Below are positions 1 through 64,000 of a stretch of 64,000 bases of DNA, one piece after another. The DNA comes from Marinitoga piezophila KA3 (lineage in GTDB: Bacteria > Thermotogota > Thermotogae > Petrotogales > Petrotogaceae). The translations under genes were made by a program, and so were the position numbers. The notes beneath the pieces are model-generated. The model was not told where the DNA came from and did no database searches. It saw nothing but the letters and a program-made list of their open reading frames with translations. The stretch lies in contig NC_016751.1 of the NCBI RefSeq assembly GCF_000255135.1, forward strand, positions 1,860,001 to 1,924,000, given 5' to 3'. How positions within the stretch are numbered: the first letter of the stretch is position 1; every line of letters starts with the position of its first letter.

Positions 1-261
1 GATATAACTAATTCAGAAGAATTAAGGGATGAACTAAACGAATTAGCAGAAAACGGAATAAAAAGAATATTTATTGATATGTCAAAACTTGACTATATAG
101 ATAGTAGTGGATTGGGTAGAATATTATATTTCTTTATGAACTACAAGAAAAAAGGTGGTTCAATGGAATTGCATAATGTAAGAAATGAAAACGTGAAAAA
201 AGTAATTGAAATAGTAAAATTAGATAAAATCATCCCTGTAAGAGAATATGATGTTGAATAA
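1..261 (+). CDS. STAS-domain anti-sigma factor antagonist (5' partial)
   Basis: The reading frame is open from the first base, so the gene begins upstream of the window; the visible part is 86 residues plus stop. It holds the core and C-terminal half of an STAS domain, including the DSSGLG loop in which SpoIIAA/RsbV-type anti-anti-sigma factors carry the serine phosphorylated by a partner kinase. A cytosolic partner-switch regulator is the likely role. No cognate kinase is visible because the upstream neighbours are missing. A good hairpin terminator follows directly. Seen: motif and frame. Known of the family: partner switching with an anti-sigma kinase. The target sigma factor or system cannot be told. 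Confidence 0.85.
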   Translation, partial: DITNSEELRDELNELAENGIKRIFIDMSKLDYIDSSGLGRILYFFMNYKKKGGSMELHNVRNENVKKVIEIVKLDKIIPVREYDVE

Positions 262-272
262 ATTTGAATTCT

Positions 273-299
273 AAAGCTGCTTTAAAGCAGCTTTTTTTA
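273..299 (+). terminator. Rho-independent terminator of the STAS gene
   Basis: AAAGCTGC and GCAGCTTT form a GC-containing stem followed by a run of seven T, 12 bases after the stop codon. Confidence 0.85.
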
Positions 300-402
300 T
301 TTTTATAAAAATTTTACATAAATAGACTTTTAGATTTAACCCAAATATGGCATAAATTATCTGTAAATATATACAAATTGTATATAAAGGAGGGGTATAA
401 TA

Positions 403-642
403 ATGCCACATGTAAAAATAGCAATATACACAACATCCAGATGTCCATGGTGTAGAAAAGCAAAAAATTATTTCAAGCAATTGGGTATTCCTTTTAAAGA
501 ATATAATGTTGAAAAGGATCAAAAGGCAGCTGAAAGAATGGTGAGAAAAACAGGGCAAATGGGTGTTCCTGTAATTGAAATAGGAAATCAGACAATTGTA
601 GGATTTGACAAAGCAAAAATTGAAAGATTGCTTGGAATATAA
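403..642 (+). CDS. Glutaredoxin-like / NrdH-type redoxin
   Basis: A 79-residue thioredoxin-fold protein that reduces disulfides in the cytosol. The active site CPWC lies at about residues 14-17 after the first beta strand, and the cis-proline loop reads TGQMGVPVIEIG, followed by a glycine-rich NQTIVGFDK segment typical of glutaredoxins. A strong ribosome site (AAAGGAGGGG, 387-395) precedes ATG at 403. The gene stands alone between two terminators. Family members reduce ribonucleotide reductase or peroxiredoxins; which partner is used here cannot be read. nrdR is in the window at 31.6 kb but no reductase gene is. Confidence 0.9.
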   Translation: MPHVKIAIYTTSRCPWCRKAKNYFKQLGIPFKEYNVEKDQKAAERMVRKTGQMGVPVIEIGNQTIVGFDKAKIERLLGI

Positions 643-645
643 GTT

Positions 646-699
646 AAAACAAAAGAAGTCCGCTTCACTAATTTTGGTGAAGCGGACTTCTTTTGTTTT
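646..699. terminator. Long bidirectional terminator hairpin
   Basis: Arms 646-670 and 675-699 pair over 25 bases with one G-U wobble and a four-base loop. The A-tract on the left and T-tract on the right allow termination on either strand. It isolates the glutaredoxin gene from the promoter at 705-733. Confidence 0.85.
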
Positions 700-704
700 A
701 GGTT

Positions 705-733
705 TTGACATTGAAGAAATTTTGTAGTATAAT
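705..733 (+). promoter_or_regulatory. Consensus housekeeping promoter facing the gene-free region
   Basis: TTGACA (705-710) and TATAAT (728-733) are both perfect sigma-A hexamers at the ideal spacing of 17. Transcription should start near 740. No convincing gene begins for 740 bases downstream, so the promoter drives either a non-coding RNA from the 1.0-1.25 kb structured element or a very long leader of the gene at 1477. Confidence 0.85.
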
Positions 734-1000
734 TAATGTCACCTTTTTTTATAAAAGTTTGTGATGTAGAAAAAAGAAAAATAATGTTCATTCAAACAGC
801 AAGAATTTCTGATCCTTGTTCTATAAAAAACACTCCTAAAAAGGTTCATTCAGGCGGTGAAATTTCAAGCCTTCATTCACCTTTTTACTCGTGTTTTTTA
901 TGTTTAACTTATATAATAAAATATAATAAGAAATAAGAAAATAGAAATAATAATATGAGCGAAAACTTGAAAATTCCGAAGAGAAACAACTATGATTGAG

Positions 1001-1180
1001 AAAAATAAAAACGAACGAAAACTCGCAGGTTGCCCGAGAAAATCACGAATGGAGGCTGTCAAAAAAACAGGATGTTTTTTTGAGCGCAGCTTCTGCAGGG
1101 ATGCAGAATCTAAGCGACAGCCGGGAATGAGTGATTTTCGAGGATCAGCAACCAAGTTGTTTGAGGGAGTTTTTATTTTT
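1001..1180 (+). ncRNA. Structured element E1: candidate GGA-hairpin RNA (CsrA-binding?)
   Basis: An outer imperfect inverted repeat pairs 1001-1046 with 1131-1180. Inside it, GGCTGTC (1054-1060) pairs with GACAGCC (1116-1122). That stem encloses two perfect hairpins: 1061-1081 (8 bp, loop AGGAT) and 1091-1108 (6 bp, loop AGGGAT). The same layout with different stem bases occurs on the minus strand at 46703-46887, which is compensatory change. From 1051 to 1394 the plus strand has 11 GGA triplets and only one TCC. GGA in hairpin loops is the CsrA recognition signature, and csrA is in this window. An alternative reading is a miniature mobile palindrome. Function is inferred. Confidence 0.5.
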
Positions 1181-1258
1181 CTTAATCAACAACACAAAAG
1201 GACGAACATGGATGTGAGTCTGCAACGACCGGCGGGAACGAGAATTTTTGAGGATTAG
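1181..1258 (+). repeat. 78-bp repeat tail with ACATGGATGT hairpin
   Basis: This block follows E1 directly and matches 46944-47021 on the plus strand with only a few substitutions. Its central 30 bases (1201-1230) also occur exactly, inverted, at 46767-46796. It contains a GAC-GA-ACA / TGT-GA-GTC hairpin with GGA at the tip, and ends GAGAATTTTTGAGGATTAG. Confidence 0.8.
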
Positions 1259-1476
1259 AATTTTCTACCGTTTGAGCGATTATTATTATTTCTATTTTCG
1301 AAAAAAGTTTTTGATATACAAATATTTAATAGCATAAATGAATCTTTTTAAGAAGTTTTCTTGACTATATTCTTTATAAATCCTCGTTGTGGGAAATTTT
1401 TGTCTTCGTTCATTTTTATTTTTTAAGCTAAATTTTTCAATTTATATAAATAAAATCATTATTAGGGAGGGATAAG

Positions 1477-3132
1477 ATGAGTTATATAGTAAAAACTAAA
1501 AACGGGGAATTTAAAATAAAAAAAGGAGAGCAGTTTTTTAAGATAGCTGAAGAATTGCAAAAGAAAAATAAATATACTGTACTTGCAGTAAAATTCAACA
1601 ATGAAATTAAAGAATTATGGAAAAAGGTTCATGGAAGCGGATATGCTGAACCAGTTGATGTAACTTCAACAGAAGGTATGAGGATATATAGAAGGGCTTT
1701 ATTATTTATTATATATATTGCATTAAAAAGAAAATTTAAAAAATCAAAACTTGTTGTACATCATTCTATTGGTAGCGGATTGTATTTTGAAATAAAAGGA
1801 GTAAAAAATTCAGAAAAAAATATTGAGAAATTAAAAGCTGAAATGAAAAAGATAATAGAAGAGGATTTGTTATTTGAAAAAATAACATTAAGCAAATTCG
1901 ATGCCATAAAATATTTTGATGAAAATGACGAAAAGGATAAGGCTATTTTATTTAAATACAGAAAAAAAACAACAGTAAAGGTTTATAAATGTGGCGAGTA
2001 TATAAATTATTTCTATGAATACATGCCGCCTTCAACAGGGTATATAGAATTATTTGATGTTATTGCATATGACAAAGGATTTGTATTATTGCATCCAAAT
2101 CAATCATCACCAGATAAGATTCCGGAATTTAAACCTTTGCCAAAACTCTCAGCAACCTTTATTGAATATAAAAAATGGCTTGATATATTAAATATACAAA
2201 ATGTTGGAGAATTAAATTCATTAATTGCAAAAGGTGTAAATAAAAGTGGAGAATTAATAAGAATAGCAGAAGCCCTTCATGAAAAAAAATATGCAAATAT
2301 AGCAGATCAAATTATGAAAAGAAAACATGTAAGATTAATATGTCTTGCAGGTCCGTCCTCTTCTGGTAAAACAACAAGTGCAAAAAGAATAGCTTTACAA
2401 TTAAAGGTAAACGGTAAAGAACCATTGCAAATATCTCTTGATGACTATTATATGGATTATGAAAAAATACCTTTGACTCCAGAAGGGAAAAAAGATCTTG
2501 AATCAATAGAGGCGCTGGATCTTGATCTATTAAATAGAAATCTTAAGGATTTAATTGAAGGTAAAGAAGTTGAATTACCAAGATATAACTTTGTAACTGG
2601 AAAAAGAGAGTGGACAGGAAAGAAAGTAAAAGCAGGGAAAAATCAACCTATTATTATTGAAGGAATTCATGGTCTAAATGAAAAACTCACAGAAAGCATA
2701 CCAAGAGATCAAAAATTCAAGGTATATGTTAGCGCTTTAATACAGATGAATCTTGATGAAATGAATAGAATACCTACAACAGACACAAGATTAATAAGAA
2801 GAATAGTTAGAGATTATAATTTTAGAGGCGCAACAGCATTAAGAACTTTACAATTATGGCCAGAAGTAAGAAAAGGTGAAGAAGCAAATATCTTTCCATA
2901 TCAGGAAGAAGCAGATATTATGTTCAATTCATATTTAATATATGAATTGCCAATACTAAAATTATATGCAGAACCATTATTGCTTGAAATAGACAATACT
3001 TTACCTGAATATACAGAAGCAAAAAGATTGCTAAGATTCTTAGATTATTTCCTTCCTCTTCCAGCAATAAAACATGTACCAAATATCTCAGTTTTAAGGG
3101 AGTTTATAGGCGATAGCACATTTGAATATTAA
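1477..3132 (+). CDS. Uridine kinase-like protein fused to a synthetase-type N-terminal domain
   Basis: A 551-residue cytosolic protein in two parts. The N-terminal half resembles the TGS/editing region of threonyl-tRNA synthetase and keeps a HHSIGSGLYFE segment. The C-terminal half is a P-loop kinase of the uridine kinase/phosphoribulokinase family with AGPSSSGKTT at residues 291-300, then LDDYYMD and an EGIHGLN Walker-B-like region. This fusion is known in Thermotogota and Firmicutes and is usually annotated as nucleoside or uridine kinase; the exact substrate is not established from sequence. The start is backed by GGGAGGGATAAG just upstream. It is the first gene after the gene-free repeat region, so the promoter at 705 may or may not reach it. 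Confidence 0.85.
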   Translation: MSYIVKTKNGEFKIKKGEQFFKIAEELQKKNKYTVLAVKFNNEIKELWKKVHGSGYAEPVDVTSTEGMRIYRRALLFIIYIALKRKFKKSKLVVHHSIGSGLYFEIKGVKNSEKNIEKLKAEMKKIIEEDLLFEKITLSKFDAIKYFDENDEKDKAILFKYRKKTTVKVYKCGEYINYFYEYMPPSTGYIELFDVIAYDKGFVLLHPNQSSPDKIPEFKPLPKLSATFIEYKKWLDILNIQNVGELNSLIAKGVNKSGELIRIAEALHEKKYANIADQIMKRKHVRLICLAGPSSSGKTTSAKRIALQLKVNGKEPLQISLDDYYMDYEKIPLTPEGKKDLESIEALDLDLLNRNLKDLIEGKEVELPRYNFVTGKREWTGKKVKAGKNQPIIIEGIHGLNEKLTESIPRDQKFKVYVSALIQMNLDEMNRIPTTDTRLIRRIVRDYNFRGATALRTLQLWPEVRKGEEANIFPYQEEADIMFNSYLIYELPILKLYAEPLLLEIDNTLPEYTEAKRLLRFLDYFLPLPAIKHVPNISVLREFIGDSTFEY

Positions 3133-3251
3133 TATTACTGAAAAAATTTTATGATATAATAAAAATGAAGTTTTTATGATTGGGTAAATAAAAGTTATTT
3201 CAAATTGCTAATTAATATTTTGTATTAATTTTTTCAGTAGGAGGTAATTAA

Positions 3252-3605
3252 ATGCCTGGAAGAGGTAGAGGACAGGGAAGGTTTAGAAGAGGCTGGATAG
3301 AATCCTTTGTATTATTAATAATAGCTGAAAAGCCATCTCATGGCTATGAAATAGCAAATAAACTCTCTGAATTTGGTGTTATGCTCAACGGTATAGGGCA
3401 AATGGGTAATTTATATAGAACCCTTGCAAAACTGGAAGAGATGGGACTTGTTGTTACAGATTGGGATACCTCAGAACCAGGTCCATCAAAAAAGATTTAT
3501 AAAATTACACATGATGGAATGTTATTCCTTGAAAATTCAAAAAAGGATTTTATAGAGTTTAAACATATAATTGATGTGTTTATTGATAGAGTGGAGAGGT
3601 TGTAA
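3252..3605 (+). CDS. PadR-family transcriptional regulator
   Basis: A 117-residue winged-helix DNA-binding protein. After a glycine/arginine-rich start it shows the PadR pattern: ESFVLLIIAEKPSHGYEI, then NLYRTLAKLEEMGLV for the recognition helix and wing, and a short C-terminal helix for dimerisation. PadR proteins repress nearby efflux or stress genes in answer to small molecules. The neighbour downstream is a chemoreceptor separated by a terminator, so the target is unclear. Ribosome site GTAGGAGGTAATT precedes ATG. Confidence 0.88.
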   Translation: MPGRGRGQGRFRRGWIESFVLLIIAEKPSHGYEIANKLSEFGVMLNGIGQMGNLYRTLAKLEEMGLVVTDWDTSEPGPSKKIYKITHDGMLFLENSKKDFIEFKHIIDVFIDRVERL

Positions 3606-3610
3606 AATAA

Positions 3611-3647
3611 AAAATAAGGGCTTAAGCCCTTATTTTTTATTTTTTTA
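3611..3647 (+). terminator. Terminator after padR
   Basis: AAAATAAGGGCTT pairs with AAGCCCTTATTTT (3611-3636), followed by a T-rich tail. Confidence 0.85.
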
Positions 3648-3650
3648 TCA

Positions 3651-3680
3651 TATTTATTTATTTATTTATTTATTTATTTA
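3651..3680. repeat. Tetranucleotide microsatellite (TTTA)n
   Basis: Thirty bases of perfect TTTA/ATTT repeat, 7.5 units, lying between the padR terminator and the chemoreceptor promoter region. Its 3' end is about 55 bases upstream of the TATAAT at 3736-3741. Confidence 0.95.
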
Positions 3681-3774
3681 CCGTATTGCAACTCCGGGTT
3701 AAAAATTAAAGTGTTTCAAAAAGATGAAAATATGTTATAATTTTTAATGAAAGGATTAAAAGGAGGGAGAGAGT

Positions 3775-5946
3775 ATGAAATTAACTGGCAAAGTTCTCAC
3801 TATGGTTTTGGGGATAACAATACTTTCCCTGATTTCTCTGACTTTTTTTACAGTTAAATCGTCTGTTAATTCAATGATTAACTCTGATGCTGAAAAACTT
3901 ATATTGGTTTCAAAAAAATCGTCAAATGAACTAAACATGTATTTGGGGCAGGTAGATGATTTTCTAAGATTAAATTCTAAGCGAAATTTGTTTATTAAAA
4001 ATCTTGGAGAATTAAAAGAAGCTTTTCATCATATAGAAGAATTAGGAGAACCTGATGAAATATTACAAAAAGCTTTTATTGATGATAATCCTTATCCTGT
4101 TGGTGAAAAATACAAATTGACAGAATTATCAGGGGTGCATGCTCAGGAATTAAAGGAATATAATGAAATACATAAGGTTTTACATCCAATAGTCAAAAAT
4201 ATGATAGATACATATGGTTTTTATGATTTATTCTTAATTAGTGCTGATGGGGATATTCCGTATACATATTATAAGGAAAGAGATTTTGCAACTAATATAC
4301 TTGAAGGCAAATGGAAGGATACAAATTTAGGAAGTCTTGTGAGATTATTAAAAGAAAAAGACGATAATAATGTGCACTATGTTGATTTTGCATCTTATGC
4401 TCCTTCAAATGGGATACCAGCAGGGTTTGCAGGTATTTCTATTAAAGACAGTAAGGGAAACACAATTGGATATCTTGTGGTTCAATTGCCAATTAATAAA
4501 ATAAATAAGGTCTTGCATGAATCAGCTGGTATGGGAGAAAGCGGAGAAACATATGTTGTGGGACCTGATAAATTAATGCGAAGTGATTCAAGGTTTAAAG
4601 AAGGAACAATATTAAAGCAAATGGTTGACACTGTTTCTGTTCAAAAGGCTTTAAATGGTGAAGAAGGCTGGAATATAATTAAAGATTATAGAGGGATAAA
4701 GGTAATAAGTGCTTATATGCCTTTTAAACATGCAGAATTAAACTGGGCGTTAATTGGTGAAATTGATTATGATGAAAGTACAGCAGATGCTAAAGCATTA
4801 ATTAGAATAAGTATTATAACTCTTGTGATAATAATTGTTATAAGTATAGTGGTTAGTTATGTATTTACAAAAAATTTATTAAAACCATTAAAAATGGCTG
4901 TTGGAGCTTTTGCGGAAATTGCTAAAGGTGATCTTACAGTTAAAATTGATGTAAAAGGTAATGATGAGATTGCTGAATTGGGAAGAAGTTTAAATTCAAT
5001 GGTTAAAAATCTTAATGATACAATGAAAGAGCTTATTAATATTTCTACGAAATTAAATTCTTCTTCAACTGATTTAGCAGCAGTTTCAGAAGAAAACAGC
5101 GCAAATGTTCAGGAAATTTCATCTCAGGCAGAGGTTATTGGCGAGAATACAGAAAATCTTTCTTCAGCAGTTGAAGAGGTATCTTCAGGAATAGAAGAAA
5201 TAGCAACAAGTTCACAGAATATTTCTGAATCAACACAGGAAATGAGTCAGAGTGCAGAAGAAACTACAGAATTTGCTCATATAGGGCAAAAGAGTATGAA
5301 TGATGTTGTTAAAAGTATGGAAGGTGTTTCGGAAGAAACATCTAATGTAGCAAAGATAGTTTCTGATTTAGCAGGAAAAGCTCAGAATATTGGTGAAATT
5401 GTTGAAACAATTGGTAGCATTACAGAACAAACAAATTTATTGGCATTAAATGCTGCAATAGAGGCTGCAAGGGCTGGAGAAGCAGGAAAAGGTTTTGCTG
5501 TAGTTGCTGATGAAATTAGAAAGCTTGCAGAAGAAAGTAGAAATGCAACAGATAAAATAGCAGATATTTTAAAAGAAATTCAGGAAAGTGCTAATACAGC
5601 AAATGAAGCCACTCAAAAGGCTAAGAAAGAGGTTGAAAAAACCAATGAAATTATTGAAGTGGCAAATAAACAGTTCCATGAAATTGCAGAAAAGATAGAT
5701 GTGGTTAAACAATTATCAGAAAATATTACTGCAGCTTCTGAAGAACAGAGCGCATCAACAGAAGAAATGGCAAGCGCTGTTACAAATGTAAGTAAGAGTA
5801 TTGCTGAAATAACAGAAAAGATAAAACATATAGTTCAGGCAATTGAAGAAGAACGTGATGGAGCAGAAGAAGTCGCAAAGGAAAGTCAGGTATTAAGTGA
5901 ATTAGCTGAACAATTACATTCTATTACAAAGAAATTCAGGATATAA
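3775..5946 (+). CDS. Methyl-accepting chemotaxis protein (periplasmic sensor type)
   Basis: A 723-residue chemoreceptor. TM1 lies at about 8-27, an extracytoplasmic ligand-binding region with dCache-like features at 28-340 ([15 protein letters not shown], then GYLVVQLP, then GYTVVGP-like [16 protein letters not shown]), TM2 at about 342-363, a HAMP domain (KNLLKPL to MVKNLN) and a long signalling coiled coil. The hairpin tip is conserved ([20 protein letters not shown]) near residues 550-570. It signals to CheA/CheW, which are not in the window. A TATAAT (3736-3741) and GGAGGGAGAG ribosome site precede it. It is the same class as the receptor at 51.4 kb. Ligand unknown. Confidence 0.95.
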
Positions 5947-5947
5947 A

Positions 5948-5985
5948 AAAATGGGGCATTTATGATAGCCCCATTTTATTTTTTG
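5948..5985. terminator. Shared bidirectional terminator, chemoreceptor / csrA
   Basis: AAAATGGGGC (5948-5957) pairs with GCCCCATTTT (5968-5977), with T-runs on both sides, placed between convergent genes. It overlaps the csrA stop codon. Confidence 0.85.
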
Positions 5986-6215
5986 CTTTTATCGAAAATA
6001 TTTTTTAAACCTGAAATATCCTCTACACGTGTAGCAGAAATATTTTCTTTCATAATGCTATCATAAACCTCTTCACGGTAGATCTTAAAGTCTTTTGGAC
6101 CATCAAATCCCAATTTTATTGCATTCCCTTCAACAGATAATACCTTTAATTTTAAAATTTTATTGTCTATCATTATTGTTATACCTTCATCTATTTTTCT
6201 TGATAAGACTAACAT
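5976..6215 (-). CDS. csrA: Carbon storage regulator / translational regulator CsrA
   Basis: A 79-residue RNA-binding homodimer that represses or stabilises mRNAs by binding GGA in hairpin loops near ribosome sites. It opens MLVLSRKIDEGI, contains LKVLSVEGNAIKLGFDGP, and ends in a short charged helix, all typical of CsrA. I chose the ATG at 6215 rather than one six codons upstream because GAAAGGGGTG sits properly before it and the family begins MLVLSR. The start lies one base past the fliW stop codon, so translation is coupled to fliW, its protein antagonist. The flagellin leaders at 22.9 and 24.2 kb carry likely binding sites. Confidence 0.95.
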   Translation of the reverse strand: MLVLSRKIDEGITIMIDNKILKLKVLSVEGNAIKLGFDGPKDFKIYREEVYDSIMKENISATRVEDISGLKNIFDKSKK

Positions 6216-6216
6216 A

Positions 6217-7197
6217 TCACGCACCCCTTTCATTATCAGGTGCCTGATTTTTAAGTATTTTGTCGCTTCTTTCTATTTCTTCTTTTACATTGTGTTTTAA
6301 ATGATATTCATCATTGTCTAAAATTAACTGGACACCTTTTTTATTTATTTTTGAGATAATAAGAGGAGCTTTTAAATTGACTGTTATATTGTCTGGATCG
6401 CCCTGAGGAATGGTCATAATTGCAAATATCTGAGCATCTTCTGGTTTGGAAATCTCGAGATATTCAACCATGTCTTTTGGTAAATCAAATGTGTAATCCA
6501 CACGTACAAGTACCGGATCAATTACAGGGAATGAAATAGCTTCATCTTCAAGTGATAAAAGCCATTGTATAGGGAATGTATCTTTTGAAAAGTGTATATA
6601 AAACTTTTTGAGGTTTTCAAATCCGGGAATTCCAAATTCAAATGTAATTACATCTTCATCTGCAATTTCCAATTCTCCAAATCTTGTATTGTATTTTTTC
6701 TTTTTTTCAGTGAATTTTGAAACTTCTTTTATCTGCCTTTCAAGCATTTTCTGGCTTAATAATATCTCATCATTAACGCTATGTTTTACTGAAAGATTTT
6801 CATCGTCTAATATATACTGTAAACCTTTATTTGTTTTTTTGGATATTACCAGAGGAGCTTTTAAATTTACAGTTGCATTTTCAGGATTTTCCTGAGGTAT
6901 AGTCATAATGGCAAATAATGCAGCATCTTCTGGTGAGTCTATTCCAAGTGTTTTTACAACATTTTCAGGAATCTTTGCAACATAATCAACCTTTATTAAT
7001 TTTGGATCTATAATAGGAAATGCAACAAGTTCATCTTCCAGTGATAATAGCCACATTATTGGATAAGTATCCTCTGCAGTTAATATAACGAATTTTTTTA
7101 AATTTTCAAATCCAGGAATACCTTTATCAAAAACTATTACTTCGCTATCATCTACTTCAATTTCTCCTATACGTGTTTTATACATTTTTAATGCCAC
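6217..7197 (-). CDS. fliW: Flagellar assembly factor FliW, tandem two-domain form
   Basis: FliW binds flagellin and CsrA and releases CsrA repression when flagellin is exported. The family is normally about 150 residues, one domain. Here 326 residues hold two complete copies, about 5-150 and 168-310. Each begins with an R-G-E-(I/L)-E strand, then GIPGFENLKKF, WLLSLEDE, D(Y/F)-type strand, PEDA..FAIMTIPQ and NLKAPL(V/I)ISK. The two copies are clearly related but not identical. The GTG start at 7197 is preferred over an ATG four codons on, because AGGGGGAAAG has correct spacing only for GTG. It lies 14 bases after flgL and one base before csrA. The fusion is the odd feature; what the second copy does is unknown. 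Confidence 0.93.
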   Translation of the reverse strand: MALKMYKTRIGEIEVDDSEVIVFDKGIPGFENLKKFVILTAEDTYPIMWLLSLEDELVAFPIIDPKLIKVDYVAKIPENVVKTLGIDSPEDAALFAIMTIPQENPENATVNLKAPLVISKKTNKGLQYILDDENLSVKHSVNDEILLSQKMLERQIKEVSKFTEKKKKYNTRFGELEIADEDVITFEFGIPGFENLKKFYIHFSKDTFPIQWLLSLEDEAISFPVIDPVLVRVDYTFDLPKDMVEYLEISKPEDAQIFAIMTIPQGDPDNITVNLKAPLIISKINKKGVQLILDNDEYHLKHNVKEEIERSDKILKNQAPDNERGA

Positions 7198-7211
7198 TTT
7201 GTCTTTCCCCC

Positions 7212-8117
7212 TTATCTAATGAAATCCACAAGGGATTGTGGAAGTATTTGTGCTGTAGTTTTTAATGCTGCCTGTAATATATTTTGTTCTAAAGTAAAAT
7301 CACTAAATGCTTTTGTCATATCTGTTCCAATAAGTTCATTTATTATATCTGTATTGTTATCAACAACTCTTTCAAACCTTTTTTCCATTGATTCGAGCAT
7401 GTTATCGGTACTACCAACTCTTGCAAGGTTTGCATTTACTTTGTTTAATATTTCATCAAGAGATCCAAGATCTCTTTCTATATTTTCATCGCTATTTTTA
7501 TCGGCATTTTCAACAGAGTCAATTAATCTGTCTAAAATTCCAAATACCGTTTCGCCTGAATCTGTTCTAAAAACATCATAAACGGTGACTCCGTATTCTA
7601 TTTCCACATGTTCTAATGGAAGTTTTGCACGAACATTTGCTTCTCGTGGAGTATTTATAATAATTTTATTGTTATCTTTTCTTACTGGAGGTAAATCTGT
7701 TTTAGCTCCACCAAAGATATATTTTCCATTAATTTGTGTATTTGCGATTTTATATAAATGATCCTTTAATTGCTTTAATTCTTCAGCTATATGCTGCCTA
7801 TCTTCCAGTGTTTGAGTATCATTTGCAGCTTTTACAGTTAATTCTTTTATTCTATGATTGACATCCTGCATTTCCTGTAAAGCAGTGTCATAATAGACAA
7901 GTACTGAACGTGTATTTTTTATATTGTTTATGTATTCATTTAATACTCTGTTTCTTCCCATAAGATAACTGCTTTTTCCAGCTGCCACAGGATCATCAGA
8001 AGGTTTTCTTACCCTTTTTCCAGTGGAAAGCTGCTCACTTAATTCTTCTCTTTTAAGCATAGAATTCCTTATATCGTTTAAAGCTCTGTTAGCTATCATT
8101 GATTGAGTTATTCTCAT
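7212..8117 (-). CDS. flgL: Flagellar hook-associated protein 3
   Basis: FlgL forms the second junction ring between hook and filament. The 301-residue protein has the flagellin-like N-terminal helix (MRITQSMIANRALNDIRNS), the RVRKPSDDPVAAGKSSYLM motif, a NGKYIFGGAKT turn and a C-terminal helix with DFTLEQNILQAALKTTAQILPQSLVDFI for polymer packing. It has no signal peptide, as expected for type III export. It follows flgK with a gap of 17 bases in the minus-strand flagellar operon and precedes fliW. Confidence 0.95.
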   Translation of the reverse strand: MRITQSMIANRALNDIRNSMLKREELSEQLSTGKRVRKPSDDPVAAGKSSYLMGRNRVLNEYINNIKNTRSVLVYYDTALQEMQDVNHRIKELTVKAANDTQTLEDRQHIAEELKQLKDHLYKIANTQINGKYIFGGAKTDLPPVRKDNNKIIINTPREANVRAKLPLEHVEIEYGVTVYDVFRTDSGETVFGILDRLIDSVENADKNSDENIERDLGSLDEILNKVNANLARVGSTDNMLESMEKRFERVVDNNTDIINELIGTDMTKAFSDFTLEQNILQAALKTTAQILPQSLVDFIR

Positions 8118-8134
8118 ATTAACTCACCTCTTTT

Positions 8135-11059
8135 CTATCGCATAAGCCCGTTGATAATTCTGTCTAACATATTGTCCACAACATTGATAACTTTGGCAGC
8201 GGCATTAAATGCCTGTTGATATTTTATAAGATTTGTCATTTCTTCATCAAGCGACACGCCCTTTACGCTTTCTCTTTGATTATAAAATTCCGTTTTTAAA
8301 CTATCACTATTTATTTCCATTCTTTTTGCTTTTTCTCCTGAAATACCAACATCAGTAATTATATCTGAAAGATAATCTTCAAAATCATGGCGTCCATCTG
8401 ATAATAATTTTGTAGATTTAAGCAAATAACCATCTTCCCATAATGTCGATGAATGTTCCCCGGAAGGTATAATGCTGTCAATATCTCCGTCATAATCTGT
8501 ATCCACCATTTTTCCAAGGTCCATTGCAAGCATATCCGGGTTATTAAGTAGATAATCCTTTACACTTAGATTTTTTGCAACGCTGGTATCATCTGATAAA
8601 ATAAATTTAGATGTATATTTTAATCTTTCTGCTAAATCTGATATATCCATAGTTTTATCAATTAATGAAAAATGTTCCGAATATGGTTGTGATGGATCAT
8701 CGTGTTTCCATAATCCTAATAATTCAAACAATCTCTCAGGTCCTTTTATTTCTACATTTTTTAAATCATAATTTAAAGTTTTATCTGCTTTAAGCGCAAG
8801 TCTTCCTCCTGGAGTGTAAAAAGCGATAAGTCCGGTATTTGTTTCGTTGATTTTATTAACCAATGAATCAAGAGTATCTCTATGAAAATCAATTTGGACC
8901 TTTTTCCCCTGAATGGACATAAATGCGCCAAAATCAAGGAAGTCCATTCTCCATTTAAGGTCATCATCTGATTTTAAGGTTAATTTAGCGGCAGTTGTAT
9001 TTGCTGCCCAACCCTGTGAAACGATTTTTCTTGCAGCAGAGTCTTCATCATAATAAAAGTTTTCTATTTTTATTGTATCTGTTCCAATATTTATTTGTAT
9101 GCTATCTACATTTGCCCAGCTGAAAGTCGAACCATCAGCGCCAGGTAATATTTCAAATTCATCTCCATTTTGCACAATTTGAAATTCATTATTTGTACCA
9201 ATTGTTGAACCATTTAATGCCCCTTTTGTAATACTTCCAGAATAAGAAGGGGTGGAGTCTTTATAATTTATTGTAAAACTAACAGTATCTGAATTTGAAT
9301 ATTTTGATAAATCAATGCTTTTTGTTTTATATGCATATAATCCAAGAGCATTTTTTAATGAGTTTTCCGAAGTGTCTAAAACAGATAAATTTACATTTGA
9401 TGAATTCATTTCATGTAACATTCCATTTGGATCGTCTATTACAACGTTATTCATATCTGAATATGCAGAGCTTGTAGGTACTACATATAATTCTCCATTT
9501 CTTACAAAAGCTCTTACAAGTTTTAATCCTCCGTCTTTTGTTCCGTCACCATCAGCATCTGTGTTAATTCTATTTGCTATATCATTTAAAGATGTAACTC
9601 CATCAAGATTTAAGGTTTCTGTATAATTTCCCGGACCTTTAAATGTCATAATTCCCTGCATTTCCTGAGGAGGAATTTTTGTCCATTTTAAAGCGTTTAT
9701 ATCCTTACTTGGAATTCCCAATTGTTTAAAGAGATTTCTATTAAAGTCTATTATTAGACGATCACTAAAAGCTGAACCACCTTCATTTGCAAAGGTAAGC
9801 AATCCTCCATTTTGAGCGCTGTATTTATAATTAAAATTGGCTCTGAATTTTGAACCGGTATTTAATGTATCAAGAGAGTTTCCAGAATTTATTGTTGCTA
9901 CATAATCAGAAGTATCTTCAAAGCCATCTTCCACACTTATTAACTCTGCAGAACCAAGATCAAAATTAACTTTTATGTCATCTATTGTATTTTGATTAAA
10001 TTTTAAATAGCTATCTATATAGTTTTTAGGTTGTCCACTTAACATTATATTTCCAGCAATTCTTCTTAATTTATCTGTGGCAAGATTACCTTCTGGTATT
10101 TCATTAAAGAAGTTCATTCCTCTAATTGTTCCTGTTAAATCGTATCCTTCTTCGTGAATTAAATTTAACGTGTCATAAAATGTTGCAGCCAATTCATCTA
10201 ATCTACTTAATTGATCGTTTAAAACATTATCTCTTAATTCGAAGGTGGCTCCTAATGCCCCATCTTTTATTTCCAATAGTCCACTATTAATATATACATA
10301 GTTTTTTCCGTCAATATTTTTTACGCTCATTTTTGTGTAATATTCACCATTTAGTATTTCATAATTTTTGAGCATTATGCTAATTTGACCGTCATTTTTT
10401 TCTTTTACGGTAAATCCAAATTTTTCAGAGAGATCATCTAATATGGCATCTCTTTTGTCCATTAAATCATTGGCAGTCATACCAACAGAAGTTAATTCTT
10501 TAATCTGTTTGTTTAATCCGGAAATTTCTGCTAATTTTGAATTTATATCCTTTACCATTGATTCTATATCAGAATTCAGGTTATCTTTTACTCCTTCAAT
10601 ATCAACATATAGACTCTTTAAATTTTTAGCTAAATTTTGAGCCTTGTATATTAATTCCCTTTTATTTTCAGGAACTGTTGGTTCAGATAAAATTTTATGG
10701 ATAGAACCCCAGAATTCATCAAAAGACTTTCTTATTCCGTCTTCTGATGGTTCGTTATAAAGTGATTGCACATAATTTAAATTGGAATTCATTGTTTTCC
10801 AATATCCATATTCACTGTTATATTTTCTATATTGAACATCAAGAAATTTATCTCTTACCCTTTTTATGGATTCAATCTTTGAACCGGTTCCAAGTTCAAG
10901 ACCACCCTGGGTTACTGTAACATTGGTGGTAATATTTATTTCTCTTCTGGAGTATTCTGGATTATTGGCATTTGCAATATTTTGAGATATTGCATTCATA
11001 GCTGTTTTGTTTGTAAATATCCCAGACATTCCTGTGTGAAGCGTTCCGAATAATGACAT
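8135..11059 (-). CDS. flgK: Flagellar hook-associated protein 1, large form
   Basis: FlgK forms the first hook-filament junction ring. The ends are typical: LFGTLHTGMSGIFTNKTAMNAISQNIANANNPEYSRR at the start and the helix DEEMTNLIKYQQAFNAAAKVINVVDNMLDRIINGL at the end. At 974 residues it is far longer than the 450-650 common in other bacteria. The extra length is a beta-rich, surface-exposed middle (about 330-830) with repeated F-N-I-like and SLNDIANRIN/SLVNKIN segments. Large FlgK middles are known to vary between species. It is the third gene of flgM-flgN-flgK-flgL-fliW-csrA; flgN ends 10 bases upstream. Confidence 0.95.
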   Translation of the reverse strand: MSLFGTLHTGMSGIFTNKTAMNAISQNIANANNPEYSRREINITTNVTVTQGGLELGTGSKIESIKRVRDKFLDVQYRKYNSEYGYWKTMNSNLNYVQSLYNEPSEDGIRKSFDEFWGSIHKILSEPTVPENKRELIYKAQNLAKNLKSLYVDIEGVKDNLNSDIESMVKDINSKLAEISGLNKQIKELTSVGMTANDLMDKRDAILDDLSEKFGFTVKEKNDGQISIMLKNYEILNGEYYTKMSVKNIDGKNYVYINSGLLEIKDGALGATFELRDNVLNDQLSRLDELAATFYDTLNLIHEEGYDLTGTIRGMNFFNEIPEGNLATDKLRRIAGNIMLSGQPKNYIDSYLKFNQNTIDDIKVNFDLGSAELISVEDGFEDTSDYVATINSGNSLDTLNTGSKFRANFNYKYSAQNGGLLTFANEGGSAFSDRLIIDFNRNLFKQLGIPSKDINALKWTKIPPQEMQGIMTFKGPGNYTETLNLDGVTSLNDIANRINTDADGDGTKDGGLKLVRAFVRNGELYVVPTSSAYSDMNNVVIDDPNGMLHEMNSSNVNLSVLDTSENSLKNALGLYAYKTKSIDLSKYSNSDTVSFTINYKDSTPSYSGSITKGALNGSTIGTNNEFQIVQNGDEFEILPGADGSTFSWANVDSIQINIGTDTIKIENFYYDEDSAARKIVSQGWAANTTAAKLTLKSDDDLKWRMDFLDFGAFMSIQGKKVQIDFHRDTLDSLVNKINETNTGLIAFYTPGGRLALKADKTLNYDLKNVEIKGPERLFELLGLWKHDDPSQPYSEHFSLIDKTMDISDLAERLKYTSKFILSDDTSVAKNLSVKDYLLNNPDMLAMDLGKMVDTDYDGDIDSIIPSGEHSSTLWEDGYLLKSTKLLSDGRHDFEDYLSDIITDVGISGEKAKRMEINSDSLKTEFYNQRESVKGVSLDEEMTNLIKYQQAFNAAAKVINVVDNMLDRIINGLMR

Positions 11060-11069
11060 TTAAATCACC

Positions 11070-11552
11070 TCAACCCTGCCAGTTAATTTTATTGGACTGC
11101 CCCACATTTTTATATATTCCGTTTTTGTTATATGTAGGAGCAGGTTTTGCAGGTTCCATAAATAGCTTTATTAATATATCGTTGTATTCCATTTTTGCCT
11201 TTAATAATTCCTTTAATACTTCAGAAATCGTTGAAACATCAACTAATTTATCTTTTAGATCTAAAAGTATGTCTGTCATTTCATTATCTTCTTTAAAATA
11301 TTCAATAAAATCATCTAAAGAGTCTTTAATACCTTTTTCTTTAGCAAAATTGTCAAATAATAAAATCCTCTCCTTTTCAACTTTTGAAAGCTGGAGAGCC
11401 AATTTGCTAATTTGGGAAATATCCCTGTTTAATTTTTCAATCTTTTCGCTTTTTAAAATTTTGTCCTTTAAACTTTCCATATAATAAAAAATATCCACGA
11501 GGATAGACAACTCCTCGTGGATTATTTTCTTTATATCAATATCCTGATGCAT
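11070..11552 (-). CDS. flgN: FlgN-type flagellar export chaperone
   Basis: A 160-residue, almost fully helical cytosolic protein with heptad spacing (ELSILVDIFYYMESLKDKILKSEKIEKLNRDISQI and beyond) and no membrane segment. FlgN chaperones FlgK and FlgL, and it lies directly before those genes and after flgM, the classic position. The start at 11552 is chosen because CTTGGAGG lies eight bases upstream and it begins just after the flgM stop; an upstream in-frame start would overlap flgM by 40 bases. Sequence identity to FlgN families is weak by nature, so the call leans on fold and position. Confidence 0.75.
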   Translation of the reverse strand: MHQDIDIKKIIHEELSILVDIFYYMESLKDKILKSEKIEKLNRDISQISKLALQLSKVEKERILLFDNFAKEKGIKDSLDDFIEYFKEDNEMTDILLDLKDKLVDVSTISEVLKELLKAKMEYNDILIKLFMEPAKPAPTYNKNGIYKNVGQSNKINWQG

Positions 11553-11553
11553 T

Positions 11554-11841
11554 TTAGAAACCTCCAAGAAGTTTTTCTGCAATCTTGTCAGCATCTATTT
11601 TGTATAGTCCTTGGTCTATGGCCTCTTTCATCTCCTCCACGAGGTTCTCCCTGATATCAGGGATTTCATTTTTGGCCATTTCTATATATTTTTTAGAAGA
11701 ACCGTCAACTGACAACTTTACAGGAGCTGTATCCTGATTAATTATTCTATTTGAATTATGGTTTTTCCCAACCTTTTCATTTTTTAATGATTCATTTTTT
11801 ACATATTGCTGATAAGCTCCGCCTAATCTGTTTATATCCAT
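11554..11841 (-). CDS. flgM: Negative regulator of flagellin synthesis, anti-sigma-28 factor
   Basis: A 95-residue protein with a disordered, asparagine-rich N-terminal half and the FlgM C-terminal helices: VKLSVDGSSKKYIEMAKNEIPDIRENLVEEMKEAIDQGLYKIDADKIAEKLL. The Y-K-(I/V)-D-A-D-K-IA segment is the family signature. FlgM holds sigma-28 until the hook is finished, then leaves through the export channel. It heads the minus-strand flagellar block and so links hook completion to the flagellin promoters at 22.7-24.2 kb. Ribosome site GGAGGTGTAATT. Confidence 0.92.
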   Translation of the reverse strand: MDINRLGGAYQQYVKNESLKNEKVGKNHNSNRIINQDTAPVKLSVDGSSKKYIEMAKNEIPDIRENLVEEMKEAIDQGLYKIDADKIAEKLLGGF

Positions 11842-11864
11842 AATTACACCTCCAGTAACGGTTC

Positions 11865-11880
11865 GGTTCGAATCCCGGTC
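11865..11880 (+). other. tRNA T-arm-like fragment in the flgM leader
   Basis: GGTTCGAATCC followed by CGGTC is identical to the usual T-loop and 3' T-stem of bacterial tRNAs, but there is no matching 5' stem, anticodon or acceptor around it. It is at most a remnant of a tRNA 3' end. Confidence 0.35.
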
Positions 11881-11911
11881 ATACTATATATCGTCTAAAA
11901 TGCATCGGATA

Positions 11912-14272
11912 TTAATGTCTTATAGATATTCCCATTTTTTCAAATAAATTTATAGTTTTTTCTGCTATTCTATTTATTTCATCGTCTGTTAAGGTTCTAT
12001 CTTTAGCTCTATATGTAACAGTTATTGTGATGCTTGTTTTGCCTTCTTCTATATTTTTTCCTTTATATACGTCAAAAACCTTTATTTCTTCTACAAGTTT
12101 TTTTCCTGCTTTTAAAATAGCGTCTTTTATTTCATAGAAGGTTATTTTATCATCAACCAGTAATGAGTAATCTCTTCTCATCGAAGGATATTCAGCATTT
12201 ACAACAGAATACTTTCTTGTTCCAGAATATAACTCAAATAATTTTTCAATATCTATTTCTGCTATGAATACAGGTTGATTTATGCTATACACATTTTCAG
12301 CAATTTCATTTTCTATTTTTCCAAAGAAACCAATTTCTTCTTTACCAGAATAAATTTTTGCGCTTTGCGCAAAGGATAATCCTTCAATATTTTCTCTTTT
12401 ATATTCTACATCAATATTTAAATAATCGAATAAATTATCTAAAGTGCCTTTAAATGTATAGAATGAAACATTTCTTTTATCTGTGTAGTCATATGGATTT
12501 TCTTCACCAACAGCGACAAAGGCCAGTTTTTCTATTTCTTTTACAGAGGTTTCTGATTTTTCGTCATTTAAAAATGTTTTTCCAATTTCAAATAATTTAA
12601 TATTTCTACTCTGATTTCTAAAGTTATATGATGCAGATTCAAGAATTCCGTATACAAGTAAAGGTCTCATTGTACCTAATTCTGATGAAATAGGATTTTC
12701 AAGGAATACTTCTCCTTTTTTTAACCACATTCTTGAATTGTCCATAAAAGCAAAAGTGAAAGCTTCGTTATAACCATTTAATCTCATTAACTCAGAAAGT
12801 TTTTCCCTGAATTTAATGTATTTTGAAATACCTCCTACAAGGTTATGGGAAGGCAATACAGAAGGTATATTATGATAACCATAAATTCTTCCAATTTCTT
12901 CTACAAGATCTATTTCTTCAAAAATATCAGGTCTTCTTGTAGGAACAGTAACTTCATATCCGTTTTCTTTCTTTTCAAATATAAAATCGAGTTTTGATAA
13001 AGAGTTTTCTATATCATTTTCTGAAATTTCAATTCCCAATCTGTTTGAAACATAAGAAGATCTTACAAAGATTTTCTTTGGTTCTATATATTCTAGATAT
13101 GCATCTGTCATAGGACCACTGATTTTTCCATTTGCCAGTTCTTTAATTAAGTAGGCTAAACGTCCCATTACAAATTCTGTATCATTTGGGTCAACGCCTC
13201 TTTCAAATCTATATGATGAATCTGTTGAGATTTTATGATATCTTGCGCTTTTTCTGATATTTACAGGATCAAAATAAGCTACTTCCAATAATACTCTTTT
13301 TGTATTTTCGTTTATGCCTGATTCTTCTCCACCCATAATTCCACCAAGTGCAAGGAATTTATTGCCATCTGTAATTAAGGTTTCTGTTCCGTTTAATTCG
13401 TATTCATTTCCGTCTAATAATAATACTTTTTCACCTGCAACAGCTTTTTTTACAACAATTTCGTTTCCAATTAGATCAAGATCAAAAGCATGAACAGGAT
13501 GTCCAGTTTCGAGCAATACATAATTTGTGATATCTACAATATTATTTATACTTCTTATTCCAGCAGTAGCTAGTCTCTTTACAAGCCATGAAGGTGAAGG
13601 TTTTACTTCAACATCTTCTATAACTAAAGCTGCATATCTTTTACAACCTTCATATTCGATTTTAACAGGAAATCCGTTACCTTTTTCAATTTTTTCAATT
13701 AAAGGTAATTTTAAATTTTCTGCTGCATCTATAACTATAAATTCCCTTGCTACACCTAAATAGGATAAGAGATCAGGCCTGTTTGGGAATATCTCTATAT
13801 CAATTATATCATCTTTTAATTTTAAATATTCAATAAAATCTGTTCCCGGTGCAACTTCCTCAGGAATTCTATAGACAAATTCTGATTTTTCTTCAAGTCC
13901 AAGCTCTTCAAGAGAACATAGCATTCCTTCTGAAAGAATTCCTCTCATTTTTCTCGCCTTTATTTTAAAGTTTCCATGTAATACAGCACCATCAACTGCA
14001 ACTGGTACAAGGTCATTAACCTTTACCGATTTATCAGCAGTTAAGATTTGTAAATATTTATCTCCGACATTGATTTTACATATTATGATTCTATCTGCAT
14101 CAGGATGATCCGTTATTTCTTCAACACGGCCTACAATTACACCTTTTAGATTTCTGCCGGAATATTCCACACCTTCCACATTAGTTGAATGTTTTTTTAT
14201 TTTATCAATAAGTGTTCCAGTATCAACCTTTAAATCTATATAATCTGAGATCCAATTTCTTGATATATTCAC
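11912..14272 (-). CDS. pheT: Phenylalanine-tRNA ligase beta subunit
   Basis: A 786-residue subunit of the alpha2-beta2 synthetase that charges tRNA-Phe. Domains in order: a tRNA-binding OB fold (about 40-150, GVIVGRVEEITDHPDADRI...LQILTAD), the B3/B4 editing domain with GGIMGGEESG, the B5 domain (about 400-470), a catalytic-like core without active residues, and the C-terminal anticodon-binding FDX-ACB domain (SMRRDYSLLVDDKITF to the end). The start is GTG at 14272 with GGAGGAATTCTG upstream. It follows pheS by 13 bases in the same operon. Confidence 0.97.
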   Translation of the reverse strand: MNISRNWISDYIDLKVDTGTLIDKIKKHSTNVEGVEYSGRNLKGVIVGRVEEITDHPDADRIIICKINVGDKYLQILTADKSVKVNDLVPVAVDGAVLHGNFKIKARKMRGILSEGMLCSLEELGLEEKSEFVYRIPEEVAPGTDFIEYLKLKDDIIDIEIFPNRPDLLSYLGVAREFIVIDAAENLKLPLIEKIEKGNGFPVKIEYEGCKRYAALVIEDVEVKPSPSWLVKRLATAGIRSINNIVDITNYVLLETGHPVHAFDLDLIGNEIVVKKAVAGEKVLLLDGNEYELNGTETLITDGNKFLALGGIMGGEESGINENTKRVLLEVAYFDPVNIRKSARYHKISTDSSYRFERGVDPNDTEFVMGRLAYLIKELANGKISGPMTDAYLEYIEPKKIFVRSSYVSNRLGIEISENDIENSLSKLDFIFEKKENGYEVTVPTRRPDIFEEIDLVEEIGRIYGYHNIPSVLPSHNLVGGISKYIKFREKLSELMRLNGYNEAFTFAFMDNSRMWLKKGEVFLENPISSELGTMRPLLVYGILESASYNFRNQSRNIKLFEIGKTFLNDEKSETSVKEIEKLAFVAVGEENPYDYTDKRNVSFYTFKGTLDNLFDYLNIDVEYKRENIEGLSFAQSAKIYSGKEEIGFFGKIENEIAENVYSINQPVFIAEIDIEKLFELYSGTRKYSVVNAEYPSMRRDYSLLVDDKITFYEIKDAILKAGKKLVEEIKVFDVYKGKNIEEGKTSITITVTYRAKDRTLTDDEINRIAEKTINLFEKMGISIRH

Positions 14273-14285
14273 CAGAATTCCTCCT

Positions 14286-15308
14286 TTAAAGCCCTAAAAA
14301 TCTCATATCGTTCCTATAAAATTCTCTCATATCTGAAATTCCATATTTTAACATAGCTATTCTTTCTATTCCTGTTCCAAAAGCAAATCCCTGCCATTTT
14401 TCTGGATCGTATCCAACATTTTTCAACACATTTGGATGAACAAGACCTGCACCGAGTATTTCTATCCAACCAGTCCCTTTACATACATTACAACCTTTTC
14501 CGCCACAGAACATACAATCAACATCAACTTCATAACCCGGTTCAACAAATGGGAAATAACTTGGTCTTAATAATACCTTTCTTGAACCGCCAAAATACAT
14601 AGTTAAAAATTGTTCAAGAGTTGCCTTTAAATGACCAACAGTTACATTTTTATCTATATATAAACCTTCAAATTGATTAAAAGCAGGTGAATGTGTGGCA
14701 TCTGGTTCGTCTTTTCTATAAACTCTTCCAGGTGAGATAATAGCCAATGGAGGTTCGGTGTTTAACATAGTACGAACCTGAACAGGTGATGTGTGTGTTC
14801 TTAATATTATATTATCCTTTCCTTCAATATAAAATGTATCCTGCATATCTCTTGCTGGATGCCATTCTGGTGTATTTAATGCATCAAAGTTATGCCATGT
14901 TGTTTCAATTTCTGGACCTTCAACAATTTTATATCCCATACTTGAAAATATTTCATATACATCTCTTATTGTTTGTTTTAATATATGTTCATACCCAATT
15001 TTTCTTTTAGCACCTGGTAAGGTTATATCAACCCAACTTTTCTTTTCTTCCATTTCCTTTAAGTGTTGTTTAACCTTTTCCAGACCTTCCTCAAGTATTG
15101 CTTCTGCCTCTTTTTTTAAGTTATTTACAAAGGCACCAAATTCCTTTCTCTTTTCAGGTTCGATTTTTCCAATTTCTTTCATTAATTTTGAGATTTCGCC
15201 TTTTTTACCGACATATTTTGATTTTAGAACCTGAAATTCTTGAATATTTTTAATTTTATCAATTTCCCCTTTTAGTGGTTCAATAATCCTTTCTCTTATA
15301 TCATTCAA
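14286..15308 (-). CDS. pheS: Phenylalanine-tRNA ligase alpha subunit
   Basis: The 340-residue catalytic subunit. An N-terminal coiled-coil arm (about 1-90) is followed by the class II core with motif 2 (GRVYRKDEPDATHSPAFNQF) and motif 3 (GFAFGTGIERIAMLKYG). A CMFCGG-CNVCKG insertion of four cysteines before WIEILGAG is a zinc-ribbon-like insert present in many bacterial PheS proteins. Start codon is TTG at 15308 with AAGGAGG nine bases upstream. An rpn-type gene ends 24 bases upstream on the same strand. Confidence 0.97.
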   Translation of the reverse strand: MNDIRERIIEPLKGEIDKIKNIQEFQVLKSKYVGKKGEISKLMKEIGKIEPEKRKEFGAFVNNLKKEAEAILEEGLEKVKQHLKEMEEKKSWVDITLPGAKRKIGYEHILKQTIRDVYEIFSSMGYKIVEGPEIETTWHNFDALNTPEWHPARDMQDTFYIEGKDNIILRTHTSPVQVRTMLNTEPPLAIISPGRVYRKDEPDATHSPAFNQFEGLYIDKNVTVGHLKATLEQFLTMYFGGSRKVLLRPSYFPFVEPGYEVDVDCMFCGGKGCNVCKGTGWIEILGAGLVHPNVLKNVGYDPEKWQGFAFGTGIERIAMLKYGISDMREFYRNDMRFLGL

Positions 15309-15332
15309 TGTGCTTTTCCTCCTTACTAATAA

Positions 15333-15647
15333 TTAATTTTCTATTTTTTTTAGAATTTTTTCTATATCCTGAAATTCAATATCAAAAATGTTATCAATAA
15401 TTTTTTCAATAACATCATTATCGGCGTAATCCAATTTATAGATTATAGATTCGATTTTATTTCCAAATTTTTTCAATAATAATTTTTTAGCTATCTCTCT
15501 TCTACTCTCTTCTTTACCTTCTTTTCTACCTTCTTTTCTACCTTCTTCCAAACCTTCTCTTCTACCTTCTTCTAAACCTTCTATTTTAGCTTTTTCTTTA
15601 CTTTCTTTTATTGCTTCCTCAACAGTTCTTACAAAATTTTCAAACAT
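15333..15647 (-). CDS. Probable gene-within-gene: C-terminal small Rpn protein (RpnS-like)
   Basis: Inside the rpn reading frame, AAGGAGGTGA lies eight bases before an in-frame ATG at 15647, a better ribosome site than that of the full gene. Translation from it gives 104 residues starting MFENFVRTVEEAIKESKEK: the charged helical tail alone, without the nuclease core. In E. coli, rpn genes make such a C-terminal protein from an internal start and it inhibits the full-length nuclease. The sequence shows the site and frame; expression and inhibition are inferred. Confidence 0.6.
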   Translation of the reverse strand: MFENFVRTVEEAIKESKEKAKIEGLEEGRREGLEEGRKEGRKEGKEESRREIAKKLLLKKFGNKIESIIYKLDYADNDVIEKIIDNIFDIEFQDIEKILKKIEN

Positions 15648-16376
15648 ATAATTCACCTCCTTAATTTCCTCAAATTCTATATCCGTGTCTATTATCTTTT
15701 CTCGTTTTACCAATACTTTTATTATTCCGTTTATGTATTCACCAAACTTTTCTTTTTCATTTTCTGGTAGTTTTTCAAGTACTTCTTTTATTTCTTTTAA
15801 GGATTTTGATATTTCCTCTTTATCCAATTTTTCTACAGCTAATAATAAGCTTAATGCATTTTTGGCTTTTAATAAGTCTTTTTCTTCTATTTGACTTAAA
15901 TCTATTATTTCATATTTAAATTGTGGTACATATACGCTAAATTCTTCCCAGTTAATTATTTTTCTCATAAACCAATTTTCTGCTGTCCATCGTCTTTTTC
16001 CGTTATAGAATACTACTGGTATTATTGGCGGTAACTTGAAACTTTTCCTTTTAGATTGTTCTTTATTTTCGTTTATATATTTTTTCCATATTCTTACCAT
16101 ATATTCAAGTATTCTAAATTGCATTAAATAATCTACACTTGATTGATGTTCTATTATTAAATATAGAAATAATTCATTTTCTTCATATTTTATTTTAAAC
16201 AATAAATCACTTTCTCTATCTCCATATTTTAAATCTGTGAATTTTGTTTTTTCTATTGTTATATTTTCAGGTTGTATGTCGTAATTTTTTAGTTTTTTTA
16301 CAAATAGGTTTATAAATTCAACTAACATCTCTTTATCGGAAAATATTTCCTTGAATAGTTGATCATAATATCCCAT
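15333..16376 (-). CDS. Rpn family nuclease (PD-(D/E)XK, transposase_31/YhgA-like)
   Basis: A 347-residue member of the recombination-promoting nuclease family. The N-terminal nuclease core shows ESDLLFKI and then LFLYLIIEHQSS, matching the catalytic D and E-x-Q pattern, followed by PIIPVVFYNGKRRW. The C-terminal 100 residues are a charged helical tail with degenerate repeats of EGLEEGRREG/EGRKEG type. Family members are reported to cut DNA and, in E. coli, to act in phage defence with an intragenic antitoxin. I use the ATG at 16376 since AAGGGGG is well placed for it. It overlaps the membrane-protein gene upstream by 14 bases and precedes pheS. Confidence 0.85.
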   Translation of the reverse strand: MGYYDQLFKEIFSDKEMLVEFINLFVKKLKNYDIQPENITIEKTKFTDLKYGDRESDLLFKIKYEENELFLYLIIEHQSSVDYLMQFRILEYMVRIWKKYINENKEQSKRKSFKLPPIIPVVFYNGKRRWTAENWFMRKIINWEEFSVYVPQFKYEIIDLSQIEEKDLLKAKNALSLLLAVEKLDKEEISKSLKEIKEVLEKLPENEKEKFGEYINGIIKVLVKREKIIDTDIEFEEIKEVNYMFENFVRTVEEAIKESKEKAKIEGLEEGRREGLEEGRKEGRKEGKEESRREIAKKLLLKKFGNKIESIIYKLDYADNDVIEKIIDNIFDIEFQDIEKILKKIEN

Positions 16377-17190
16377 TTGCATCCCCCTTATTAAGTTTGT
16401 TGTTTGGCTTATTATTTGTTTTTATTATTTGAAAATAGTTTAGAGATATATTTATAACAAGAGCAACAATTAAAATTGCTGTCAAAGCTTTAATGTTTGG
16501 ATTATAAAATTCAAAGAAATATAGGCTATTATACACAGCTACATAGATAATTAAATTTAAGAAAGATTTGTTAGAAATTGTGGTTAATAATATTGCTACA
16601 AATGCCATCACAATATATAATAGAAAGAGATTTAAGTCATTTCTGAGTATAAAAAGTATTCCAATGTAACTAAAAGTAATAGCGATAAATATAAGAAACC
16701 TTTTTAGAATTTCTGGATAATAATGTAATAACAATAATCTTAGATTATTTTTGTTGAAAAAGGAAAATATGTATCCACTCAATGAAATAAACACAAATAT
16801 TATTATTCCCAGTATTTTAATATATCGATTATATATATCTGGTGGTTTTAATAATGGAGAATCTATAAAATATGGTTTTACAATTGTATTTTTCTTCAAC
16901 GATGCATCGTATAAAAAAACCTTTATATCTTTAAAAATATTATCAAAATATCTGGTATTTTTGGGAATATATATTTTCATAATATTATCTTCCAGGCTTA
17001 AAACTGCCTTTGCTTTTTTGGGAAATGTTTTTGTATATTTTAAATTTTTACTTTCAATAGGCAAAGAACCATAATACAAATATGGTTCTTTTTGGAATAT
17101 GTGATCAAATATCATATTCGACAGTAGCATGATTCCAGTAAAAGATAATAGCATAATTATAAAAGTAACCCATTCTTTTTTTAAATGCAT
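16363..17190 (-). CDS. Membrane protein, probable ABC-type permease partner
   Basis: A 275-residue membrane protein I do not recognise by family. One membrane segment lies near 9-27, then an extracytoplasmic stretch of about 90 residues (30-120), then five or six further segments to residue 255 and an asparagine/lysine-rich tail. This layout (one helix, outside domain, helix bundle) resembles the permease half of small ABC-2-type exporters. The gene starts two bases after the stop of the degenerate ABC-ATPase-like gene, which supports a pair. Substrate unknown. It overlaps the start of the rpn gene. Confidence 0.55.
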   Translation of the reverse strand: MHLKKEWVTFIIMLLSFTGIMLLSNMIFDHIFQKEPYLYYGSLPIESKNLKYTKTFPKKAKAVLSLEDNIMKIYIPKNTRYFDNIFKDIKVFLYDASLKKNTIVKPYFIDSPLLKPPDIYNRYIKILGIIIFVFISLSGYIFSFFNKNNLRLLLLHYYPEILKRFLIFIAITFSYIGILFILRNDLNLFLLYIVMAFVAILLTTISNKSFLNLIIYVAVYNSLYFFEFYNPNIKALTAILIVALVINISLNYFQIIKTNNKPNNKLNKGDANGIL

Positions 17191-17192
17191 AT

Positions 17193-17780
17193 TTATATTC
17201 GCCCCTCAGAAATGCTTCTTTTCTTTAAAATGCCCAGAGCAAAATTATTATTTATTTCTTCAAAATTTTCAAAGATTTCGCCGGAAATTATATCTTCAAA
17301 TAACAGCTTTTCATTAAATTCCAAAGAAGTTCCAGATTCATCAATAGCTTTATTACATATTGCTTCTATTGCTAATTTAGAATCTGTAATAACTAGTACA
17401 CTTAGATCATTTTTTTCTTCAAAAAAGTTTTTTAAGGCAATTAATTGTTTAATTTCAATATCTATTTCATTTAATACTAAAACTATAATCTTTCTAAATT
17501 TTGTTTTATTTTTTAATATTTTTATAAAATCTGTTGTGTTCCATAATTCTTTTGAAATAATATGAAAAATTCTATGGCTAAAAAAAGAAAGATTTTCAGC
17601 ATCTATTCCTTCTAAAAGATATTCTTCGGTATATTTTTTTGGAGAAATAATTATCTTAAATAATTTTTCAAAGAGAAAAGAGGGATTTTTTGTCAAAATC
17701 CCTAACCTTTCTCCTGTATTTAATTCTATATCAGGAAATTCTATAGATGTATTTGAAATTTTTAATAAAAGTTCTTCCAT
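17193..17780 (-). CDS. Degenerate ABC-transporter ATPase-like protein without a P-loop
   Basis: A 195-residue protein with the outline of an ABC nucleotide-binding domain: an opening LNTGERLGILTKNPSFLFEKLFKII where ABC proteins have a GE-x-x-G(L)-x-GPNGAGKST segment, a middle region in place of the signature, then KIIVLVLNEID at the Walker B position and DLSVLVITDSKLAIEAICNKAI matching the switch-histidine/D-loop segment. The Walker A glycines and lysine, the LSGGQ signature and the switch histidine are all lost, so ATP hydrolysis is unlikely. It is co-transcribed with the membrane protein at 16363. Homology is my inference from pattern; a regulator or a decayed transporter is possible. Confidence 0.5.
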   Translation of the reverse strand: MEELLLKISNTSIEFPDIELNTGERLGILTKNPSFLFEKLFKIIISPKKYTEEYLLEGIDAENLSFFSHRIFHIISKELWNTTDFIKILKNKTKFRKIIVLVLNEIDIEIKQLIALKNFFEEKNDLSVLVITDSKLAIEAICNKAIDESGTSLEFNEKLLFEDIISGEIFENFEEINNNFALGILKKRSISEGRI

Positions 17781-17803
17781 TTATCATTCCTCATACTATT
17801 TTA

Positions 17804-18463
17804 TTATTTGTTTTTTAATTTTAAATATTCTTCCCAGTCTTTTGAAAATCTTTCTATACCTCTATCTGTTAATGGATGCATAAAAAGTTTTTCTAAAACA
17901 CTAAATGGTATTGTAGCAACATCGCATCCCATCTTTGCAACTTCAACAACATGATATGGGTGTCTTACACTTGCGGCAATAACTTCAGTTTCAAAGCCAT
18001 AATTATAGAAAATCTGTAAAATTTCTTCTATTAATTCAAGTCCCTGGTTTCCAATATCATCAACTCTACCTATAAACGGACTTACATATGTAGCACCGGC
18101 TTTTGCGGCTAATAGAGCCTGTAAAGGACTAAAGACAAGAGTAACATTTGTCTTTATTCCTTCGGAAGAGAGAGTTTTTACAGCTTTTATTCCATCTTTT
18201 GTCATGGGAATTTTTATAACAACATGTTCACTTATTTTAGCTAATTCCCTTGCTTCTTTTACCATATTTTCATAGTCCATTGATACAACCTCAGCACTTA
18301 CCGGTCCCTGAACAACATCACAAATTTCCTTTACTCTTGTTTCAAAATCAATATTTCCTTCTTTTGCAACAAGTGTTGGATTTGTGGTTACTCCATCAAT
18401 AATGCCCCAATCCTTTGCTATTTTAATCTGTTCAATATTTGCAGTATCCAGAAAAATCTTCAT
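17804..18463 (-). CDS. tal: Transaldolase, TalC/fructose-6-phosphate aldolase-like
   Basis: A 219-residue cytosolic TIM-barrel enzyme of the short transaldolase subfamily, which moves dihydroxyacetone units between sugar phosphates in the pentose phosphate pathway. Signatures are [30 protein letters not shown] with the Schiff-base lysine, NVTLVFS and [16 protein letters not shown]. Most short members from Thermotogota are true transaldolases, but the aldolase activity of FSA cannot be ruled out. GGAGGTGG sits before the ATG. A promoter-like TATAAT (18501-18496, minus) overlaps the palindrome upstream. Confidence 0.95.
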
Positions 18464-18506
18464 ATTGCCACCTCCGCAATAGTTTGTATATATTTATTAT
18501 ATCACA

Positions 18507-18540
18507 AATATAAGGGTTCGCAAATGCGAACCCTTATATT
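18507..18540. terminator. Perfect palindrome between the exported-protein gene and tal
   Basis: Sixteen-base perfect arms (18507-18522 and 18525-18540) with a two-base centre. It probably ends transcription of the gene at 18555-19436, though neither side has a long T-run. The minus-strand TTGCGA (18523-18518) inside it and TATAAT (18501-18496) could form a tal promoter. Confidence 0.6.
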
Positions 18541-18554
18541 TTATAGTATTAAAA

Positions 18555-19436
18555 TTATTTTTCTTTTGCAACAACTAATCTTATATTTCTAATCCATAAA
18601 TCAGCGTTTAATGTTTTAGAATGAGAGCTTCCAAAAGTCCAGAAAATAACTCTTAAATATTTAATCTGTTTTTTATATGCAAGATCATTAACATTAAATT
18701 TTACTCTAAAATCAGTAGAATTTTTTAAAGGCATTGGGTTAATCCATAAGTATTCTTTAAACGGATAATCTGAAGAACTCCACACAAAAGCAATTTTATC
18801 AAGAGTATTTTTGTTTTCATCTAAAAATGCAAAAATAATCCCTGCAACGCTATAAGCTTTTTGATCAAGATTTTTTCCTTTTGTGACCAATCCTGCAATT
18901 TCTGCATAAAATTCTACATGTGTATCTTCGCAATAAGGTAACTCAAAATCTTTATATAAATTATTTTCAGAAAAACCATTTTTATGGATTCTATACCATA
19001 CCGTGTTATTTAAAGAAGATAATTCATTTTTATTTTCATCTTCTCTTCTTCCGCCAATTTTCCATAATGAATAATCTTTTGGCATGAAGAATTTAAATTC
19101 ATGATAAATGGTTTTTAAATTCATATTTGCAGATTCTGGAACAATATTTCCATTTACAGTTATATCTCCTTTTTTTACAGCTTGTTTTGCCATATCGTTT
19201 CCATTTACAAGATAATATTGATTTAACAGCTCTTTTACATTATCATCGATAACTATGATTCTTTTATCAGAAAAACCTGTTAAATCATTTTCTGGCGATA
19301 CAACGGTAACTTCATATTGATTTGATGAATCCAGTAAAGAGCCTCTAAAAACAGTATTTCCAATAACATAATATGTTTCTGGAAATACCATAGTTCCTAA
19401 TAAAATCAGAACAACAAACAGAAATCCTTTCCTCAT
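18555..19436 (-). CDS. Exported protein of unknown function
   Basis: A 293-residue protein with an N-terminal signal peptide (KGFLFVVLILLGTMVFPE, cleavage probably near residue 19-20). The mature part is beta-rich. From about residue 120 it looks like a jelly-roll or discoidin-type sandwich (VWYRIHKNGFSENNLYKDFELPYCEDTHVEFYAEI, then LRVIFWTFGSS, LWIRNIRLVV), a fold that often binds carbohydrate. I do not recognise the family. It stands alone upstream of tal and has its own ribosome site (AAGGAGGAGG). Location is the periplasm or toga space. Confidence 0.6.
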   Translation of the reverse strand: MRKGFLFVVLILLGTMVFPETYYVIGNTVFRGSLLDSSNQYEVTVVSPENDLTGFSDKRIIVIDDNVKELLNQYYLVNGNDMAKQAVKKGDITVNGNIVPESANMNLKTIYHEFKFFMPKDYSLWKIGGRREDENKNELSSLNNTVWYRIHKNGFSENNLYKDFELPYCEDTHVEFYAEIAGLVTKGKNLDQKAYSVAGIIFAFLDENKNTLDKIAFVWSSSDYPFKEYLWINPMPLKNSTDFRVKFNVNDLAYKKQIKYLRVIFWTFGSSHSKTLNADLWIRNIRLVVAKEK

Positions 19437-19576
19437 AATATCCTCCTCCTTGAAAGATATAATTAAATAATATTTTCCCGAATTATATATCGGCGGATTT
19501 TTTTAATACTTTTAATTTTAAAAATACGAAATTTGATGTTATAATAATAAGGAAAAATATTGAGTAGGTGATACAG

Positions 19577-20992
19577 ATGAAAAAGACTCTTGTATTTAGC
19601 AATCATTCAGACGAAATGCGCGTAGCACTACTTGAAAATGAAAAATTAATGGAAATCTTTTTTGAAGATCTGGAAGTTGGAAAATTAACAGGAAAAATAT
19701 TTTACGGAAGAATAGAAAATGTTGTTCCGGCTCTTGAATCCTTTTTTGTAAATATTGGAGCGAAAAAAAACGGTTTTCTGCGATTTAAAGATACAACTAT
19801 AGATCCTGATACATTAAGAAGAGGATCATTTATAATTGTGCAGGTAAAAAAAGATGGCGATGTCAGAAAAGGGCCACAGCTTACCATGCACATTAATATT
19901 CCCGGAAAGTATATGGTATATATGCCATTTGGCGAAAATAGCATAGGAATTTCAAAAAAAATTATGTCATTATCCGAAAAAGATAGACTGAGGGAAATTG
20001 GGGAAATGTTAATAGAAAACGAAGAAGAAGGTATAATCTTTAGAACGAACAGCGAAAATGTTGATTTTGAAAGTTTAAAAGAAGAATTTTTTCAATTAAA
20101 GGAAATCTGGGAGAATATAAAGGAAAAAGCTAAAAATTCAAATAAACCGGCACTTTTATATGAAGACGAAAATTTTGTTGATTATATATTAAGGGAACGA
20201 TTTGATCATTCGGTAAATGAGATTATAACAGATGATAAAGAGCTTTTTAAGAGATTTAATAAAGAGATAAAGGAAATAAATGAAAATGTGAAAATAAGAA
20301 AAGTCGATATAGATGCATTTTCATGGACTAATGTATATGAACAGATGGACGATATGTTTGCAAGGAAAATAGAACTTCCAGGTGGAGGGGTTATAACAAT
20401 AGATAAAACAGAGGCGCTTACTGTTTTTGATATAGATTCTGCAGGTAATGTGCTTGGAGAAAATGTTGAAGACACTTCATACAAAACAAATTTAGAAGCA
20501 ACTGTTGAAATTGCAAGACAATTAAGGCTGAGAAATATAGCGGGAATTATATTAATAGATTTTATAGATATGAAAGATGCAAAACATAAAGAAGAAATAA
20601 TAAATCTTTTTAGAGAAGAATCAAAAAAAGATAAAGCGAAAATATCAATTTCTGGATTTACAAAATTAGGGTTATTGGAATTATCAAGAAAAAGAACAAC
20701 TCCTTCAATTGATGCTTTGTTATTTACACAATGTCCAATTTGTCAGGGGACAGGAAAAATAGCATCGCCAAGGATTGTTTTTAGAAGGGTTATAAAAGAG
20801 TTAGAAGAATCTTTGGAGGACTTAAAGAGAGGGCATAATATTAAAGAAGTATATACAAGTGTATATCATAATCTTTCAGGTTATTTCACCAAAGAGAAGA
20901 AAAAAGAAATAGAAGAAAAATTTGATGTAAAATTAGATCTTGATTTCAATTGGCCCGATCCTAATTCATATAATATAAGATATAGAAAGTAA
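19577..20992 (+). CDS. Ribonuclease G/E family endoribonuclease
   Basis: A 471-residue single-strand-specific RNase for rRNA processing and mRNA decay. The N-terminal S1 domain (about 35-110, GKIFYGRIENVVPALESFFVNIG) is followed by the RNase H-like and DNase I-like catalytic core with GGVITIDKTEALTVFDIDSAG, where metal-binding aspartates lie, and by the zinc-link cysteines CPICQGTGK near residue 386. There is no long C-terminal scaffold, as in RNase G. I chose ATG at 19577, six bases after TAGGTG, over a GTG three codons upstream. The pseudokinase gene at 21006 follows in the same operon. Confidence 0.95.
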   Translation: MKKTLVFSNHSDEMRVALLENEKLMEIFFEDLEVGKLTGKIFYGRIENVVPALESFFVNIGAKKNGFLRFKDTTIDPDTLRRGSFIIVQVKKDGDVRKGPQLTMHINIPGKYMVYMPFGENSIGISKKIMSLSEKDRLREIGEMLIENEEEGIIFRTNSENVDFESLKEEFFQLKEIWENIKEKAKNSNKPALLYEDENFVDYILRERFDHSVNEIITDDKELFKRFNKEIKEINENVKIRKVDIDAFSWTNVYEQMDDMFARKIELPGGGVITIDKTEALTVFDIDSAGNVLGENVEDTSYKTNLEATVEIARQLRLRNIAGIILIDFIDMKDAKHKEEIINLFREESKKDKAKISISGFTKLGLLELSRKRTTPSIDALLFTQCPICQGTGKIASPRIVFRRVIKELEESLEDLKRGHNIKEVYTSVYHNLSGYFTKEKKKEIEEKFDVKLDLDFNWPDPNSYNIRYRK

Positions 20993-21005
20993 AAGAGGGA
21001 TGTAT

Positions 21006-21881
21006 ATGAGAATCCATTACCAGATACAGGAACAGATGTTTTCTGTATATGAAATGAAAAGAAAGGCAGATGTTTTAATTGTTGGGGGTGTGGAGATAGT
21101 TATAAAATCTGATTTAACGCTTCCACATATTGAATTAGCTGTTGATGGAATAGGAACGAGAATAGCCACTCATTTAAGAAAAATAGGAATAAGTCCTGTG
21201 TTATTTGATTATATTGGCAATGATGAATTTAATGAATTAATAAATAGCTATTTTGAAAAAAAGGAGATATTATTTTTCTGGTCAAGACAGCCATATGGAA
21301 CCAGAAGAATTTTAAAGCTATATGGTGATGGGTTCAATAAAGTCTATAAAGATTATAGAAACATAGAAAATATTGACTATACATTTATATTAAACAATCT
21401 TTCAGAAATAATAAATGAAGTAAAAAGCGTATATATTATTTTAAGCAACTGGAATACAAAATTAATAAGGAATCTAAAATTATTGGGCAAATTTATCTTT
21501 TTGGATTTTGAAGAAACAATAAATTTCCCTGAAGATTCTGAAATATTTGGAGATTTCATCTTTATAAATGAAGAACTGGAATTGAAAAATGTAAAATATC
21601 TATATAAAATAACATTTATGAAAAATGGAAATATTGTTTTTGAATTTGATGACATAAAAGAAGAAATAATACCTTTTTCTGAAAAAAAAGAGTATATTTT
21701 TGAAGCAAAATCTGCATTTAAAAGTATAATTATTAATTCATTGTTAGATGGGAAAAATTTAAAAGATTCACTACTTCTTGGAAATATAGCCTATTCATAT
21801 GCTGTTGAAAATAAAGGAAAACAAATATCAAGAAACTTATTATATGAAGAATTTTATAAAAGAAAAGATGGAAATGGTTGA
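21006..21881 (+). CDS. PfkB/ribokinase-fold protein lacking the catalytic GAGD motif
   Basis: A 291-residue protein with the plan of sugar kinases of the PfkB family: ADVLIVGGVEIVIKSDLTLPH at the substrate-binding start, a DGIGTRIATHLRKIGISPVLFDYIGNDEF segment matching the G-x-x-N-A-x-x-L-x-x-L-G stretch, and a C-terminal SAFKSIIINSLLDGKNLKDSLLLGNIAYSYAVEN. At the place of the invariant GAGD it reads EAKS, so the catalytic aspartate is serine. Kinase activity is therefore doubtful. ATG at 21006 is chosen since AGAGGG is six bases before it. It sits 13 bases after the RNase G/E gene. Confidence 0.65.
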   Translation: MRIHYQIQEQMFSVYEMKRKADVLIVGGVEIVIKSDLTLPHIELAVDGIGTRIATHLRKIGISPVLFDYIGNDEFNELINSYFEKKEILFFWSRQPYGTRRILKLYGDGFNKVYKDYRNIENIDYTFILNNLSEIINEVKSVYIILSNWNTKLIRNLKLLGKFIFLDFEETINFPEDSEIFGDFIFINEELELKNVKYLYKITFMKNGNIVFEFDDIKEEIIPFSEKKEYIFEAKSAFKSIIINSLLDGKNLKDSLLLGNIAYSYAVENKGKQISRNLLYEEFYKRKDGNG

Positions 21882-21900
21882 ACCATTTCCATCTTTTTAT
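21864..21900. terminator. Bidirectional terminator overlapping the pseudokinase stop
   Basis: AAAGATGGAAATGG pairs with CCATTTCCATCTTT across the TGA stop codon, with a T-rich run after it. It serves the convergent genes on each side. Confidence 0.85.
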
Positions 21901-22670
21901 TTTTTGAAGAACTTTATAATTTCATCAGCAACCTTTTCCTTTTCAATATCATTAGTAACAACATGAGGACTTTCTTCTAATACCACTGTTTCTATAACCT
22001 TTGAAGAGATTTTATTTTTTATAGTACTGGCTACACTCATTGGTACAGCTTTATCCTTTTTTGAAACAATAATTAATGTATCGCTTTTTACACTCATAAG
22101 CCTACGCTTTGCCATTTTTTGTAAGAAATATAAATCAGCAGCTTTTGGAGGACAATCATAGCTCCAATATTCTTTAGCAATTTTATTTAATCCTTCTTCT
22201 TCAAAATGCTCAACCTTTTTTCTTTTTATTTTTTTTGTAAAGAATTTTAATACGGGGGTGAATTTTAATCTCCAATCGCTCGCTTCTATGGCAGGTGCTG
22301 CAAGTGCAATCTTTTCAGGATTAAATTTAGATGCAAGTATTAATGTTAATACTCCTCCCATAGAAAGTCCGGTGATGTAAACCTTTTCATACTTTGAATT
22401 CAATTCGATATATGCATCAGTAACCCTTCTTAACCAGTCTTTCCATGAAGTACTTAAAAAATCTTCAAAATTTGTTCCGTGGCCTGGTAATCTTGGTACA
22501 TATACAGTAAATCCTTCCTCATTTAGTCTATGAGCAAGATAATACATTTCATGTGGAGTGCCAGTATATCCGTGTATAATTAAAACAGCAGTTTTTCCAC
22601 CTTCTAAAAACAAAGGTTGAGAATTTTCATAAAGTATATGGGAATTTTCTGGAATATTATCAAAAAACAT
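21897..22670 (-). CDS. Alpha/beta hydrolase, Est30-type carboxylesterase
   Basis: A 257-residue cytosolic serine esterase. It shows the oxyanion-hole HGYTGTPHEM, the nucleophile elbow GLSMGG, the acid region IIVSKKDKAVP and the catalytic histidine in LEESPHVVTND. These match small monoacylglycerol lipase/carboxylesterase enzymes of the Est30 type. A basic FTKKIKRKK segment lies in the cap. The natural substrate is unknown. The gene is alone on its strand, facing away from the flagellin genes. Two sigma-28-type promoter motifs for the flagellin lie in its upstream spacer but face the other way. Confidence 0.9.
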   Translation of the reverse strand: MFFDNIPENSHILYENSQPLFLEGGKTAVLIIHGYTGTPHEMYYLAHRLNEEGFTVYVPRLPGHGTNFEDFLSTSWKDWLRRVTDAYIELNSKYEKVYITGLSMGGVLTLILASKFNPEKIALAAPAIEASDWRLKFTPVLKFFTKKIKRKKVEHFEEEGLNKIAKEYWSYDCPPKAADLYFLQKMAKRRLMSVKSDTLIIVSKKDKAVPMSVASTIKNKISSKVIETVVLEESPHVVTNDIEKEKVADEIIKFFKK

Positions 22671-22731
22671 AATATCACTCTCCTTTGATTATCTGATTTT
22701 ATTATATCACAGAATATTTTATAAAATTTAT

Positions 22732-22758
22732 TAAAGTCCCCAGAAAAAATGACGAAAT
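22732..22758 (+). promoter_or_regulatory. Sigma-28-type promoter, distal, for flagellin 1
   Basis: TAAAGTCC at 22732 and GACGAAAT at 22751-22758 have the 15-base gap between TAAA and the second box that is typical of FliA promoters (TAAA-N15-GCCGATAA). The second box matches at five of eight positions and is identical to that of the promoter 100 bases downstream. Confidence 0.55.
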
Positions 22759-22831
22759 ATAATATGAAGACATATAAAACAACGAAAATATCAGTTTTTA
22801 GACTTAATTAAAAAATTTTTTAAAGAAAAAC

Positions 22832-22858
22832 TAAAGTAAAAAAAATTTCCGACGAAAT
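22832..22858 (+). promoter_or_regulatory. Sigma-28-type promoter, proximal, for flagellin 1
   Basis: TAAAGTAA at 22832 and GACGAAAT at 22851-22858 with the same 15-base gap. The start would lie near 22866, giving a leader of roughly 55 bases that includes the GGA hairpin at the ribosome site. Confidence 0.65.
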
Positions 22859-22902
22859 ATATTGTGAACACAAATTGAGATGAAAATAAAAAATTAAATA
22901 AA

Positions 22903-22920
22903 TTTCACACGGAGGTGGAA
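22903..22920 (+). promoter_or_regulatory. Likely CsrA-binding hairpin over the flagellin 1 ribosome site
   Basis: TTTCAC (22903-22908) pairs with GTGGAA (22915-22920), leaving the loop ACGGAG, which holds the Shine-Dalgarno GGAG. GGA in a hairpin loop over the ribosome site is the established CsrA target structure, as in the hag leader of Bacillus subtilis. Confidence 0.6.
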
Positions 22921-22922
22921 TT

Positions 22923-24110
22923 ATGAGAATTTATCACAACATTGAGGCTTTAAACACATGGAGGACTATGAGTAATGTAAAAGCTGACATGAGTAAATCA
23001 TTGGAAAAGTTATCATCTGGTTTAAGAATCAACAGAGCAGCAGATGATGCAGCAGGATTGGCAATCTCTGAAAAGATGAGAAACCAGATAAAGGGTTTAG
23101 ATACAGCAATTAGAAACGCACAGGATGCCATTTCAATGATTCAAACAGCAGAAGGTGGATTGGACGAAGTTCATTCAATTCTTAAGAGAATGAGAGAACT
23201 AGCAGTACAGGCATCAACAGATACAAACACAGATGCAGATAGGGTACAGCTACAGAATGAATTTACAGAATTAAGAGACGAAATCAATAGAATAGCAAAA
23301 ACAACACAGTTCAACACAAAGAATTTATTAGATGGATCATTAAGAGGAACAAGAAATGCAGATGCAAAGATAGTAAATCCAGGTTCAGCACATTTTGCAG
23401 TAGGGGCATATTCTTCAGGAATTACAGCAGATGCTAATTTTGTAATGGAAGTTGGACAATTTACTGGTAATGCAGATTCTGAATTAGAAGTGAGAATTTG
23501 GAGAGTAGATTCAAACGGTAAAACAATGGTTACTACAAAAACAGTTACTGCTGGTTCTGCAAACGTAACAGTTGCCGGTGGAACAGCTAACGTTCAGATT
23601 ACCTGGGATACAACCCAGATTGCAAGAATTGAGGATTATGGTGGAACATTAGCAACAGGAACAAAGGTAGATGGTGGAGCAGTTGCTGTATACGGTAAGG
23701 TTTCCTCAGATGTAGATCCGTTAAATTACCATATAGGTGCAAATGAAGGTCAAACAATAACAATTGGATTTGAAAGTATGAAAGCTGATGATATAGGAAT
23801 TACAACTCAAATAAAGATTGATTCACAAAAAGATGCAGAATTTGCAATAAGTGCTATAGATGCTTCAATATATAAAGTATCAGCATTCAGGGCAAAACTT
23901 GGTGCAGCTCAAAACAGACTTGAACATACAATTAAGAACTTAGGAGTAGCATCAGAAAACTTAACAGCAGCAGAATCACGTATCAGAGACGCAGATGTTG
24001 CAAAGGTAATGGCAGAGTACACAAGGCAGCAGATCTTGTTGCAGAGTGGAACAGCAATGTTATCACAGGCAAATCAATTACCACAACAGGCTTTACAATT
24101 ATTGAGATAA
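22923..24110 (+). CDS. fliC: Flagellin 1
   Basis: A 395-residue filament protein exported by the flagellar type III system without a signal peptide. Conserved ends: N-terminal coiled coil with LSSGLRINRAADDAAGLAISEKMR and GLDTAIRNAQDAISMIQTAEG, and C-terminal LGVASENLTAAESRIRDADVAKVMAEYTRQQILLQSGTAMLSQANQLPQQALQLL. The middle (about 135-310) is the exposed variable part. It differs from flagellin 2 at only a dozen or so residues, nearly all in the terminal regions; the variable middle is identical. Expressed from tandem sigma-28-type promoters, with translation probably under CsrA/FliW control. Confidence 0.97.
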   Translation: MRIYHNIEALNTWRTMSNVKADMSKSLEKLSSGLRINRAADDAAGLAISEKMRNQIKGLDTAIRNAQDAISMIQTAEGGLDEVHSILKRMRELAVQASTDTNTDADRVQLQNEFTELRDEINRIAKTTQFNTKNLLDGSLRGTRNADAKIVNPGSAHFAVGAYSSGITADANFVMEVGQFTGNADSELEVRIWRVDSNGKTMVTTKTVTAGSANVTVAGGTANVQITWDTTQIARIEDYGGTLATGTKVDGGAVAVYGKVSSDVDPLNYHIGANEGQTITIGFESMKADDIGITTQIKIDSQKDAEFAISAIDASIYKVSAFRAKLGAAQNRLEHTIKNLGVASENLTAAESRIRDADVAKVMAEYTRQQILLQSGTAMLSQANQLPQQALQLLR

Positions 24111-24124
24111 TAAATAATATAATT

Positions 24125-24150
24125 TCGGGCGGAATCTTTCGCCCGATTTT
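24125..24150 (+). terminator. Terminator after flagellin 1
   Basis: TCGGGCG (24125-24131) pairs with CGCCCGA (24140-24146), followed by four T. The short T-run suggests possible partial readthrough to flagellin 2. Confidence 0.75.
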
Positions 24151-24160
24151 CTGCATAGAC

Positions 24161-24187
24161 TAAAGTTTTATATATTACCGTCGATTA
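24161..24187 (+). promoter_or_regulatory. Sigma-28 promoter for flagellin 2
   Basis: TAAAGTTT at 24161 and GTCGATTA at 24180-24187 with a 15-base gap between TAAA and the second box. The second box matches GCCGATAA at six of eight positions, the best FliA-type promoter in the window. Confidence 0.75.
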
Positions 24188-24195
24188 ATAATTTA

Positions 24196-24236
24196 GGGAG
24201 GATTCCCAAATCAAAACATTTCACACGGAGGTGGAA
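24196..24236 (+). promoter_or_regulatory. Paired GGA hairpins in the flagellin 2 leader (CsrA sites)
   Basis: Hairpin one: GGGA (24196-24199), loop GGAT, TCCC (24204-24207). Hairpin two: TTTCAC (24219-24224), loop ACGGAG, GTGGAA (24231-24236), identical to that before flagellin 1 and covering the ribosome site. Two GGA loops 20-30 bases apart fit dual-site binding by a CsrA dimer. Confidence 0.6.
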
Positions 24237-24238
24237 TT

Positions 24239-25426
24239 ATGAGAATTTATCACAACATGGAGGCATTAAACGCCTGGAGAACATTGAGTAATGTAAAGAC
24301 AAACATGGGAAAATCATTGGAAAAGCTATCATCTGGTTTAAGAATTAACAGAGCAGCAGATGATGCAGCAGGATTGGCAATCTCTGAAAAGATGAGAAAC
24401 CAGATAAAAGGTTTAGACACAGCAGTAAGAAATGCACAGGATGCTATCTCAATGATCCAAACAGCAGAAGGTGGATTGGACGAAGTTCATTCAATTCTTA
24501 AGAGAATGAGAGAACTAGCAGTACAGGCATCAACAGATACAAACACAGATGCAGATAGGGTACAGCTACAGAATGAATTTACAGAATTAAGAGACGAAAT
24601 TAACAGAATAGCAAAAACAACACAGTTTAACACAAAGAATTTATTAGATGGTTCATTAAAGGCAACAAGAAATGCAGATGCAAAGATAGTAAATCCAGGT
24701 TCAGCACATTTTGCAGTAGGGGCATATTCTTCAGGAATTACAGCAGATGCTAATTTTGTAATGGAAGTTGGACAATTTACTGGTAATGCAGATTCTGAAT
24801 TAGAAGTAAGAATTTGGAGAGTAGATTCAAACGGTAAAACAATGGTTACTACAAAAACAGTTACTGCTGGTTCTGCAAACGTAACAGTTGCCGGTGGAAC
24901 AGCTAACGTTCAGATTACCTGGGATACAACCCAGATTGCAAGAATTGAGGATTATGGTGGAACATTAGCAACAGGAACAAAGGTAGATGGTGGAGCAGTT
25001 GCTGTATACGGTAAGGTTTCCTCAGATGTAGATCCGTTAAATTACCATATAGGTGCAAATGAAGGTCAAACAATAACAATTGGATTTGAAAGTATGAAAG
25101 CAGATGATATAGGAATTACAACTCAAATAAAGATTGATTCACAAAAAGATGCAGAATTTGCAATAAGTGCTATAGATGCTGCAGTATATAAAGTATCGGC
25201 ATTCAGGGCAAAACTTGGTGCAGCTCAAAACAGACTTGAACATACAATTAAGAACTTAGGAGTAGCATCAGAAAACTTAACAGCAGCAGAATCACGTATC
25301 AGAGACGCAGATGTTGCAAAGGTAATGGCAGATTATACAAGACAGCAGATCTTGTTACAGAGTGGAACAGCAATGTTATCACAGGCAAATCAGTTACCAC
25401 AACAGGCTTTACAATTATTGAGATAA
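24239..25426 (+). CDS. fliC2: Flagellin 2
   Basis: A second 395-residue flagellin, same length and nearly identical to flagellin 1. Differences cluster in the first 40 residues (for example NMEALNAWRTLSNVKTNMGK), around residue 140, and near the C-terminus; the variable middle is identical in protein and almost so in DNA. It has its own sigma-28 promoter and a leader with an extra GGA hairpin, so the two copies may be expressed at different levels or times. The pattern speaks for a tandem duplication kept alike by gene conversion. Confidence 0.97.
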   Translation: MRIYHNMEALNAWRTLSNVKTNMGKSLEKLSSGLRINRAADDAAGLAISEKMRNQIKGLDTAVRNAQDAISMIQTAEGGLDEVHSILKRMRELAVQASTDTNTDADRVQLQNEFTELRDEINRIAKTTQFNTKNLLDGSLKATRNADAKIVNPGSAHFAVGAYSSGITADANFVMEVGQFTGNADSELEVRIWRVDSNGKTMVTTKTVTAGSANVTVAGGTANVQITWDTTQIARIEDYGGTLATGTKVDGGAVAVYGKVSSDVDPLNYHIGANEGQTITIGFESMKADDIGITTQIKIDSQKDAEFAISAIDAAVYKVSAFRAKLGAAQNRLEHTIKNLGVASENLTAAESRIRDADVAKVMADYTRQQILLQSGTAMLSQANQLPQQALQLLR

Positions 25427-25462
25427 TAATATTTAATTTAATAATTCAATCCAGGCGTAATA

Positions 25463-25495
25463 AAAGGGCGAAGGGATTCGCCCTTTTTCTTTTTA
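25463..25495 (+). terminator. Terminator after flagellin 2
   Basis: AAAGGGCGAA (25463-25472), loop GGGA, TTCGCCCTTT (25477-25486), then a T-rich tail. Confidence 0.9.
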
Positions 25496-25501
25496 TATAA
25501 T

Positions 25502-25535
25502 AAAAATAAAAAAACCCTCCAATAGGAGGGTTTTT
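25502..25535 (-). terminator. Terminator after secF
   Basis: AAAAACCCTCC and GGAGGGTTTTT form an 11-base stem with the loop AATA. On the minus strand it is followed by further T residues. Confidence 0.85.
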
Positions 25536-25545
25536 GTAATAAATA

Positions 25546-26454
25546 TCAATATACCTTTGATTTTTTGATCCAGTTAATAACAATAGGACTTGCAATGTAA
25601 AGTGATGAATATGTACCAACTATAACACCTATTGCAAGACCAAATGCAAATGGAGCAATTGCCTTTCCGCCCCAGAGAAGAATTGGCAATACAACAAGGA
25701 ATGTTGTAATAGATGTATTTAATGATCTAACAATAACTTCGTTTATACTAATATTAACTATTTCTTCTATATCTTTTTTACCTCTTAATTTCTTCATATT
25801 TTCTCTGATTTTATCATATACAACAATAGTATCGTTTAATGAATAACCTGCAAGTGTTAGGAATGCTGCAATGGCTGCTACATTAATTTCAATGCCGAAT
25901 AATGAATAAAAACCAAGAGTAATTATTATATCATGTGCAAGAGCAATAATAGCACCTACACCAAATGAGAATTTAAATCTTAATGTGATGTAAGCCAATA
26001 ATAATACTAAAGAAATAATAACAGCATACCATGCATATGACTTAATTTCTTCTGCAGCATAACCTGAAACATCGTTGAATTCAAGAAAATCTATTGTTAT
26101 GCCTTTTTCTTTAAATGAATTTTTCATTGTTTTTATTAAGTTTTCCTTTAATGCTGTGGAACCTGATAATGATTCTTTTAAAACAATTGAATATTGAAAT
26201 AAACTTGCATTTTCAACATTTAGGTTTTTGAGTTTTACTATCTTTGCTGTTGCATAGTTAGAATTTATATCTGTTAATACATTTCTTATTTCATCTATTT
26301 TTAATTCTTTGTCAGCTGAAATAACAAATTCTGTTCCACCGGCAAAATCAACACCGAGATTAAAACCTTTTGTAAATACAAAAATTAAACTTGCCAATAT
26401 TAATAATAGAGAGAGCGTTATAAATAGTTTTCTTTTTCCAACGAAATCAATCAT
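25546..26454 (-). CDS. secF: Protein translocase subunit SecF
   Basis: A 302-residue inner-membrane protein with six membrane segments that works with SecD, using the proton or sodium gradient to pull exported proteins through SecYEG. Motifs: FNLGVDFAGGTEFVI after TM1, the periplasmic part (about 35-125), then YAWYAVIISLVLLLAYITLRFKF and AFLTLAGYSLNDTIVVYDKIRENMK, the conserved D-x-(I/V)-V-x-(Y/F)-D-R/K-I-R-E motif. Its ATG overlaps the secD stop by one base (TAATG), so translation is coupled. Confidence 0.97.
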   Translation of the reverse strand: MIDFVGKRKLFITLSLLLILASLIFVFTKGFNLGVDFAGGTEFVISADKELKIDEIRNVLTDINSNYATAKIVKLKNLNVENASLFQYSIVLKESLSGSTALKENLIKTMKNSFKEKGITIDFLEFNDVSGYAAEEIKSYAWYAVIISLVLLLAYITLRFKFSFGVGAIIALAHDIIITLGFYSLFGIEINVAAIAAFLTLAGYSLNDTIVVYDKIRENMKKLRGKKDIEEIVNISINEVIVRSLNTSITTFLVVLPILLWGGKAIAPFAFGLAIGVIVGTYSSLYIASPIVINWIKKSKVY

Positions 26455-27863
26455 TAGTTTCCCTCCTTTACAGCCGTTTTCTGGTACTTCTTCACGTTGA
26501 TTAGATGACTTGTTGTTTCAAGAATAGACCTTGATACAACGAGGTTTGTAAACATACTACCAAGAACACCAATAATTAAAGTAATAGCAAATCCTCTTAC
26601 TGTACCAGTTGCAAAGTAGTATAATACAACACCGGCTAATACTGTGGTTAAGTTAGCATCAAATAATGTCCAGAAAGCCTTATCAAAACCAAATCTAACG
26701 GCTGTTAGAGGAGGTCTTCCGTGTCTTAATTCTTCTTTAATTCTTTCATAAATAATAACATTACCATCAACTGTTGTACCAAAAGTTAAGATAATACCAG
26801 CAAGACCAGGTAATGTAAGAATTGCGTGTGTTCCGGCTAAAACACCGAGTAATAATACAGAGTTGAATATTAAAGCAATATCTGCAACTACACCCATCCA
26901 ACCATAGAATACAATCATATAAACCATAACAACTGCAAGTCCTAATAAACCTGCTTTTACTATTGTTTCAACAACATCTTTACCCAATGTTGGTCCAGTT
27001 GTTCTTTCCTGGAATTTAACAAGATCTACAGGAAGATTTCCAGCTTTAATTAAAGCAGCAACATTTCTTGCTTCGTCAATAGTCTGAATTCCTTCAATAA
27101 CAGCAGAACTGCTTGTTATTTTCTGGTTAACAACTGGAGCAATTATAACTCTGTTATCAAGAATAATAGCCAATCTTTTTCCTACGAGATTACCTGTAAT
27201 TAATTCGAATTTTTTGCTTCCCTGTGAACTGAATTTTAAGTTAACAAGAAAACCTTTTTCTCTTGTGTTGATATCTGCATTTGCATCAACAACATCTGTT
27301 CCTGTAAATTCAAATGGTTCTTTACCAAATGTAAATATCTTCTGTACTTTATACCATGTTGTTTCATCATACATATCTCTTACATAATCATATAAAGGTT
27401 CATCTTTTCCATTTATGGTTACATATCTATTTCTTCTAATTTCAGGTTTTGCATCTGAGGTTTGAACATCAATAACTTCGGCAAAATATAATTTACCTCT
27501 ACTACCAATTAATTTTTCTGCTGTTTCTATGTCTGTAATACCGGGGATTTCCACCCTAACCCTTATTTTGTTTCCACTAACAACTTTTGAAACAACTGCT
27601 TCTGTATATCCAGCTGCATCCAATCTTTTTCTTAATACGAGGATAACGTTGTCAATAATTTCGTTAGGATCTGTTCCTTCATCCAGCTTCATATCATATT
27701 CAAGCATACTTCCGCCTTTAATATCAAGCCCGAGCTTGATATTTGAAAAATACTTTAAAATACCTTCTTCGCTGTTGTTAGTGCCTGTTGGCCAGAAAAA
27801 CATCAATAAAGCTGCTACAAAAACAAGTACTGAAACGGTTACTCTAACTTTGTGTGCTTTCAA
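26454..27863 (-). CDS. secD: Protein translocase subunit SecD
   Basis: A 469-residue partner of SecF. After TM1 comes the KLGLDIKGGSMLEYDM motif, then the periplasmic P1 head (about 60-270), and the C-terminal five-helix membrane bundle with LPGLAGIILTFGTTVDGNVIIYERIKEELR, which carries the proton-relay aspartate. The start is TTG at 27863 behind GGGGGTAG. It follows yajC by 18 bases; yajC-secD-secF is the common order. Confidence 0.97.
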   Translation of the reverse strand: MKAHKVRVTVSVLVFVAALLMFFWPTGTNNSEEGILKYFSNIKLGLDIKGGSMLEYDMKLDEGTDPNEIIDNVILVLRKRLDAAGYTEAVVSKVVSGNKIRVRVEIPGITDIETAEKLIGSRGKLYFAEVIDVQTSDAKPEIRRNRYVTINGKDEPLYDYVRDMYDETTWYKVQKIFTFGKEPFEFTGTDVVDANADINTREKGFLVNLKFSSQGSKKFELITGNLVGKRLAIILDNRVIIAPVVNQKITSSSAVIEGIQTIDEARNVAALIKAGNLPVDLVKFQERTTGPTLGKDVVETIVKAGLLGLAVVMVYMIVFYGWMGVVADIALIFNSVLLLGVLAGTHAILTLPGLAGIILTFGTTVDGNVIIYERIKEELRHGRPPLTAVRFGFDKAFWTLFDANLTTVLAGVVLYYFATGTVRGFAITLIIGVLGSMFTNLVVSRSILETTSHLINVKKYQKTAVKEGN

Positions 27864-27881
27864 GAAAATCTACCCCCTTGA

Positions 27882-28265
27882 CTATTTTTTGCTGTTTTCT
27901 TTATTATCTTCTTTGTTGGATTTTGATAAAACTGCTACTACAGAATTTTTTGTAATATCAAGTTCTGTTCTATCTGCAGTTCTAATTCTTATGAAATCGT
28001 TGTTTATGTTTACAATTTTACCAATGATACCTGATTGTGTAAGGATTTTATCATCCTTTTTTAACTTTGAGATCATTTCTTTGTGTTTCTTTTCCTGTTT
28101 TTTCTGTGGCATTATAATTAAGAAATACATTAAACCAAACATAAGTAATAATGGGAATAGTAACCCCCAAATACTTCCTGTTTGCGCTGTTGTTGCGGTT
28201 TGTGGAGCCGCAGCTGCTTCTGGTGGACCAAATAATAAAATTTCTTTTATGCTATTAAAATTCAT
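27882..28265 (-). CDS. yajC: Sec translocon accessory protein YajC
   Basis: A 127-residue single-pass membrane protein (TM about 30-50, IWGLLFPLLLMFGLMYFLIIMPQKKQEKKHKEM). The PQKKQ-K-H motif after the membrane segment and the small SH3-like cytosolic tail (DKILTQSGIIGKIVNI...DFIRIRTAD) identify it. It binds SecDF. The alanine/threonine-rich stretch before the membrane segment is unremarkable for the family. Ribosome site GGAGGTGAAG. Confidence 0.95.
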   Translation of the reverse strand: MNFNSIKEILLFGPPEAAAAPQTATTAQTGSIWGLLFPLLLMFGLMYFLIIMPQKKQEKKHKEMISKLKKDDKILTQSGIIGKIVNINNDFIRIRTADRTELDITKNSVVAVLSKSNKEDNKENSKK

Positions 28266-28411
28266 GAAAACTTCACCTCCGATATATTTTTTCTACAATA
28301 TTATAACACAGAATTATGATTTCTGAAAATTTTTGTGGTATAATTCTACCAGGATTTCTTAAAAAAATATAGAAAAATTTAATGACGAAAAAATTAAGGG
28401 GGTTGATTATT

Positions 28412-28750
28412 ATGGAACTTTTAAAAGAATTAGAAAAGGTTATTGAAAATCTCGCAGAAAAATATAAAAAGGTAAAAGAAGAAAAAGAAGCCTTAAAAAA
28501 GGAAAATGATGAATTATATGCTGAATATGAAAAATTATCAAGAGAAAGAGATGAATTGAAATCACAACTTGAAGAATTAAAAAGAAAAGAAGAAGAAACA
28601 GAAAAGTATATTCAGGAAATTAATTATAAGTTAAAGGAAATTATTGGTGATGAAGTGGAAGAGGTTGTAAATGAGGTTGTTGAAGAAACTGTTGAAAATC
28701 CTTCTGCAGAATCTCACGAAAATCAGGGATATGAAGAACAGAAATGGTAA
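28412..28750 (+). CDS. Small coiled-coil protein, possibly ZapB-like
   Basis: A 112-residue acidic protein that is one long coiled coil (about 1-80, ELEKVIENLAEKYKKVKEEK with continuing heptads) plus a short acidic C-terminal tail. I chose ATG at 28412 as AAGGGGGTTG precedes it. The gene directly downstream encodes a ZapA-like protein, so a role at the division ring like ZapB is possible, but long coiled coils resemble one another and no diagnostic motif is seen. TATAAT at 28339-28344 is a likely -10 element. First gene of a run through murI to lysS. Confidence 0.5.
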   Translation: MELLKELEKVIENLAEKYKKVKEEKEALKKENDELYAEYEKLSRERDELKSQLEELKRKEEETEKYIQEINYKLKEIIGDEVEEVVNEVVEETVENPSAESHENQGYEEQKW

Positions 28751-28770
28751 AATTTTAGGCGGTGACATTT

Positions 28771-29040
28771 GTGGGAGATAAGAGGCTGAAAAAAATACAT
28801 TTTGATTTCCTTGGACAAACATATGAATTTCTTACTGATGAACCGGAAGAAATTGTAAATGAAATTCTTGATAATATAAAAAAAGATGTTGAAAATATAT
28901 ACAGTCAAGCAAGCAATATGGAGCCTGTGCACATATTGCTTTACCTGCTATTAAATGAGCATCTTGAAAAGATAGAATTAAAGAAAGGATTAAAAAAATT
29001 AATTTCCAAAGCCTCTGATGTCTCCCGCAAAAAGGAATAA
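28771..29040 (+). CDS. zapA: ZapA-family cell division protein
   Basis: About 89 residues. The N-terminal half shows the ZapA pattern of a short beta hairpin and acidic helix (KIHFDFLGQTYEFLTDEPEEIVNEILDNI), followed by a dimerising helix with a hydrophobic face (VHILLYLLLNEHLEKI). ZapA crosslinks FtsZ filaments at midcell. GTG at 28771 is taken as start behind AGGCGGTGAC; another GTG three codons upstream is possible. It lies between the coiled-coil gene and murI, fitting a division and wall cluster. Confidence 0.7.
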   Translation: MGDKRLKKIHFDFLGQTYEFLTDEPEEIVNEILDNIKKDVENIYSQASNMEPVHILLYLLLNEHLEKIELKKGLKKLISKASDVSRKKE

Positions 29041-29053
29041 TGGGGTGTAAACA

Positions 29054-29833
29054 ATGAAAATAGGTTTTTTTGATTCTGGAATAGGCGGATTAACCGTATT
29101 AAAAAAGGTGGTCGGGAATTTTGGAGGCCACCAGTATTTTTATTTTGGAGATACATTAAATGTTCCTTATGGTTCAAAACCTGTAAATAAAATAATATCT
29201 GTATTAGAGGAGTTGTTTGAATTCTACGATTCAAACAACCTGGATATTGTTATTGCTGCATGTAATACATCGGATTCTTTAATCACTCGTGGATATATGA
29301 ATATGAATAAATATAATTTTAAGTATATTAGCATATTAAAAAATGCAGTAAGGTCAATTAAAAAAAATGATGAAGTTTTATTGCTGGCAACTGAAAATAC
29401 TATTAATACGGGAACATATAGAGAATTAATATTGTCAAAAGATGTAAAAAAGCTTAAAGAGATTCCATGTCCTTTATTTGTACCATTAATAGAAGAAGGG
29501 ATCTGGCATGGACCCATAGCAGAGTCTATAGTAAATTTTTATTTGAAAAATCAAAAAAAATTTAGTAAAATTTTGTTAGGATGTACCCATTATCCAATAT
29601 TGGAAAAACACATAAAAAAAGCAGTAATAGGAGAAATAATTGACCCAGCTGATTATATAGTTGATTATGTAAGAAATGATATTCCGTATTTTAATGATAT
29701 ACCGCAAATTACTTTTTATGTTTCGGGATATATTAATAAATTTAAATACAATGTTGAAAGAATTTTAGGGAAGAATAATTATAAAATTTCATATATTCAT
29801 AAAGTTTTTGGGGAGATGGGGGTGAAAATATGA
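29054..29833 (+). CDS. murI: Glutamate racemase
   Basis: A 259-residue cytosolic enzyme that makes D-glutamate for peptidoglycan. It has the DSGIGGLTVLKKV start with catalytic region aspartate, AACNTSDS holding the first catalytic cysteine, and LGCTHYPIL with the second. The acidic DTLNVPYGSKP segment matches the family. The usual ACNTAS reads ACNTSD here, a mild deviation. Its stop overlaps the rapZ start by four bases. Confidence 0.95.
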   Translation: MKIGFFDSGIGGLTVLKKVVGNFGGHQYFYFGDTLNVPYGSKPVNKIISVLEELFEFYDSNNLDIVIAACNTSDSLITRGYMNMNKYNFKYISILKNAVRSIKKNDEVLLLATENTINTGTYRELILSKDVKKLKEIPCPLFVPLIEEGIWHGPIAESIVNFYLKNQKKFSKILLGCTHYPILEKHIKKAVIGEIIDPADYIVDYVRNDIPYFNDIPQITFYVSGYINKFKYNVERILGKNNYKISYIHKVFGEMGVKI

Positions 29834-30699
29834 AACAGAGAAATGTATTGTTGATTACCGGTTTGTCCGGGGCAGGCAAAACAACTATTTTAAAGATACT
29901 TGAAGATATAAAATTCTATACAGTTGATAATGTTCCACCACATCTAATTGAAGAATTTATGAACATGATTTTGGGAAGTACCGATATAGAAAATATAGCT
30001 TTTGTTAGTGATATTCGCTGGAATGCACCTGATGAATTGAAAAAAGCAGTATTAAAGCTTCAAAAGAAAAAAAATAAAAATATAGATTTCAGGGTAATTT
30101 TTCTTGATTCATCACCTGAAACAATAAAAATAAGATTTAAAAAATCAAGAAGGAAGCATCCTTTGCAGGATTTACAACCATCACTTGAAAAAGCAATAGA
30201 AAAAGAAATTGAATTAATGACACCAATAAAGGAAATTTCTGATATTATTATAGATACTACCAATCTTGAACCCAAAGATTTTAGAGAAAAGGTTCTTGAA
30301 TTAATAGAGCAAAAGAAACAGAAATATTCCACAGCTGTAAAGATAATAAGTTTTGGTTTTAAATATGGAGTTCCAAATGATCTGGATTATTTATTTGATG
30401 TTAGATTTTTATCGAATCCGTATTATATAAAAGAATTGTATGTTTTAACCGGGAAGGATAAGGAAATACAGGAGTTTCTGGAACATTTCCCAGAAACCAA
30501 TGAAACTTTTGAAAAAATATTTGATTTTATTTCAAAGGTTCAGGAATGGTATTCTTCAACTGGACGTGTTTCAATTAATGTTGGAATAGCATGTACAGGT
30601 GGAAAACATCGTTCTGTATATATTGCAGAAAGATTATACTCAGCATTAATTAAAAAAGGTGTAAAAGCTTCTATTGAACATAGAGATATTAATAGGTGA
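29830..30699 (+). CDS. rapZ: RNase adapter / nucleotide-binding protein RapZ (YvcJ)
   Basis: A 289-residue P-loop protein with GLSGAGKTT near residue 10, the RPLxx-like KHPLQD segment in the kinase half and the C-terminal sugar-binding half ending VSINVGIACTGGKHRSVYIAERL. In enteric bacteria RapZ directs RNase E cleavage of a small RNA controlling GlmS; in Bacillus the homologue is a GTPase linked to competence. Here an RNase G/E gene is in the window, but functional linkage is untested. Overlaps murI by four bases and is followed by whiA. Confidence 0.95.
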   Translation: MKQRNVLLITGLSGAGKTTILKILEDIKFYTVDNVPPHLIEEFMNMILGSTDIENIAFVSDIRWNAPDELKKAVLKLQKKKNKNIDFRVIFLDSSPETIKIRFKKSRRKHPLQDLQPSLEKAIEKEIELMTPIKEISDIIIDTTNLEPKDFREKVLELIEQKKQKYSTAVKIISFGFKYGVPNDLDYLFDVRFLSNPYYIKELYVLTGKDKEIQEFLEHFPETNETFEKIFDFISKVQEWYSSTGRVSINVGIACTGGKHRSVYIAERLYSALIKKGVKASIEHRDINR

Positions 30700-30704
30700 T
30701 AAAA

Positions 30705-31625
30705 ATGTCTGTTTTTTCTGAAGAGGTAAAAATGGAATTGATAATGTCGAAAATAGAATATCCTGAAGTTGAATTATATGGATTTATAAAAGGAAAAGGA
30801 AGTTTTGTTATTGAGGAAAATAACAGATATTTAAAAATATCAATTTCTTCAATGAATACTTTAAAAAGATTATATAAAATTTCCAAAGAAATATTTGGTG
30901 AATGGATAACAACTTATATAAAGAATGAAAAACGCTTACATATTGGACGAATGGGGGAATTGATTTTTAATTTGATGCATGCTAAAATGATTTTTGAAGA
31001 AAAGGGGATAGATTTATTTTCAGATAAAGTGCCTGAATATATATCAGATGATCCATATATTTTTGGTATATTTTTAAAGGGATTATTTTTAAGTTGTGGT
31101 TCGGTTTCCATTACAAAAAATTATCATCTTGAGTTTTATTCAGATTTTTCTGAGGAGTTTGCGCAAATTATAATAGAAAATTTACAAAATCTTATTGGAA
31201 TCAAAGCCAATTATATAACAAAAAATAATAAAATAAAGATATACGTGAAATCGTCTAAGGATATATTGAATACACTTGAATTACTTGGAGCCCACAAATC
31301 AGTGGAAAAGATATCAAATACAATAAAAGTTCGCGAATTAAAAAGCAATGTCTCGCGAACCTTTAACTTTATTTCAGCAAATGCGACAAAAACAGCAGAA
31401 AGCGCTTCTAAACAGATTGAAGATATAGAAATAATAGCTGAAAAGATGGGGCTGGAAAATCTTCCTGATGATTTAAGAGAAATAGCTCTTTATAGATTGG
31501 ATAATGAAAGCGAAAGTTTAAGTGAAATGGCAGAAAGTTTGAACATTTCAAAATCTACGCTTTATTATAAAATGAAGAAAATATCAAAAATTGCTTCGAA
31601 AATAAAAAGGGGTGAAATAGAATGA
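30705..31625 (+). CDS. whiA: WhiA-family DNA-binding protein
   Basis: A 306-residue protein combining a LAGLIDADG-like N-terminal fold without nuclease residues (about 1-200, SVFSEEVKMELIM, GFIKGKGSFVI, GIFLKGLFLSCGSVSI) and a C-terminal helix-turn-helix (ALYRLDNESESLSEMAESLNISKSTLYYKMKKI). WhiA regulates sporulation or cell division and chromosome segregation in Gram-positive bacteria. I begin at ATG 30705 (MSVFSEEV), with TAGGTGAT before it. The usual partner yvcK is not between rapZ and whiA here. Confidence 0.95.
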   Translation: MSVFSEEVKMELIMSKIEYPEVELYGFIKGKGSFVIEENNRYLKISISSMNTLKRLYKISKEIFGEWITTYIKNEKRLHIGRMGELIFNLMHAKMIFEEKGIDLFSDKVPEYISDDPYIFGIFLKGLFLSCGSVSITKNYHLEFYSDFSEEFAQIIIENLQNLIGIKANYITKNNKIKIYVKSSKDILNTLELLGAHKSVEKISNTIKVRELKSNVSRTFNFISANATKTAESASKQIEDIEIIAEKMGLENLPDDLREIALYRLDNESESLSEMAESLNISKSTLYYKMKKISKIASKIKRGEIE

Positions 31626-32086
31626 AATGCCCTTACTGTGGACATGATGAAACAAGAGTGCTTGATTCCAGAACAATTGCAGATGGAACTGTTACAAGAA
31701 GGCGTAGAGAATGTTTAAAATGTAATAGTAGATTTACCACATATGAACGATATGAAATGCATAAGGTTTTTGTTATAAAGAAAAATGGAGAAAGAGAATT
31801 GTTTGATAGACAGAAAATTTTAGATGGATTAATCAAAGCATGTCATAAACGTTCAATAAGTTATGAACAATTGGAAAATGTTGCAGGTCAGATAGAAGAA
31901 GAAATTAGAAAGATGGGAACTTCTGAGATAGAAAGCGCTAAAATAGGAGATCTTGTGATGAAAAGGTTAAAAGAATTGGATCATGTTGCATATGTAAGAT
32001 TTGCATCGGTATATAAGGAATTTGGAGATTTAGATCATTTCGTTAAAATAATCAATGATTTAAGAAAAAAAGAAGAAAATAATTAA
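31622..32086 (+). CDS. nrdR: Transcriptional repressor NrdR
   Basis: A 154-residue repressor of ribonucleotide reductase genes that senses dATP/ATP. It has an N-terminal zinc ribbon (MKCPYCGHDETRVLDSR...CLKCNSRFTTYERYE) and an ATP-cone domain (VIKKNGERELFDRQKILDGLIKAC). It overlaps whiA by four bases. No nrd genes lie in the window. Confidence 0.97.
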   Translation: MKCPYCGHDETRVLDSRTIADGTVTRRRRECLKCNSRFTTYERYEMHKVFVIKKNGERELFDRQKILDGLIKACHKRSISYEQLENVAGQIEEEIRKMGTSEIESAKIGDLVMKRLKELDHVAYVRFASVYKEFGDLDHFVKIINDLRKKEENN

Positions 32087-32102
32087 TTAAGGAGGTTCAA
32101 AT

Positions 32103-32603
32103 ATGGTTCCAGGAGAAAAAATACAATTAACCAGAGAAGGTTATGAAAGTCTTGTTAAAGAAAAAGAAGAGTTGAAAAATAAATTGATGACAGAAATTGC
32201 AGAAAGAATTAAAGAAGCAAGGGAATTGGGAGACCTTTCAGAAAATAGTGAATATGAAGAAGCAAAGAATGAACAGGGTAAAATAGATTCAAGAATTAAA
32301 GAAATTGATTATATACTTGAAAATGCTGAAATAATTGATGAGTCAGAAAGTAACACTGAAGAGATAAATCTTGGGAATACTGTTATAGTTAGAGATTTAT
32401 CAAAGAATATAGAAGAAACATATAAAATAGTTAATTCTCAGGAAGCAGATATTTTTTCAGAACCAAAAAAGATCAGTTCAGATTCACCATTAGGTAAGGC
32501 ATTGTTGAAAAAGAGGATAGGAGATAAGGTAAAGTTCAAAACTCCATCTAATAAGATAAAGGAACTTGAAATTATTGCTATATTGAAATATGGAGGTGCT
32601 TGA
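32103..32603 (+). CDS. greA: Transcription elongation factor GreA
   Basis: A 166-residue factor that enters the RNA polymerase secondary channel and triggers cleavage of backtracked RNA. The N-terminal coiled coil carries the acidic tip ([19 protein letters not shown]) and the C-terminal FKBP-like domain follows ([33 protein letters not shown]). Strong AAGGAGG before the ATG. The stop codon is one base before the lysS start. Confidence 0.97.
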
Positions 32604-32604
32604 T

Positions 32605-34104
32605 TTGAGCGACGTAAGAAAACAGAGATTAGAATTAATTGAAGAAATTAGAAAAGAAGGGAAGAATCCTTACCCTTACAGATTCGATAAAGAAATGAAA
32701 GTTGAAGAAATTAAAGAAAAGTATGGAAATATTGAATCTGGTGAATTAAAAGAAGAGGAAGTTTTTAAATTTGCCGGAAGAGTAATGTCAATTAGAAAAC
32801 ACGGTAAATCAGCATTTTTGGTTTTAAAAGACGATACAGGAAGAATTCAGGCGTATATTAGAAAAGATAAAGTTGGAGAAGAAAAATTCAATGAATTTAA
32901 GAAATATATGGATATTGGAGATTGGGTTGGAGTAGAAGGATTCCCATTTAAAACTCATACAGGTGAGTTAACAATACTTGTTCTTGATTTTGAAATTTTA
33001 TCAAAAGCATTAAGACCATTACCGGAAAAATGGCATGGTTTAAAGGATAGAGAAGTTAGATATAGACAGAGATATGTAGATATGATAGCAAATGATGAAA
33101 GTTTAAAAACTTTTGTTACAAGATTCAAAGCAATTAGATATATCAGGGAATTTTTATATTCAAAAGGATTTACAGAAGTAGAGACACCAACATTACACCC
33201 AATACTTGGTGGTGCAAATGCAAGACCATTTGTAACACATTTAAATGTTTATGATGTTGATATGTATTTGAGAATTGCTCCAGAATTATATTTAAAGAGA
33301 TTAGTAGTGGGTGGAATGGAAAAAATATTTGAAATTGGTAAGAATTTCAGAAATGAGGGTGTTTCATATAAACACAATCCAGAATTTACAATGATGGAAT
33401 TATATCAGGCTTATGCTGATTATACAGATATGATGAGAATAACAGAAGAAGTATTATCATATGTTGTTGAAAAAATACACGGAACAACAAAAATTGTGTA
33501 TGATGGTGTAGAGATTGATTTTAAACCTCCGTTTAAAAGAGTAAAAATGAGAGATTTTATAAAAGAACATCTTGGTGTTGATATATTAGAAGATCCAGAT
33601 GAAAAGTTGTCTCAGGTATTAAAGGATCATGGAGTGGAAGTGGAATTTGAAGATAAAGCACATTATATAGATGAATTATGGTCATTGGTAGAGGATAAAA
33701 TTGTACAACCAACATTTGTTTTAGAACATCCTGTTGAAATTTCACCTCTTGCAAAAAGACATAGGGAAGATCCAAGGGTTACAGAAAGATTTGAATTAAT
33801 AATATATGGAAGAGAACTTGCAAATGCATTTAGTGAATTAAATGATCCAGTTGATCAGCTTCAGAGATTTAAAAAACAGGTTGAAATGAAGGAAAAAGGT
33901 GATGAAGAAGCACAAATGATGGATCTTGATTTCATTAGAGCGCTTGAATATGGATTACCTCCAACAGGTGGATTGGGAATAGGTATAGACAGATTTATTA
34001 TGTTCTTAACAGGTGCTGAAACAATCAGGGATGTTATCCCGTATCCAATTGTTAGACCAATGAAATTTGAAGATGAAGAAAAATTAATGGAATCCGACGA
34101 ATAA
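32605..34104 (+). CDS. lysS: Lysine-tRNA ligase, class II
   Basis: A 499-residue synthetase. N-terminal OB-fold anticodon domain (about 55-145, [24 protein letters not shown]), class II core with motif 2 ([25 protein letters not shown]) and motif 3 ([15 protein letters not shown]). TTG at 32605 is the most likely start: GGAGGTG sits six bases before it and overlaps the greA end, and the resulting [15 protein letters not shown] fits family N-termini. Last gene of the run starting at 28412. Confidence 0.97.
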
Positions 34105-34210
34105 AATTAACTTTATTTAAATATTAATTTCATCTTTTTGTATATAATATATACGGTATAATTTTCAAAAAATAATAAAATAAAATAACATAAACAGGAG
34201 GCTGATGAAA

Positions 34211-34405
34211 ATGGCAAGAGTATGTGAAGTGTGTGGAAAAAGACCAACAGCTGGAAACTATGTTGCTCATTCAAAGGTAACCACAAGAAGATGGTGGAAA
34301 CCAAATATTCAAAAGGTTAAAGTTGTTTTAGAAGATGGAACAATTAAGAGAATGAATGTATGTACAAGTTGTTTAAAGGCTGGTAAAGTAAAAAGAGCAA
34401 TATAA
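34211..34405 (+). CDS. rpmB: Large ribosomal subunit protein bL28
   Basis: A 64-residue ribosomal protein. It begins MARVCEVCGKRPTAGNYVAHS and has a second CTSC pair, giving four zinc-binding cysteines as in the C+ paralogue. I take ATG 34211 rather than 34205 because it gives the family N-terminus and nine bases to GGAGG. Two TATAAT-like elements lie at about 34145-34163. Own terminator downstream. Confidence 0.96.
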   Translation: MARVCEVCGKRPTAGNYVAHSKVTTRRWWKPNIQKVKVVLEDGTIKRMNVCTSCLKAGKVKRAI

Positions 34406-34416
34406 CAAAAATAATA

Positions 34417-34440
34417 ATGCCCCTTTTGGGGCATTTTTTT
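34417..34440 (+). terminator. Terminator after rpmB
   Basis: ATGCCCC and GGGGCAT with a TTTT loop, followed by seven T. Confidence 0.92.
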
Positions 34441-34574
34441 ATTAAATATATAGATTAAAATCTACGATTAATAAAAGGATAGAGTATGATTTAAATAGAA
34501 AAATATATTAGTATGTATAATTGGAGAACTATGATTAACATTAAAATGATATAATTACAAAAAGGCGGGATAGA

Positions 34575-35246
34575 ATGACTTACAACGAAAATGTATTTAT
34601 CGAAAAAGTTAATCTAAGAAAATTACTGTATCCTGGGGATTTAATAGATGTTGAATTTCCCGAACAACATATTGTAGCAAATAGCAGAATACTTGATATG
34701 AGTTTTCAGAAAAGGATCGCAGTAATACTTCCACCTTATCATAAAAATCGAAAGATAGAAACATATAGCAGGGAAAAAATAATAATTAGATTTTATGATT
34801 TTTCAGCGAGTGTTGTATTTAAATCTCATATTTTAAAAAATAGTATGGAAGGTATTATTATCTATCTTCCACGTATTGCGTATAGAATTCAAAAAAGAAT
34901 GTTTTTTAGAGTTTCCATAATAAGAGAGGGGATATTACTTGATGAAGAAAATAATAAAAAAATTAGATTTGAGACAAGGGATTTTAGTGCTGGTGGAATG
35001 CAAATTATAACAAAAAGTACGCTGGAAAAAGATAAAAGATATATATTAAAAAACCTGACAATAACAGATGATTTAATACTAGAGGATATTGAAACGATGG
35101 TTGTTAGAAGTTTAGGGCAGAATTTATATAAAGAAAATATATATGGAATGAAATTTTTAAATGTTAATTATAAACTGGAGAAGAAAATAGTAAGATTTGC
35201 TAATTTATATTCGATAAAAGCAAGACATGGTGCTGTGGGGGAATAA
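34575..35246 (+). CDS. PilZ-domain protein (YcgR-like), probable c-di-GMP receptor
   Basis: A 223-residue cytosolic protein with an N-terminal YcgR-like beta domain (about 1-100) and a C-terminal PilZ barrel. The c-di-GMP-binding motifs are present: RIQKRMFFRV (Q-x-R-x-x-x-R) near residue 105-115 and DFSAGGM (D-x-S-x-x-G) further on. YcgR relatives brake flagella or control polysaccharide export. It is the first gene of the Pel cluster, three bases before pelD, so c-di-GMP control of Pel synthesis is the natural inference; flagellar braking is the alternative. TATAAT at 34550-34555 may be the operon -10. Confidence 0.85.
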   Translation: MTYNENVFIEKVNLRKLLYPGDLIDVEFPEQHIVANSRILDMSFQKRIAVILPPYHKNRKIETYSREKIIIRFYDFSASVVFKSHILKNSMEGIIIYLPRIAYRIQKRMFFRVSIIREGILLDEENNKKIRFETRDFSAGGMQIITKSTLEKDKRYILKNLTITDDLILEDIETMVVRSLGQNLYKENIYGMKFLNVNYKLEKKIVRFANLYSIKARHGAVGE

Positions 35247-35248
35247 TA

Positions 35249-36463
35249 ATGGCGAAGAAGAAAGGTTATTATGGTTATATAGAATTATTTATTATATATA
35301 CATTAATATTAATCGTTGACATATATGGAAAATATTTTGGATATGCGTTTATTGATCCAAATCCGTATTTTATTTTTTCTTTGTTTATAGCTATAAGATA
35401 TGGTATTAACCTTGCGCTGGTTTCAGGTTTTTTAAGTACAGCATATCTCTTTTTTTCATTATATATTCAGGCAAAGGAAAATTTTACGGGGCTTATAGTT
35501 AGCTGGCAAATTTTAAAAATACCGCTTTTTACATTTTCATTGAGTTTTATAATAGGTTTTTTTAGAGATATGTATATACAGGAAATTGAAAATAGAGATG
35601 AAAGAATAAAGGTTTTAAATGAAAAGGTAAAAGATCTTGAAAATGAAATTAGAAAATATAAAAACGTTACTGTAGATCTTGAGAAAAAGCTTGTTCTTGA
35701 AAGAAAGGGAGTTTCACTATTAGTTGAAAGATTAAAGGAAATAGATTATGAAAGTGCAGAAGATATATTTAACGAATCCATAGACCTTATCTTTGATTTT
35801 ATTGAAGCTACGACAGTTTCAATTTACACGTTAAGTAAAAATAATTTTTTAAGAATGAGAGTTAGAAAAGGGCCACAGTATCTTCCAAATTCATTTGATA
35901 TTGAAAAATCTGTCGTTATCTCAATGGCAAAAGAATTTGGTGCTGCAAATGTAAATGTTCTTTATCTTACAGAAATGGAGTATAACTTTGAGTTTGAACC
36001 GGCAATGGCTGTATCTATTTCAGCTGGAAAGAATATTCTCGGTTTTGTTATTATTGAACTTATTGATCCAGAAAAGGTTAATAAAAATACAGAAACATAT
36101 TTAAAGATATTATCAGACTGGCTTAGCACGTTGTTAATGGCATCTAAAGAATTGGCAGAATCAGATGAGGAAATGTTTATAAAACCATATGAGGAGTTTG
36201 AAATTACCCTTAAATACATAGAAGAGAGGAGAAAACGTTTTGAAATTCCTTATTCTATAATTTATTTTACAGTTACTCAAAATGTTGAAATAGAAAAATA
36301 TAGAAAGATAATTAGAGATACAGACTTTGTTTTTTATGATCCAGAAGATAAAAAAGGCGCTATTATTTTAACATCATGTGGTAAAACAGGATTAAAAAGA
36401 GTTCTCGAAAATATTGAAAAAATAAAAAGCATAAAGGTTTTGGAGGCTTATTCAAAAGAATGA
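35249..36463 (+). CDS. pelD: PelD-like membrane c-di-GMP receptor
   Basis: A 404-residue protein: four membrane segments (about 10-110), a coiled-coil linker (115-160), a GAF domain (165-295, with ATTVSIYTLSKNN and GKNILGFVIIEL) and a short C-terminal degenerate GGDEF-like part. That part keeps RDTD at residues 356-359, which matches the RxxD inhibitory-site motif that binds c-di-GMP in PelD of Pseudomonas, while the GGDEF active site is absent. This domain order is that of PelD. In known systems it switches on the PelF/PelG synthase. Overlaps pelE by four bases. Confidence 0.82.
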   Translation: MAKKKGYYGYIELFIIYTLILIVDIYGKYFGYAFIDPNPYFIFSLFIAIRYGINLALVSGFLSTAYLFFSLYIQAKENFTGLIVSWQILKIPLFTFSLSFIIGFFRDMYIQEIENRDERIKVLNEKVKDLENEIRKYKNVTVDLEKKLVLERKGVSLLVERLKEIDYESAEDIFNESIDLIFDFIEATTVSIYTLSKNNFLRMRVRKGPQYLPNSFDIEKSVVISMAKEFGAANVNVLYLTEMEYNFEFEPAMAVSISAGKNILGFVIIELIDPEKVNKNTETYLKILSDWLSTLLMASKELAESDEEMFIKPYEEFEITLKYIEERRKRFEIPYSIIYFTVTQNVEIEKYRKIIRDTDFVFYDPEDKKGAIILTSCGKTGLKRVLENIEKIKSIKVLEAYSKE

Positions 36464-37398
36464 AAATGCGAAAAGAAATTATAATACTTATCCTTTCTAT
36501 ATTATCTGGAACTTTAGGGTTAATTTTTATAATAAAAAATAACAAATATGGCTATTTATTTATAGCCATATATTTTCTTTTAGCAATAATTATTTCGTAT
36601 TCATATAAAAAAAGATATTCTGATATTTTTAAAAAACTTCCTTTTTTTGTTCTTTTCTTTCCGTTTTTTCCTTTTATTCAATATTTGCAGAATATTAAAA
36701 TAGAATCCAGATATAAACCAGTTGAAATATCAGAAAAAAAAGAAGAGGAAAACGAAAGGGTAAATTTTTCTTCGGTGGATCTTGCACCGTTTATGATAGT
36801 TTTAAAATACGGTGATCCTGAACAAAGAAAATTTGTTGTAAGATTGGTGTATGATGCAATAAAAAATGAAGCTATAGATTTTTCTACAGGGATTCATTTA
36901 TTAAATGAAGCAATAAAAATAGATGAACATCCTGATGTAGTGTTATATGCATCTGATGCAATTACAAATCTTGAGAATTTTCTTATTGAGAAGATATCAT
37001 ATTATTATGAAAATTTAAATACGCTGGAGGATTATATAAATTTTGGTAAATTTTCATATTACTATGCAAAATCTGGATTTTTAGCAGGAGAACATAAACA
37101 GGAAATCTTATGGCAAAGTGCTTTAATACTCAGAACAGCAGTTCATGTGTTTCCAGAAAGTCCGGAACTAATATTATATCTTTTAAAAACGCTGGAATTA
37201 TTAGAGGAATATAATGAACTGGAAGAGGTACTTGAAGATAAAATAAAAAACTTCAAAGCACAAAAAATAATGGAATATGCTATATTTTATTATATAAAAC
37301 GAAAAAAGCCAAAGAATGTTCAAAGATTGGTGTCTGATTATATATTATTGGGTTTTAAACCTGAAAGTGAAGCATTAAAATTCTTATTGGGAGGATAA
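36460..37398 (+). CDS. pelE: PelE-like membrane TPR protein
   Basis: A 312-residue protein with three hydrophobic segments in the first 85 residues, then a cytosolic all-helical region of TPR-like pairs (from about 105: LAPFMIVLKYGDPEQRKFVVRLVYDAI to the end). PelE of Pseudomonas has two membrane segments and TPR repeats and forms part of the inner-membrane synthase complex with PelD, PelF and PelG. The call rests on architecture and on the position between pelD and pelF; sequence identity could not be measured. Confidence 0.7.
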   Translation: MKMRKEIIILILSILSGTLGLIFIIKNNKYGYLFIAIYFLLAIIISYSYKKRYSDIFKKLPFFVLFFPFFPFIQYLQNIKIESRYKPVEISEKKEEENERVNFSSVDLAPFMIVLKYGDPEQRKFVVRLVYDAIKNEAIDFSTGIHLLNEAIKIDEHPDVVLYASDAITNLENFLIEKISYYYENLNTLEDYINFGKFSYYYAKSGFLAGEHKQEILWQSALILRTAVHVFPESPELILYLLKTLELLEEYNELEEVLEDKIKNFKAQKIMEYAIFYYIKRKKPKNVQRLVSDYILLGFKPESEALKFLLGG

Positions 37399-37404
37399 AT
37401 TAAA

Positions 37405-37908
37405 ATGAAAGAAAATCTTAAAAAGATATTTAGCGCATATAATCTTTTATTTGCAGTAGTTCTGGGATTGATATTTCTTGTAATAATAATAAATAAAAAT
37501 GCCAATACATCTTTAAGTTCCAGGCAAATAAATGATTTTCCGTGGAATAAAAGAAGTGTGTATATAAAACAACTTGAATTATTATCAAAATTAAAACATA
37601 TATCTTTAAATGATGAAAATGTATTAACTTATATTAATCAGCTTATATTGATATCAAAAAACCTTGAGGATAATAAAACTCTTGAATATGCACATGATCT
37701 AAAAATAAAATATCTTTTGAGCCATATAAAACAATTATTGGAAGATTCAAAAAATTATGAGTATATAGATGATTTATCCTTTAATGAAAAGGTTTCTCTG
37801 TATCTTTTAACAAAGGATGAAAGGTTAATGAATTACATAATAGAAAAATCAAATGAATTTGAAAAAATAAAATTTTCTAAAATTCTCGAAGTATTAACAG
37901 AACATTGA
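37405..37908 (+). CDS. Small single-pass membrane protein of the Pel cluster
   Basis: A 167-residue protein I do not recognise. One membrane segment at about 12-28 (YNLLFAVVLGLIFLVIIIN), then a mostly helical soluble part of about 135 residues. With one anchor near the N-terminus and a positively charged start, the soluble part probably faces outward. It lies 6 bases after pelE and 14 before pelF, so it is co-transcribed and may be an extra Pel subunit or a split-off part of PelE. No known Pel component matches this description in my memory. Confidence 0.6.
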   Translation: MKENLKKIFSAYNLLFAVVLGLIFLVIIINKNANTSLSSRQINDFPWNKRSVYIKQLELLSKLKHISLNDENVLTYINQLILISKNLEDNKTLEYAHDLKIKYLLSHIKQLLEDSKNYEYIDDLSFNEKVSLYLLTKDERLMNYIIEKSNEFEKIKFSKILEVLTEH

Positions 37909-37922
37909 ATTGAGGGGAAAAT

Positions 37923-39329
37923 ATGAAAGTAGGAATAATATTTGAAGGAACATATCCATATGTTACAGGTGGGGTATCCAGCTGGGGAAATACTTTAATG
38001 AAATCAATGAAAGACGTTGATTTTTGTGTAATACAAATTGGGGATGTTCCTAAATTACGATATCCAAAATATAAATTTCCAGAAAATGTTGTAGACTATT
38101 TTGAATACTTTTTATTTGCCAAATATGATTTTTCCAAAAAGAAAAAAATTCCTGATGATTTTTTAAATAAATTGGGAAAGATTATTATTTATCCCTTTGA
38201 CGAAAGGGTTATGGCTCAGAAATTGTATAATTTGTTTAAGGATTATTCCGATTATGATTTTACTTCTATCTTAAAGACAAAATATTATTGGGAAACAATG
38301 CTAAACTTCTATAAATCATATATTCCATATGAAAACTTTACAAATTATTACTGGACATTGCAATCAATGTTGCTTCCTTTTTTAAACTCCATGACAGTAG
38401 ATCTTCCAAAATGCGATGTTTATCATACAATTACTACTGGTTATGCTGGAATTAGTGCAATTATGAATGGTTTGAAATACAATATTCCTGTGATTTTGAC
38501 AGAACATGGTATATATCACAGGGAAAGGCAATTAGAAGTATTAAAGGCAAATTGGATAAAGGATGAATATAGAACAGCATGGATAAAATTATTTAATACT
38601 ATTAGTTCTCTGGTATATAAAGGATCAAAACAGATAACAACATTATTTAGCAAAAATCAAATGTTTGAAAAGGAATTATGTGAAGATGAATCCAAAATGC
38701 AGGTAATCCCAAATGGCATAGATTACGATAGATTTTCAAAATTAAAATATAGAGAAGAAAAAGATCCGTTTATTGTAGGACTTGTTGGGAGAGTAGTTGA
38801 AATAAAAGATATAAAAACGGCGATAAAAGCAGCCAAAATGGTCAAGGAAAAAATAAAAAATTTTAAATTGTATATAATAGGTCCAACAGATGAAGAGAAA
38901 GAATACTATGAAGAATGTAAACAGATGATTAGATTGTTTAAATTGGAAGATACTATAGAGTTTACAGGTAAAGTAAATGTTCTTGATTATTATCCTAAAT
39001 TAAATGTATTATTATTATCAAGCGTTAGTGAAGGACAGCCGCTTGTAATTTTAGAGGCATTTGCAGCTGGAATTCCAGTTGTTACAACAGATGTTGGTGC
39101 ATGTTCAGAAATGATATATGGATCTAAAGAAGATATAATAGGTGATGCAGGAGTTGTTGTAAAACCTAAGGATTTTGTAGGATTAGCTGAAGGAATTATG
39201 AAACTATATGAAGATGATGAGTTTAGATTAAATGCTTCAAAAATTGCAAGAGAACGGGTTAAAAGACGATATAGACTTGATCAAATGATAAAGAACTATA
39301 AAAAATTATACATATCGGCGGTGAAATAA
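37923..39329 (+). CDS. pelF: PelF-like cytosolic glycosyltransferase (GT4 family)
   Basis: A 468-residue GT-B enzyme that builds the Pel polymer from a nucleotide sugar. N-terminal IIFEGTYPYVTGGVSSW is the PelF-type GT4 acceptor loop; TEHGIYHRERQLEV follows, then IPNGIDYDRF, and the donor site SSVSEGQPLVILEAFAAGIPVVTTDVGACSEMI with the E-x7-E pair. No membrane segment is seen, matching PelF, which is held at the membrane by PelD/E/G. Overlaps pelG by one base. Confidence 0.9.
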   Translation: MKVGIIFEGTYPYVTGGVSSWGNTLMKSMKDVDFCVIQIGDVPKLRYPKYKFPENVVDYFEYFLFAKYDFSKKKKIPDDFLNKLGKIIIYPFDERVMAQKLYNLFKDYSDYDFTSILKTKYYWETMLNFYKSYIPYENFTNYYWTLQSMLLPFLNSMTVDLPKCDVYHTITTGYAGISAIMNGLKYNIPVILTEHGIYHRERQLEVLKANWIKDEYRTAWIKLFNTISSLVYKGSKQITTLFSKNQMFEKELCEDESKMQVIPNGIDYDRFSKLKYREEKDPFIVGLVGRVVEIKDIKTAIKAAKMVKEKIKNFKLYIIGPTDEEKEYYEECKQMIRLFKLEDTIEFTGKVNVLDYYPKLNVLLLSSVSEGQPLVILEAFAAGIPVVTTDVGACSEMIYGSKEDIIGDAGVVVKPKDFVGLAEGIMKLYEDDEFRLNASKIARERVKRRYRLDQMIKNYKKLYISAVK

Positions 39330-40741
39330 TGGCTGGTGTAGGTTTTAGACTTACAAAGATGTTTCATAAAGGAGGAGTATCAACAGATTTACTTGCAATA
39401 GCCTATTCCGTTGTGGTATCTTCCGGACCATGGATAATCACAACAACATCTTTATGGATAATACTCAATATAATGAATATTAACAGCATGTACTTTAATA
39501 TAGGAATAGTATATTCTTTTGTGTTTTCCATAATAATATCCGGTCTTGTTGTTATGTTTGAATCACGAAGATTATCGGATTTAATATATTTAAAAGAATA
39601 TAAAAAAATATTGCCTGAAGTATTTGGAATTATCCTTTATGCATCTCTTTTTACGATAATATTATTGGCTATATTTTTTCTTATTAATCCTCATGAATGG
39701 TGGTTTATTTTTTCTTTCTCTTATTTAACTATTTCTTTATTAATATTATGGATAATTTCCATAGCTTCTATTTCAACAGATGCTGTAAACTGGTATATTC
39801 TTGCATATATAGTTATGGGATTTTCATCTATTATATTATCTAAAATTCTTGGAGATGAAAATAATCAAATAGGGTATTTAATGGGATTTGCGTTTGGCGT
39901 TAATATAGGTAGTTTTATTCATTATTTAATTATTATATTTCATTTTGGAACAAATATAGAAATTTCTGTTGAATGGATACATGATTTAAGAAAATACTGG
40001 CAGAATATATTTATTGGAGTTACATATTATCTGGCATTATGGGCAGATGATTTTATTACATGGACATCTCCTATTTATGGTGAAGAACCATTAAAAGGAT
40101 TTCATTTTTCATATATATATGATTATCCTATGTTTCTTGCATATTTAACGATAATTCCAACTGCTACTATGTTTATTTTAATTTTAGAGACAAGATTTTA
40201 TAAAAAATACAAATTATTCTATGATTCGTTGATAAATGGTTATAATTATTCAGAAATAGAATTAAGAAAAAAAGAAATGTTTAAGGAATTAAAATTGAAC
40301 ATATCCCTTACAATAAAAGTTCAGGTTGTAATTACATCCATTCTATTAATGTTTAATGAATTAAACTTATTACCATTTGTAAGTGAAATATCCAAACCTA
40401 TTTTAAGGCTTGGATTCATAGGTGCAATGATGAATTCTTTTTATTTAATGATAATGCTATTATTATTATATTTTGATTTTAGAGATGATGCCCTGAAATT
40501 AAATCTATTTACTCTATTTTCAAATATAATATTAAGTTTTATATTTGTTGATAAAATTGGATATTATTCTCTTGGAGCAGGATATTCTATAGCTTTTACT
40601 CTTGGAACTTTTATAGGATATAAAATATTAATAAAAAAAGTTGATGATATAATAAGAATAGAATATTTTAGACAGGAAATAGGAGTTGAAGATGGTTTTT
40701 ATATGCATTTTAAAGATATAAAACATTTAATGGAGGAATAA
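39329..40741 (+). CDS. pelG: PelG-like polysaccharide transporter
   Basis: A 470-residue integral membrane protein with about twelve predicted segments, in the MVF/MATE-type flippase fold. The N-terminus MAGVGFRLTKMFHKGGVSTDLLAIAYSVVVSSGPWIITT is the typical PelG opening. The soluble loop after the middle (TRFYKKYKLFYDSLINGYNYSEIE) also fits. PelG carries the growing polymer across the inner membrane. Coupled to pelF by overlap and followed by the deacetylase two bases after its stop. Confidence 0.92.
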   Translation: MAGVGFRLTKMFHKGGVSTDLLAIAYSVVVSSGPWIITTTSLWIILNIMNINSMYFNIGIVYSFVFSIIISGLVVMFESRRLSDLIYLKEYKKILPEVFGIILYASLFTIILLAIFFLINPHEWWFIFSFSYLTISLLILWIISIASISTDAVNWYILAYIVMGFSSIILSKILGDENNQIGYLMGFAFGVNIGSFIHYLIIIFHFGTNIEISVEWIHDLRKYWQNIFIGVTYYLALWADDFITWTSPIYGEEPLKGFHFSYIYDYPMFLAYLTIIPTATMFILILETRFYKKYKLFYDSLINGYNYSEIELRKKEMFKELKLNISLTIKVQVVITSILLMFNELNLLPFVSEISKPILRLGFIGAMMNSFYLMIMLLLLYFDFRDDALKLNLFTLFSNIILSFIFVDKIGYYSLGAGYSIAFTLGTFIGYKILIKKVDDIIRIEYFRQEIGVEDGFYMHFKDIKHLMEE

Positions 40742-40742
40742 T

Positions 40743-43079
40743 ATGAAAAAGAAAATTTTATTATTAATATTAATTATTATTGCGGTTTTATCCTTTTCTC
40801 AAAAGGAACTTTTATTGCTATATAAACAATCAGAAAACTATGGTGAAATGATGTTTAAATATCATATTATTCCTATTCTGGAAAAAAATAATATTAGATA
40901 TGAATTAAAGAATGTTGAAGAGATGAATTATTATAAGATAACAAATGAAAAGTATTTTGGAGTAATTACATGGTATTATTCTTCTGAGATGGCTAAACCC
41001 GAATTATATTTAAGGCAACTGGCAACATTTGTTGAAGATGGAGGAATATACTTCTTTTTTAACAATATAGGTGCAAGTGCAGATATTTCGGAAATGAATA
41101 ATTTATTAAATAAAATTGGTGTTCAGTATAAATATGGATATAGAGAATTAGAAGATTATACAATTGAATGTATTTCAGACTATTTTTTAAAAAAACCGGA
41201 TAGTGAATATAAAGTTCCTGTTGAAAAGTATATTACCTTTGACAATCATATGGAAAATATATTAACCTATAAAATTGACAATGAAGAGTATCCAATGATA
41301 TTTCTGACAGATAATGGTGGTGCCGCAATATTCAATAGTTTTGTTGATAAAAATGGAAATCTCATAATCAATATTAATAAACTTATACATAGATTTATAA
41401 ATCATGAAGTTGGAACATTGAATAAATTTTTGATAGTCAATACAAAATACGACAATCAAAAATACCTGGATTCTCAATATGAAATAAAAAAGATATTATT
41501 ATATGCAAAACAAAATTTTGATGTGATAAGCGTAGAACAATTTTATAAACTCTCTTTCTTTGACCTTATTCCATATAAATATATAATATGGAATACAGAT
41601 GCAAAATATGTTGAAACAAGAACAATAAAGAAATTTATAAATAGTGGGGGAACATTTATATATTCCACACAATTATTTAATACGCCATGGAGCAGCTATG
41701 TAAAAGAAGATAATATCAATATAAACAAAATTTCATTTACAAAAGACTTATTCCCTTTAACTAATACAGCAACAGAATCATATATAAATATGTATTTTGA
41801 ATTAAATTATCATATAGACTTACCGGGAAATATAAAACCTCTGGCATTTTTCTGTGGAGATGGAAAAAGTGTTCCGGTGATATGGTATCAAAAAGAAGGA
41901 AAGGGATATAGAAGTTATATAAATCCAGATGTATATTTAAAGAATATAAGAGGATTGATTTTTCAGTCAATAATGTCAATGCAAAAAAATAGCATAAGTG
42001 GATTTTTGAATTCATTTATGTTCTATATAGATGATTTTCCATTGCCATCATATAATGTTGTTCGTGCAAAGATTAATGGGAAAGACATCACAGATGATGA
42101 ATATTACTATACAATCTGGTGGCCGTCTATAAAGAAATTTTCCAAAGAATTCAATATTAAATATACCTTTGTTACACCTCTAAGTTATAATGGTTCAAGC
42201 AATCCACCATTTGAATTTTCGGAATTTTTAATGAGTAATACCAATTCTCCGTTAAAAGCACTTAGAGAAATAGATAAATCAGAGTTTGAATTAGGATTAC
42301 ATGGTTATAATCATAATTCATTAACAAAAGACAGATGGCCAAATCCAAACAATATATTACTCAGTTTAAGAGCAGCAAAAACATTTATAGAAAAAATATT
42401 GGGACATCCAATAGAATTATCAAGTTATGTTGCTCCTAATAACATAATAGATGAGTTTGGGGCAAATCAGCTTTTAAAAGCAATTCCGGAAATAAAAACA
42501 ATAGGTACATCATATGAAGCAAAAGATGAATTTTCTGAGTATAAGATTATAAATAATTTTACACTTGTAATTCCGAGGTCTACATATGGATATTATCCTT
42601 TAAAAAGAATATATATAGCTACAATAAATACACTTGCAAATTTTGGTGCATTTCAGCATTTTATTCATCCTGATGATTTATTTGATAAAGGTCGAAATCC
42701 GGAAAATAAAACATGGATGGAGATGTACAGCAGTTTAAGGACATTCTATTTAACTATTAAGAAAAAATTCCCATGGTTAAGAAATCATACAGCTTCAGAA
42801 GCATATCAAATATATTTTGATTATTTAACACAAAATGTAAAATATAAATGGAATGAAAATAATTTAACAGTTGTAATTCCTGATTCTTCCATATTTCCAA
42901 AGTATTTTTATGTAAAATCCCAGAGTGGCATTGATGATATTATAAACGGAAAAATAATTGACTATTATCCAGAATCAAAATTATATGTTATTGAAATGGA
43001 TGATAACATTATGAATATAAAATTCAGTGGAGATGATAGTTATTATGAAGGGCAGAATAAGAAAGGAAATAATCGCTAA
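40743..43079 (+). CDS. Exported PelA-type polysaccharide deacetylase (DUF2194-like)
   Basis: A 778-residue protein with a signal peptide (KKKILLLILIIIAVLSFS). The N-terminal half (about 20-390) has Rossmann/glutamine-amidotransferase-like features (TWYYSSEMAKPELYLRQLATFVEDGGIYFFFNN). The C-terminal half is a carbohydrate esterase 4-like barrel: FMFYIDDFPLPSY with the catalytic aspartate pair and ELGLHGYNHNSL with the metal histidines, then RSTYGYYP. It corresponds to the deacetylase part of PelA, which removes acetyl groups from Pel and makes the polymer cationic. The hydrolase part of PelA is missing here and is probably the GH114 gene at 44370. Confidence 0.78.
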   Translation: MKKKILLLILIIIAVLSFSQKELLLLYKQSENYGEMMFKYHIIPILEKNNIRYELKNVEEMNYYKITNEKYFGVITWYYSSEMAKPELYLRQLATFVEDGGIYFFFNNIGASADISEMNNLLNKIGVQYKYGYRELEDYTIECISDYFLKKPDSEYKVPVEKYITFDNHMENILTYKIDNEEYPMIFLTDNGGAAIFNSFVDKNGNLIININKLIHRFINHEVGTLNKFLIVNTKYDNQKYLDSQYEIKKILLYAKQNFDVISVEQFYKLSFFDLIPYKYIIWNTDAKYVETRTIKKFINSGGTFIYSTQLFNTPWSSYVKEDNININKISFTKDLFPLTNTATESYINMYFELNYHIDLPGNIKPLAFFCGDGKSVPVIWYQKEGKGYRSYINPDVYLKNIRGLIFQSIMSMQKNSISGFLNSFMFYIDDFPLPSYNVVRAKINGKDITDDEYYYTIWWPSIKKFSKEFNIKYTFVTPLSYNGSSNPPFEFSEFLMSNTNSPLKALREIDKSEFELGLHGYNHNSLTKDRWPNPNNILLSLRAAKTFIEKILGHPIELSSYVAPNNIIDEFGANQLLKAIPEIKTIGTSYEAKDEFSEYKIINNFTLVIPRSTYGYYPLKRIYIATINTLANFGAFQHFIHPDDLFDKGRNPENKTWMEMYSSLRTFYLTIKKKFPWLRNHTASEAYQIYFDYLTQNVKYKWNENNLTVVIPDSSIFPKYFYVKSQSGIDDIINGKIIDYYPESKLYVIEMDDNIMNIKFSGDDSYYEGQNKKGNNR

Positions 43080-43584
43080 AAGGAAAAATCTTTCTAAATT
43101 AGAATATGAATCAAATAATAAAATAATCATTGAAAAAATATATAATTATTTAAAATCCAAAAATTTCAAAACAATAGCGATTTATTATCCATACAGGAAA
43201 GAGGTAAACGTATTAAATTTAATGGAATTATTCAAAGATAAGATATTCCTTTTTCCCAAAGTAATAAGCGATGAAAAAATGATTTTTATTCCTGTTAATG
43301 ATATTAATGAACTGAAAAAAGGAAAATTTGGAATAATGGAACCAGAAGGAACGGAATATACTGAATATATAGATATTTATATTGTTCCAGGAGTGGCATT
43401 TGACCTTGATTTATATAGATTAGGATATGGTGGAGGGTTTTTTGACAGATATTTTTCAGTACACAAAAAAACTCAGTTAATAGGAGTTGGATTTGACTTC
43501 CAGATATTAGAAAAATTGCCTGTTGATGACCATGATATACAGATGAATCTTGTGATAACTGAAAAACGAATTTTAGGAGGATAA
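43045..43584 (+). CDS. fthC: 5-formyltetrahydrofolate cyclo-ligase
   Basis: A 179-residue cytosolic enzyme that recycles 5-formyl-THF to methenyl-THF using ATP. Motifs: KGRIRKEIIAKRKNLS at the start, YYPYRKEVN, FGIMEPEGTEY and the ATP-binding GYGGGFFDRY. Several starts are possible (GTG 43027, ATG 43033, ATG 43045); I prefer 43045, which gives the family N-terminus, though the ribosome site GGAG is rather distant. It overlaps the deacetylase gene by 35 bases. A housekeeping enzyme inside the Pel operon is an odd neighbour. Confidence 0.9.
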   Translation: MKGRIRKEIIAKRKNLSKLEYESNNKIIIEKIYNYLKSKNFKTIAIYYPYRKEVNVLNLMELFKDKIFLFPKVISDEKMIFIPVNDINELKKGKFGIMEPEGTEYTEYIDIYIVPGVAFDLDLYRLGYGGGFFDRYFSVHKKTQLIGVGFDFQILEKLPVDDHDIQMNLVITEKRILGG

Positions 43585-43588
43585 AGAT

Positions 43589-44377
43589 ATGAAAATAGGG
43601 CTTGTGCAATTTAAACCGGAATTATTTCAGGTAAAAGATAATATAGAAAGAGCGATAAAGTTAATAGAAAATAAAGAAGCAGACTTGTTTGTATTTCCGG
43701 AACTGACATTTACAGGTTATACATTTAATACACATACAGAAGTTGAATGGGTTGCTGAAGATAAAAATGGTTATTCTATCACAACATTTAAGAAAATAGC
43801 TAAGGAAAAAAATACCAATATAGTTTTTGGATTTGTTGAAAAAGACGAGGGTAAATTGTATAATTCTTCTGTTTTAATAAAAAGTACAGGAGAAACAAGA
43901 ATTTATAGAAAAACACATTTATTCTATGAAGAGAAGGTGTTTTTTGAAAAAGGGGATACAGGGTTTTGGGTAGAGGAAGTTAATGGAGTAAAAGTAGGAC
44001 TTGCAATATGTTTTGATTGGTTTTATCCAGAATCATTTAGAACGCTTGCATTAAAAGGTGCACAGGTTATAGCGCATAGTGCCAATCTTGTTATGCCATA
44101 TTGTCAGGAAGCAAATAAATTCCGCTCTCTTGAAAATCATGTGTTTATAGTAACCTCAAACAGATGGGGCGAAGAGATAAATGCATTAAATACAAATAAT
44201 TTTACTGGTATGAGTCAGATAACCAATCCAAAAGGAGAAGTAATAATTAGATTTCCGGAAAAAGGAGATATGGTGAAAGCTATTGAAATTAATCCTGAAG
44301 AAGCTAATAACAAGCAATTAAATAAATTGAATAATATCTTCGAAGACAGGAGGCCGGAATTTTATTTCAATGGATAG
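43589..44377 (+). CDS. Nitrilase-superfamily carbon-nitrogen hydrolase
   Basis: A 262-residue cytosolic enzyme with the E-K-C triad: FPELTFTGY, RKTHLFYEE and GLAICFDWFYPE. The family cleaves amides or nitriles, for example omega-amidase (Nit2) or N-carbamoylputrescine amidase. The triad surroundings look like a general amidase; the substrate cannot be told. It lies four bases after fthC and overlaps the GH114 gene by eight bases, so all three are co-translated. Confidence 0.9.
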   Translation: MKIGLVQFKPELFQVKDNIERAIKLIENKEADLFVFPELTFTGYTFNTHTEVEWVAEDKNGYSITTFKKIAKEKNTNIVFGFVEKDEGKLYNSSVLIKSTGETRIYRKTHLFYEEKVFFEKGDTGFWVEEVNGVKVGLAICFDWFYPESFRTLALKGAQVIAHSANLVMPYCQEANKFRSLENHVFIVTSNRWGEEINALNTNNFTGMSQITNPKGEVIIRFPEKGDMVKAIEINPEEANNKQLNKLNNIFEDRRPEFYFNG

Positions 44378-45287
44378 AATATTTATAGTACTTTTAATTT
44401 CGGTACTCACGATTCCTTTTTTAATGCCGCTATTTATTGAAAAACAGGAAGTTCCTGTTATCTATCAGCTTGGTAATGTTGATATAAATGAAATTACATT
44501 ATATTACAAACCAGAATATATAATAATTGATTATTCACATGATGGTAGTGAAAAAAACAAATTTTCCAGATATGAAATACGAAAGTTACAAACAAATGGA
44601 AGTACAGTTTTGTCTTATCTCAGCGTAGGAGAAGCAGAAGACTACAGGTTTTATTGGGAAAAATGGTGGAATAATAGTCCTCCAGATTTTATAGGTGAAG
44701 AGAATTCAAAGTGGCCTGGTAATTATAAGGTAAAATACTGGCATTGGGAATGGAAGGAAATTATGCACCAATATATAGATAAAATAATAGATCAGGGATT
44801 TGATGGAGTTTATATAGATCTTGTTGATTCATATTTATATTGGGCTGACCATGATTATGATATATATGCAACAGCAGAAGAGATGATAAACCTTATAGCA
44901 GATTTATCAGAATATGCAAAGAGTAAAAGGAAAAATTTTAAAATATTTGTTCAAAATGCGGAATCCATAATTGATTATGATTATAACGGAAAATATATGG
45001 AATCTATAGATGGATTGGGAATTGAGAGTTTGTTTTATATAAAAGGGAAAAAACGGAAAGAAAAACAAATAGATTATAGATTAAATTATATAACGAAGTT
45101 TAAAGAGCATAATAAAACAATTATAGTGATAGATTATATTTATAATGAAAAAGAGTCAGATATAGAGAAAGTAAAAGATTTTATTTCCTTATGTGAAGAA
45201 TATGGATTTTTAGCCTATCCTGCAACAAAAGACCAAAAGTTATATACTATATCGCCAGGAATAAAATATTTTAATCAAAATAAATAG
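44370..45287 (+). CDS. GH114-like exported glycoside hydrolase (PelA hydrolase part / TM1410-like)
   Basis: A 305-residue protein anchored or exported by a hydrophobic N-terminus (about 4-20, IFIVLLISVLTIPFLMPLFI). The rest is a TIM barrel of the endo-alpha-1,4-polygalactosaminidase type: YIIIDYSHDGS, VLSYLSVGEAEDYRFYW, GFDGVYIDLVDSY and FVQNAES are the strand-end motifs bearing acidic residues. This is the fold of the PelA hydrolase domain, which trims Pel polymer. It ends the Pel gene run and so would complete a PelA divided over two genes. Confidence 0.82.
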   Translation: MDRIFIVLLISVLTIPFLMPLFIEKQEVPVIYQLGNVDINEITLYYKPEYIIIDYSHDGSEKNKFSRYEIRKLQTNGSTVLSYLSVGEAEDYRFYWEKWWNNSPPDFIGEENSKWPGNYKVKYWHWEWKEIMHQYIDKIIDQGFDGVYIDLVDSYLYWADHDYDIYATAEEMINLIADLSEYAKSKRKNFKIFVQNAESIIDYDYNGKYMESIDGLGIESLFYIKGKKRKEKQIDYRLNYITKFKEHNKTIIVIDYIYNEKESDIEKVKDFISLCEEYGFLAYPATKDQKLYTISPGIKYFNQNK

Positions 45288-45310
45288 AGAAGGAATATTC
45301 CTTCTCTATT
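45283..45310. terminator. Bidirectional terminator at the end of the Pel cluster
   Basis: AATAGAGAAGGAA pairs with TTCCTTCTCTATT, with T residues after it on both strands, between convergent genes. Confidence 0.88.
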
Positions 45311-45311
45311 T

Positions 45312-45752
45312 TTATATAATAATATTATTTCGATTTTCTTCTGTAATTTCAATAATCTCCAAATTTTTTAAAAATTCATATCGGTCAATGAAAAATAATC
45401 TTATAACGCCAATAAAATTCTGGCTTTCGTCGATAATTCTTTTTAGCTCTTCAAGATATTTTTGTTGAGATAATTCAATATAACCAATTTCATCAATTAC
45501 AAAAAAATCTGGTTTATTGATATTCTTCATTTGCTTTATTAAAGATTCAAAACCTTTATCAACGGATTTCATTCCATATATGCTTTTTTCGCCTATAATA
45601 AATCTTTGATTTTCATCATTCAAAAACCAGGCATAAACATAATCGTCTATTTTTCTGGTGAAAATCCCATGTTCTATATTATATTTTTTTATTGCATTAT
45701 TTAATATAGTACTTTTTCCAACCCCCATTTTTCCAGTTAGCAATACCTTCAA
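45312..45752 (-). CDS. Small P-loop NTPase, THEP1-like
   Basis: A 146-residue protein with Walker A GKMGVGKST at the N-terminus and Walker B FFVIDEIGYIEL, as in nucleoside-triphosphatase THEP1 of thermophiles. The usual THEP1 has about 175 residues, and the middle part is shorter here. Function in the cell is unknown. Its ribosome site is GGGGGG(C)TGG-like upstream of ATG 45752. uppP ends 36 bases upstream from its start on the same strand. Confidence 0.75.
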   Translation of the reverse strand: MKVLLTGKMGVGKSTILNNAIKKYNIEHGIFTRKIDDYVYAWFLNDENQRFIIGEKSIYGMKSVDKGFESLIKQMKNINKPDFFVIDEIGYIELSQQKYLEELKRIIDESQNFIGVIRLFFIDRYEFLKNLEIIEITEENRNNIII

Positions 45753-45787
45753 AACCAGCCCCCCTTTTTTTTATTAATAATTAAAAA

Positions 45788-46534
45788 TTATCCAACAATA
45801 AAACTTACTATTGCTGCGAGAGCAGTATAATAACCAAAATATTTAAGCTTTCCATTTATAACGGTTTTCTTTAAAATAAACAATCCTATAACGCCAAAAA
45901 TAAAGGTAAATATTCCTGAATATATTACAGGTGCTGTAAATGTAACGTCATTTATTTCAAGTAATCCAGCACCAAAGGTTACAGGAAGGCTCATTAAAAA
46001 GGAATATTTTAAAGCTGCTTCTTTTTTTGTATTTAAAAGCAAAGCACCGAATAAGGTAAATCCACTTCTTGAAATACCAGGAAAAATAGCAGCTGCTTGA
46101 AATAAACCAATTATAATAGCATCTATATATGAAATATCCATTAATTCCTTTTTCCCATCAAATCTATCGGATAGAATCATTGCAACAGATGTAAATAAAA
46201 AGAATAATCCAACCAGTCTAAGCGAAGAAAATGCCTCAGAAATCTGATCTTCAAATAAAATACCAATTATTGCAGCTGGCACTGAAGAAACAATAATTTT
46301 CAAAGCAAGATTCCAGGCACTTTTATCCATTGTAAACATACCTTTTAAAATAAACCACACTTCTTTATAAACAAACAATAAAACTGCGAAAAATGTCATT
46401 AAATGTAAAAAAGCGAAAAAAGAAACGTCGGGATTAAAGTTAATGAGTTTTGAAAATAAAGCAAGATGTCCTGAACTTGAAACTGGCAAAAACTCCGTTA
46501 ATCCCTGAATTATACCCAAAATAATTTCCTGCAC
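45788..46534 (-). CDS. uppP: Undecaprenyl-diphosphate phosphatase
   Basis: A 248-residue inner-membrane enzyme that converts undecaprenyl diphosphate to the monophosphate lipid carrier. Motifs: GIIQGLTEFLPVSSSGHLAL near the N-terminus (glutamate and serine-rich active site) and FPGISRSGFTL further on. I take GTG at 46534 as start, since GAGGTGGAGG directly precedes it and the family begins there; a longer frame exists but adds an unrelated 23 residues. The gene is next to the popT-like gene across the repeat region. Confidence 0.95.
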   Translation of the reverse strand: MQEIILGIIQGLTEFLPVSSSGHLALFSKLINFNPDVSFFAFLHLMTFFAVLLFVYKEVWFILKGMFTMDKSAWNLALKIIVSSVPAAIIGILFEDQISEAFSSLRLVGLFFLFTSVAMILSDRFDGKKELMDISYIDAIIIGLFQAAAIFPGISRSGFTLFGALLLNTKKEAALKYSFLMSLPVTFGAGLLEINDVTFTAPVIYSGIFTFIFGVIGLFILKKTVINGKLKYFGYYTALAAIVSFIVG

Positions 46535-46702
46535 ATCCTCCACCTCTCTTTTTATATAATTGTTATTTTTGTTGATAATTGAGAAAAATAAAAACTCCCT
46601 CAAACAAGCTGGTTGCTAATCCTCGAAAATTTTTTTTGAAAGTAGAAAAATAATATTCTCTCAGACGGCAAGAATTTCTAATCCTTGAAAAATTTTTGTG
46701 TT

Positions 46703-46887
46703 GGAAAAAATAAAAGCTCTTTCAGGCGACTTGAGTGCTAATCTTCGAAAATTGCTCGTTCTCAGGGGTCGTTGCAGACTCACATCCATGTTCGTCTTCA
46801 CTCAAAATCACATCCGTGTGATTTTGACCCCTTCCACTCGCAATTTTCTCAGGCACTCTGCGAGCCTTCACTCGCTTTTATTTTTTC
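46703..46887 (-). ncRNA. Structured element E2: candidate GGA-hairpin RNA
   Basis: Read on minus: outer imperfect arms (46887-46836 with 46757-46703), central stem GGGGTC (46831-46826) with GACCCC (46770-46765), hairpin one AAAATCAC-ACGGAT-GTGATTTT (46825-46804) directly stacked on it, and hairpin two with ACATGGATGT at the tip inside GAC-GA...GA-GTC (46796-46777). Same order as E1 with different stem bases. On 46581-46910 the minus strand has eight GGA against two on plus. Interpretation as a CsrA-binding RNA is inferred. Confidence 0.5.
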
Positions 46888-46943
46888 CAACTATCTTTAA
46901 TCCCCGCTGCGGGAAATTCTTAGTCTTCGCTCATATTATTTTT

Positions 46944-47021
46944 CTCAATCAACAACACAAAAGGACGAACATGGACGTGAGTCTGTAACGACCGGCGGGA
47001 ACGAGAATTTTTGAGGATTAG
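46944..47021 (+). repeat. 78-bp repeat, second copy of 1181-1258
   Basis: Begins CTCAATCAACAACACAAAAG and ends GAGAATTTTTGAGGATTAG; differs from 1181-1258 at only a few bases, for example ACATGGACGT in place of ACATGGATGT. It lies in the opposite orientation to the E2 core, unlike the arrangement at 1.0-1.26 kb. Confidence 0.85.
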
Positions 47022-47152
47022 CGTTCGAGTTGTCTGAATGAGTTTTTATTTTTCACAATTATAAGAAATTTCACCTGCTTGAATGAATCTTTTTATGAAG
47101 TTTTCTATAACGATATTTTTAAAGAACTTTTATTTTTTCAATTGCAACTTTT

Positions 47153-47929
47153 CTACTCATTAAGAATCCTCTCAAGATATTTTGAAAGAAAAATACCCAC
47201 AATTAAAAACACATAAGTCAATAATTTTGAGGTTATTGGGAAGATAATCACCATTCCCGCTATTGTTAGACCAATTAAAAAAGACAAAACCTGATCCCTG
47301 AACCTCTCAAGTAATTTCTCAAGAACAAGTATAACAAAAATCAATCCCCCACCAACACCAAATGCAAAAGGAATTAAAATAGAAAAGTCCATATTAGATA
47401 TAGCATCAATAATAGGTTTGTATATTCCCATAATCAACAACATTGAAGAGCCACTTATTCCAGGAAGTACCATTGTTGCAGCGCCTATTATGCCTCCTAT
47501 AAATAAATACCACATACTAACATTTCCGTTTGATGTTTCCAGATTCTCGGCAAATCTTAATAAAAAGTATGTTAAAACAAAAGATATAGTTATTATTGAT
47601 ATATTGGATTTTTGTTTAATTTCTATCTGTGAAATAAGGTAAAAAAGGCCTCCAATAATTAGTCCTATAAATATTCCATATGAATATTCAGGATATTTTT
47701 CAAACAAAAAAGATAAAATTTTTGAAAGGAATATTATTGAAACGCCCATACCTACAATTAATGAGGTCAAAATCTTAAATGCTTCTTTATTCCATTTAAA
47801 AGAAATTATATCAGAAGCAGCTTTTAAAATTATTTCATATCTTCCAGAAATAGCAGCAATAGTTCCACCACTTATACCAGGTAATAAATTTGCAATTCCC
47901 ATTAAAATTCCTAAAATAAAATCCTTCAA
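47153..47929 (-). CDS. popT: DUF368 membrane protein, polyprenyl-phosphate transporter PopT-like
   Basis: A 258-residue protein with about eight membrane segments. It carries two copies of the DUF368 signature: LMGIANLLPGISGGTIAAISGRYE near the N-terminus and GAATMVLPGISGSSMLLIMGIY in the second half, an inverted-repeat transporter layout. DUF368 proteins have been identified as carriers that flip undecaprenyl phosphate back to the cytosolic face. TTG at 47929 is taken as start behind TTGGAGGG. Next gene downstream, past the repeat region, is uppP, which produces the substrate. Confidence 0.88.
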   Translation of the reverse strand: MKDFILGILMGIANLLPGISGGTIAAISGRYEIILKAASDIISFKWNKEAFKILTSLIVGMGVSIIFLSKILSFLFEKYPEYSYGIFIGLIIGGLFYLISQIEIKQKSNISIITISFVLTYFLLRFAENLETSNGNVSMWYLFIGGIIGAATMVLPGISGSSMLLIMGIYKPIIDAISNMDFSILIPFAFGVGGGLIFVILVLEKLLERFRDQVLSFLIGLTIAGMVIIFPITSKLLTYVFLIVGIFLSKYLERILNE

Positions 47930-48038
47930 TAATATCCCTCCAATCAAAATATTTCTTATTTATTATACATTATTATTCAGCTATTTTTATGATATAATGT
48001 TATGTTAAATTTAAAAATTTAAAAAGGGAGGATTAAGA

Positions 48039-49625
48039 ATGAAAAGAAGTATAGTAATGTTAGTTGTGTTTTTATTTATAGGTATTTTCGCATTTTCTGC
48101 TATTACCAGTATTTCTGATGCTCGAAATTTAAAGGATTTAAAAACAGTTGTTGTTAGAGGTGTTGTAACAGTTGAACCAGGACCTTTTGATGTTAATATA
48201 ATTTTCTTGCAGGATAAAACAGGAGGAATTAATCTATATTATAGAGGCGGCCAATTTAAAGATGTAAAAAGAGGGGATTTAGTTGAAGCAAAAGGATATC
48301 TCTGGACTCATAAAAATAATAAAGAATTAATTCTTGAGAGCGATAATCCTTCACATTATTATAAAATAATATCTCATAATAATCCATTGCCAGAACCATT
48401 GATTATAAAAACTGCAGATATCAATAATGAAAAGTATGAAGGATTATATCTTAAAACAAAAGGAAAAATTGTAGAAATTGACAAATTTGATATGAGGAAG
48501 ATATACATTGACGATGGAAGCGGTAAAGGAATGGTGTTTATAAGAGAAAATACAGGGATTAATCCTGCTTACTATAAAGTTGGAATTACAATGGAAGTTG
48601 TAGGGGTGCTTGGACAATATATGTCAGCATATGAATTGTGGCCAAGGGATATAAACGATATAGTTGTTGATGATGTTTTCCCGCCTGAAGTAAAGGATTA
48701 TGCAATAAAAGGAAATTATATCTATGTTGAATTCAATGAACCAATAAGTGAAAAATCAGTTGTATTGAATAAAACCATTAGAATATTAAAAACCAATATA
48801 AAAGATTATAAATTGGACAAAACACAAAAAATATTGAAATTAGAAGTGGAAGACATAAATAAAGCTACAAAGCTTGTATTGAGATCAGTAGCGGATAAAA
48901 ACAATAATAAAATGGGTATGAAGATAATAAAATTAGATCTTAAAAAGGATTCATATAAAAATAGAGTGTTATTTGATAATAATCATGGCCAAACTGCTGG
49001 AAATGCCGACTGGGTTATTGATGGGGGATATTCGGATTTTGCAGATGTAATAAGAAATATGGGATTAAAGGTTAATGAAATAAAAGAGGATATAACAGAA
49101 GAAATATTAAATATGTATAATGTGCTTGTAATTCCAGAACCAAATAAACCATTTAAGGAAACAGAAATTAAAGCAATTTTGAATTTTGTAAAAAATGGCG
49201 GATCATTATTTATTATATCTGATCATGGTGGTTCTGATAGAAATGGCAATGGTTGGGATTCACCTAAGATATTTAATACATTTGTAGAAAATTTTGGATT
49301 TAAATTTACAGGCGATGACCTTGAAGAAGCACCACTTGCACATATTTACAATCATCCAATTACAGAAGGAATTAGAAAAATAGGAGTATGGAATGGTTCA
49401 TCAATTAAACTATTAAATGATAATATTAAAGTATTAATTGCTAATTCTGAAAATAAACCATATATGATAGTAACTAATTATGGCAAAGGTAAGGTTGTTG
49501 CAATAGGAGATAGCTCGCCTTTTGATGATGGAACAGGAGCTTCTGGTGATTTATTGCATAATGGCTGGCAATGGGGCGATGATGCTAAGTTAGCAATAAA
49601 TGTAATCAAATATTTTATTTATTAA
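48039..49625 (+). CDS. Exported multidomain protein with two OB-like folds and an amidotransferase-like domain
   Basis: A 528-residue protein with a signal peptide (RSIVMLVVFLFIGIFAFSA). Two OB-fold units follow: residues about 28-110 (VVVRGVVTVEPGPFDVNIIFLQDKTGGINLYY, RGDLVEAKGYLW) and 125-205 (LKTKGKIVEIDKFDMRKIYIDDGSGKG), like the YhcR-type domain of exported nucleases. Then an Ig-like domain (VFPPEVKDYAIKGNYIYVEFNEPI) and a flavodoxin/GATase1-like domain (VLVIPEPNKPFKETEIKAILNFVKNGGSLFIISDHGG to the end). No nuclease motif is seen. Its role is unknown; binding of extracellular nucleic acid or glycan is possible. Monocistronic, TATAAT near 47992. Confidence 0.7.
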   Translation: MKRSIVMLVVFLFIGIFAFSAITSISDARNLKDLKTVVVRGVVTVEPGPFDVNIIFLQDKTGGINLYYRGGQFKDVKRGDLVEAKGYLWTHKNNKELILESDNPSHYYKIISHNNPLPEPLIIKTADINNEKYEGLYLKTKGKIVEIDKFDMRKIYIDDGSGKGMVFIRENTGINPAYYKVGITMEVVGVLGQYMSAYELWPRDINDIVVDDVFPPEVKDYAIKGNYIYVEFNEPISEKSVVLNKTIRILKTNIKDYKLDKTQKILKLEVEDINKATKLVLRSVADKNNNKMGMKIIKLDLKKDSYKNRVLFDNNHGQTAGNADWVIDGGYSDFADVIRNMGLKVNEIKEDITEEILNMYNVLVIPEPNKPFKETEIKAILNFVKNGGSLFIISDHGGSDRNGNGWDSPKIFNTFVENFGFKFTGDDLEEAPLAHIYNHPITEGIRKIGVWNGSSIKLLNDNIKVLIANSENKPYMIVTNYGKGKVVAIGDSSPFDDGTGASGDLLHNGWQWGDDAKLAINVIKYFIY

Positions 49626-49738
49626 TTTTTTAAAAAAAGATTAACTATCTTTAAAATTAACCAAAAAGACATCACTCCTTAATAATTTTAGAGTAATATT
49701 AATACATATCTACTTTAAATTTATAAGGAGTGGTTTTT

Positions 49739-50134
49739 ATGAAAAAAACATTGGTATTTTTAGGTATTTTAATTCTTGCTTTGAGTTTAACAAGTTGTTT
49801 GGGGCCAGCAAAGGTAAATGCAACTGTAAAAATTAATTGGGATGATAGAAGTTATTATACAGATGATAGCACTTATTATCTCGCGTATGTAGTAGGAACA
49901 TTCAGTACAACATTAGATAATATTCCAAAAGAAGGTGTTACTAATTTAAAAGAAATAACTCCAGATGAATCTGAATATAGCATAGAAGTATCGGTACCAG
50001 CTGGAGGAAATGCAACAGTTTTTGTATATCAGGATAAAGATGGAGACAAAAAATATTCTGATGACGATCAAGCATTTGATTCTGAATGGGTAAATCCTGA
50101 TGATACTTCAATTGATTTGGATGTTTATTATTGA
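49739..50134 (+). CDS. Small lipoprotein
   Basis: A 131-residue protein with a lipoprotein signal (MKKTLVFLGILILALSLTSC; lipobox LTSC) and an acidic beta-rich mature part with an EF-hand-like DKDGDKKYSDDD loop that may bind calcium. I do not recognise the family. Start ATG 49739 is chosen for the good spacing to AAGGAG. Own terminator follows, so it is monocistronic. Confidence 0.75.
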   Translation: MKKTLVFLGILILALSLTSCLGPAKVNATVKINWDDRSYYTDDSTYYLAYVVGTFSTTLDNIPKEGVTNLKEITPDESEYSIEVSVPAGGNATVFVYQDKDGDKKYSDDDQAFDSEWVNPDDTSIDLDVYY

Positions 50135-50143
50135 TAAAAAACT

Positions 50144-50168
50144 AAAAGCTCCTTCGGGAGCTTTTTTT
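50144..50168 (+). terminator. Terminator after the lipoprotein gene
   Basis: AAAAGCTCC and GGGAGCTTTT with a three-base loop, then T-run. Confidence 0.9.
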
Positions 50169-50242
50169 ATTTATTATATTTTTTAATTATTTGAAATATT
50201 AACATGTTATAATATATAAAAAATATTCTGGAGGTTTTGGTT

Positions 50243-50611
50243 ATGAAAAAGATTATATGGAATATATTATTTGTATTATATCTGTTAGTATTAATATATT
50301 TTTCAGTAACTCCAAAACCACCGTTTAATTATTCGAGATTTTATGGAGAAGATAAAATATGGCATTTTCTTGCATATGCTGGAGGGATGTTTTTATTTTT
50401 AAAAGGATTGATTAACAAAAAATGGTATATTATACCTTCAATAGGATTAATATTAACGCTTCCAGTTGCAAGTGAGTATATTCAAGCGCTTTCTCCATAC
50501 AGGCAATTTTCATTATATGATTCTTTTGCAAGTTATCTTGGTATTTTATCAATTATTTTGGTGTTTTATATTTCAAAAAAATTCATTAACTATAAAAGAA
50601 AAGCTGCGTAG
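50243..50611 (+). CDS. VanZ-like membrane protein
   Basis: A 122-residue protein with four membrane segments. The VanZ pattern is visible: FSVTPKPP after TM1, EDKIWHFLAYAGGMFLFL in TM2 and SEYIQALSPYRQFSLYDSFASYLGIL (S-E-x-x-Q ... R-x-x-x-x-x-D) before TM4. VanZ gives teicoplanin resistance in one setting, but most members have unknown membrane roles. Start ATG 50243, eight bases after CTGGAGG. Not linked to other resistance genes. Confidence 0.88.
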   Translation: MKKIIWNILFVLYLLVLIYFSVTPKPPFNYSRFYGEDKIWHFLAYAGGMFLFLKGLINKKWYIIPSIGLILTLPVASEYIQALSPYRQFSLYDSFASYLGILSIILVFYISKKFINYKRKAA

Positions 50612-50625
50612 GCAGCTTTTCTTTA
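50597..50625. terminator. Bidirectional terminator at the vanZ stop
   Basis: AGAAAAGCTGC pairs with GCAGCTTTTCT; the TAG stop lies in the loop. Separates convergent genes. Confidence 0.87.
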
Positions 50626-51312
50626 TTTATTTTCTGGTAAATTATTATCCTTATTTTCATTGTTGTTTTCAATTATAACTTCCTGATTAACCTTTATGTA
50701 TTCGACTCCTCCGCTTTCTGTTGTTATTTCCATATTCTCGTCTTCACCTTTTTCCCACAATTCAAATTTTTTCATAACCAGATCATAAGTCTTTTCGCTA
50801 ACTTCTGGAAGTTTTCCTCCTAACATATCTCTAACGCTCTGAAATCCCTCTTTTACGGCATTTCTCAATAAATCGATTTTTGATTTATCACCACCAGATA
50901 TGGATTTTGCAAATTCAATAAGCCTATCTGAAACAGACTCAGGACTCCAATACCCATCACCTTCAAGTTCTTTTTTCATCTCTGCTCTTTCATCTTCTGT
51001 AATACCTAATTGCTTTTTTATTTTATCTTCAACCCATGCTTTAAACTTATCATACATCTGTTGAGATTCTTCCTTCATATCCTTCCATTTTGAAGGATCA
51101 ATTTCAATCTTTTTTCCAACTACGCTGGAATAAGTAGCTTTCATATACTCTATTTCTGTCTTTACATAAACATCGCCTTTAGGGGATTTATTTGCAGATT
51201 TATTGTTTTCATTGTTTTTTGATTTATTTTTTTCTTCAAATTCCTTTGTGTTTTCTAATTTTGTTATTTCAGTGTACTTAAAATAATTAAAATTTTCTCC
51301 GTTTATTCTCAT
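50623..51312 (-). CDS. DUF5610-like protein of unknown function
   Basis: A 229-residue, highly charged, apparently cytosolic protein. After a disordered lysine/asparagine-rich N-terminus (to about 50) comes a helical domain with YWSPESVSDRLIEFAKSISGGDKSKIDLLRNAVKEGFQSVRDMLGGKLPEVSEKTYDLVMKKF, a pattern I associate with DUF5610, sometimes misnamed hydrogenase-4 component G. Such proteins are common in flagellated bacteria, role unknown. Start ATG 51312 has AAAGGAGG eight bases upstream. It is downstream of, and possibly separate from, the chemoreceptor at 51.4 kb. Confidence 0.6.
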   Translation of the reverse strand: MRINGENFNYFKYTEITKLENTKEFEEKNKSKNNENNKSANKSPKGDVYVKTEIEYMKATYSSVVGKKIEIDPSKWKDMKEESQQMYDKFKAWVEDKIKKQLGITEDERAEMKKELEGDGYWSPESVSDRLIEFAKSISGGDKSKIDLLRNAVKEGFQSVRDMLGGKLPEVSEKTYDLVMKKFELWEKGEDENMEITTESGGVEYIKVNQEVIIENNNENKDNNLPENK

Positions 51313-51371
51313 CAGAATCACCTCCTTTATATAATTCGTCTATTTTTACTGTTATATTAATATTATATCAT

Positions 51372-51407
51372 AATAAATAAAAAATCTCCCTGAAAATCAG
51401 GGAGATT
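51372..51407 (-). terminator. Terminator after the second chemoreceptor
   Basis: AATCTCCCTGA (51383-51393) pairs with TCAGGGAGATT (51397-51407); on minus a run of six T follows. Confidence 0.9.
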
Positions 51408-51432
51408 CATTTTTGAGACTTGATTAAAAGGG

Positions 51433-53397
51433 TTAAATCTTAAATTTCTTTAAACCATCTACAAGGATTTGAGCTTTTTCAGAAAGTCTTTCAGTAATAT
51501 CTTCTAATTTTTGCAAGCTTATATTTTGATTTTCAATTGAATCGGCAATTTCTGTGATTTCATCTGAGATATTTATAATTTCCCGTGTAATCCTATCCAT
51601 TCCCATTGCAATTTCTTCTGTAGATGAACCCTGTTGTTCAGCACTTGCACTGAGATTTTCTATATTTACGGTGATATTCTGGATTTTTTGAGTAATATTT
51701 GAGAATTTCTCTGCAACAATATTAGCCTCAGCTTCTACATCTTTTATGATTTCACCTGTTTTTGATGTAGCATCGCTTGCATCGTCTGCACCGTCTTTTA
51801 TTTCTCCTAATATTTCAGCAATTTGTTCTGTAGCCCTCTTACTTTCTTCTGCTAATTTTCTTATTTCATCAGCAACAACAGCAAATCCTTTCCCGGCTTC
51901 TCCAGCCCTTGCTGCTTCTATTGCAGCGTTTAAAGCAAGGAGATTAGTTTGTTCTGTGATATTTTCTATTGTTTCTACTATCTGTTCAATATTTTGTGCT
52001 TTGTTTGCGAGATTTTGAACGGTATTTATTGTAATATCAGACTGTTTAACAGCATTTGTTATTGTTGTAATTATTTTTGAAATTGATTCGCTACCTTCAG
52101 TAGCAGTTTGAGAAACATCTTTTGCTTCTTCATATAAGTTCTGTGAATTTTCTGATATATTTTGTGCTGAAGCGGAAATTTCTTCTACTCCGGAATTCAT
52201 TTCTTCAATGGAAGAAGAAACTAAATTTGAGCTTTTATCCATATCTTCAGTCTTTTCTGTAATTTTTGCCATTTGTGTTGACTGAATTCTTGCATTTTCT
52301 TCAAGTTCTACGGCTGATTCTTCCAGATCAGAAGCAGATTTTCTTACACTAATTAAATAATTTCTGAGATTATTTGCCATGTAATTTAATGATTCTGCAA
52401 TTCTTGCAATTTCATCTTTACCTCTTGCGCTAAATTTAATGGTTAAATCACCTTCGCCAAATTTTTTAACATCATTTGAGAGTTTTTCAAGAGGTTTAGC
52501 AATAGAATTTCCAAGTAGTATTGAAACAATAACTGCAACTGAAGCAGCTAAAATTACAATTAATACAAAGAAATTAACAATACCTCTTAGTTTTGCAAGT
52601 AAAGCGCTTTTTGGAATTGAAACTGCAACAGACCAATTCATTGATTTTATAGGTGCATAGATTAATATTCTTTTTTGATTGTTTTCAACAGTAATTTCAC
52701 CATAACCTTTTTCACCATTGATCATCTTTTGCGCAATTTCACTTAAACCTTTATAATTTAAATTAAAAACACTGCTTCCTATAAATTTCTTTATTGTATG
52801 TGCAATCATTGTTCCGTGTGAATCTAAGATAAAACTATAATTACCTTCTGCTGAAGTGCTAACAAAATTCAGAAATTTTTCAAGAGAAATTGTACCACCA
52901 ACTAAACCTATGGTTTTATTATTTTCATCTCTAATCGAATGTGCAATAACTATTATAGATGTTCCGTCGGCTTTTGATATTAAAACGTCGCTTATAGCAA
53001 TATCGTTTCCGTTCATTATTTTTTTAAAGTAATCTCTATCAGCAATATTGGTTTTTACATTTGTTGTTGTGTAGGCATTTCCATCTTTATCTGCTATAAA
53101 TAACATGCTGTAATCATCTAAAATTTCATTATCTTTTTTTAAGATTGCAATTGAATCAGTCATGTTCATATTTTTAAAGATTTTTTTGTTTGAGATAAGT
53201 GTCATTTCATGAATTAACGAATTAAAGAACATTTCTACCTGTGATGCCTGTTGTTCTAAAATGGAAAATGAATTTTCTTCAATTAGACTTTCAAGTGATG
53301 CTGATAAATAAAAATACAGAAAAAATCCAACAAAAGCTCCAGCAGAAATTATAATTGTTGAGAATACTATAAGTATTTTTCTTCTAATAGAATTCAC
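51433..53397 (-). CDS. Methyl-accepting chemotaxis protein (dCache type)
   Basis: A 654-residue chemoreceptor: TM1 about 8-30, an extracytoplasmic dCache_1 domain ([33 protein letters not shown], then [16 protein letters not shown] and [11 protein letters not shown]), TM2, HAMP ([26 protein letters not shown]) and a signalling coiled coil with the conserved tip [23 protein letters not shown] at 53397 is preferred because AATCGGAGGTG lies just before it; the longer frame adds 13 residues that run through the ribosome site. The D-x-R-D-Y-F-x-K pattern suits amino acid sensors, but the ligand is unknown. Confidence 0.94.
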
Positions 53398-53687
53398 AAT
53401 TACACCTCCGATTGTTAAAAATTCGAATTTTTGCAAGGAAATTATATCATAAAATATATGATAAAAAATTTCAAAAAAAATATATTAATATTAAATATCC
53501 ATTATTTATTATTAATGTTATATTAATAAGTTTAACGGGTGTTCTGGATTTGGAAGGATTTGTCTTTAATTGAAAGATTATTATGATATAATACTATGTT
53601 ATGAGTTTTTAAAGAGTTGCAGTAACAATATTGGAAAGGTTGAGTTAAGAATGGAAATATAAAATTTTTTTATGGAGGAATTATGGT

Positions 53688-54116
53688 ATGATATTAATAG
53701 TTAATGGTCCTAACCTTAATATGTTAGGCAAACGCCCAAAAGAAATATATGGTAATTTTTCATATCAGGATCTTTTGAAATTGATCGAAGATTGGTCTGA
53801 AAAGAACAAAATAAAAACAGAAGTTTTTCAGTCAAATTTTGAAGGAGAAATTATTAACAGACTTCAGAAAATGGATTTTGATGGGCTTATAATTAATGCA
53901 GGTGCTTATACACACTATAGTTATGCAATTAAGGATGCTCTGGAAATAATTGATGTTCCTAAAATCGAATTGCATATTTCTAATATATATAAAAGAGAAG
54001 AATTTAGAAAGAAAAGTGTAATAGCCCCTGTATGCGATGGACAGATTACAGGGTTAGGACTCGATGGGTATATCCTGGCATTGGAATACCTGAAAAAAAT
54101 CATAGGAAAGAGGTAG
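53688..54116 (+). CDS. aroQ: 3-dehydroquinate dehydratase, type II
   Basis: A 142-residue enzyme of the shikimate pathway that forms a dodecamer. Motifs: VNGPNLNMLGKRPKEIYG with the catalytic tyrosine loop, QSNFEGEIINRLQ, INAGAYTHYSYAIKDAL and ELHISNIYKREEFRKKS with the catalytic histidine. No other aro gene is near. It heads a run aroQ-DEAD helicase-isomerase with gaps of a few bases. TATAAT at 53587-53592 may be its -10. Confidence 0.97.
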   Translation: MILIVNGPNLNMLGKRPKEIYGNFSYQDLLKLIEDWSEKNKIKTEVFQSNFEGEIINRLQKMDFDGLIINAGAYTHYSYAIKDALEIIDVPKIELHISNIYKREEFRKKSVIAPVCDGQITGLGLDGYILALEYLKKIIGKR

Positions 54117-54119
54117 AAA

Positions 54120-55721
54120 ATGGAAAAGCTAGTAAAGTTTGAGGATTTAGGATTATCAGAAAGTACATTAAAGGCGTTAAAGAAAAAGGGGTTTGAGGAA
54201 CCAACACCAATTCAGGAAAAGGTTATACCAATTCTTTTACAGGAAGGTATTGATGTAATTGGTCAGGCGCAGACTGGAACAGGTAAAACAGCAGCATTTG
54301 GATTACCGTTAATTGAAAAATTAGAACCTTCAAAAAAGGTAAAGGCTTTAATTTTAACTCCTACAAGGGAATTGGCTATTCAGGTTGCAGAGGAGATTAA
54401 TTCTTTAAAAGGAAGAAAAAAGTTAAATATTCTTCCTATTTATGGTGGACAATCAATAGAAAACCAAATTTCAAGACTTAAAAAAGGTATTGATATCGTA
54501 GTTGGAACACCGGGAAGAATATTGGATCATATTAGAAGAAAAACATTGGATTTAAAACATGTTTCTTATGTAATTCTTGATGAAGCAGATGAGATGCTTG
54601 ATATGGGATTTATAGATGATGTAGAGGAAATACTTTCAAATACACCAGAAAAAAAGCAAATACTTTTATTCTCAGCTACAATGCCATCAAGAATTTTAAA
54701 GCTTGCAAAAAAATATATGAGCAATTACAAGATAATTTCTGTAAAACCAGAACAATTAACAACGGAATTAACAGAGCAGATATATTTTGAGGTTAATGAA
54801 TCAGATAAATTTGAGGCGTTATGTAGAATTATAGATATAGAACCAGAGTTTTACGGTCTTGTATTCTGTAGAACAAAGGTAGATGTTGATACTGTTTCAA
54901 ACAGACTTATTGATAGGGGATATAGTGCAGAGGCATTACATGGAGATTTATCCCAATATCAAAGAGAAAGAATTTTAAGGAAATTCAAAACAAAGAGAGC
55001 AAATATTCTTGTAGCAACAGATGTTGCAGCAAGAGGTATTGATATTTCAGATTTGACACATGTAATAAATTATTCATTGCCTCAAAATCCTGAATCGTAT
55101 GTTCATAGAATTGGAAGAACAGGAAGGGCAGGAAAAGAAGGAACAGCTATTACTTTTGTTACACCAGAAGAATATAGAAAGTTATTGTTTATAAAAAGAA
55201 TTTCAAAAAGCGATATAAAGAAAAAGAGAATTCCTAAAATAAAGGATGTTATAGAATCAAAGAAAAATAGAATAAAAACAGAAATAAATAATATCCTTGA
55301 AAGCGAAACATATGAAAACTATCTTGAATTAGCAAATGAAATGCTCGAAAATAGAAATGCAAATGAAGTACTTGCAGCAGTATTAAAATATGCTTTTCAG
55401 GATGAACTTGATGAAAGAAATTATAATGAAATTAGAGAAGTTAAAGGAAAATCATTTGTTGATAAGAAAGGTAAAACAAGATTATTTGTAGCCCTTGGTA
55501 AAGATGACGGAATCACAAAGGAAAAAATATTAAAATTAATAAAAGATTATACAAAACTTGATAATGTTAGATTAAGAGATGTAAGGATACTCGATAAATT
55601 TTCTTTTATTACTGTGTCTTTTGAAGATGCAGAGATTATACTTGAATCTTTTAAAAAGAAAAGAAGAGGAAGAAAACCAATAATTGCGAAAGCAAAAGAA
55701 AAAAGCAGAAAGGCGGAATAA
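54120..55721 (+). CDS. DEAD-box RNA helicase with DbpA-type C-terminal domain
   Basis: A 533-residue ATP-dependent RNA helicase. In order: Q motif (FEEPTPIQEKVIP), AQTGTGKTAA, PTRELAIQ, GTPGR, DEAD, SAT, and in the second RecA domain VFCRTKVDVD, ATDVAARGIDI and HRIGRTGRAGKEG. After a dimerisation-like linker (about 400-440) an RRM-like DbpA domain follows (FVDKKGKTRLFVALGKDDGITKEKILKLI), then a basic tail (KKRRGRKP). This suits ribosome assembly or mRNA decay (CshA/DeaD type). Three bases after aroQ and two before the FKBP gene. Confidence 0.96.
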   Translation: MEKLVKFEDLGLSESTLKALKKKGFEEPTPIQEKVIPILLQEGIDVIGQAQTGTGKTAAFGLPLIEKLEPSKKVKALILTPTRELAIQVAEEINSLKGRKKLNILPIYGGQSIENQISRLKKGIDIVVGTPGRILDHIRRKTLDLKHVSYVILDEADEMLDMGFIDDVEEILSNTPEKKQILLFSATMPSRILKLAKKYMSNYKIISVKPEQLTTELTEQIYFEVNESDKFEALCRIIDIEPEFYGLVFCRTKVDVDTVSNRLIDRGYSAEALHGDLSQYQRERILRKFKTKRANILVATDVAARGIDISDLTHVINYSLPQNPESYVHRIGRTGRAGKEGTAITFVTPEEYRKLLFIKRISKSDIKKKRIPKIKDVIESKKNRIKTEINNILESETYENYLELANEMLENRNANEVLAAVLKYAFQDELDERNYNEIREVKGKSFVDKKGKTRLFVALGKDDGITKEKILKLIKDYTKLDNVRLRDVRILDKFSFITVSFEDAEIILESFKKKRRGRKPIIAKAKEKSRKAE

Positions 55722-55723
55722 TT

Positions 55724-56149
55724 ATGAAAGTACAGAAAGGAAATACTGTAAAGTTACACTACAAAGGGACATTAAATGACGGAACTGTTTTTGATTCATC
55801 AGAAGGAAGAGAACCATTAGAATTTACAGCAGGTGCAGGACAGGTAATTCCAGGATTTGATAAAGCTGTTATGGATATGGAAGTTGGAGAAAAAAAGACA
55901 TTCACTATTCCTGCTGAAGAGGCATATGGAGAATATTCTGAAGAAAAAGTATTTGAATTACCAAGACAGAGTTTTCCACCTAATATAGATGAAGCAGTTG
56001 GCCAAACAGTACAACTTGCAGATCAATCAGGAAATGTATTCCTTGCTAAAATCCTTGAAGTTACAGATGAAATGGTAAAAATGGATACAAATCATCCTCT
56101 TGCAGGTAAGGATTTAACCTTTGAAATTGAAATTGTAGAAATTAACTAA
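55724..56149 (+). CDS. slyD: FKBP-type peptidyl-prolyl isomerase, SlyD-like
   Basis: A 141-residue prolyl isomerase with chaperone insert. The FKBP half shows VKLHYKGTLNDGTVFDSSEG and GAGQVIPGFDKAVMDMEVGEKKTFTIPAEEAYGEY; the IF (insert in flap) domain runs from about 72 to 120; the closing NHPLAGKDLTFEIEI is the SlyD/FklB end. The histidine-rich metal-binding tail of E. coli SlyD is absent, as in most thermophile members. Confidence 0.93.
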   Translation: MKVQKGNTVKLHYKGTLNDGTVFDSSEGREPLEFTAGAGQVIPGFDKAVMDMEVGEKKTFTIPAEEAYGEYSEEKVFELPRQSFPPNIDEAVGQTVQLADQSGNVFLAKILEVTDEMVKMDTNHPLAGKDLTFEIEIVEIN

Positions 56150-56178
56150 AAATAATTAAAATCACTGGAGGAGAAAGT

Positions 56179-57396
56179 ATGAAAAAGGTTGAACTTCTTT
56201 CTCCAGCCGGAAATATGGAAAAATTAAAAATGGTTTTCCGCTATGGTGCTGATGCAGCTTACCTTGGCGGAAAATTTTTCAATTTAAGAGCTCTGGCTGG
56301 AAACTTCTCAAATGAAGAGATAGTAGAAGCTGTAAAATATGCTCATTCTCTTGGGAAAAAGATATATGTTACTTTAAATATAATAGCTCATAATAATGAA
56401 ATTGAAAAGGTTGCAGATTATGCTAAATTTCTCGAATCTGCTGGTGTAGATGCTGTTATAGTTGCAGATTTAGGTGTTTTTAAAATAGTTAGGGACAATA
56501 CAGATCTTGAAATAAATGTAAGTACTCAGGCAAGTAATACCAACTGGATGAGCGTAAAAGTGTGGCATGAAATGGGAGCAAAAAGAATTATTTTAGCTCG
56601 TGAATTATCATTAAAAGAAATTCGCGAAATAAGGGAAAAAGTACCTGATGTTGAGTTGGAAGTTTTTATACATGGTGCAATGTGTATGTCTATTTCAGGA
56701 AGATGTTTGTTGAGTAATTATTTAACAGGAAGAGATGCCAATAGAGGAGCATGTGCTCAACCTTGCAGATGGAAGTATCATCTTGTTGAAGAGAACAGAC
56801 CAGGTGAATACTATCCTATTTATGAAGATGAAAGAGGAACATTTATAATGAATTCCAGGGATCTTTGTACAATAGAGTTTATTGATCAGATTTTGGATAC
56901 TGGTATTGATAGTTTAAAGATAGAAGGAAGAATGAAGGGAATATACTACGGTGCAATAGTAACAAAAGTATATAGAGAAGCAATAGATAAATATTATGAA
57001 GGTAATTTTAAATATGATCCTAAATGGATGGAGTATTTAAATTCTGTAAGTAACAGAAAATATACAAAAGGATTCTTCTTTGGCAATCCTGGAGCAGAAG
57101 GTCAAAATTATGATTCTTCATCATATAATAAAACACATGAAATTGTTGCAAAGGTCCTTGGTAAAAGCCGAGATGGTAAATCAATACTTGAAATTAGAAG
57201 TAAGATTGCAGTAGGCGAAGAAGTTGAAATTATAAAACCAGTTGGCGATCCAATAAAAATAAAAATGCCGGAAATGATTAAAATGAGAAAGGGCCAGGAA
57301 GAAGGAAAAATAGAAATAGCTAATCCAAATGTAATAGTAAAAGTCGATCTTGATCTAGAAGAAATGGATATATTAAGAAAAAAGCTCCAGAAATAA
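56179..57396 (+). CDS. Peptidase U32 family protein
   Basis: A 405-residue protein of the U32 family, members of which include PrtC collagenase and the tRNA/rRNA hydroxylation proteins TrhP and RlhA. Motifs: KKVELLSPAGNMEKLKMVFRYGADAAYLGG, EVFIHGAMCMSISGRCLLSNYLTGRDANRGACAQPCRWKY with the four conserved cysteines, and DLCTIEFIDQILDTGIDSLKIEGRMK. Length and the C-terminal U32_C beta domain suggest the TrhP type (5-hydroxyuridine of tRNA), which is an inference. Own ribosome site 30 bases after slyD. Confidence 0.92.
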   Translation: MKKVELLSPAGNMEKLKMVFRYGADAAYLGGKFFNLRALAGNFSNEEIVEAVKYAHSLGKKIYVTLNIIAHNNEIEKVADYAKFLESAGVDAVIVADLGVFKIVRDNTDLEINVSTQASNTNWMSVKVWHEMGAKRIILARELSLKEIREIREKVPDVELEVFIHGAMCMSISGRCLLSNYLTGRDANRGACAQPCRWKYHLVEENRPGEYYPIYEDERGTFIMNSRDLCTIEFIDQILDTGIDSLKIEGRMKGIYYGAIVTKVYREAIDKYYEGNFKYDPKWMEYLNSVSNRKYTKGFFFGNPGAEGQNYDSSSYNKTHEIVAKVLGKSRDGKSILEIRSKIAVGEEVEIIKPVGDPIKIKMPEMIKMRKGQEEGKIEIANPNVIVKVDLDLEEMDILRKKLQK

Positions 57397-57417
57397 ATTC
57401 TGGAGCTTTTATTTTTT
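57380..57417. terminator. Bidirectional terminator between U32 and ftsY
   Basis: AAAAGCTCCAGAA pairs with TTCTGGAGCTTTT across the U32 stop, with A and T runs outside. Confidence 0.9.
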
Positions 57418-57424
57418 TCTATTA

Positions 57425-58333
57425 TTATTTTTCTTCAATTCCTAAGAGAGCATTACAATATGTTTTTGGATCAAAAATTTGAAGGTCATCGGCTTTTTCT
57501 CCGACGCCTATTAATTTAATAGGAATATCCAATTCCTGATTAATAGCAAAAGCAATACCGCCTTTTGCTGTTCCGTCTAATTTTGTAACCACAATTCCGG
57601 TTAAATCAGTTGTTTCTTTAAACACCTTTGCCTGAATAATACCGTTTTGGCCGGTAGTTCCATCGAGTACAAGTAAGGTTTCATGTGGAGCATCTGGAAT
57701 AACCTTTTGAATAACCCTTTTTATTTTCTTTAACTCTTCCATAAGATTCTGTTTTGTATGCAATCTTCCGGCAGTATCTATTATTACTATATCTCTTCCT
57801 TTAGCGACAGCATGATTTAATGCATCGAAAGCTACAGCAGCAGCGTCAGCACCATGTGTATGGGCTATTACATCAATACCTAATCTATTACCCCATTCCT
57901 TTAATTGTTCAATAGCAGCTGCCCTAAATGTATCACCTGCAGCAAATACCACATCATGTCCTTTGTCTTTGTATAATTTTCCAAGTTTTGCAATGGTAGT
58001 GGTTTTTCCTGTTCCGTTTACACCGACAACAAGTATTACAAACGGTTTTTTATCTGGATTAAATGACAAAGGTTCATCTTTTAAATGTTCAACCATAATA
58101 TCTCTTAATAGTAATAAAGGATCGTCTGAGTTTTCTTTTTTATATCGTTCTTTTAATTCTTTAAGAATATCTTCTGTTGCTTCGACTCCCATGTCTGAAA
58201 GAATCATAATTTCTTCCAATTCTTCTAAGACTTCATCGTCAAGTTTTCTTCCAGCAAAGAGTGTTTTAATATTTCCAAAAAATTTATCTCTTGTTTTTTT
58301 AAGTCCTTCTGCAATTTTATTAAAGAATCCCAT
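57425..58333 (-). CDS. ftsY: Signal recognition particle receptor FtsY
   Basis: A 302-residue SRP-family GTPase that docks ribosome-nascent chains at SecYEG. N-domain four-helix bundle (1-90) without the long acidic A-domain, then the G-domain: VVGVNGTGKTTTIAKLG, AAGDTFRAAAIEQLKEWG, IIDTAGRLHTKQNLMEEL, VTKLDGTAKGG and GVGEKADDLQIFDP. The N-terminus MGFFNKIAEGLKKTRDKFFGN is the short amphipathic membrane-binding form. Confidence 0.97.
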   Translation of the reverse strand: MGFFNKIAEGLKKTRDKFFGNIKTLFAGRKLDDEVLEELEEIMILSDMGVEATEDILKELKERYKKENSDDPLLLLRDIMVEHLKDEPLSFNPDKKPFVILVVGVNGTGKTTTIAKLGKLYKDKGHDVVFAAGDTFRAAAIEQLKEWGNRLGIDVIAHTHGADAAAVAFDALNHAVAKGRDIVIIDTAGRLHTKQNLMEELKKIKRVIQKVIPDAPHETLLVLDGTTGQNGIIQAKVFKETTDLTGIVVTKLDGTAKGGIAFAINQELDIPIKLIGVGEKADDLQIFDPKTYCNALLGIEEK

Positions 58334-58411
58334 GCTTTATCCTCCTACATCTAATTTGTTAACTTCGGATATATTTTACCATTAAGATAATAATTTTGCA
58401 AACATTATAGT

Positions 58412-58439
58412 TTGAATTTTATGACTATTATGGTAAAAT
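58412..58439 (+). promoter_or_regulatory. Promoter of the DUF2225 operon
   Basis: TTGAAT (58412-58417) and TAAAAT (58434-58439) with 16 bases between; the start would be about 38 bases before the ribosome site. Confidence 0.5.
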
Positions 58440-58482
58440 ATGATTATGAGAGTATTAAAAAAAATAAGAAGGAGATAATACT

Positions 58483-59139
58483 ATGGGTGACTTCTGGGAA
58501 GATACCACATCCTGTCCGTTGTGCGGCAAAGCGTTTCCATATACAAAAATAAAAATTGATAGTATTAGAATTGAAAAGTACGATGATGATTTAAAGCCGA
58601 CGTATAGAGGTCCTAATCCTCTTCATTTTTCAATTTTAACATGTCCTAAATGTGGATTTACTTACTTTAATGGTGATGATGACCTGTTTAAGAGAATAGG
58701 TAAGGATACAAAAAAAGATTTAAAAGAATATTTAAAAAGAGTTAGAGATAAAATGGGGAAAATAGATAATAGTAAGAATAAAAGTATAGATTTTTTGAAA
58801 AAACAGTATGCACTTGCTGGAATTGTGTATAAAATAGTAAATAATCCTGGAAGAATAGCGAGAACGTTTATACGTTTAGCATGGATATTCAGAGAAGAAG
58901 GAAAAGAAATGGCAGAATTAAAGATGCTGGTTTCTGCAGTTGAAATCCTTGAAAAGAATTTTAAGGATTTAAATTCTGATGAGGATTTAATAATGTATTA
59001 CTTCTTTAAAGGATATACAAATTATAGGATAGGAAAGAAAAAAGAAGCCAAAGAATTTTTTAATAAATTGGTTGGAAGATATAAAAATTCAAAGAATCCA
59101 TATGTAAAACAGGCAGAAAAGTTGAAAGGGGATCTGTGA
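58483..59139 (+). CDS. DUF2225 zinc-ribbon and TPR protein
   Basis: A 218-residue cytosolic protein. The N-terminus has CPLCGKAFPYTKI and later CPKCGFTYF, a four-cysteine zinc ribbon; from about residue 100 TPR-like helices follow (RIARTFIRLAWIFREEGKEMAELKML, YYFFKGYTNYRIGKKKEAKEFFNKL). This is the DUF2225 pattern; function unknown. It overlaps by four bases with the envelope protein gene downstream, suggesting a shared role in envelope assembly. Confidence 0.87.
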   Translation: MGDFWEDTTSCPLCGKAFPYTKIKIDSIRIEKYDDDLKPTYRGPNPLHFSILTCPKCGFTYFNGDDDLFKRIGKDTKKDLKEYLKRVRDKMGKIDNSKNKSIDFLKKQYALAGIVYKIVNNPGRIARTFIRLAWIFREEGKEMAELKMLVSAVEILEKNFKDLNSDEDLIMYYFFKGYTNYRIGKKKEAKEFFNKLVGRYKNSKNPYVKQAEKLKGDL

Positions 59140-61226
59140 TGAAAAGATTGAGTTACATAGTTCTATTAATAATTTTAGTACAGTTTTTTTCATCCTGTTC
59201 GTTATTACAGGGAGTTGCATCAGACAACGAAAGATTGAATGATTTAGAAACAGAAGTTTCAACATTGAAATTAAAATTGACAAATTATGAATCTGAATTA
59301 AATTATTATAAGGAAACTGTAGAAACATACAATAGTAGAATAGAAGATTTGAATAGAAATATAACAAATTTAGGAGCGAAAATAAAAAAAATAGAAGATA
59401 CATTATCTGCTTCTAATGCAGAAATTGCAAATGAGTTAAATAAATATAAAAGTGAGCTTATTTTATATCAAAATACATTAAATAATCTTCAAAAAAAGAT
59501 TGGAGATATTCAGAATATTGATAATGAAGGTGTATATTCAAATTTATTGTCTGATATTAATCAAAGGATCACAAATATTGAAAATAACATAAAAATATTA
59601 AATAATGAAGCTGTAAGGATTTCCGATTTAAATACACTAAAGAATGAATTTATAACCAGAGACTCAACAGAATTACAGCAAAAGTTTGAAGCATTAAATA
59701 TCAAAATAACAAATGAAGAAAAAAGAATAGATGATTTAAAAAGAGAGATACATACAACTTCTTCTTCTATTACAAATATAGAAGTATCTCTAAAAAATAT
59801 GCAAAATAAAGGATTAATATTGGAAGGAAAAATAAATAATATAGAAAAAACCCTTGCGGGTATAACATTATCTTCAACTGAAATAAAAAACAACATAGAT
59901 GTTGCTGTTAAAAATAATATAGACGAATTGTTGAAAACTGTTAATTCTTTAGATAAGGTGTGGCAGATTAATTTTGAAACATTAGAAAAGGATTTTGATA
60001 ATTTAAAAAATGATTATAACTCATTTAAAGGAAAAGTTGGAGCAATTATAGATGAGGAAAATTTGAAAAAATACGTATATGAATCCGTTTCTGCAGAAAC
60101 ACAGAGAGAAGTTGCAAAGTTGTTTTATAAAACCAAAAGTGATGAACTATTAAAAATAAAAGGTCTTGAAAATCAGATGGCGCAGCTTGAGAAGAATATA
60201 AAAAATCTTGAAAATTCATTTGAAATGATAACATCACGACCTATTAGTACATTTGATGAAAAATACAAAACACAGCTGGATGAACTGGAAAGAAAATTAA
60301 CAAATGCATTAATAAGTTTTTCAAAAGCTGAAATAAAAGATCTTTTTGGTTCAACAGACCAAATAATTTATCAGGTAAAACCAGGTGATACTTTAAGCCA
60401 AATAGCATTGGCTTTTGGATTGGGGTATAATGGAGTAGATTTAATAAAAGTTGCGAATAACATTGATGATCCAAGGAGTATAAGAGTAGGACAAAAAATA
60501 ATAATTCCTGTTAACAATATAGAAGAGTTTTTAACATGGCCTCTTACATATACAAAACCTTCTGATTACGATAGAATAGTTGTAAGGTTTGGAGATAGAA
60601 TTTCAACGGGTGTATCAGTTGGATTGGGAATATTACCATTAAAAGATGAATATGTAAGGCCTACATTGCCTGGAAGAGTTGTTGAAATAGGAAAGGCTGT
60701 TAATGAGAGTAAATATGTAAAGATAGATCATGGGAATGGGGTAATGACAGTTTATTCCAATATTTATAATATTGATCCTTCTATTAAAGAAGGAAAATGG
60801 GTGGATACAGAAACGTTAATGGGAAAGGTGAAAAAGGATAAGTTGTTTAATTTTGAAATCTGGAAAAATGGTGAGCCGCGAGATCCTATGAAATTATTCT
60901 TTAAATTTGCAGGGAATTTCAGAGCAACTTTTTACACAGAATGGGATGATAAAATTATATATTATCCAGCATTTAGATTAACAAAGTCTGGAAATGTTCC
61001 AAGACCATGGGTAACAGTAGCTGCTGATCCGAAGTATTTACCTCTTGGAACTGTGGTATATATTCCAGAATTTAGAAATACCCCTAATATGGGATTTTTT
61101 GAAGTGGAAGATATTGGTTCGAAAATTGTTGGAAATAGATTGGATATATATATTAATGATGTAAGACTTGCGCAAAATACACAGGAAGTTAGTGTTTATG
61201 TAGTAGGGAAAAAGGCCAGGAGGTAA
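59136..61226 (+). CDS. Envelope lipoprotein: coiled coil, LysM, M23-like and 3D domains
   Basis: A 696-residue protein with a lipoprotein-type signal (LLIILVQFFSSC). Residues about 25-400 are a long coiled coil. A LysM domain (IIYQVKPGDTLSQIALAFGL...IRVGQKIIIPV) binds peptidoglycan. A LytM/M23-like barrel follows (RPTLPGRVVEIGKAVNESKY, KIDHGNGVMTVYS, NFEIWKNGEPRDP), but the histidine zinc ligands normally seen in YAHL and H-x-H are replaced, so it is probably not a peptidase. The C-terminal 3D domain has AADPKYLPLGTVVYIP and DIGSKIVGNRLDIYIND, the three aspartates seen in MltA-type transglycosylases. It likely spans the periplasm and acts on or regulates wall turnover. Confidence 0.82.
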   Translation: MMKRLSYIVLLIILVQFFSSCSLLQGVASDNERLNDLETEVSTLKLKLTNYESELNYYKETVETYNSRIEDLNRNITNLGAKIKKIEDTLSASNAEIANELNKYKSELILYQNTLNNLQKKIGDIQNIDNEGVYSNLLSDINQRITNIENNIKILNNEAVRISDLNTLKNEFITRDSTELQQKFEALNIKITNEEKRIDDLKREIHTTSSSITNIEVSLKNMQNKGLILEGKINNIEKTLAGITLSSTEIKNNIDVAVKNNIDELLKTVNSLDKVWQINFETLEKDFDNLKNDYNSFKGKVGAIIDEENLKKYVYESVSAETQREVAKLFYKTKSDELLKIKGLENQMAQLEKNIKNLENSFEMITSRPISTFDEKYKTQLDELERKLTNALISFSKAEIKDLFGSTDQIIYQVKPGDTLSQIALAFGLGYNGVDLIKVANNIDDPRSIRVGQKIIIPVNNIEEFLTWPLTYTKPSDYDRIVVRFGDRISTGVSVGLGILPLKDEYVRPTLPGRVVEIGKAVNESKYVKIDHGNGVMTVYSNIYNIDPSIKEGKWVDTETLMGKVKKDKLFNFEIWKNGEPRDPMKLFFKFAGNFRATFYTEWDDKIIYYPAFRLTKSGNVPRPWVTVAADPKYLPLGTVVYIPEFRNTPNMGFFEVEDIGSKIVGNRLDIYINDVRLAQNTQEVSVYVVGKKARR

Positions 61227-61230
61227 TAAA

Positions 61231-61710
61231 ATGGGACTAACAGTAAAAAGCAGTTATGCATTAAGAGCGTTGTATGAACTTGCTTTATTTCATAAAAATG
61301 GAGTGAAAAGAGTTTCTATAAATGAATTATCGGCAAAGCAAAAAATACCGAAGGATTTTCTGGAAAAAATATTCAGTGAATTAAGGGAATATAAAATTGT
61401 TGATTCGGTGCGCGGAAGATACGGAGGATATGCTTTAAGTAGAAAACCAGAAGATTTAAAATTAAGTGAAGTAATTTATATTTTAGATAGACCATTTCAA
61501 TCATATGAGTGCGTTGTTACCGGAAAATGTGAAACACTTGGTTCTGAATGCGCAGTGGGATATGTCTGGAAAAAAATAAATACAATTCTTATGAGCGAAC
61601 TTTCAAAGATTACACTTGCAGATTTATTAAAAATAGGAGAAAAACTGGAATTAATGGGAGGAAATACAGTTGAAGAAAAAATTAATAATGCTGATGAGCG
61701 GCGGGGTTGA
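61231..61710 (+). CDS. Rrf2-family transcriptional regulator
   Basis: A 159-residue winged-helix regulator. LTVKSSYALRALYELALFH and KQKIPKDFLEKIFSELREYKIVDSVRGRYGGYALSRK form the DNA-binding domain, followed by ECVVTGKCETLGSEC with three cysteines suited to hold an iron-sulfur cluster as in IscR. It overlaps mnmA by 41 bases. Pairing of an Rrf2 sensor with tRNA thiolation suggests control by sulfur or Fe-S state; cysteine desulfurase is not in the window. Confidence 0.92.
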   Translation: MGLTVKSSYALRALYELALFHKNGVKRVSINELSAKQKIPKDFLEKIFSELREYKIVDSVRGRYGGYALSRKPEDLKLSEVIYILDRPFQSYECVVTGKCETLGSECAVGYVWKKINTILMSELSKITLADLLKIGEKLELMGGNTVEEKINNADERRG

Positions 61711-62761
61711 TAGTTCTGTTGCTGCATATCTTGCGAAAGAGATGGGTTATGAAGTAATAGGAATTCATTTTAAAACAATACCAGATGAAGTATTTATAAA
61801 GATTCCTGAAAAAAAGAAAATATGTTGTAGTCCATCTGATACCTATGATGCAATGAGAATTGCTGATAAATTGGGGTTTGAATTAAAGGTAATAAAAATA
61901 TATGAGGAATTTAAGGAAAAAATAATAGATTATTTTATAAAAGAATATAAAGCAGGAAGAACTCCTAATCCATGTATGCTATGTAATAAATATTTTAAGT
62001 TTGGATTGGCAATTGATATATTAAAAGAATATGATGCAGATTATATTGCTTCAGGGCATTATGCAATTAGAGAATTTTCTGAAAAATACAATACAGAGGT
62101 AATAAAAAAAGGGATCGATGTGTCCAAGGATCAATCTTATTTTCTTGCATATATGAAAAAAGAAGCAATACCACATATTATTTTTCCGAATGGAACTTAT
62201 ACAAAAGATGAGATAAGAAAGATAGCAGAAAAATTAGATATAAATATAGCTAAAAAAGTTGATAGTCAGGAATTGTGCTTTATTCCAGATAACGATTATA
62301 GAAGATTTTTAAGAGAAAATGGAATAAATGTATCAACAGGTGAAGTGCTTGATTTGGAAGGGAATATAATAGGAGAACATACTGGTTATACCAATTATAC
62401 TATAGGTCAAAGAACAGGAATAAAATATTTCAAAAATCCAAATATAAAAATGCATGTGTATAAAATAATTCCAGAAAAAAATCAAATAATAGTAGCTCCA
62501 ACAGAAAAGGTTTACTTTAAAGGGCTTATTAGTACGGATTTTGAATTTTTGGTTGATTTTAACGAAATTGAAGCAAGATGTAGAATAAGAAAAAGAAATG
62601 AGGAAAAAGATGCATATATAAGAAAAATAGGCGAAAATAAAGTGGAAGTTATATTTAAAGAACCTATTTTTGCTGTAACTCCTGGCCAATTTGCCGTTGT
62701 TTATGATAATGAAGGAGTGATTTTAGGAGCAGGTAAAATAGAACAATATCTGGAGGTATGA
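61670..62761 (+). CDS. mnmA: tRNA-uridine 2-sulfurtransferase
   Basis: A 363-residue enzyme that forms 2-thiouridine at wobble position 34 of tRNA Lys, Glu and Gln. ATP-pyrophosphatase motif MSGGVDSSVAA, then NPCMLCNKYFKFG with the first catalytic cysteine, DQSYFLAYM, and QELCFIPD with the second, followed by two C-terminal beta domains. Start is TTG at 61670, eight bases after GGGAGG, within the end of the Rrf2 gene. In thermophiles 2-thiolation stabilises tRNA. Confidence 0.96.
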   Translation: MKKKLIMLMSGGVDSSVAAYLAKEMGYEVIGIHFKTIPDEVFIKIPEKKKICCSPSDTYDAMRIADKLGFELKVIKIYEEFKEKIIDYFIKEYKAGRTPNPCMLCNKYFKFGLAIDILKEYDADYIASGHYAIREFSEKYNTEVIKKGIDVSKDQSYFLAYMKKEAIPHIIFPNGTYTKDEIRKIAEKLDINIAKKVDSQELCFIPDNDYRRFLRENGINVSTGEVLDLEGNIIGEHTGYTNYTIGQRTGIKYFKNPNIKMHVYKIIPEKNQIIVAPTEKVYFKGLISTDFEFLVDFNEIEARCRIRKRNEEKDAYIRKIGENKVEVIFKEPIFAVTPGQFAVVYDNEGVILGAGKIEQYLEV

Positions 62762-62762
62762 A

Positions 62763-63251
62763 ATGTTGAAAGCTATATATCCTGGAAGTTTTGATCCCAT
62801 TACATATGGTCATATAAATATAATACAAAGAGCAGCGAAAATATTTGATGAATTATATGTTGTGGTTATGCATAATATAAATAAAAAATATTTTTTTGAT
62901 TGTGAAGAGAGAATGCAATTAACACGAGAATCATTAAAAGATTATAAAAATATAAAGGTTGAATGTTATGAAGGACTATTAGTAGATTATGCAAAACAGA
63001 AAAATATAAATGTTATTATAAGAGGATTAAGAGCAGTTTCGGATTTTGAATTTGAATTGCAATTGGCAAATTCAAACCGTTCTTTGAATAAAGATATAGA
63101 AATCCTTTTTTTAATGACAGATACAGAATACTCATTTGTATCTTCAACAATTGTAAAAGAGGTTGCGAGATTTAATGGAAATATCTCTCAGTGGGTACCT
63201 AAAAATGTTGAAGAAGCAATATTTAAAAAAATTAGTAATAACAATGTTTAA
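62763..63251 (+). CDS. coaD: Phosphopantetheine adenylyltransferase
   Basis: A 162-residue enzyme for the fourth step of CoA synthesis. AIYPGSFDPITYGHINIIQRAAKIFD holds the T/HxGH nucleotide motif; IIRGLRAVSDFEFELQLANSNR and EYSFVSSTIVKEVARFNGNISQWVP complete the signature. It begins one base after the mnmA stop. Confidence 0.97.
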   Translation: MLKAIYPGSFDPITYGHINIIQRAAKIFDELYVVVMHNINKKYFFDCEERMQLTRESLKDYKNIKVECYEGLLVDYAKQKNINVIIRGLRAVSDFEFELQLANSNRSLNKDIEILFLMTDTEYSFVSSTIVKEVARFNGNISQWVPKNVEEAIFKKISNNNV

Positions 63252-63315
63252 AAAAAGAAAAATAATTGTGTTAAAATAGTTCAGGAAAATAAGATAATAC
63301 TGGGAGGGAATATAA

Positions 63316-63915
63316 ATGGCTATAAGTGCTGCAGAAGTAAAAAAATTAAGAGATGCTACAGGCGCAGGTATGATGGATTGTAAAAAAGCTTTAGAAGAAG
63401 CTAATGGAGATTTTGACAAAGCAGTTGAAATCTTAAGAAAAAAGGGTGCTGCAAAAGCTGCTAAAAAAGCAGGAAGATCAACAGGTGAAGGAATTATTTA
63501 TTCATACATTCACCACAATGAAAGAATTGGTGTATTATTAGAATTGAACTGTGAAACAGATTTTGTTGCAAGAACTGATGAATTCCATGAATTAGCAAAA
63601 CAGATTTCATTACAGATTGCTTCAATGAATCCAAAATGGTTAAAGAAAGAAGATGTTCCTGAAGAAATAATTGCAAAAGAAAAGGAAATTTATGCAGAAG
63701 AAATGAAAAATTCAGGAAAACCAGAACATGTAATTGAAAAAATCGTTGAAAACAAATTAAATAAATTCTTCGAAACAAATTGTTTATTAGAACAGGAATT
63801 TGTATTTGCAGATGAAAAAGGTACAAAGATTAAAGACCTCATTACAAATGCAATTGCAAAAATAGGAGAAAACATAAAAGTATCAAGATTTGTAAGATAC
63901 GAAATAGGTGAATAA
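63316..63915 (+). CDS. tsf: Elongation factor Ts
   Basis: A 199-residue nucleotide-exchange factor for EF-Tu. UBA-like N-terminus with [22 protein letters not shown], then [38 protein letters not shown]. It is the short, thermophile-type form with one core half plus coiled coil. rpsB, its usual upstream partner, is not here: coaD precedes it. Its own terminator follows and pyrH comes next. Confidence 0.97.
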
Positions 63916-63921
63916 TATATA

Positions 63922-63948
63922 GGGTGGTCTTTGTCCACCCTTTTTTTT
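63922..63948 (+). terminator. Terminator after tsf
   Basis: GGGTGG and CCACCC with a seven-base loop, then eight T. Confidence 0.92.
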
Positions 63949-63968
63949 GAGAAAAAGGGGGAAGGAGT

Positions 63969-64000
63969 ATGTATAAGCGAATATTATTAAAGCTCAGTGG
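63969..64000 (+). CDS. pyrH: UMP kinase, start only (3' partial)
   Basis: ATG at 63969 behind GAAGGAG opens MYKRILLKLSG before the window ends. This start and the place after tsf are typical of PyrH, which makes UDP from UMP. Only ten codons are visible, so the call rests on the N-terminal motif and gene order. Confidence 0.75.
   Translation, partial: MYKRILLKLS

Follow-up and report, generated by a model that had tools for sequence, protein, structure and literature searches.

The two flagellin genes in the window (the whole 64,000-nucleotide stretch of Marinitoga piezophila KA3 DNA that was analysed) each carry a CsrA-type hairpin over the ribosome site, and to judge from sequence their leaders are very probably CsrA operators of a CsrA–FliW–flagellin partner switch, whose closest described form appears to be that of Campylobacter jejuni flaA. 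The leader finding is a real, conserved member of this known switch. Supporting the switch reading are the recurrence of the core motif in related flagellin leaders, the specificity of the pattern, compensatory change in a second site, the co-occurrence of csrA and fliW, and the residues of CsrA itself. What is novel relative to the known switch is a fused FliW, with a family of dispersed repeats, E, as a further lead. The flagellin region contains the following, with BS1 denoting the hairpin at the ribosome site and the sigma28 consensus behind the three promoter calls being one we take to be applicable here, so that start sites are putative.

22732..22758, + strand: sigma28-like promoter 1 of flagellin 1, pattern TAAA-N15-GACGAAAT
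22832..22858, + strand: sigma28-like promoter 2 of flagellin 1, pattern TAAA-N15-GACGAAAT
22901..22922, + strand: BS1 hairpin at the flagellin 1 ribosome site, loop ACGGAG
22923..24110, + strand: flagellin 1, 395 aa, with Flagellin_N and Flagellin_C domains
24161..24187, + strand: sigma28-like promoter of flagellin 2, pattern TAAA-N15-GTCGATTA
24196..24207, + strand: GGGA-GGAT-TCCC hairpin of flagellin 2, near the inferred mRNA 5′ end, not conserved
24218..24237, + strand: BS1 hairpin at the flagellin 2 ribosome site, loop ACGGAG
24239..25426, + strand: flagellin 2, 395 aa

Directly 5′ of both start codons stands TTTCACACGGAGGTGGAATT, and TTTCAC-ACGGAG-GTGGAA is located at 22903-22920 and 24219-24236, the two ends of the span 22903-24236 originally given. 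The original prediction of CsrA-type hairpins over both flagellin Shine-Dalgarno (SD) sequences is thereby borne out in sequence and coordinates, with loops that fit ANGGAN, contain the SD GGA and overlap the ribosome site as in members of the CsrA–FliW–flagellin switch. Its description of a six-base-pair hairpin was right as to position, sequence and loop, and wrong in implying six Watson-Crick pairs, there being five together with one G-U; extended outward, the flagellin 1 stem has 8 bp and that of flagellin 2 has 7. The minimum-energy fold of 24194-24238 contains both flagellin 2 hairpins (−10.6 kcal/mol, z −2.2), and the flagellin 1 hairpin also forms in its fold, the stability of the whole leader being ordinary (z −1.1 and −1.3).

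The second flagellin 2 hairpin, GGGA-GGAT-TCCC, is present at 24196-24207 as had been claimed, and its position is close to the putative transcript start expected from the sigma28-like promoter at 24161. Its GGA lies 27 nt from that of BS1, a spacing that would suit a second site, but the loop departs from ANGGAN, none of the 16 other Marinitoga leaders examined has a counterpart, and 366 of 20000 shuffles of the 30-nt stretch yielded a GGA-loop hairpin with at least 4 pairs. As a CsrA-type site it is not supported, and it is weaker evidence than the SD hairpin.

The core motif is kept in close relatives, where its absence would have counted against the reading. The leader set comprised 38 regions from 19 related genomes, of which 37 were counted (L119, with its start outside the region, was excluded), and ACA[CT]GGAGGTG is found in 34 of the 37, the three without it (L125, L128 and L130) being divergent flagellins from three genomes. 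All 17 Marinitoga leaders, from 7 genomes, have the core; those at the primary locus (n=10) have BS1 stems of 7-8 pairs, and those of a third type of flagellin at a separate locus (n=7) have 2-4. The original claim that, if E1 and E2 are CsrA sponges, all arms of the circuit are in the window went too far: the genome has a third flagellin outside it (G000:C2:1600461-1601660), which shares the SD core. Its core reads ACATGGAGGTG with a stem of only two pairs, and no sigma28-like promoter was seen within 110 nt upstream.

Outside Marinitoga there is a second site, BS2, an ANGGAN hairpin 21-28 nt upstream (a range computed without L117), in 16 of the 17 leaders that carry BS1. Its loop is AAGGAA, ACGGAA, ATGGAA or AAGGAT and its stem varies, for instance GCCC/GGGC, ACCC/GGGT, GCCA/TGGC, GTCC/GGGC and CCC/GGG. 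In an alignment of 11 distinct rows, 97.7% of the BS2 cells are paired, two of the four pairs show change on both sides, and the covariation score was equalled by only 2 of 500 shuffles. No second ANGGAN hairpin is present in any of the 17 Marinitoga leaders, flagellin 2 having the non-ANGGAN GGA hairpin instead. For BS1 (23 distinct rows) only the two inner pairs form in every row, both of them invariant, and across six pairs the paired share of cells is 73.2%, so that outside Marinitoga the SD site rests more on sequence than on stem. This pairing figure, the weak structures predicted for the flagellin leaders at 55 °C (down to −2.5 and −1.7 kcal/mol) and the three leaders lacking the core were counted against the switch. 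Searched with a two-site leader covariance model, 33 of the 103 Thermotogota genomes give matches at E ≤0.01; of the matches from outside the family 12 were examined, and 8 of these proved to be flagellin leaders, the other 4 not. Six leaders (L120, L124, L126, L129, L131 and L134) have a further palindromic hairpin some 68-75 nt upstream of the start; these distal palindromes of sister-genus leaders lie near the expected 5′ end, and their sequence varies (CTCTAGCGCTAGAG, CTCTGGCGCCAGAG, TTCTTGGCCAAGAA).

Could the stem alone control translation, as an RNA thermometer or by constitutive damping, with CsrA having no part? The 7-8 pairs of the Marinitoga SD stem and the weakening of predicted structure from 37 to 55 °C are what one would look for, yet several sister-genus leaders with 2-3 pairs keep an invariant loop core for which a thermometer has no need, and BS2, away from the SD, is retained as well, which leaves this explanation quite improbable. 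It is highly improbable that the SD hairpins are a by-product, devoid of regulatory role, of an extended Shine-Dalgarno GGAGGTG in AT-rich DNA: that sequence does fit the 16S tail and, loosely defined, SD-GGA hairpins with stems of at least 6 are present at 10 of the 321 genes sampled from the window's genome, but against the frequency of the core in flagellin leaders even a looser ACANGGANGT is found at just 4 of 813 other sampled genes (one divergent G003 flagellin may be among the 813), and the sister genera have their second ANGGA site.

The hairpin by itself is thus not rare, and the notion that every SD hairpin is a CsrA site was rejected because loose hairpins are common. ANGGAN hairpins with stems of at least 6 number 14 within 464 kb of the window's genome (G000), 8 within 400 kb of G005 and 1 within 400 kb of G003. 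The ACANGGANGT core stands at the SD of 4 of 321 sampled genes in G000, two of the four being the window flagellins, of 2 of 244 in G005 and of none of 250 in G003; the other genes with it (peroxiredoxin-like, a QueT-like transporter in two genomes and a short frame) look like background. The longer CACANGGAGGTG, allowing at most one mismatch, has 3 matches in the window where 0.23 are expected, and across 21 family genomes its exact form has 29 matches and the reversed pattern 8. By place, 21 of these matches fall in flagellin leaders and one in that of fliD (G004); among the rest, gene names for all eight non-flagellin matches having been given by eye from translations, two are inside a reading frame resembling aspartyl-tRNA synthetase, two are 5′ of a TfoX-C-like gene, two are unclear, and the last falls in the leader of a secreted protein of 498 aa from the window's own genome (G000:C2:1012182). 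This dockerin-like secreted-protein gene (L145) has a sigma28-like promoter and a CACATGGAGGTG site, and may be a further CsrA target. The TfoX-C-like gene, in L155 (G019) and L156 (G020), has CACACGGAGGTG at its ribosome site, enclosed by a long possible stem, ACTGAAAA...TTTTCAGT.

The two regulators, predicted to be in the window, are both present and adjacent.

5976..6215, − strand: CsrA, 79 aa from its ATG, PF02599, directly 3′ of fliW
6217..7197, − strand: FliW, tandem double-domain, 326 aa, two PF02623 domains

Of 103 Thermotogota genomes 78 have csrA, and the same 78 have fliW. By spacing and by eye R47, I54 and N58 of the window CsrA match R44, V51 and N55, of which R44 serves RNA binding and V51 and N55 serve FliW binding, the latter two being needed for it in C. 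jejuni according to PMC7829508. That the window fliW is a tandem double-domain gene went unmentioned in the original prediction; its two PF02623 domains score 257.7 bits against a curated cut-off of 25. Such a pair in a single frame is found in 7 of 7 Marinitoga and in none of 71 other FliW-bearing Thermotogota genomes, one of which has a second, partial FliW match on a separate contig. In a tree of the 14 domains with 7 single FliW proteins (from 7 of the family's 13 single-FliW genomes) the domains of the double FliW group together (99/96), the first domains forming one group (99/97) and the second doing so weakly (74/92), from which the simplest reading would be a single FliW duplication that predated Marinitoga diversification. 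The predicted structure of the double protein had a mean pLDDT of 49.8, too low for use.

From these elements we infer how the switch would work. A CsrA dimer would bind the SD-bearing ANGGA loop and block ribosomes; binding of FliW to CsrA would free the flagellin mRNA; and cytoplasmic flagellin would bind FliW, such that unsecreted flagellin would stop its own translation. In the related genera the ANGGA hairpin upstream would give the dimer its second hold, the arrangement of C. jejuni flaA. In Marinitoga, where that site is missing, there are instead a longer SD stem and a covalent FliW pair that might be able to clasp both sites of the CsrA dimer: two FliW are bound per CsrA dimer in C. 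jejuni (PMC7829508), and by analogy the fused pair could fill both FliW sites of one dimer.

The switch of hag/flaA type that had been proposed is supported by the SD hairpins, the fliW-csrA pair and the conservation of the leaders. PMC4894983 describes, for C. jejuni flaA, a leader with two ANGGA hexaloop hairpins 21 nt apart, one of them over the ribosome site, and FliW as an antagonist of CsrA, and its Fig. 3 legend already includes the fliW-csrA context of two Thermotogales. Sister-genus leaders with two ANGGA hairpins match this closely, whereas Marinitoga differs in having an ANGGAN site only at the SD hairpin and a FliW that is a tandem fusion. With Bacillus subtilis hag, as presented in PMC6529632, Marinitoga shares the fliW-csrA pair and, as proposed here, SD occlusion by CsrA and titration of FliW by flagellin; the stoichiometry of Hag:FliW:CsrA-dimer given there is near 1:1:1, and unlike that of B. 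subtilis the Marinitoga FliW chain has two domains.

The E elements had been suggested to be CsrA sponges.

1005..1179, + strand: E1 repeat core, hairpins CAAAAAAACAGGATGTTTTTTTG (1060-1082) and TTCTGCAGGGATGCAGAA (1091-1108), GGA-GGA 29 nt
46707..46881, − strand: E2 repeat core, hairpins at 46803-46826 (ACGGAT loop) and 46777-46796 (ATGGAT loop), GGA-GGA 28 nt

As a pair of sponge genes they do not hold up, both being copies of a dispersed repeat; the CsrA idea nevertheless gains pattern support, since that repeat carries paired CANGGANG hairpins, and CANGGANG hexaloops are described as high-affinity CsrA/RsmE targets (PMC4894983). The E regions of the window are 940-1300 and 46566-47106, with further copies in L166-L195 and L286-L303. 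E has 51 blast matches in the window's genome and at the DNA level occurs in all 7 Marinitoga genomes and in none of the other 14 genomes of the family. Its covariance model, built like the alignment from 27 of 30 representative copies, has matches in 13 of 103 genomes, all of which carry csrA, with at least 27 copies in three of them, the window's genome included, and weaker matches in G004, G032, G033, G035, G037 and G102. The branched structure is strongly supported, with change on both sides in 34 of 49 pairs and 93.9% pairing against 73.9% when shuffled, as tested on the sequences from which the structure was derived.

That E is a mobile DNA element of MITE or REP type, its hairpins serving transposition or replication and CsrA being uninvolved, has not far short of an even chance. 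E is probably mobile: like REP/MITE-like repeats its many copies are mostly intergenic, their orientation is mixed (34 of 51 placements have the upstream gene on the other strand, two copies being counted twice, in the window and L166 and in L188 and L211), and direct flanking repeats of at least 14 bp accompany 6 of 50 copies and none of the 50 controls, three or more of these repeats being terminator-like hairpins. In G005 copies stand between direct copies of apparent terminator hairpins (L237:4959-5129, L237:8940-9108, L249:6239-6410 and L249:9824-9992), an arrangement that looks as if E inserts into terminators, duplicating them. On the GGA strand the stems have 69 A-C cells and 33 G-T cells, unlike what constraint on RNA only would give; many of the A-C cells are confined to a few pairs that are unpaired in a subset of copies, and the excess at most leans against RNA-level constraint. 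Together with mixed orientation to genes and the signs of mobility it speaks against a sponge role. What an element of that sort leaves aside is that CA(N)GGA loops are kept in 49 of 51 Marinitoga copies for each hairpin, on unrelated stems; that 15 of 17 distant copies have ANGGA-loop hairpin pairs on yet further stems; and that in all 51 the more stable fold is that of the GGA strand. A model was given 17 of 20 further stretches, with L291, L293 and L304 left out, the last (from G035) lying at no match. Fixed loops on replaced stems, distant families included, are a strong signature of candidate CsrA sites.

Several GGA-loop hairpins are on one E strand, as in sponge RNAs, and between 940 and 1300 GGA outnumbers TCC by 10 to 1. 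E thus resembles RNAs of CsrB/RsmZ type in its multiple GGA hairpins with CANGGANG loops, and differs in being dispersed, multicopy and known here from DNA alone; the window had no Rfam match at gathering scores, so E1 and E2 match no described sponge family. The proposal that these probably mobile Thermotogota repeats are a built-in CsrA decoy, each copy giving a branched RNA with two CANGGANG hairpins, is accordingly put forward as a doubtful one; its GGA spacing of ~27-29 nt comes near the 21-28 nt seen in flagellin leaders with two sites.

A literature search, covering mostly papers open without subscription, turned up no paper describing CsrA sites in the flagellin leaders of Thermotogota, fused or tandem FliW, or CsrA-decoy repeats. 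If E binds CsrA it would, to our knowledge, be the first mobile repeat known to decoy a global RNA-binding regulator from dispersed copies, the tens of copies per genome then acting as a sponge that sets the free CsrA available for flagellin repression, counterbalanced in Marinitoga by the two-headed FliW. The flagellin homeostasis switch is extended across Thermotogota, with compensatory evidence, and the natural two-headed FliW offers a test of whether CsrA dimers are normally inhibited at one or at both of their FliW sites.

Follow-up and report, generated by a model that had tools for sequence, protein, structure and literature searches.

Among described Pel systems, the closest to the one reported here are pelABCDEFG of Pseudomonas aeruginosa, with PelB, PelC and a fused PelA (CE21 and GH166), and pelDEADAFG of Bacillus cereus ATCC 10987 (Whitfield 2020, PMC7112168; PelADA, PMC13254593). 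Pel operons of Thermotogae, the phylum of Marinitoga piezophila KA3, had previously been catalogued by Bundalovic-Torma 2020 (PMC7112194), whose main text covers their representation only and leaves Marinitoga unmentioned. Here, we analyze a ten-gene operon at positions 34575-45287 of a 64-kb window (the whole stretch of KA3 DNA under study). We consider it probable that the operon encodes a c-di-GMP-controlled Pel-type exopolysaccharide system of the PelADA type in a diderm thermophile, with export by an unlinked route and a PilZ protein that serves as flagellar brake.

Composition and affiliation of the pel operon

All ten genes are collinear on the + strand and tightly packed, with junctions ranging from a 35-base overlap to a 14-base gap. 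The order runs from the PilZ gene through PelD, the PelE-like protein, orfX, PelF, PelG and the PelADA-type deacetylase to two housekeeping genes and the GH191 hydrolase (Table 1). The Pel genes named in the original prediction are thus present, in order, in an operon that ends in a probable terminator. That deacetylase and hydrolase are encoded by separate genes also holds, but they are not adjacent, as the cyclo-ligase and nitrilase-like genes lie between them.

Table 1 Features of the pel operon and its boundaries (window coordinates)
Feature	Position	Strand	Characteristics
Terminator of upstream rpmB-like gene (34208-34405)	34416-34435	+	8-bp stem, T run; sets operon apart from rpmB
PilZ protein, YcgR type	34575-35246	+	PilZNR and PilZ domains, RMFFR and DFSAGG motifs
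PelD	35249-36463	+	Membrane helices, then coiled coil, GAF domain and a degenerate GGDEF domain bearing RxxD (356-359)
PelE-like protein	36460-37398	+	Position, hhalign, hydropathy; two N-terminal membrane helices, soluble C-terminal region
orfX	37405-37908	+	167-aa single-span membrane protein, outside known families
PelF, GT4 glycosyltransferase (polymerase)	37923-39329	+	NF038011 match; E370, E378 invariant
PelG, polymer transporter	39329-40741	+	PF16933 match
PelADA-type de-N-acetylase (DUF2194; CE26/CBM114)	40743-43079	+	N-terminal signal/anchor, extra ~200-aa N-terminal domain
5-formyltetrahydrofolate cyclo-ligase, housekeeping passenger	43045-43584	+	Overlaps deacetylase gene; ATG 43045 start chosen by eye
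Nitrilase-family hydrolase, passenger	43589-44377	+	Family matches
GH191 (TM1410-type) glycoside hydrolase	44370-45287	+	N-terminal hydrophobic segment; D150, E219 at conserved motifs
13-bp hairpin	45282-45311		Probable terminator, common to operon and convergent gene

PelF and PelG are true members of their families (NCBIfam NF038011, 374.7 bits, cut-off 100; PF16933, 411.7 bits, cut-off 29) and do not fall into unrelated GT4 or flippase clades, which supports the assignment as a Pel-type cluster. In the PelF tree, Thermotogota form one clade (support 100) on a branch of its own, which groups with Bacillota, Negativicutes and Fusobacteriota apart from Pseudomonadota (SH-aLRT 98). Because of this grouping, and because the deacetylase matches B. 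cereus PelADA with the catalytic residues kept, the cluster is by its sequences of the PelADA or 'Gram-positive' type (pelDEADAFG) and not of the Pseudomonas pelABCDEFG type. The proposed Gram-positive organization in a toga-bearing host is thereby borne out. It is not peculiar to KA3, though, as the phylum's Pel operons were already published and PelG is encoded in 42 of 103 Thermotogota genomes, including Thermotoga maritima; the other 61 gave no PelG match.

Like the B. cereus operon, the KA3 operon has PelD, PelADA, PelF and PelG without PelB and PelC, along with a PelE-like protein where B. cereus has PelE. In both, PelD is composed of GAF and degenerate GGDEF domains with RxxD, and the deacetylases belong to one family, the KA3 enzyme keeping every catalytic residue. 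It differs from B. cereus in its diderm host, in the position of pelADA after pelG, in the PilZ gene at its head, in four further genes (orfX, the GH191 gene and the two housekeeping genes), in the extra N-terminal domain of the deacetylase, and in an asparagine of PelD (N388) at the position aligned with the third c-di-GMP-binding arginine. With P. aeruginosa it shares homologous PelD, PelF, PelG and PelE-like proteins as well as deacetylase and hydrolase functions, but it lacks PelB, PelC and a fused PelA, and its deacetylase is CE26-like and its hydrolase GH191.

PelD, a PelE-like protein, orfX and the predicted polymer-modifying enzymes

When the PelD model was compared to 350,542 PDB chains with Foldseek, ranks 1-7 were all P. 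aeruginosa PelD; the structural alignment (VIA, Z 15.6) covers mainly the GAF domain, and profile comparison with proteobacterial PelD is consistent with this (hhalign probability 95, E 3e-8). The RxxD motif at residues 356-359 is genuine. Just eight columns are invariant among 23 PelD sequences, and R356 and D359 account for two of them; the motif also lines up with the RxxD of proteobacterial PelD and, in a wider set of 52 relatives, with that of 45. N388 aligns with the third c-di-GMP-binding arginine (R395 of B. cereus PelD, a sequence itself outside the alignment), a position that carries R in 38 of the 52 wider relatives. Judged from the sequence, R384, one turn away, might substitute for this ligand. 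The Pfam PelD_GGDEF model had zero matches in the genome; we set this result aside as evidence because the controls also gave zero and because B. cereus PelD is reportedly missed by the model as well (PMC7112168).

The PelE call is tentative: place and topology are as expected, but the match to proteobacterial PelE is weak (hhalign probability 71, E 4e-5); a Cetobacterium gene matches with probability 94. The gene between pelE and pelF, orfX, was overlooked in the original prediction. Its relatives were found in Thermotogota only, likewise placed between pelE and pelF, and profile comparison did not support an origin as a remnant of PelB, PelC or PelE (probability < 1).

The deacetylase matches B. 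cereus PelADA (PDB 9zau, E 7e-38) and keeps all eight catalytic residues named for that enzyme (PMC13254593), i.e., D430, D431, H520, H524, P565, R612, H642, and D645, with the Asp-His-His metal site and the catalytic pair. The predicted PelA-type enzyme is hence a deacetylase, yet one of the DUF2194 (PelADA/CE26) type and not of Pseudomonas PelA organization. Tandem CBM114 domains are at most hinted at by a profile match (hhalign probability 34, E 4e-4) in a part of the model with low confidence. The hydrolase, which the Pfam GH114 model does match as predicted, belongs to the TM1410 group, now GH191 (9eux, E 7e-60; TIGR01370, 263 bits, cut-off 181), a barrel family with catalytic Asp and Glu residues.

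In the proposed pathway, PelF would polymerize the sugar and PelG, together with PelD and PelE, would carry the polymer across the inner membrane, with synthesis turned on by c-di-GMP putatively bound at the RxxD site of PelD. PelADA would partly de-N-acetylate the chain, putatively an alpha-1,4 GalNAc polymer, at the outer face of the inner membrane, and GH191 would trim or release it. Pel-like machinery could instead produce a polymer other than GalNAc/GalN. The separate branch of Thermotogota PelF and the extra N-terminal domain of the deacetylase would agree with such a product, as would the inactivity of T. maritima GH191 on fungal galactosaminogalactan (PMC12054363); however, another GH191 cleaves Pel (PMC12054363) and the GalNAc de-N-acetylase site is fully conserved, and we regard a different polymer as unlikely.

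Possible passage through the toga

The PelB barrel (PF24604) was found neither in the KA3 genome nor in 25 further PelG-bearing Thermotogota, while 3/3 proteobacterial controls were positive, and PelC was absent from the same 26 genomes but present in 3/3 source records; the searches comprised PF24604 for the barrel and a profile built from three PelC sequences, which a diverged PelB may escape. At this sensitivity, the predicted absence of both proteins extends from the operon to the whole genome. How the polymer passes the toga was a fair question to raise, though one that concerns the phylum at large and not KA3 specifically. Since neither PelB nor PelC was found, we propose that the polymer takes an unlinked outer-membrane route.

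Such a route might be a lineage-specific outer-membrane barrel encoded away from pel. Nine of 11 Negativicutes pel loci contain a barrel-like gene, in eight directly after pelG, whose products are mutually related and combine a coiled-coil stretch with a C-terminal half that resembles a barrel; two Fusobacteriota have a different barrel-like gene after pelG, and the toga carries real porins (PMC3387000). The barrel nature of these Negativicutes and Fusobacteriota proteins was read from sequence and not from structure prediction, however, a crude scan of the fetched Thermotogota pel clusters revealed no barrel-like gene, and the search for the Negativicutes-type barrel elsewhere in Thermotogota yielded marginal coiled-coil matches at best. 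An analogous unlinked barrel is a plausible solution to which we give somewhat less than an even chance. Literature searches on Pel in Negativicutes and on exopolysaccharide in Marinitoga returned nothing to the point.

The polymer could also leave through a general polysaccharide exporter. KA3 encodes an OPX-type (Wza-like) protein of 963 aa at C2:663110-665998, with PF02563 (Poly_export) and SLBB domains and a signal-like start, and OPX proteins are common across Thermotogota, with matches in 83 of 103 genomes. Yet OPX has no specific tie to Pel, because it is equally present in Thermotogota without PelG (e.g., G046-G051), is unlinked to pel, and has no match in the Pel-bearing genome G012. 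It was therefore rejected as a Pel-specific exporter, and exit by this general route seems quite improbable to us.

A third possibility dispenses with an outer-membrane exporter altogether. The toga consists of an outer membrane and an amorphous layer around a large polar periplasm (PMC5487896), and the polymer could be kept between cell and toga, e.g., in the amorphous layer, in line with the failure to find PelB, PelC or a linked barrel. Secreting Gram-positives, however, have the same synthase, PelADA and GH191, and 61 of the 103 Thermotogota lack a PelG match even though descriptions of the order treat the toga as a general trait. We regard retention in the periplasm as very unlikely. We give little credence to the broader notion that the Pel-like polymer of Thermotogota is periplasmic material between cell body and toga and not an exopolysaccharide; if true, it would account for the lack of PelB, PelC, and a linked outer-membrane gene in the members examined, unlike in other diderms with the same synthase type.

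The PilZ gene and putative c-di-GMP input

Two candidate c-di-GMP receptors in one operon, PelD and the PilZ protein, were correctly recognized in the original prediction. That no GGDEF gene lies in the window ceases to be an oddity, as the genome has 14 GGDEF matches, one of them in a gene 4 kb outside the window. An Rfam search for a c-di-GMP riboswitch within the 64-kb window had zero matches.

The PilZ protein (PF07238, PF12945) has RxxxR and DxSxxG motifs and the full YcgR architecture with PilZNR. A peculiarity missed earlier is that it is the sole PilZ match in the whole genome and missing from its usual flagellar slot. In four relatives the PilZ gene is part of the flagellar operon, between flhG and a cheC-like gene; the KA3 flagellar locus is collinear with theirs but without PilZ. 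Each of seven Marinitoga genomes has a single PilZ gene, which adjoins pel in all seven. The pel and flagellar-operon PilZ proteins are homologous, with 33% identity.

PilZ domains act on polymer synthesis in alginate and cellulose synthases, and the KA3 protein could similarly provide a second c-di-GMP input to PelF/PelG instead of acting on flagella. Its gene heads the operon 2 bases from pelD, its linkage to pel spans the genus, and it has diverged from flagellar PilZ. Against this stand the complete YcgR architecture, the homology to the flagellar-operon gene, and the lack of a nearby PilZ in any of 83 other pel loci as searched with a Thermotogota-based profile, and we find a direct role in Pel synthesis rather unlikely, if well worth considering. 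We favor a relocated YcgR-type flagellar receptor that is co-expressed with Pel and most likely brakes flagella during slime production. The B. subtilis eps operon offers a precedent for a motility inhibitor within an exopolysaccharide operon in the flagellar clutch EpsE (PMC3000366), although EpsE is a bifunctional glycosyltransferase, whereas the KA3 candidate is a predicted YcgR-type c-di-GMP receptor.

While Thermotogota Pel operons as such are already known, the main text of the previous survey (PMC7112194) discusses neither the missing PelB and PelC of these diderms nor orfX nor the proposed relocation of PilZ. How a Pel-type polymer passes a diderm outer membrane without PelB and PelC is a testable question, and the barrel-like genes after pelG in Negativicutes and Fusobacteriota suggest repeated replacement of the outer-membrane exit. 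The sole PilZ protein, which would have moved out of the flagellar operon to become the first gene product of pel, presents a clean evolutionary case in which motility control would be tied to slime production.

Operon architecture and Pel type

The pel operon lies in a genome of 2,244,793 bases on two contigs, the window falling within the 2,231,407-base contig, and its ten co-directional genes are joined at junctions of -35 to +14 bases. All genes named in the original prediction are present, with PelF, PelG and PilZ above curated cut-offs and PelF sharing 83% identity with other Marinitoga PelF; orfX, however, had been overlooked. The deacetylase and hydrolase are indeed separate genes and belong to DUF2194 and the TM1410 group, respectively. 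Relatives of orfX in the fetched Thermotogota loci (eight by profile, a ninth by position) all lie between pelE and pelF, and across 80 loci from genome contigs the profile matched only another Marinitoga.

The deacetylase matches PDB 9zau (E 7e-38), the Bacillus cereus PelADA that founded CE26 and CBM114 (PMC13254593), and is assigned to the same family. All eight residues reported for that enzyme (PMC13254593) are matched: D262, D263, H350, H354, P405, R458, H488 and D491 correspond to D430, D431, H520, H524, P565, R612, H642 and D645. Foldseek ranked Pseudomonas PelA as best match of the deacetylase model (E 8e-12), with a shared fold class. In a quick maximum likelihood PelF tree (SH-aLRT support only, midpoint-rooted), Thermotogota form a single clade (100) and group with Bacillota, Negativicutes and Fusobacteriota (98), apart from Pseudomonadota, KSB1 and some others. 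The 9zau match, corresponding residues, fold class and PelF tree thus make it very probable that the operon is of the pelDEADAFG (PelADA) and not the pelABCDEFG type.

Coordinates of features in the window, the home contig (C2) and fetched loci (L)
Feature	Location	Description
pel operon	34575-45287 (+)	terminator after rpmB on one side, 13-bp hairpin on the other
orfX	37405-37908	167 aa, one membrane span
Genes just downstream of operon	45788-46603, 47153-47947 (-)	undecaprenyl-diphosphate phosphatase-like (by sequence) and undecaprenyl phosphate translocase-like (PF04018)
GGDEF match	C2:1855623-1856087	about 4 kb left of window
Gene after flhG	L166:6656-7321 (C2:735655-736320)	222 aa, no Pfam match, 28% identical to gene before PilZ in G052
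Marinitoga relative	L042:5496-7386	tandem pelE copies, 58% and 42% identical to window pelE
At least one other Marinitoga	L040:14795-18100	in pel operon, PfkB kinase before GH191, sucrose-synthase-like glycosyltransferase after
Negativicutes examples	L092:12857-15115, L095:12894-15029, L118:12211-14352, L114:12909-15110	directly after pelG; ends in SF
Fusobacteriota pel clusters	L060:12001-15022, L110:14138-15121, L124:3614-4525	barrel-like protein and/or repeats
T. maritima (G090)	L055:10198-13320	TM1410 and pel genes
T. maritima relative (G091)	L056:5650-18149	two tandem pel clusters

Cyclic di-GMP and the PilZ gene

PelD of the operon has no match to Pfam PelD_GGDEF, as is the case for B. 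cereus PelD (Whitfield 2020). Profile comparison links it to proteobacterial PelD (probability 95, E 3e-8) and aligns the predicted RxxD (RDTD, 356-359) with the proteobacterial one; R356 and D359 are invariant across 23 PelD sequences. Foldseek ranks 1-7 for the AlphaFold2 model (pLDDT 90) are all PelD structures, with low TM-scores across both domains together and a VIA-align alignment covering the GAF domain only. N388 replaces the third ligand arginine, which weakens the c-di-GMP claim but leaves it standing; control via PelD is likely. The supposed oddity of a missing GGDEF gene dissolves, as the genome holds 14 GGDEF matches, one close to the window. Because no EAL domain was found in this genome, c-di-GMP breakdown must fall to another family, with HD-GYP a candidate.

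The operon PilZ is the sole PilZ match in the genome, and all seven Marinitoga genomes have a single match, beside pelG by coordinates. In T. maritima and three other Thermotogota (G048, G052, G080), PilZ is a flagellar-operon gene flanked by flhG and a cheC-like gene (names assigned from sequence starts and gene order). Gene order at the M. piezophila flagellar locus matches that of G052, including the 222-aa gene that precedes PilZ there, but the PilZ slot, inspected in this genome, is empty. A Thermotogota-based profile detected no PilZ in the fetched flanks of 83 further pel loci. The operon protein shares 33% identity with the flagellar PilZ of G048 and retains both binding motifs. From sequence and gene order, we read this as an apparent move of the gene for a flagellar brake into the pel operon; alternatively, the flagellar PilZ may have been lost and the pel PilZ gained independently. 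Whether the operon PilZ would brake the flagellum is an even call.

Possible passage through the toga

The predicted lack of PelB and PelC extends genome-wide: the PelB barrel family and PelC profile had no match here or in 25 further PelG-bearing Thermotogota. All three proteobacterial controls matched, those for PelC being the profile's source sequences and hence a test of detection, not of reach. Because the toga is a genuine outer membrane that contains porins (PMC3387000), how the polymer would be exported is a real question; some outer-membrane route, taking the two export rivals together, is somewhat favoured.

Other diderms carry barrel-like genes in their clusters. In Negativicutes, 9 of 11 pel loci have a related gene (about 700-1200 aa), eight directly after pelG; one copy is split and one lies inside a long merged frame. 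The product combines a signal-like start, a coiled coil of about 300 aa, a barrel-like C-terminal half and an aromatic end residue, and is a candidate PelB replacement. A barrel-like 308-328-aa protein after pelG in Cetobacterium and Propionigenium (Fusobacteriota) looks similar. Pfam gave no convincing match for either group, and a crude scan of the fetched Thermotogota clusters showed no counterpart. Fusobacteriota also show YNREGYD-type repeats whose start resembles that of a lipoprotein; in Cetobacterium these are fused to PelG, in L124 they are separate.

Pel across the Thermotogota

PelG occurs in 42 of 103 Thermotogota, including T. maritima; Thermotogae Pel operons were already reported in 2020 (PMC7112194). 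Two more Marinitoga have genes of similar length at the PfkB and glycosyltransferase places of L040; the window has neither. The GH191 of G090 is letter for letter TM1410, which marks that genome as T. maritima; TM1410 is a family member of unsettled substrate (PMC12054363, whose main text does not contain the word "operon"). Since TM1410 adjoins the PelADA, PelG, PelD and PelE genes, it probably acts natively on T. maritima's own Pel-like polymer.
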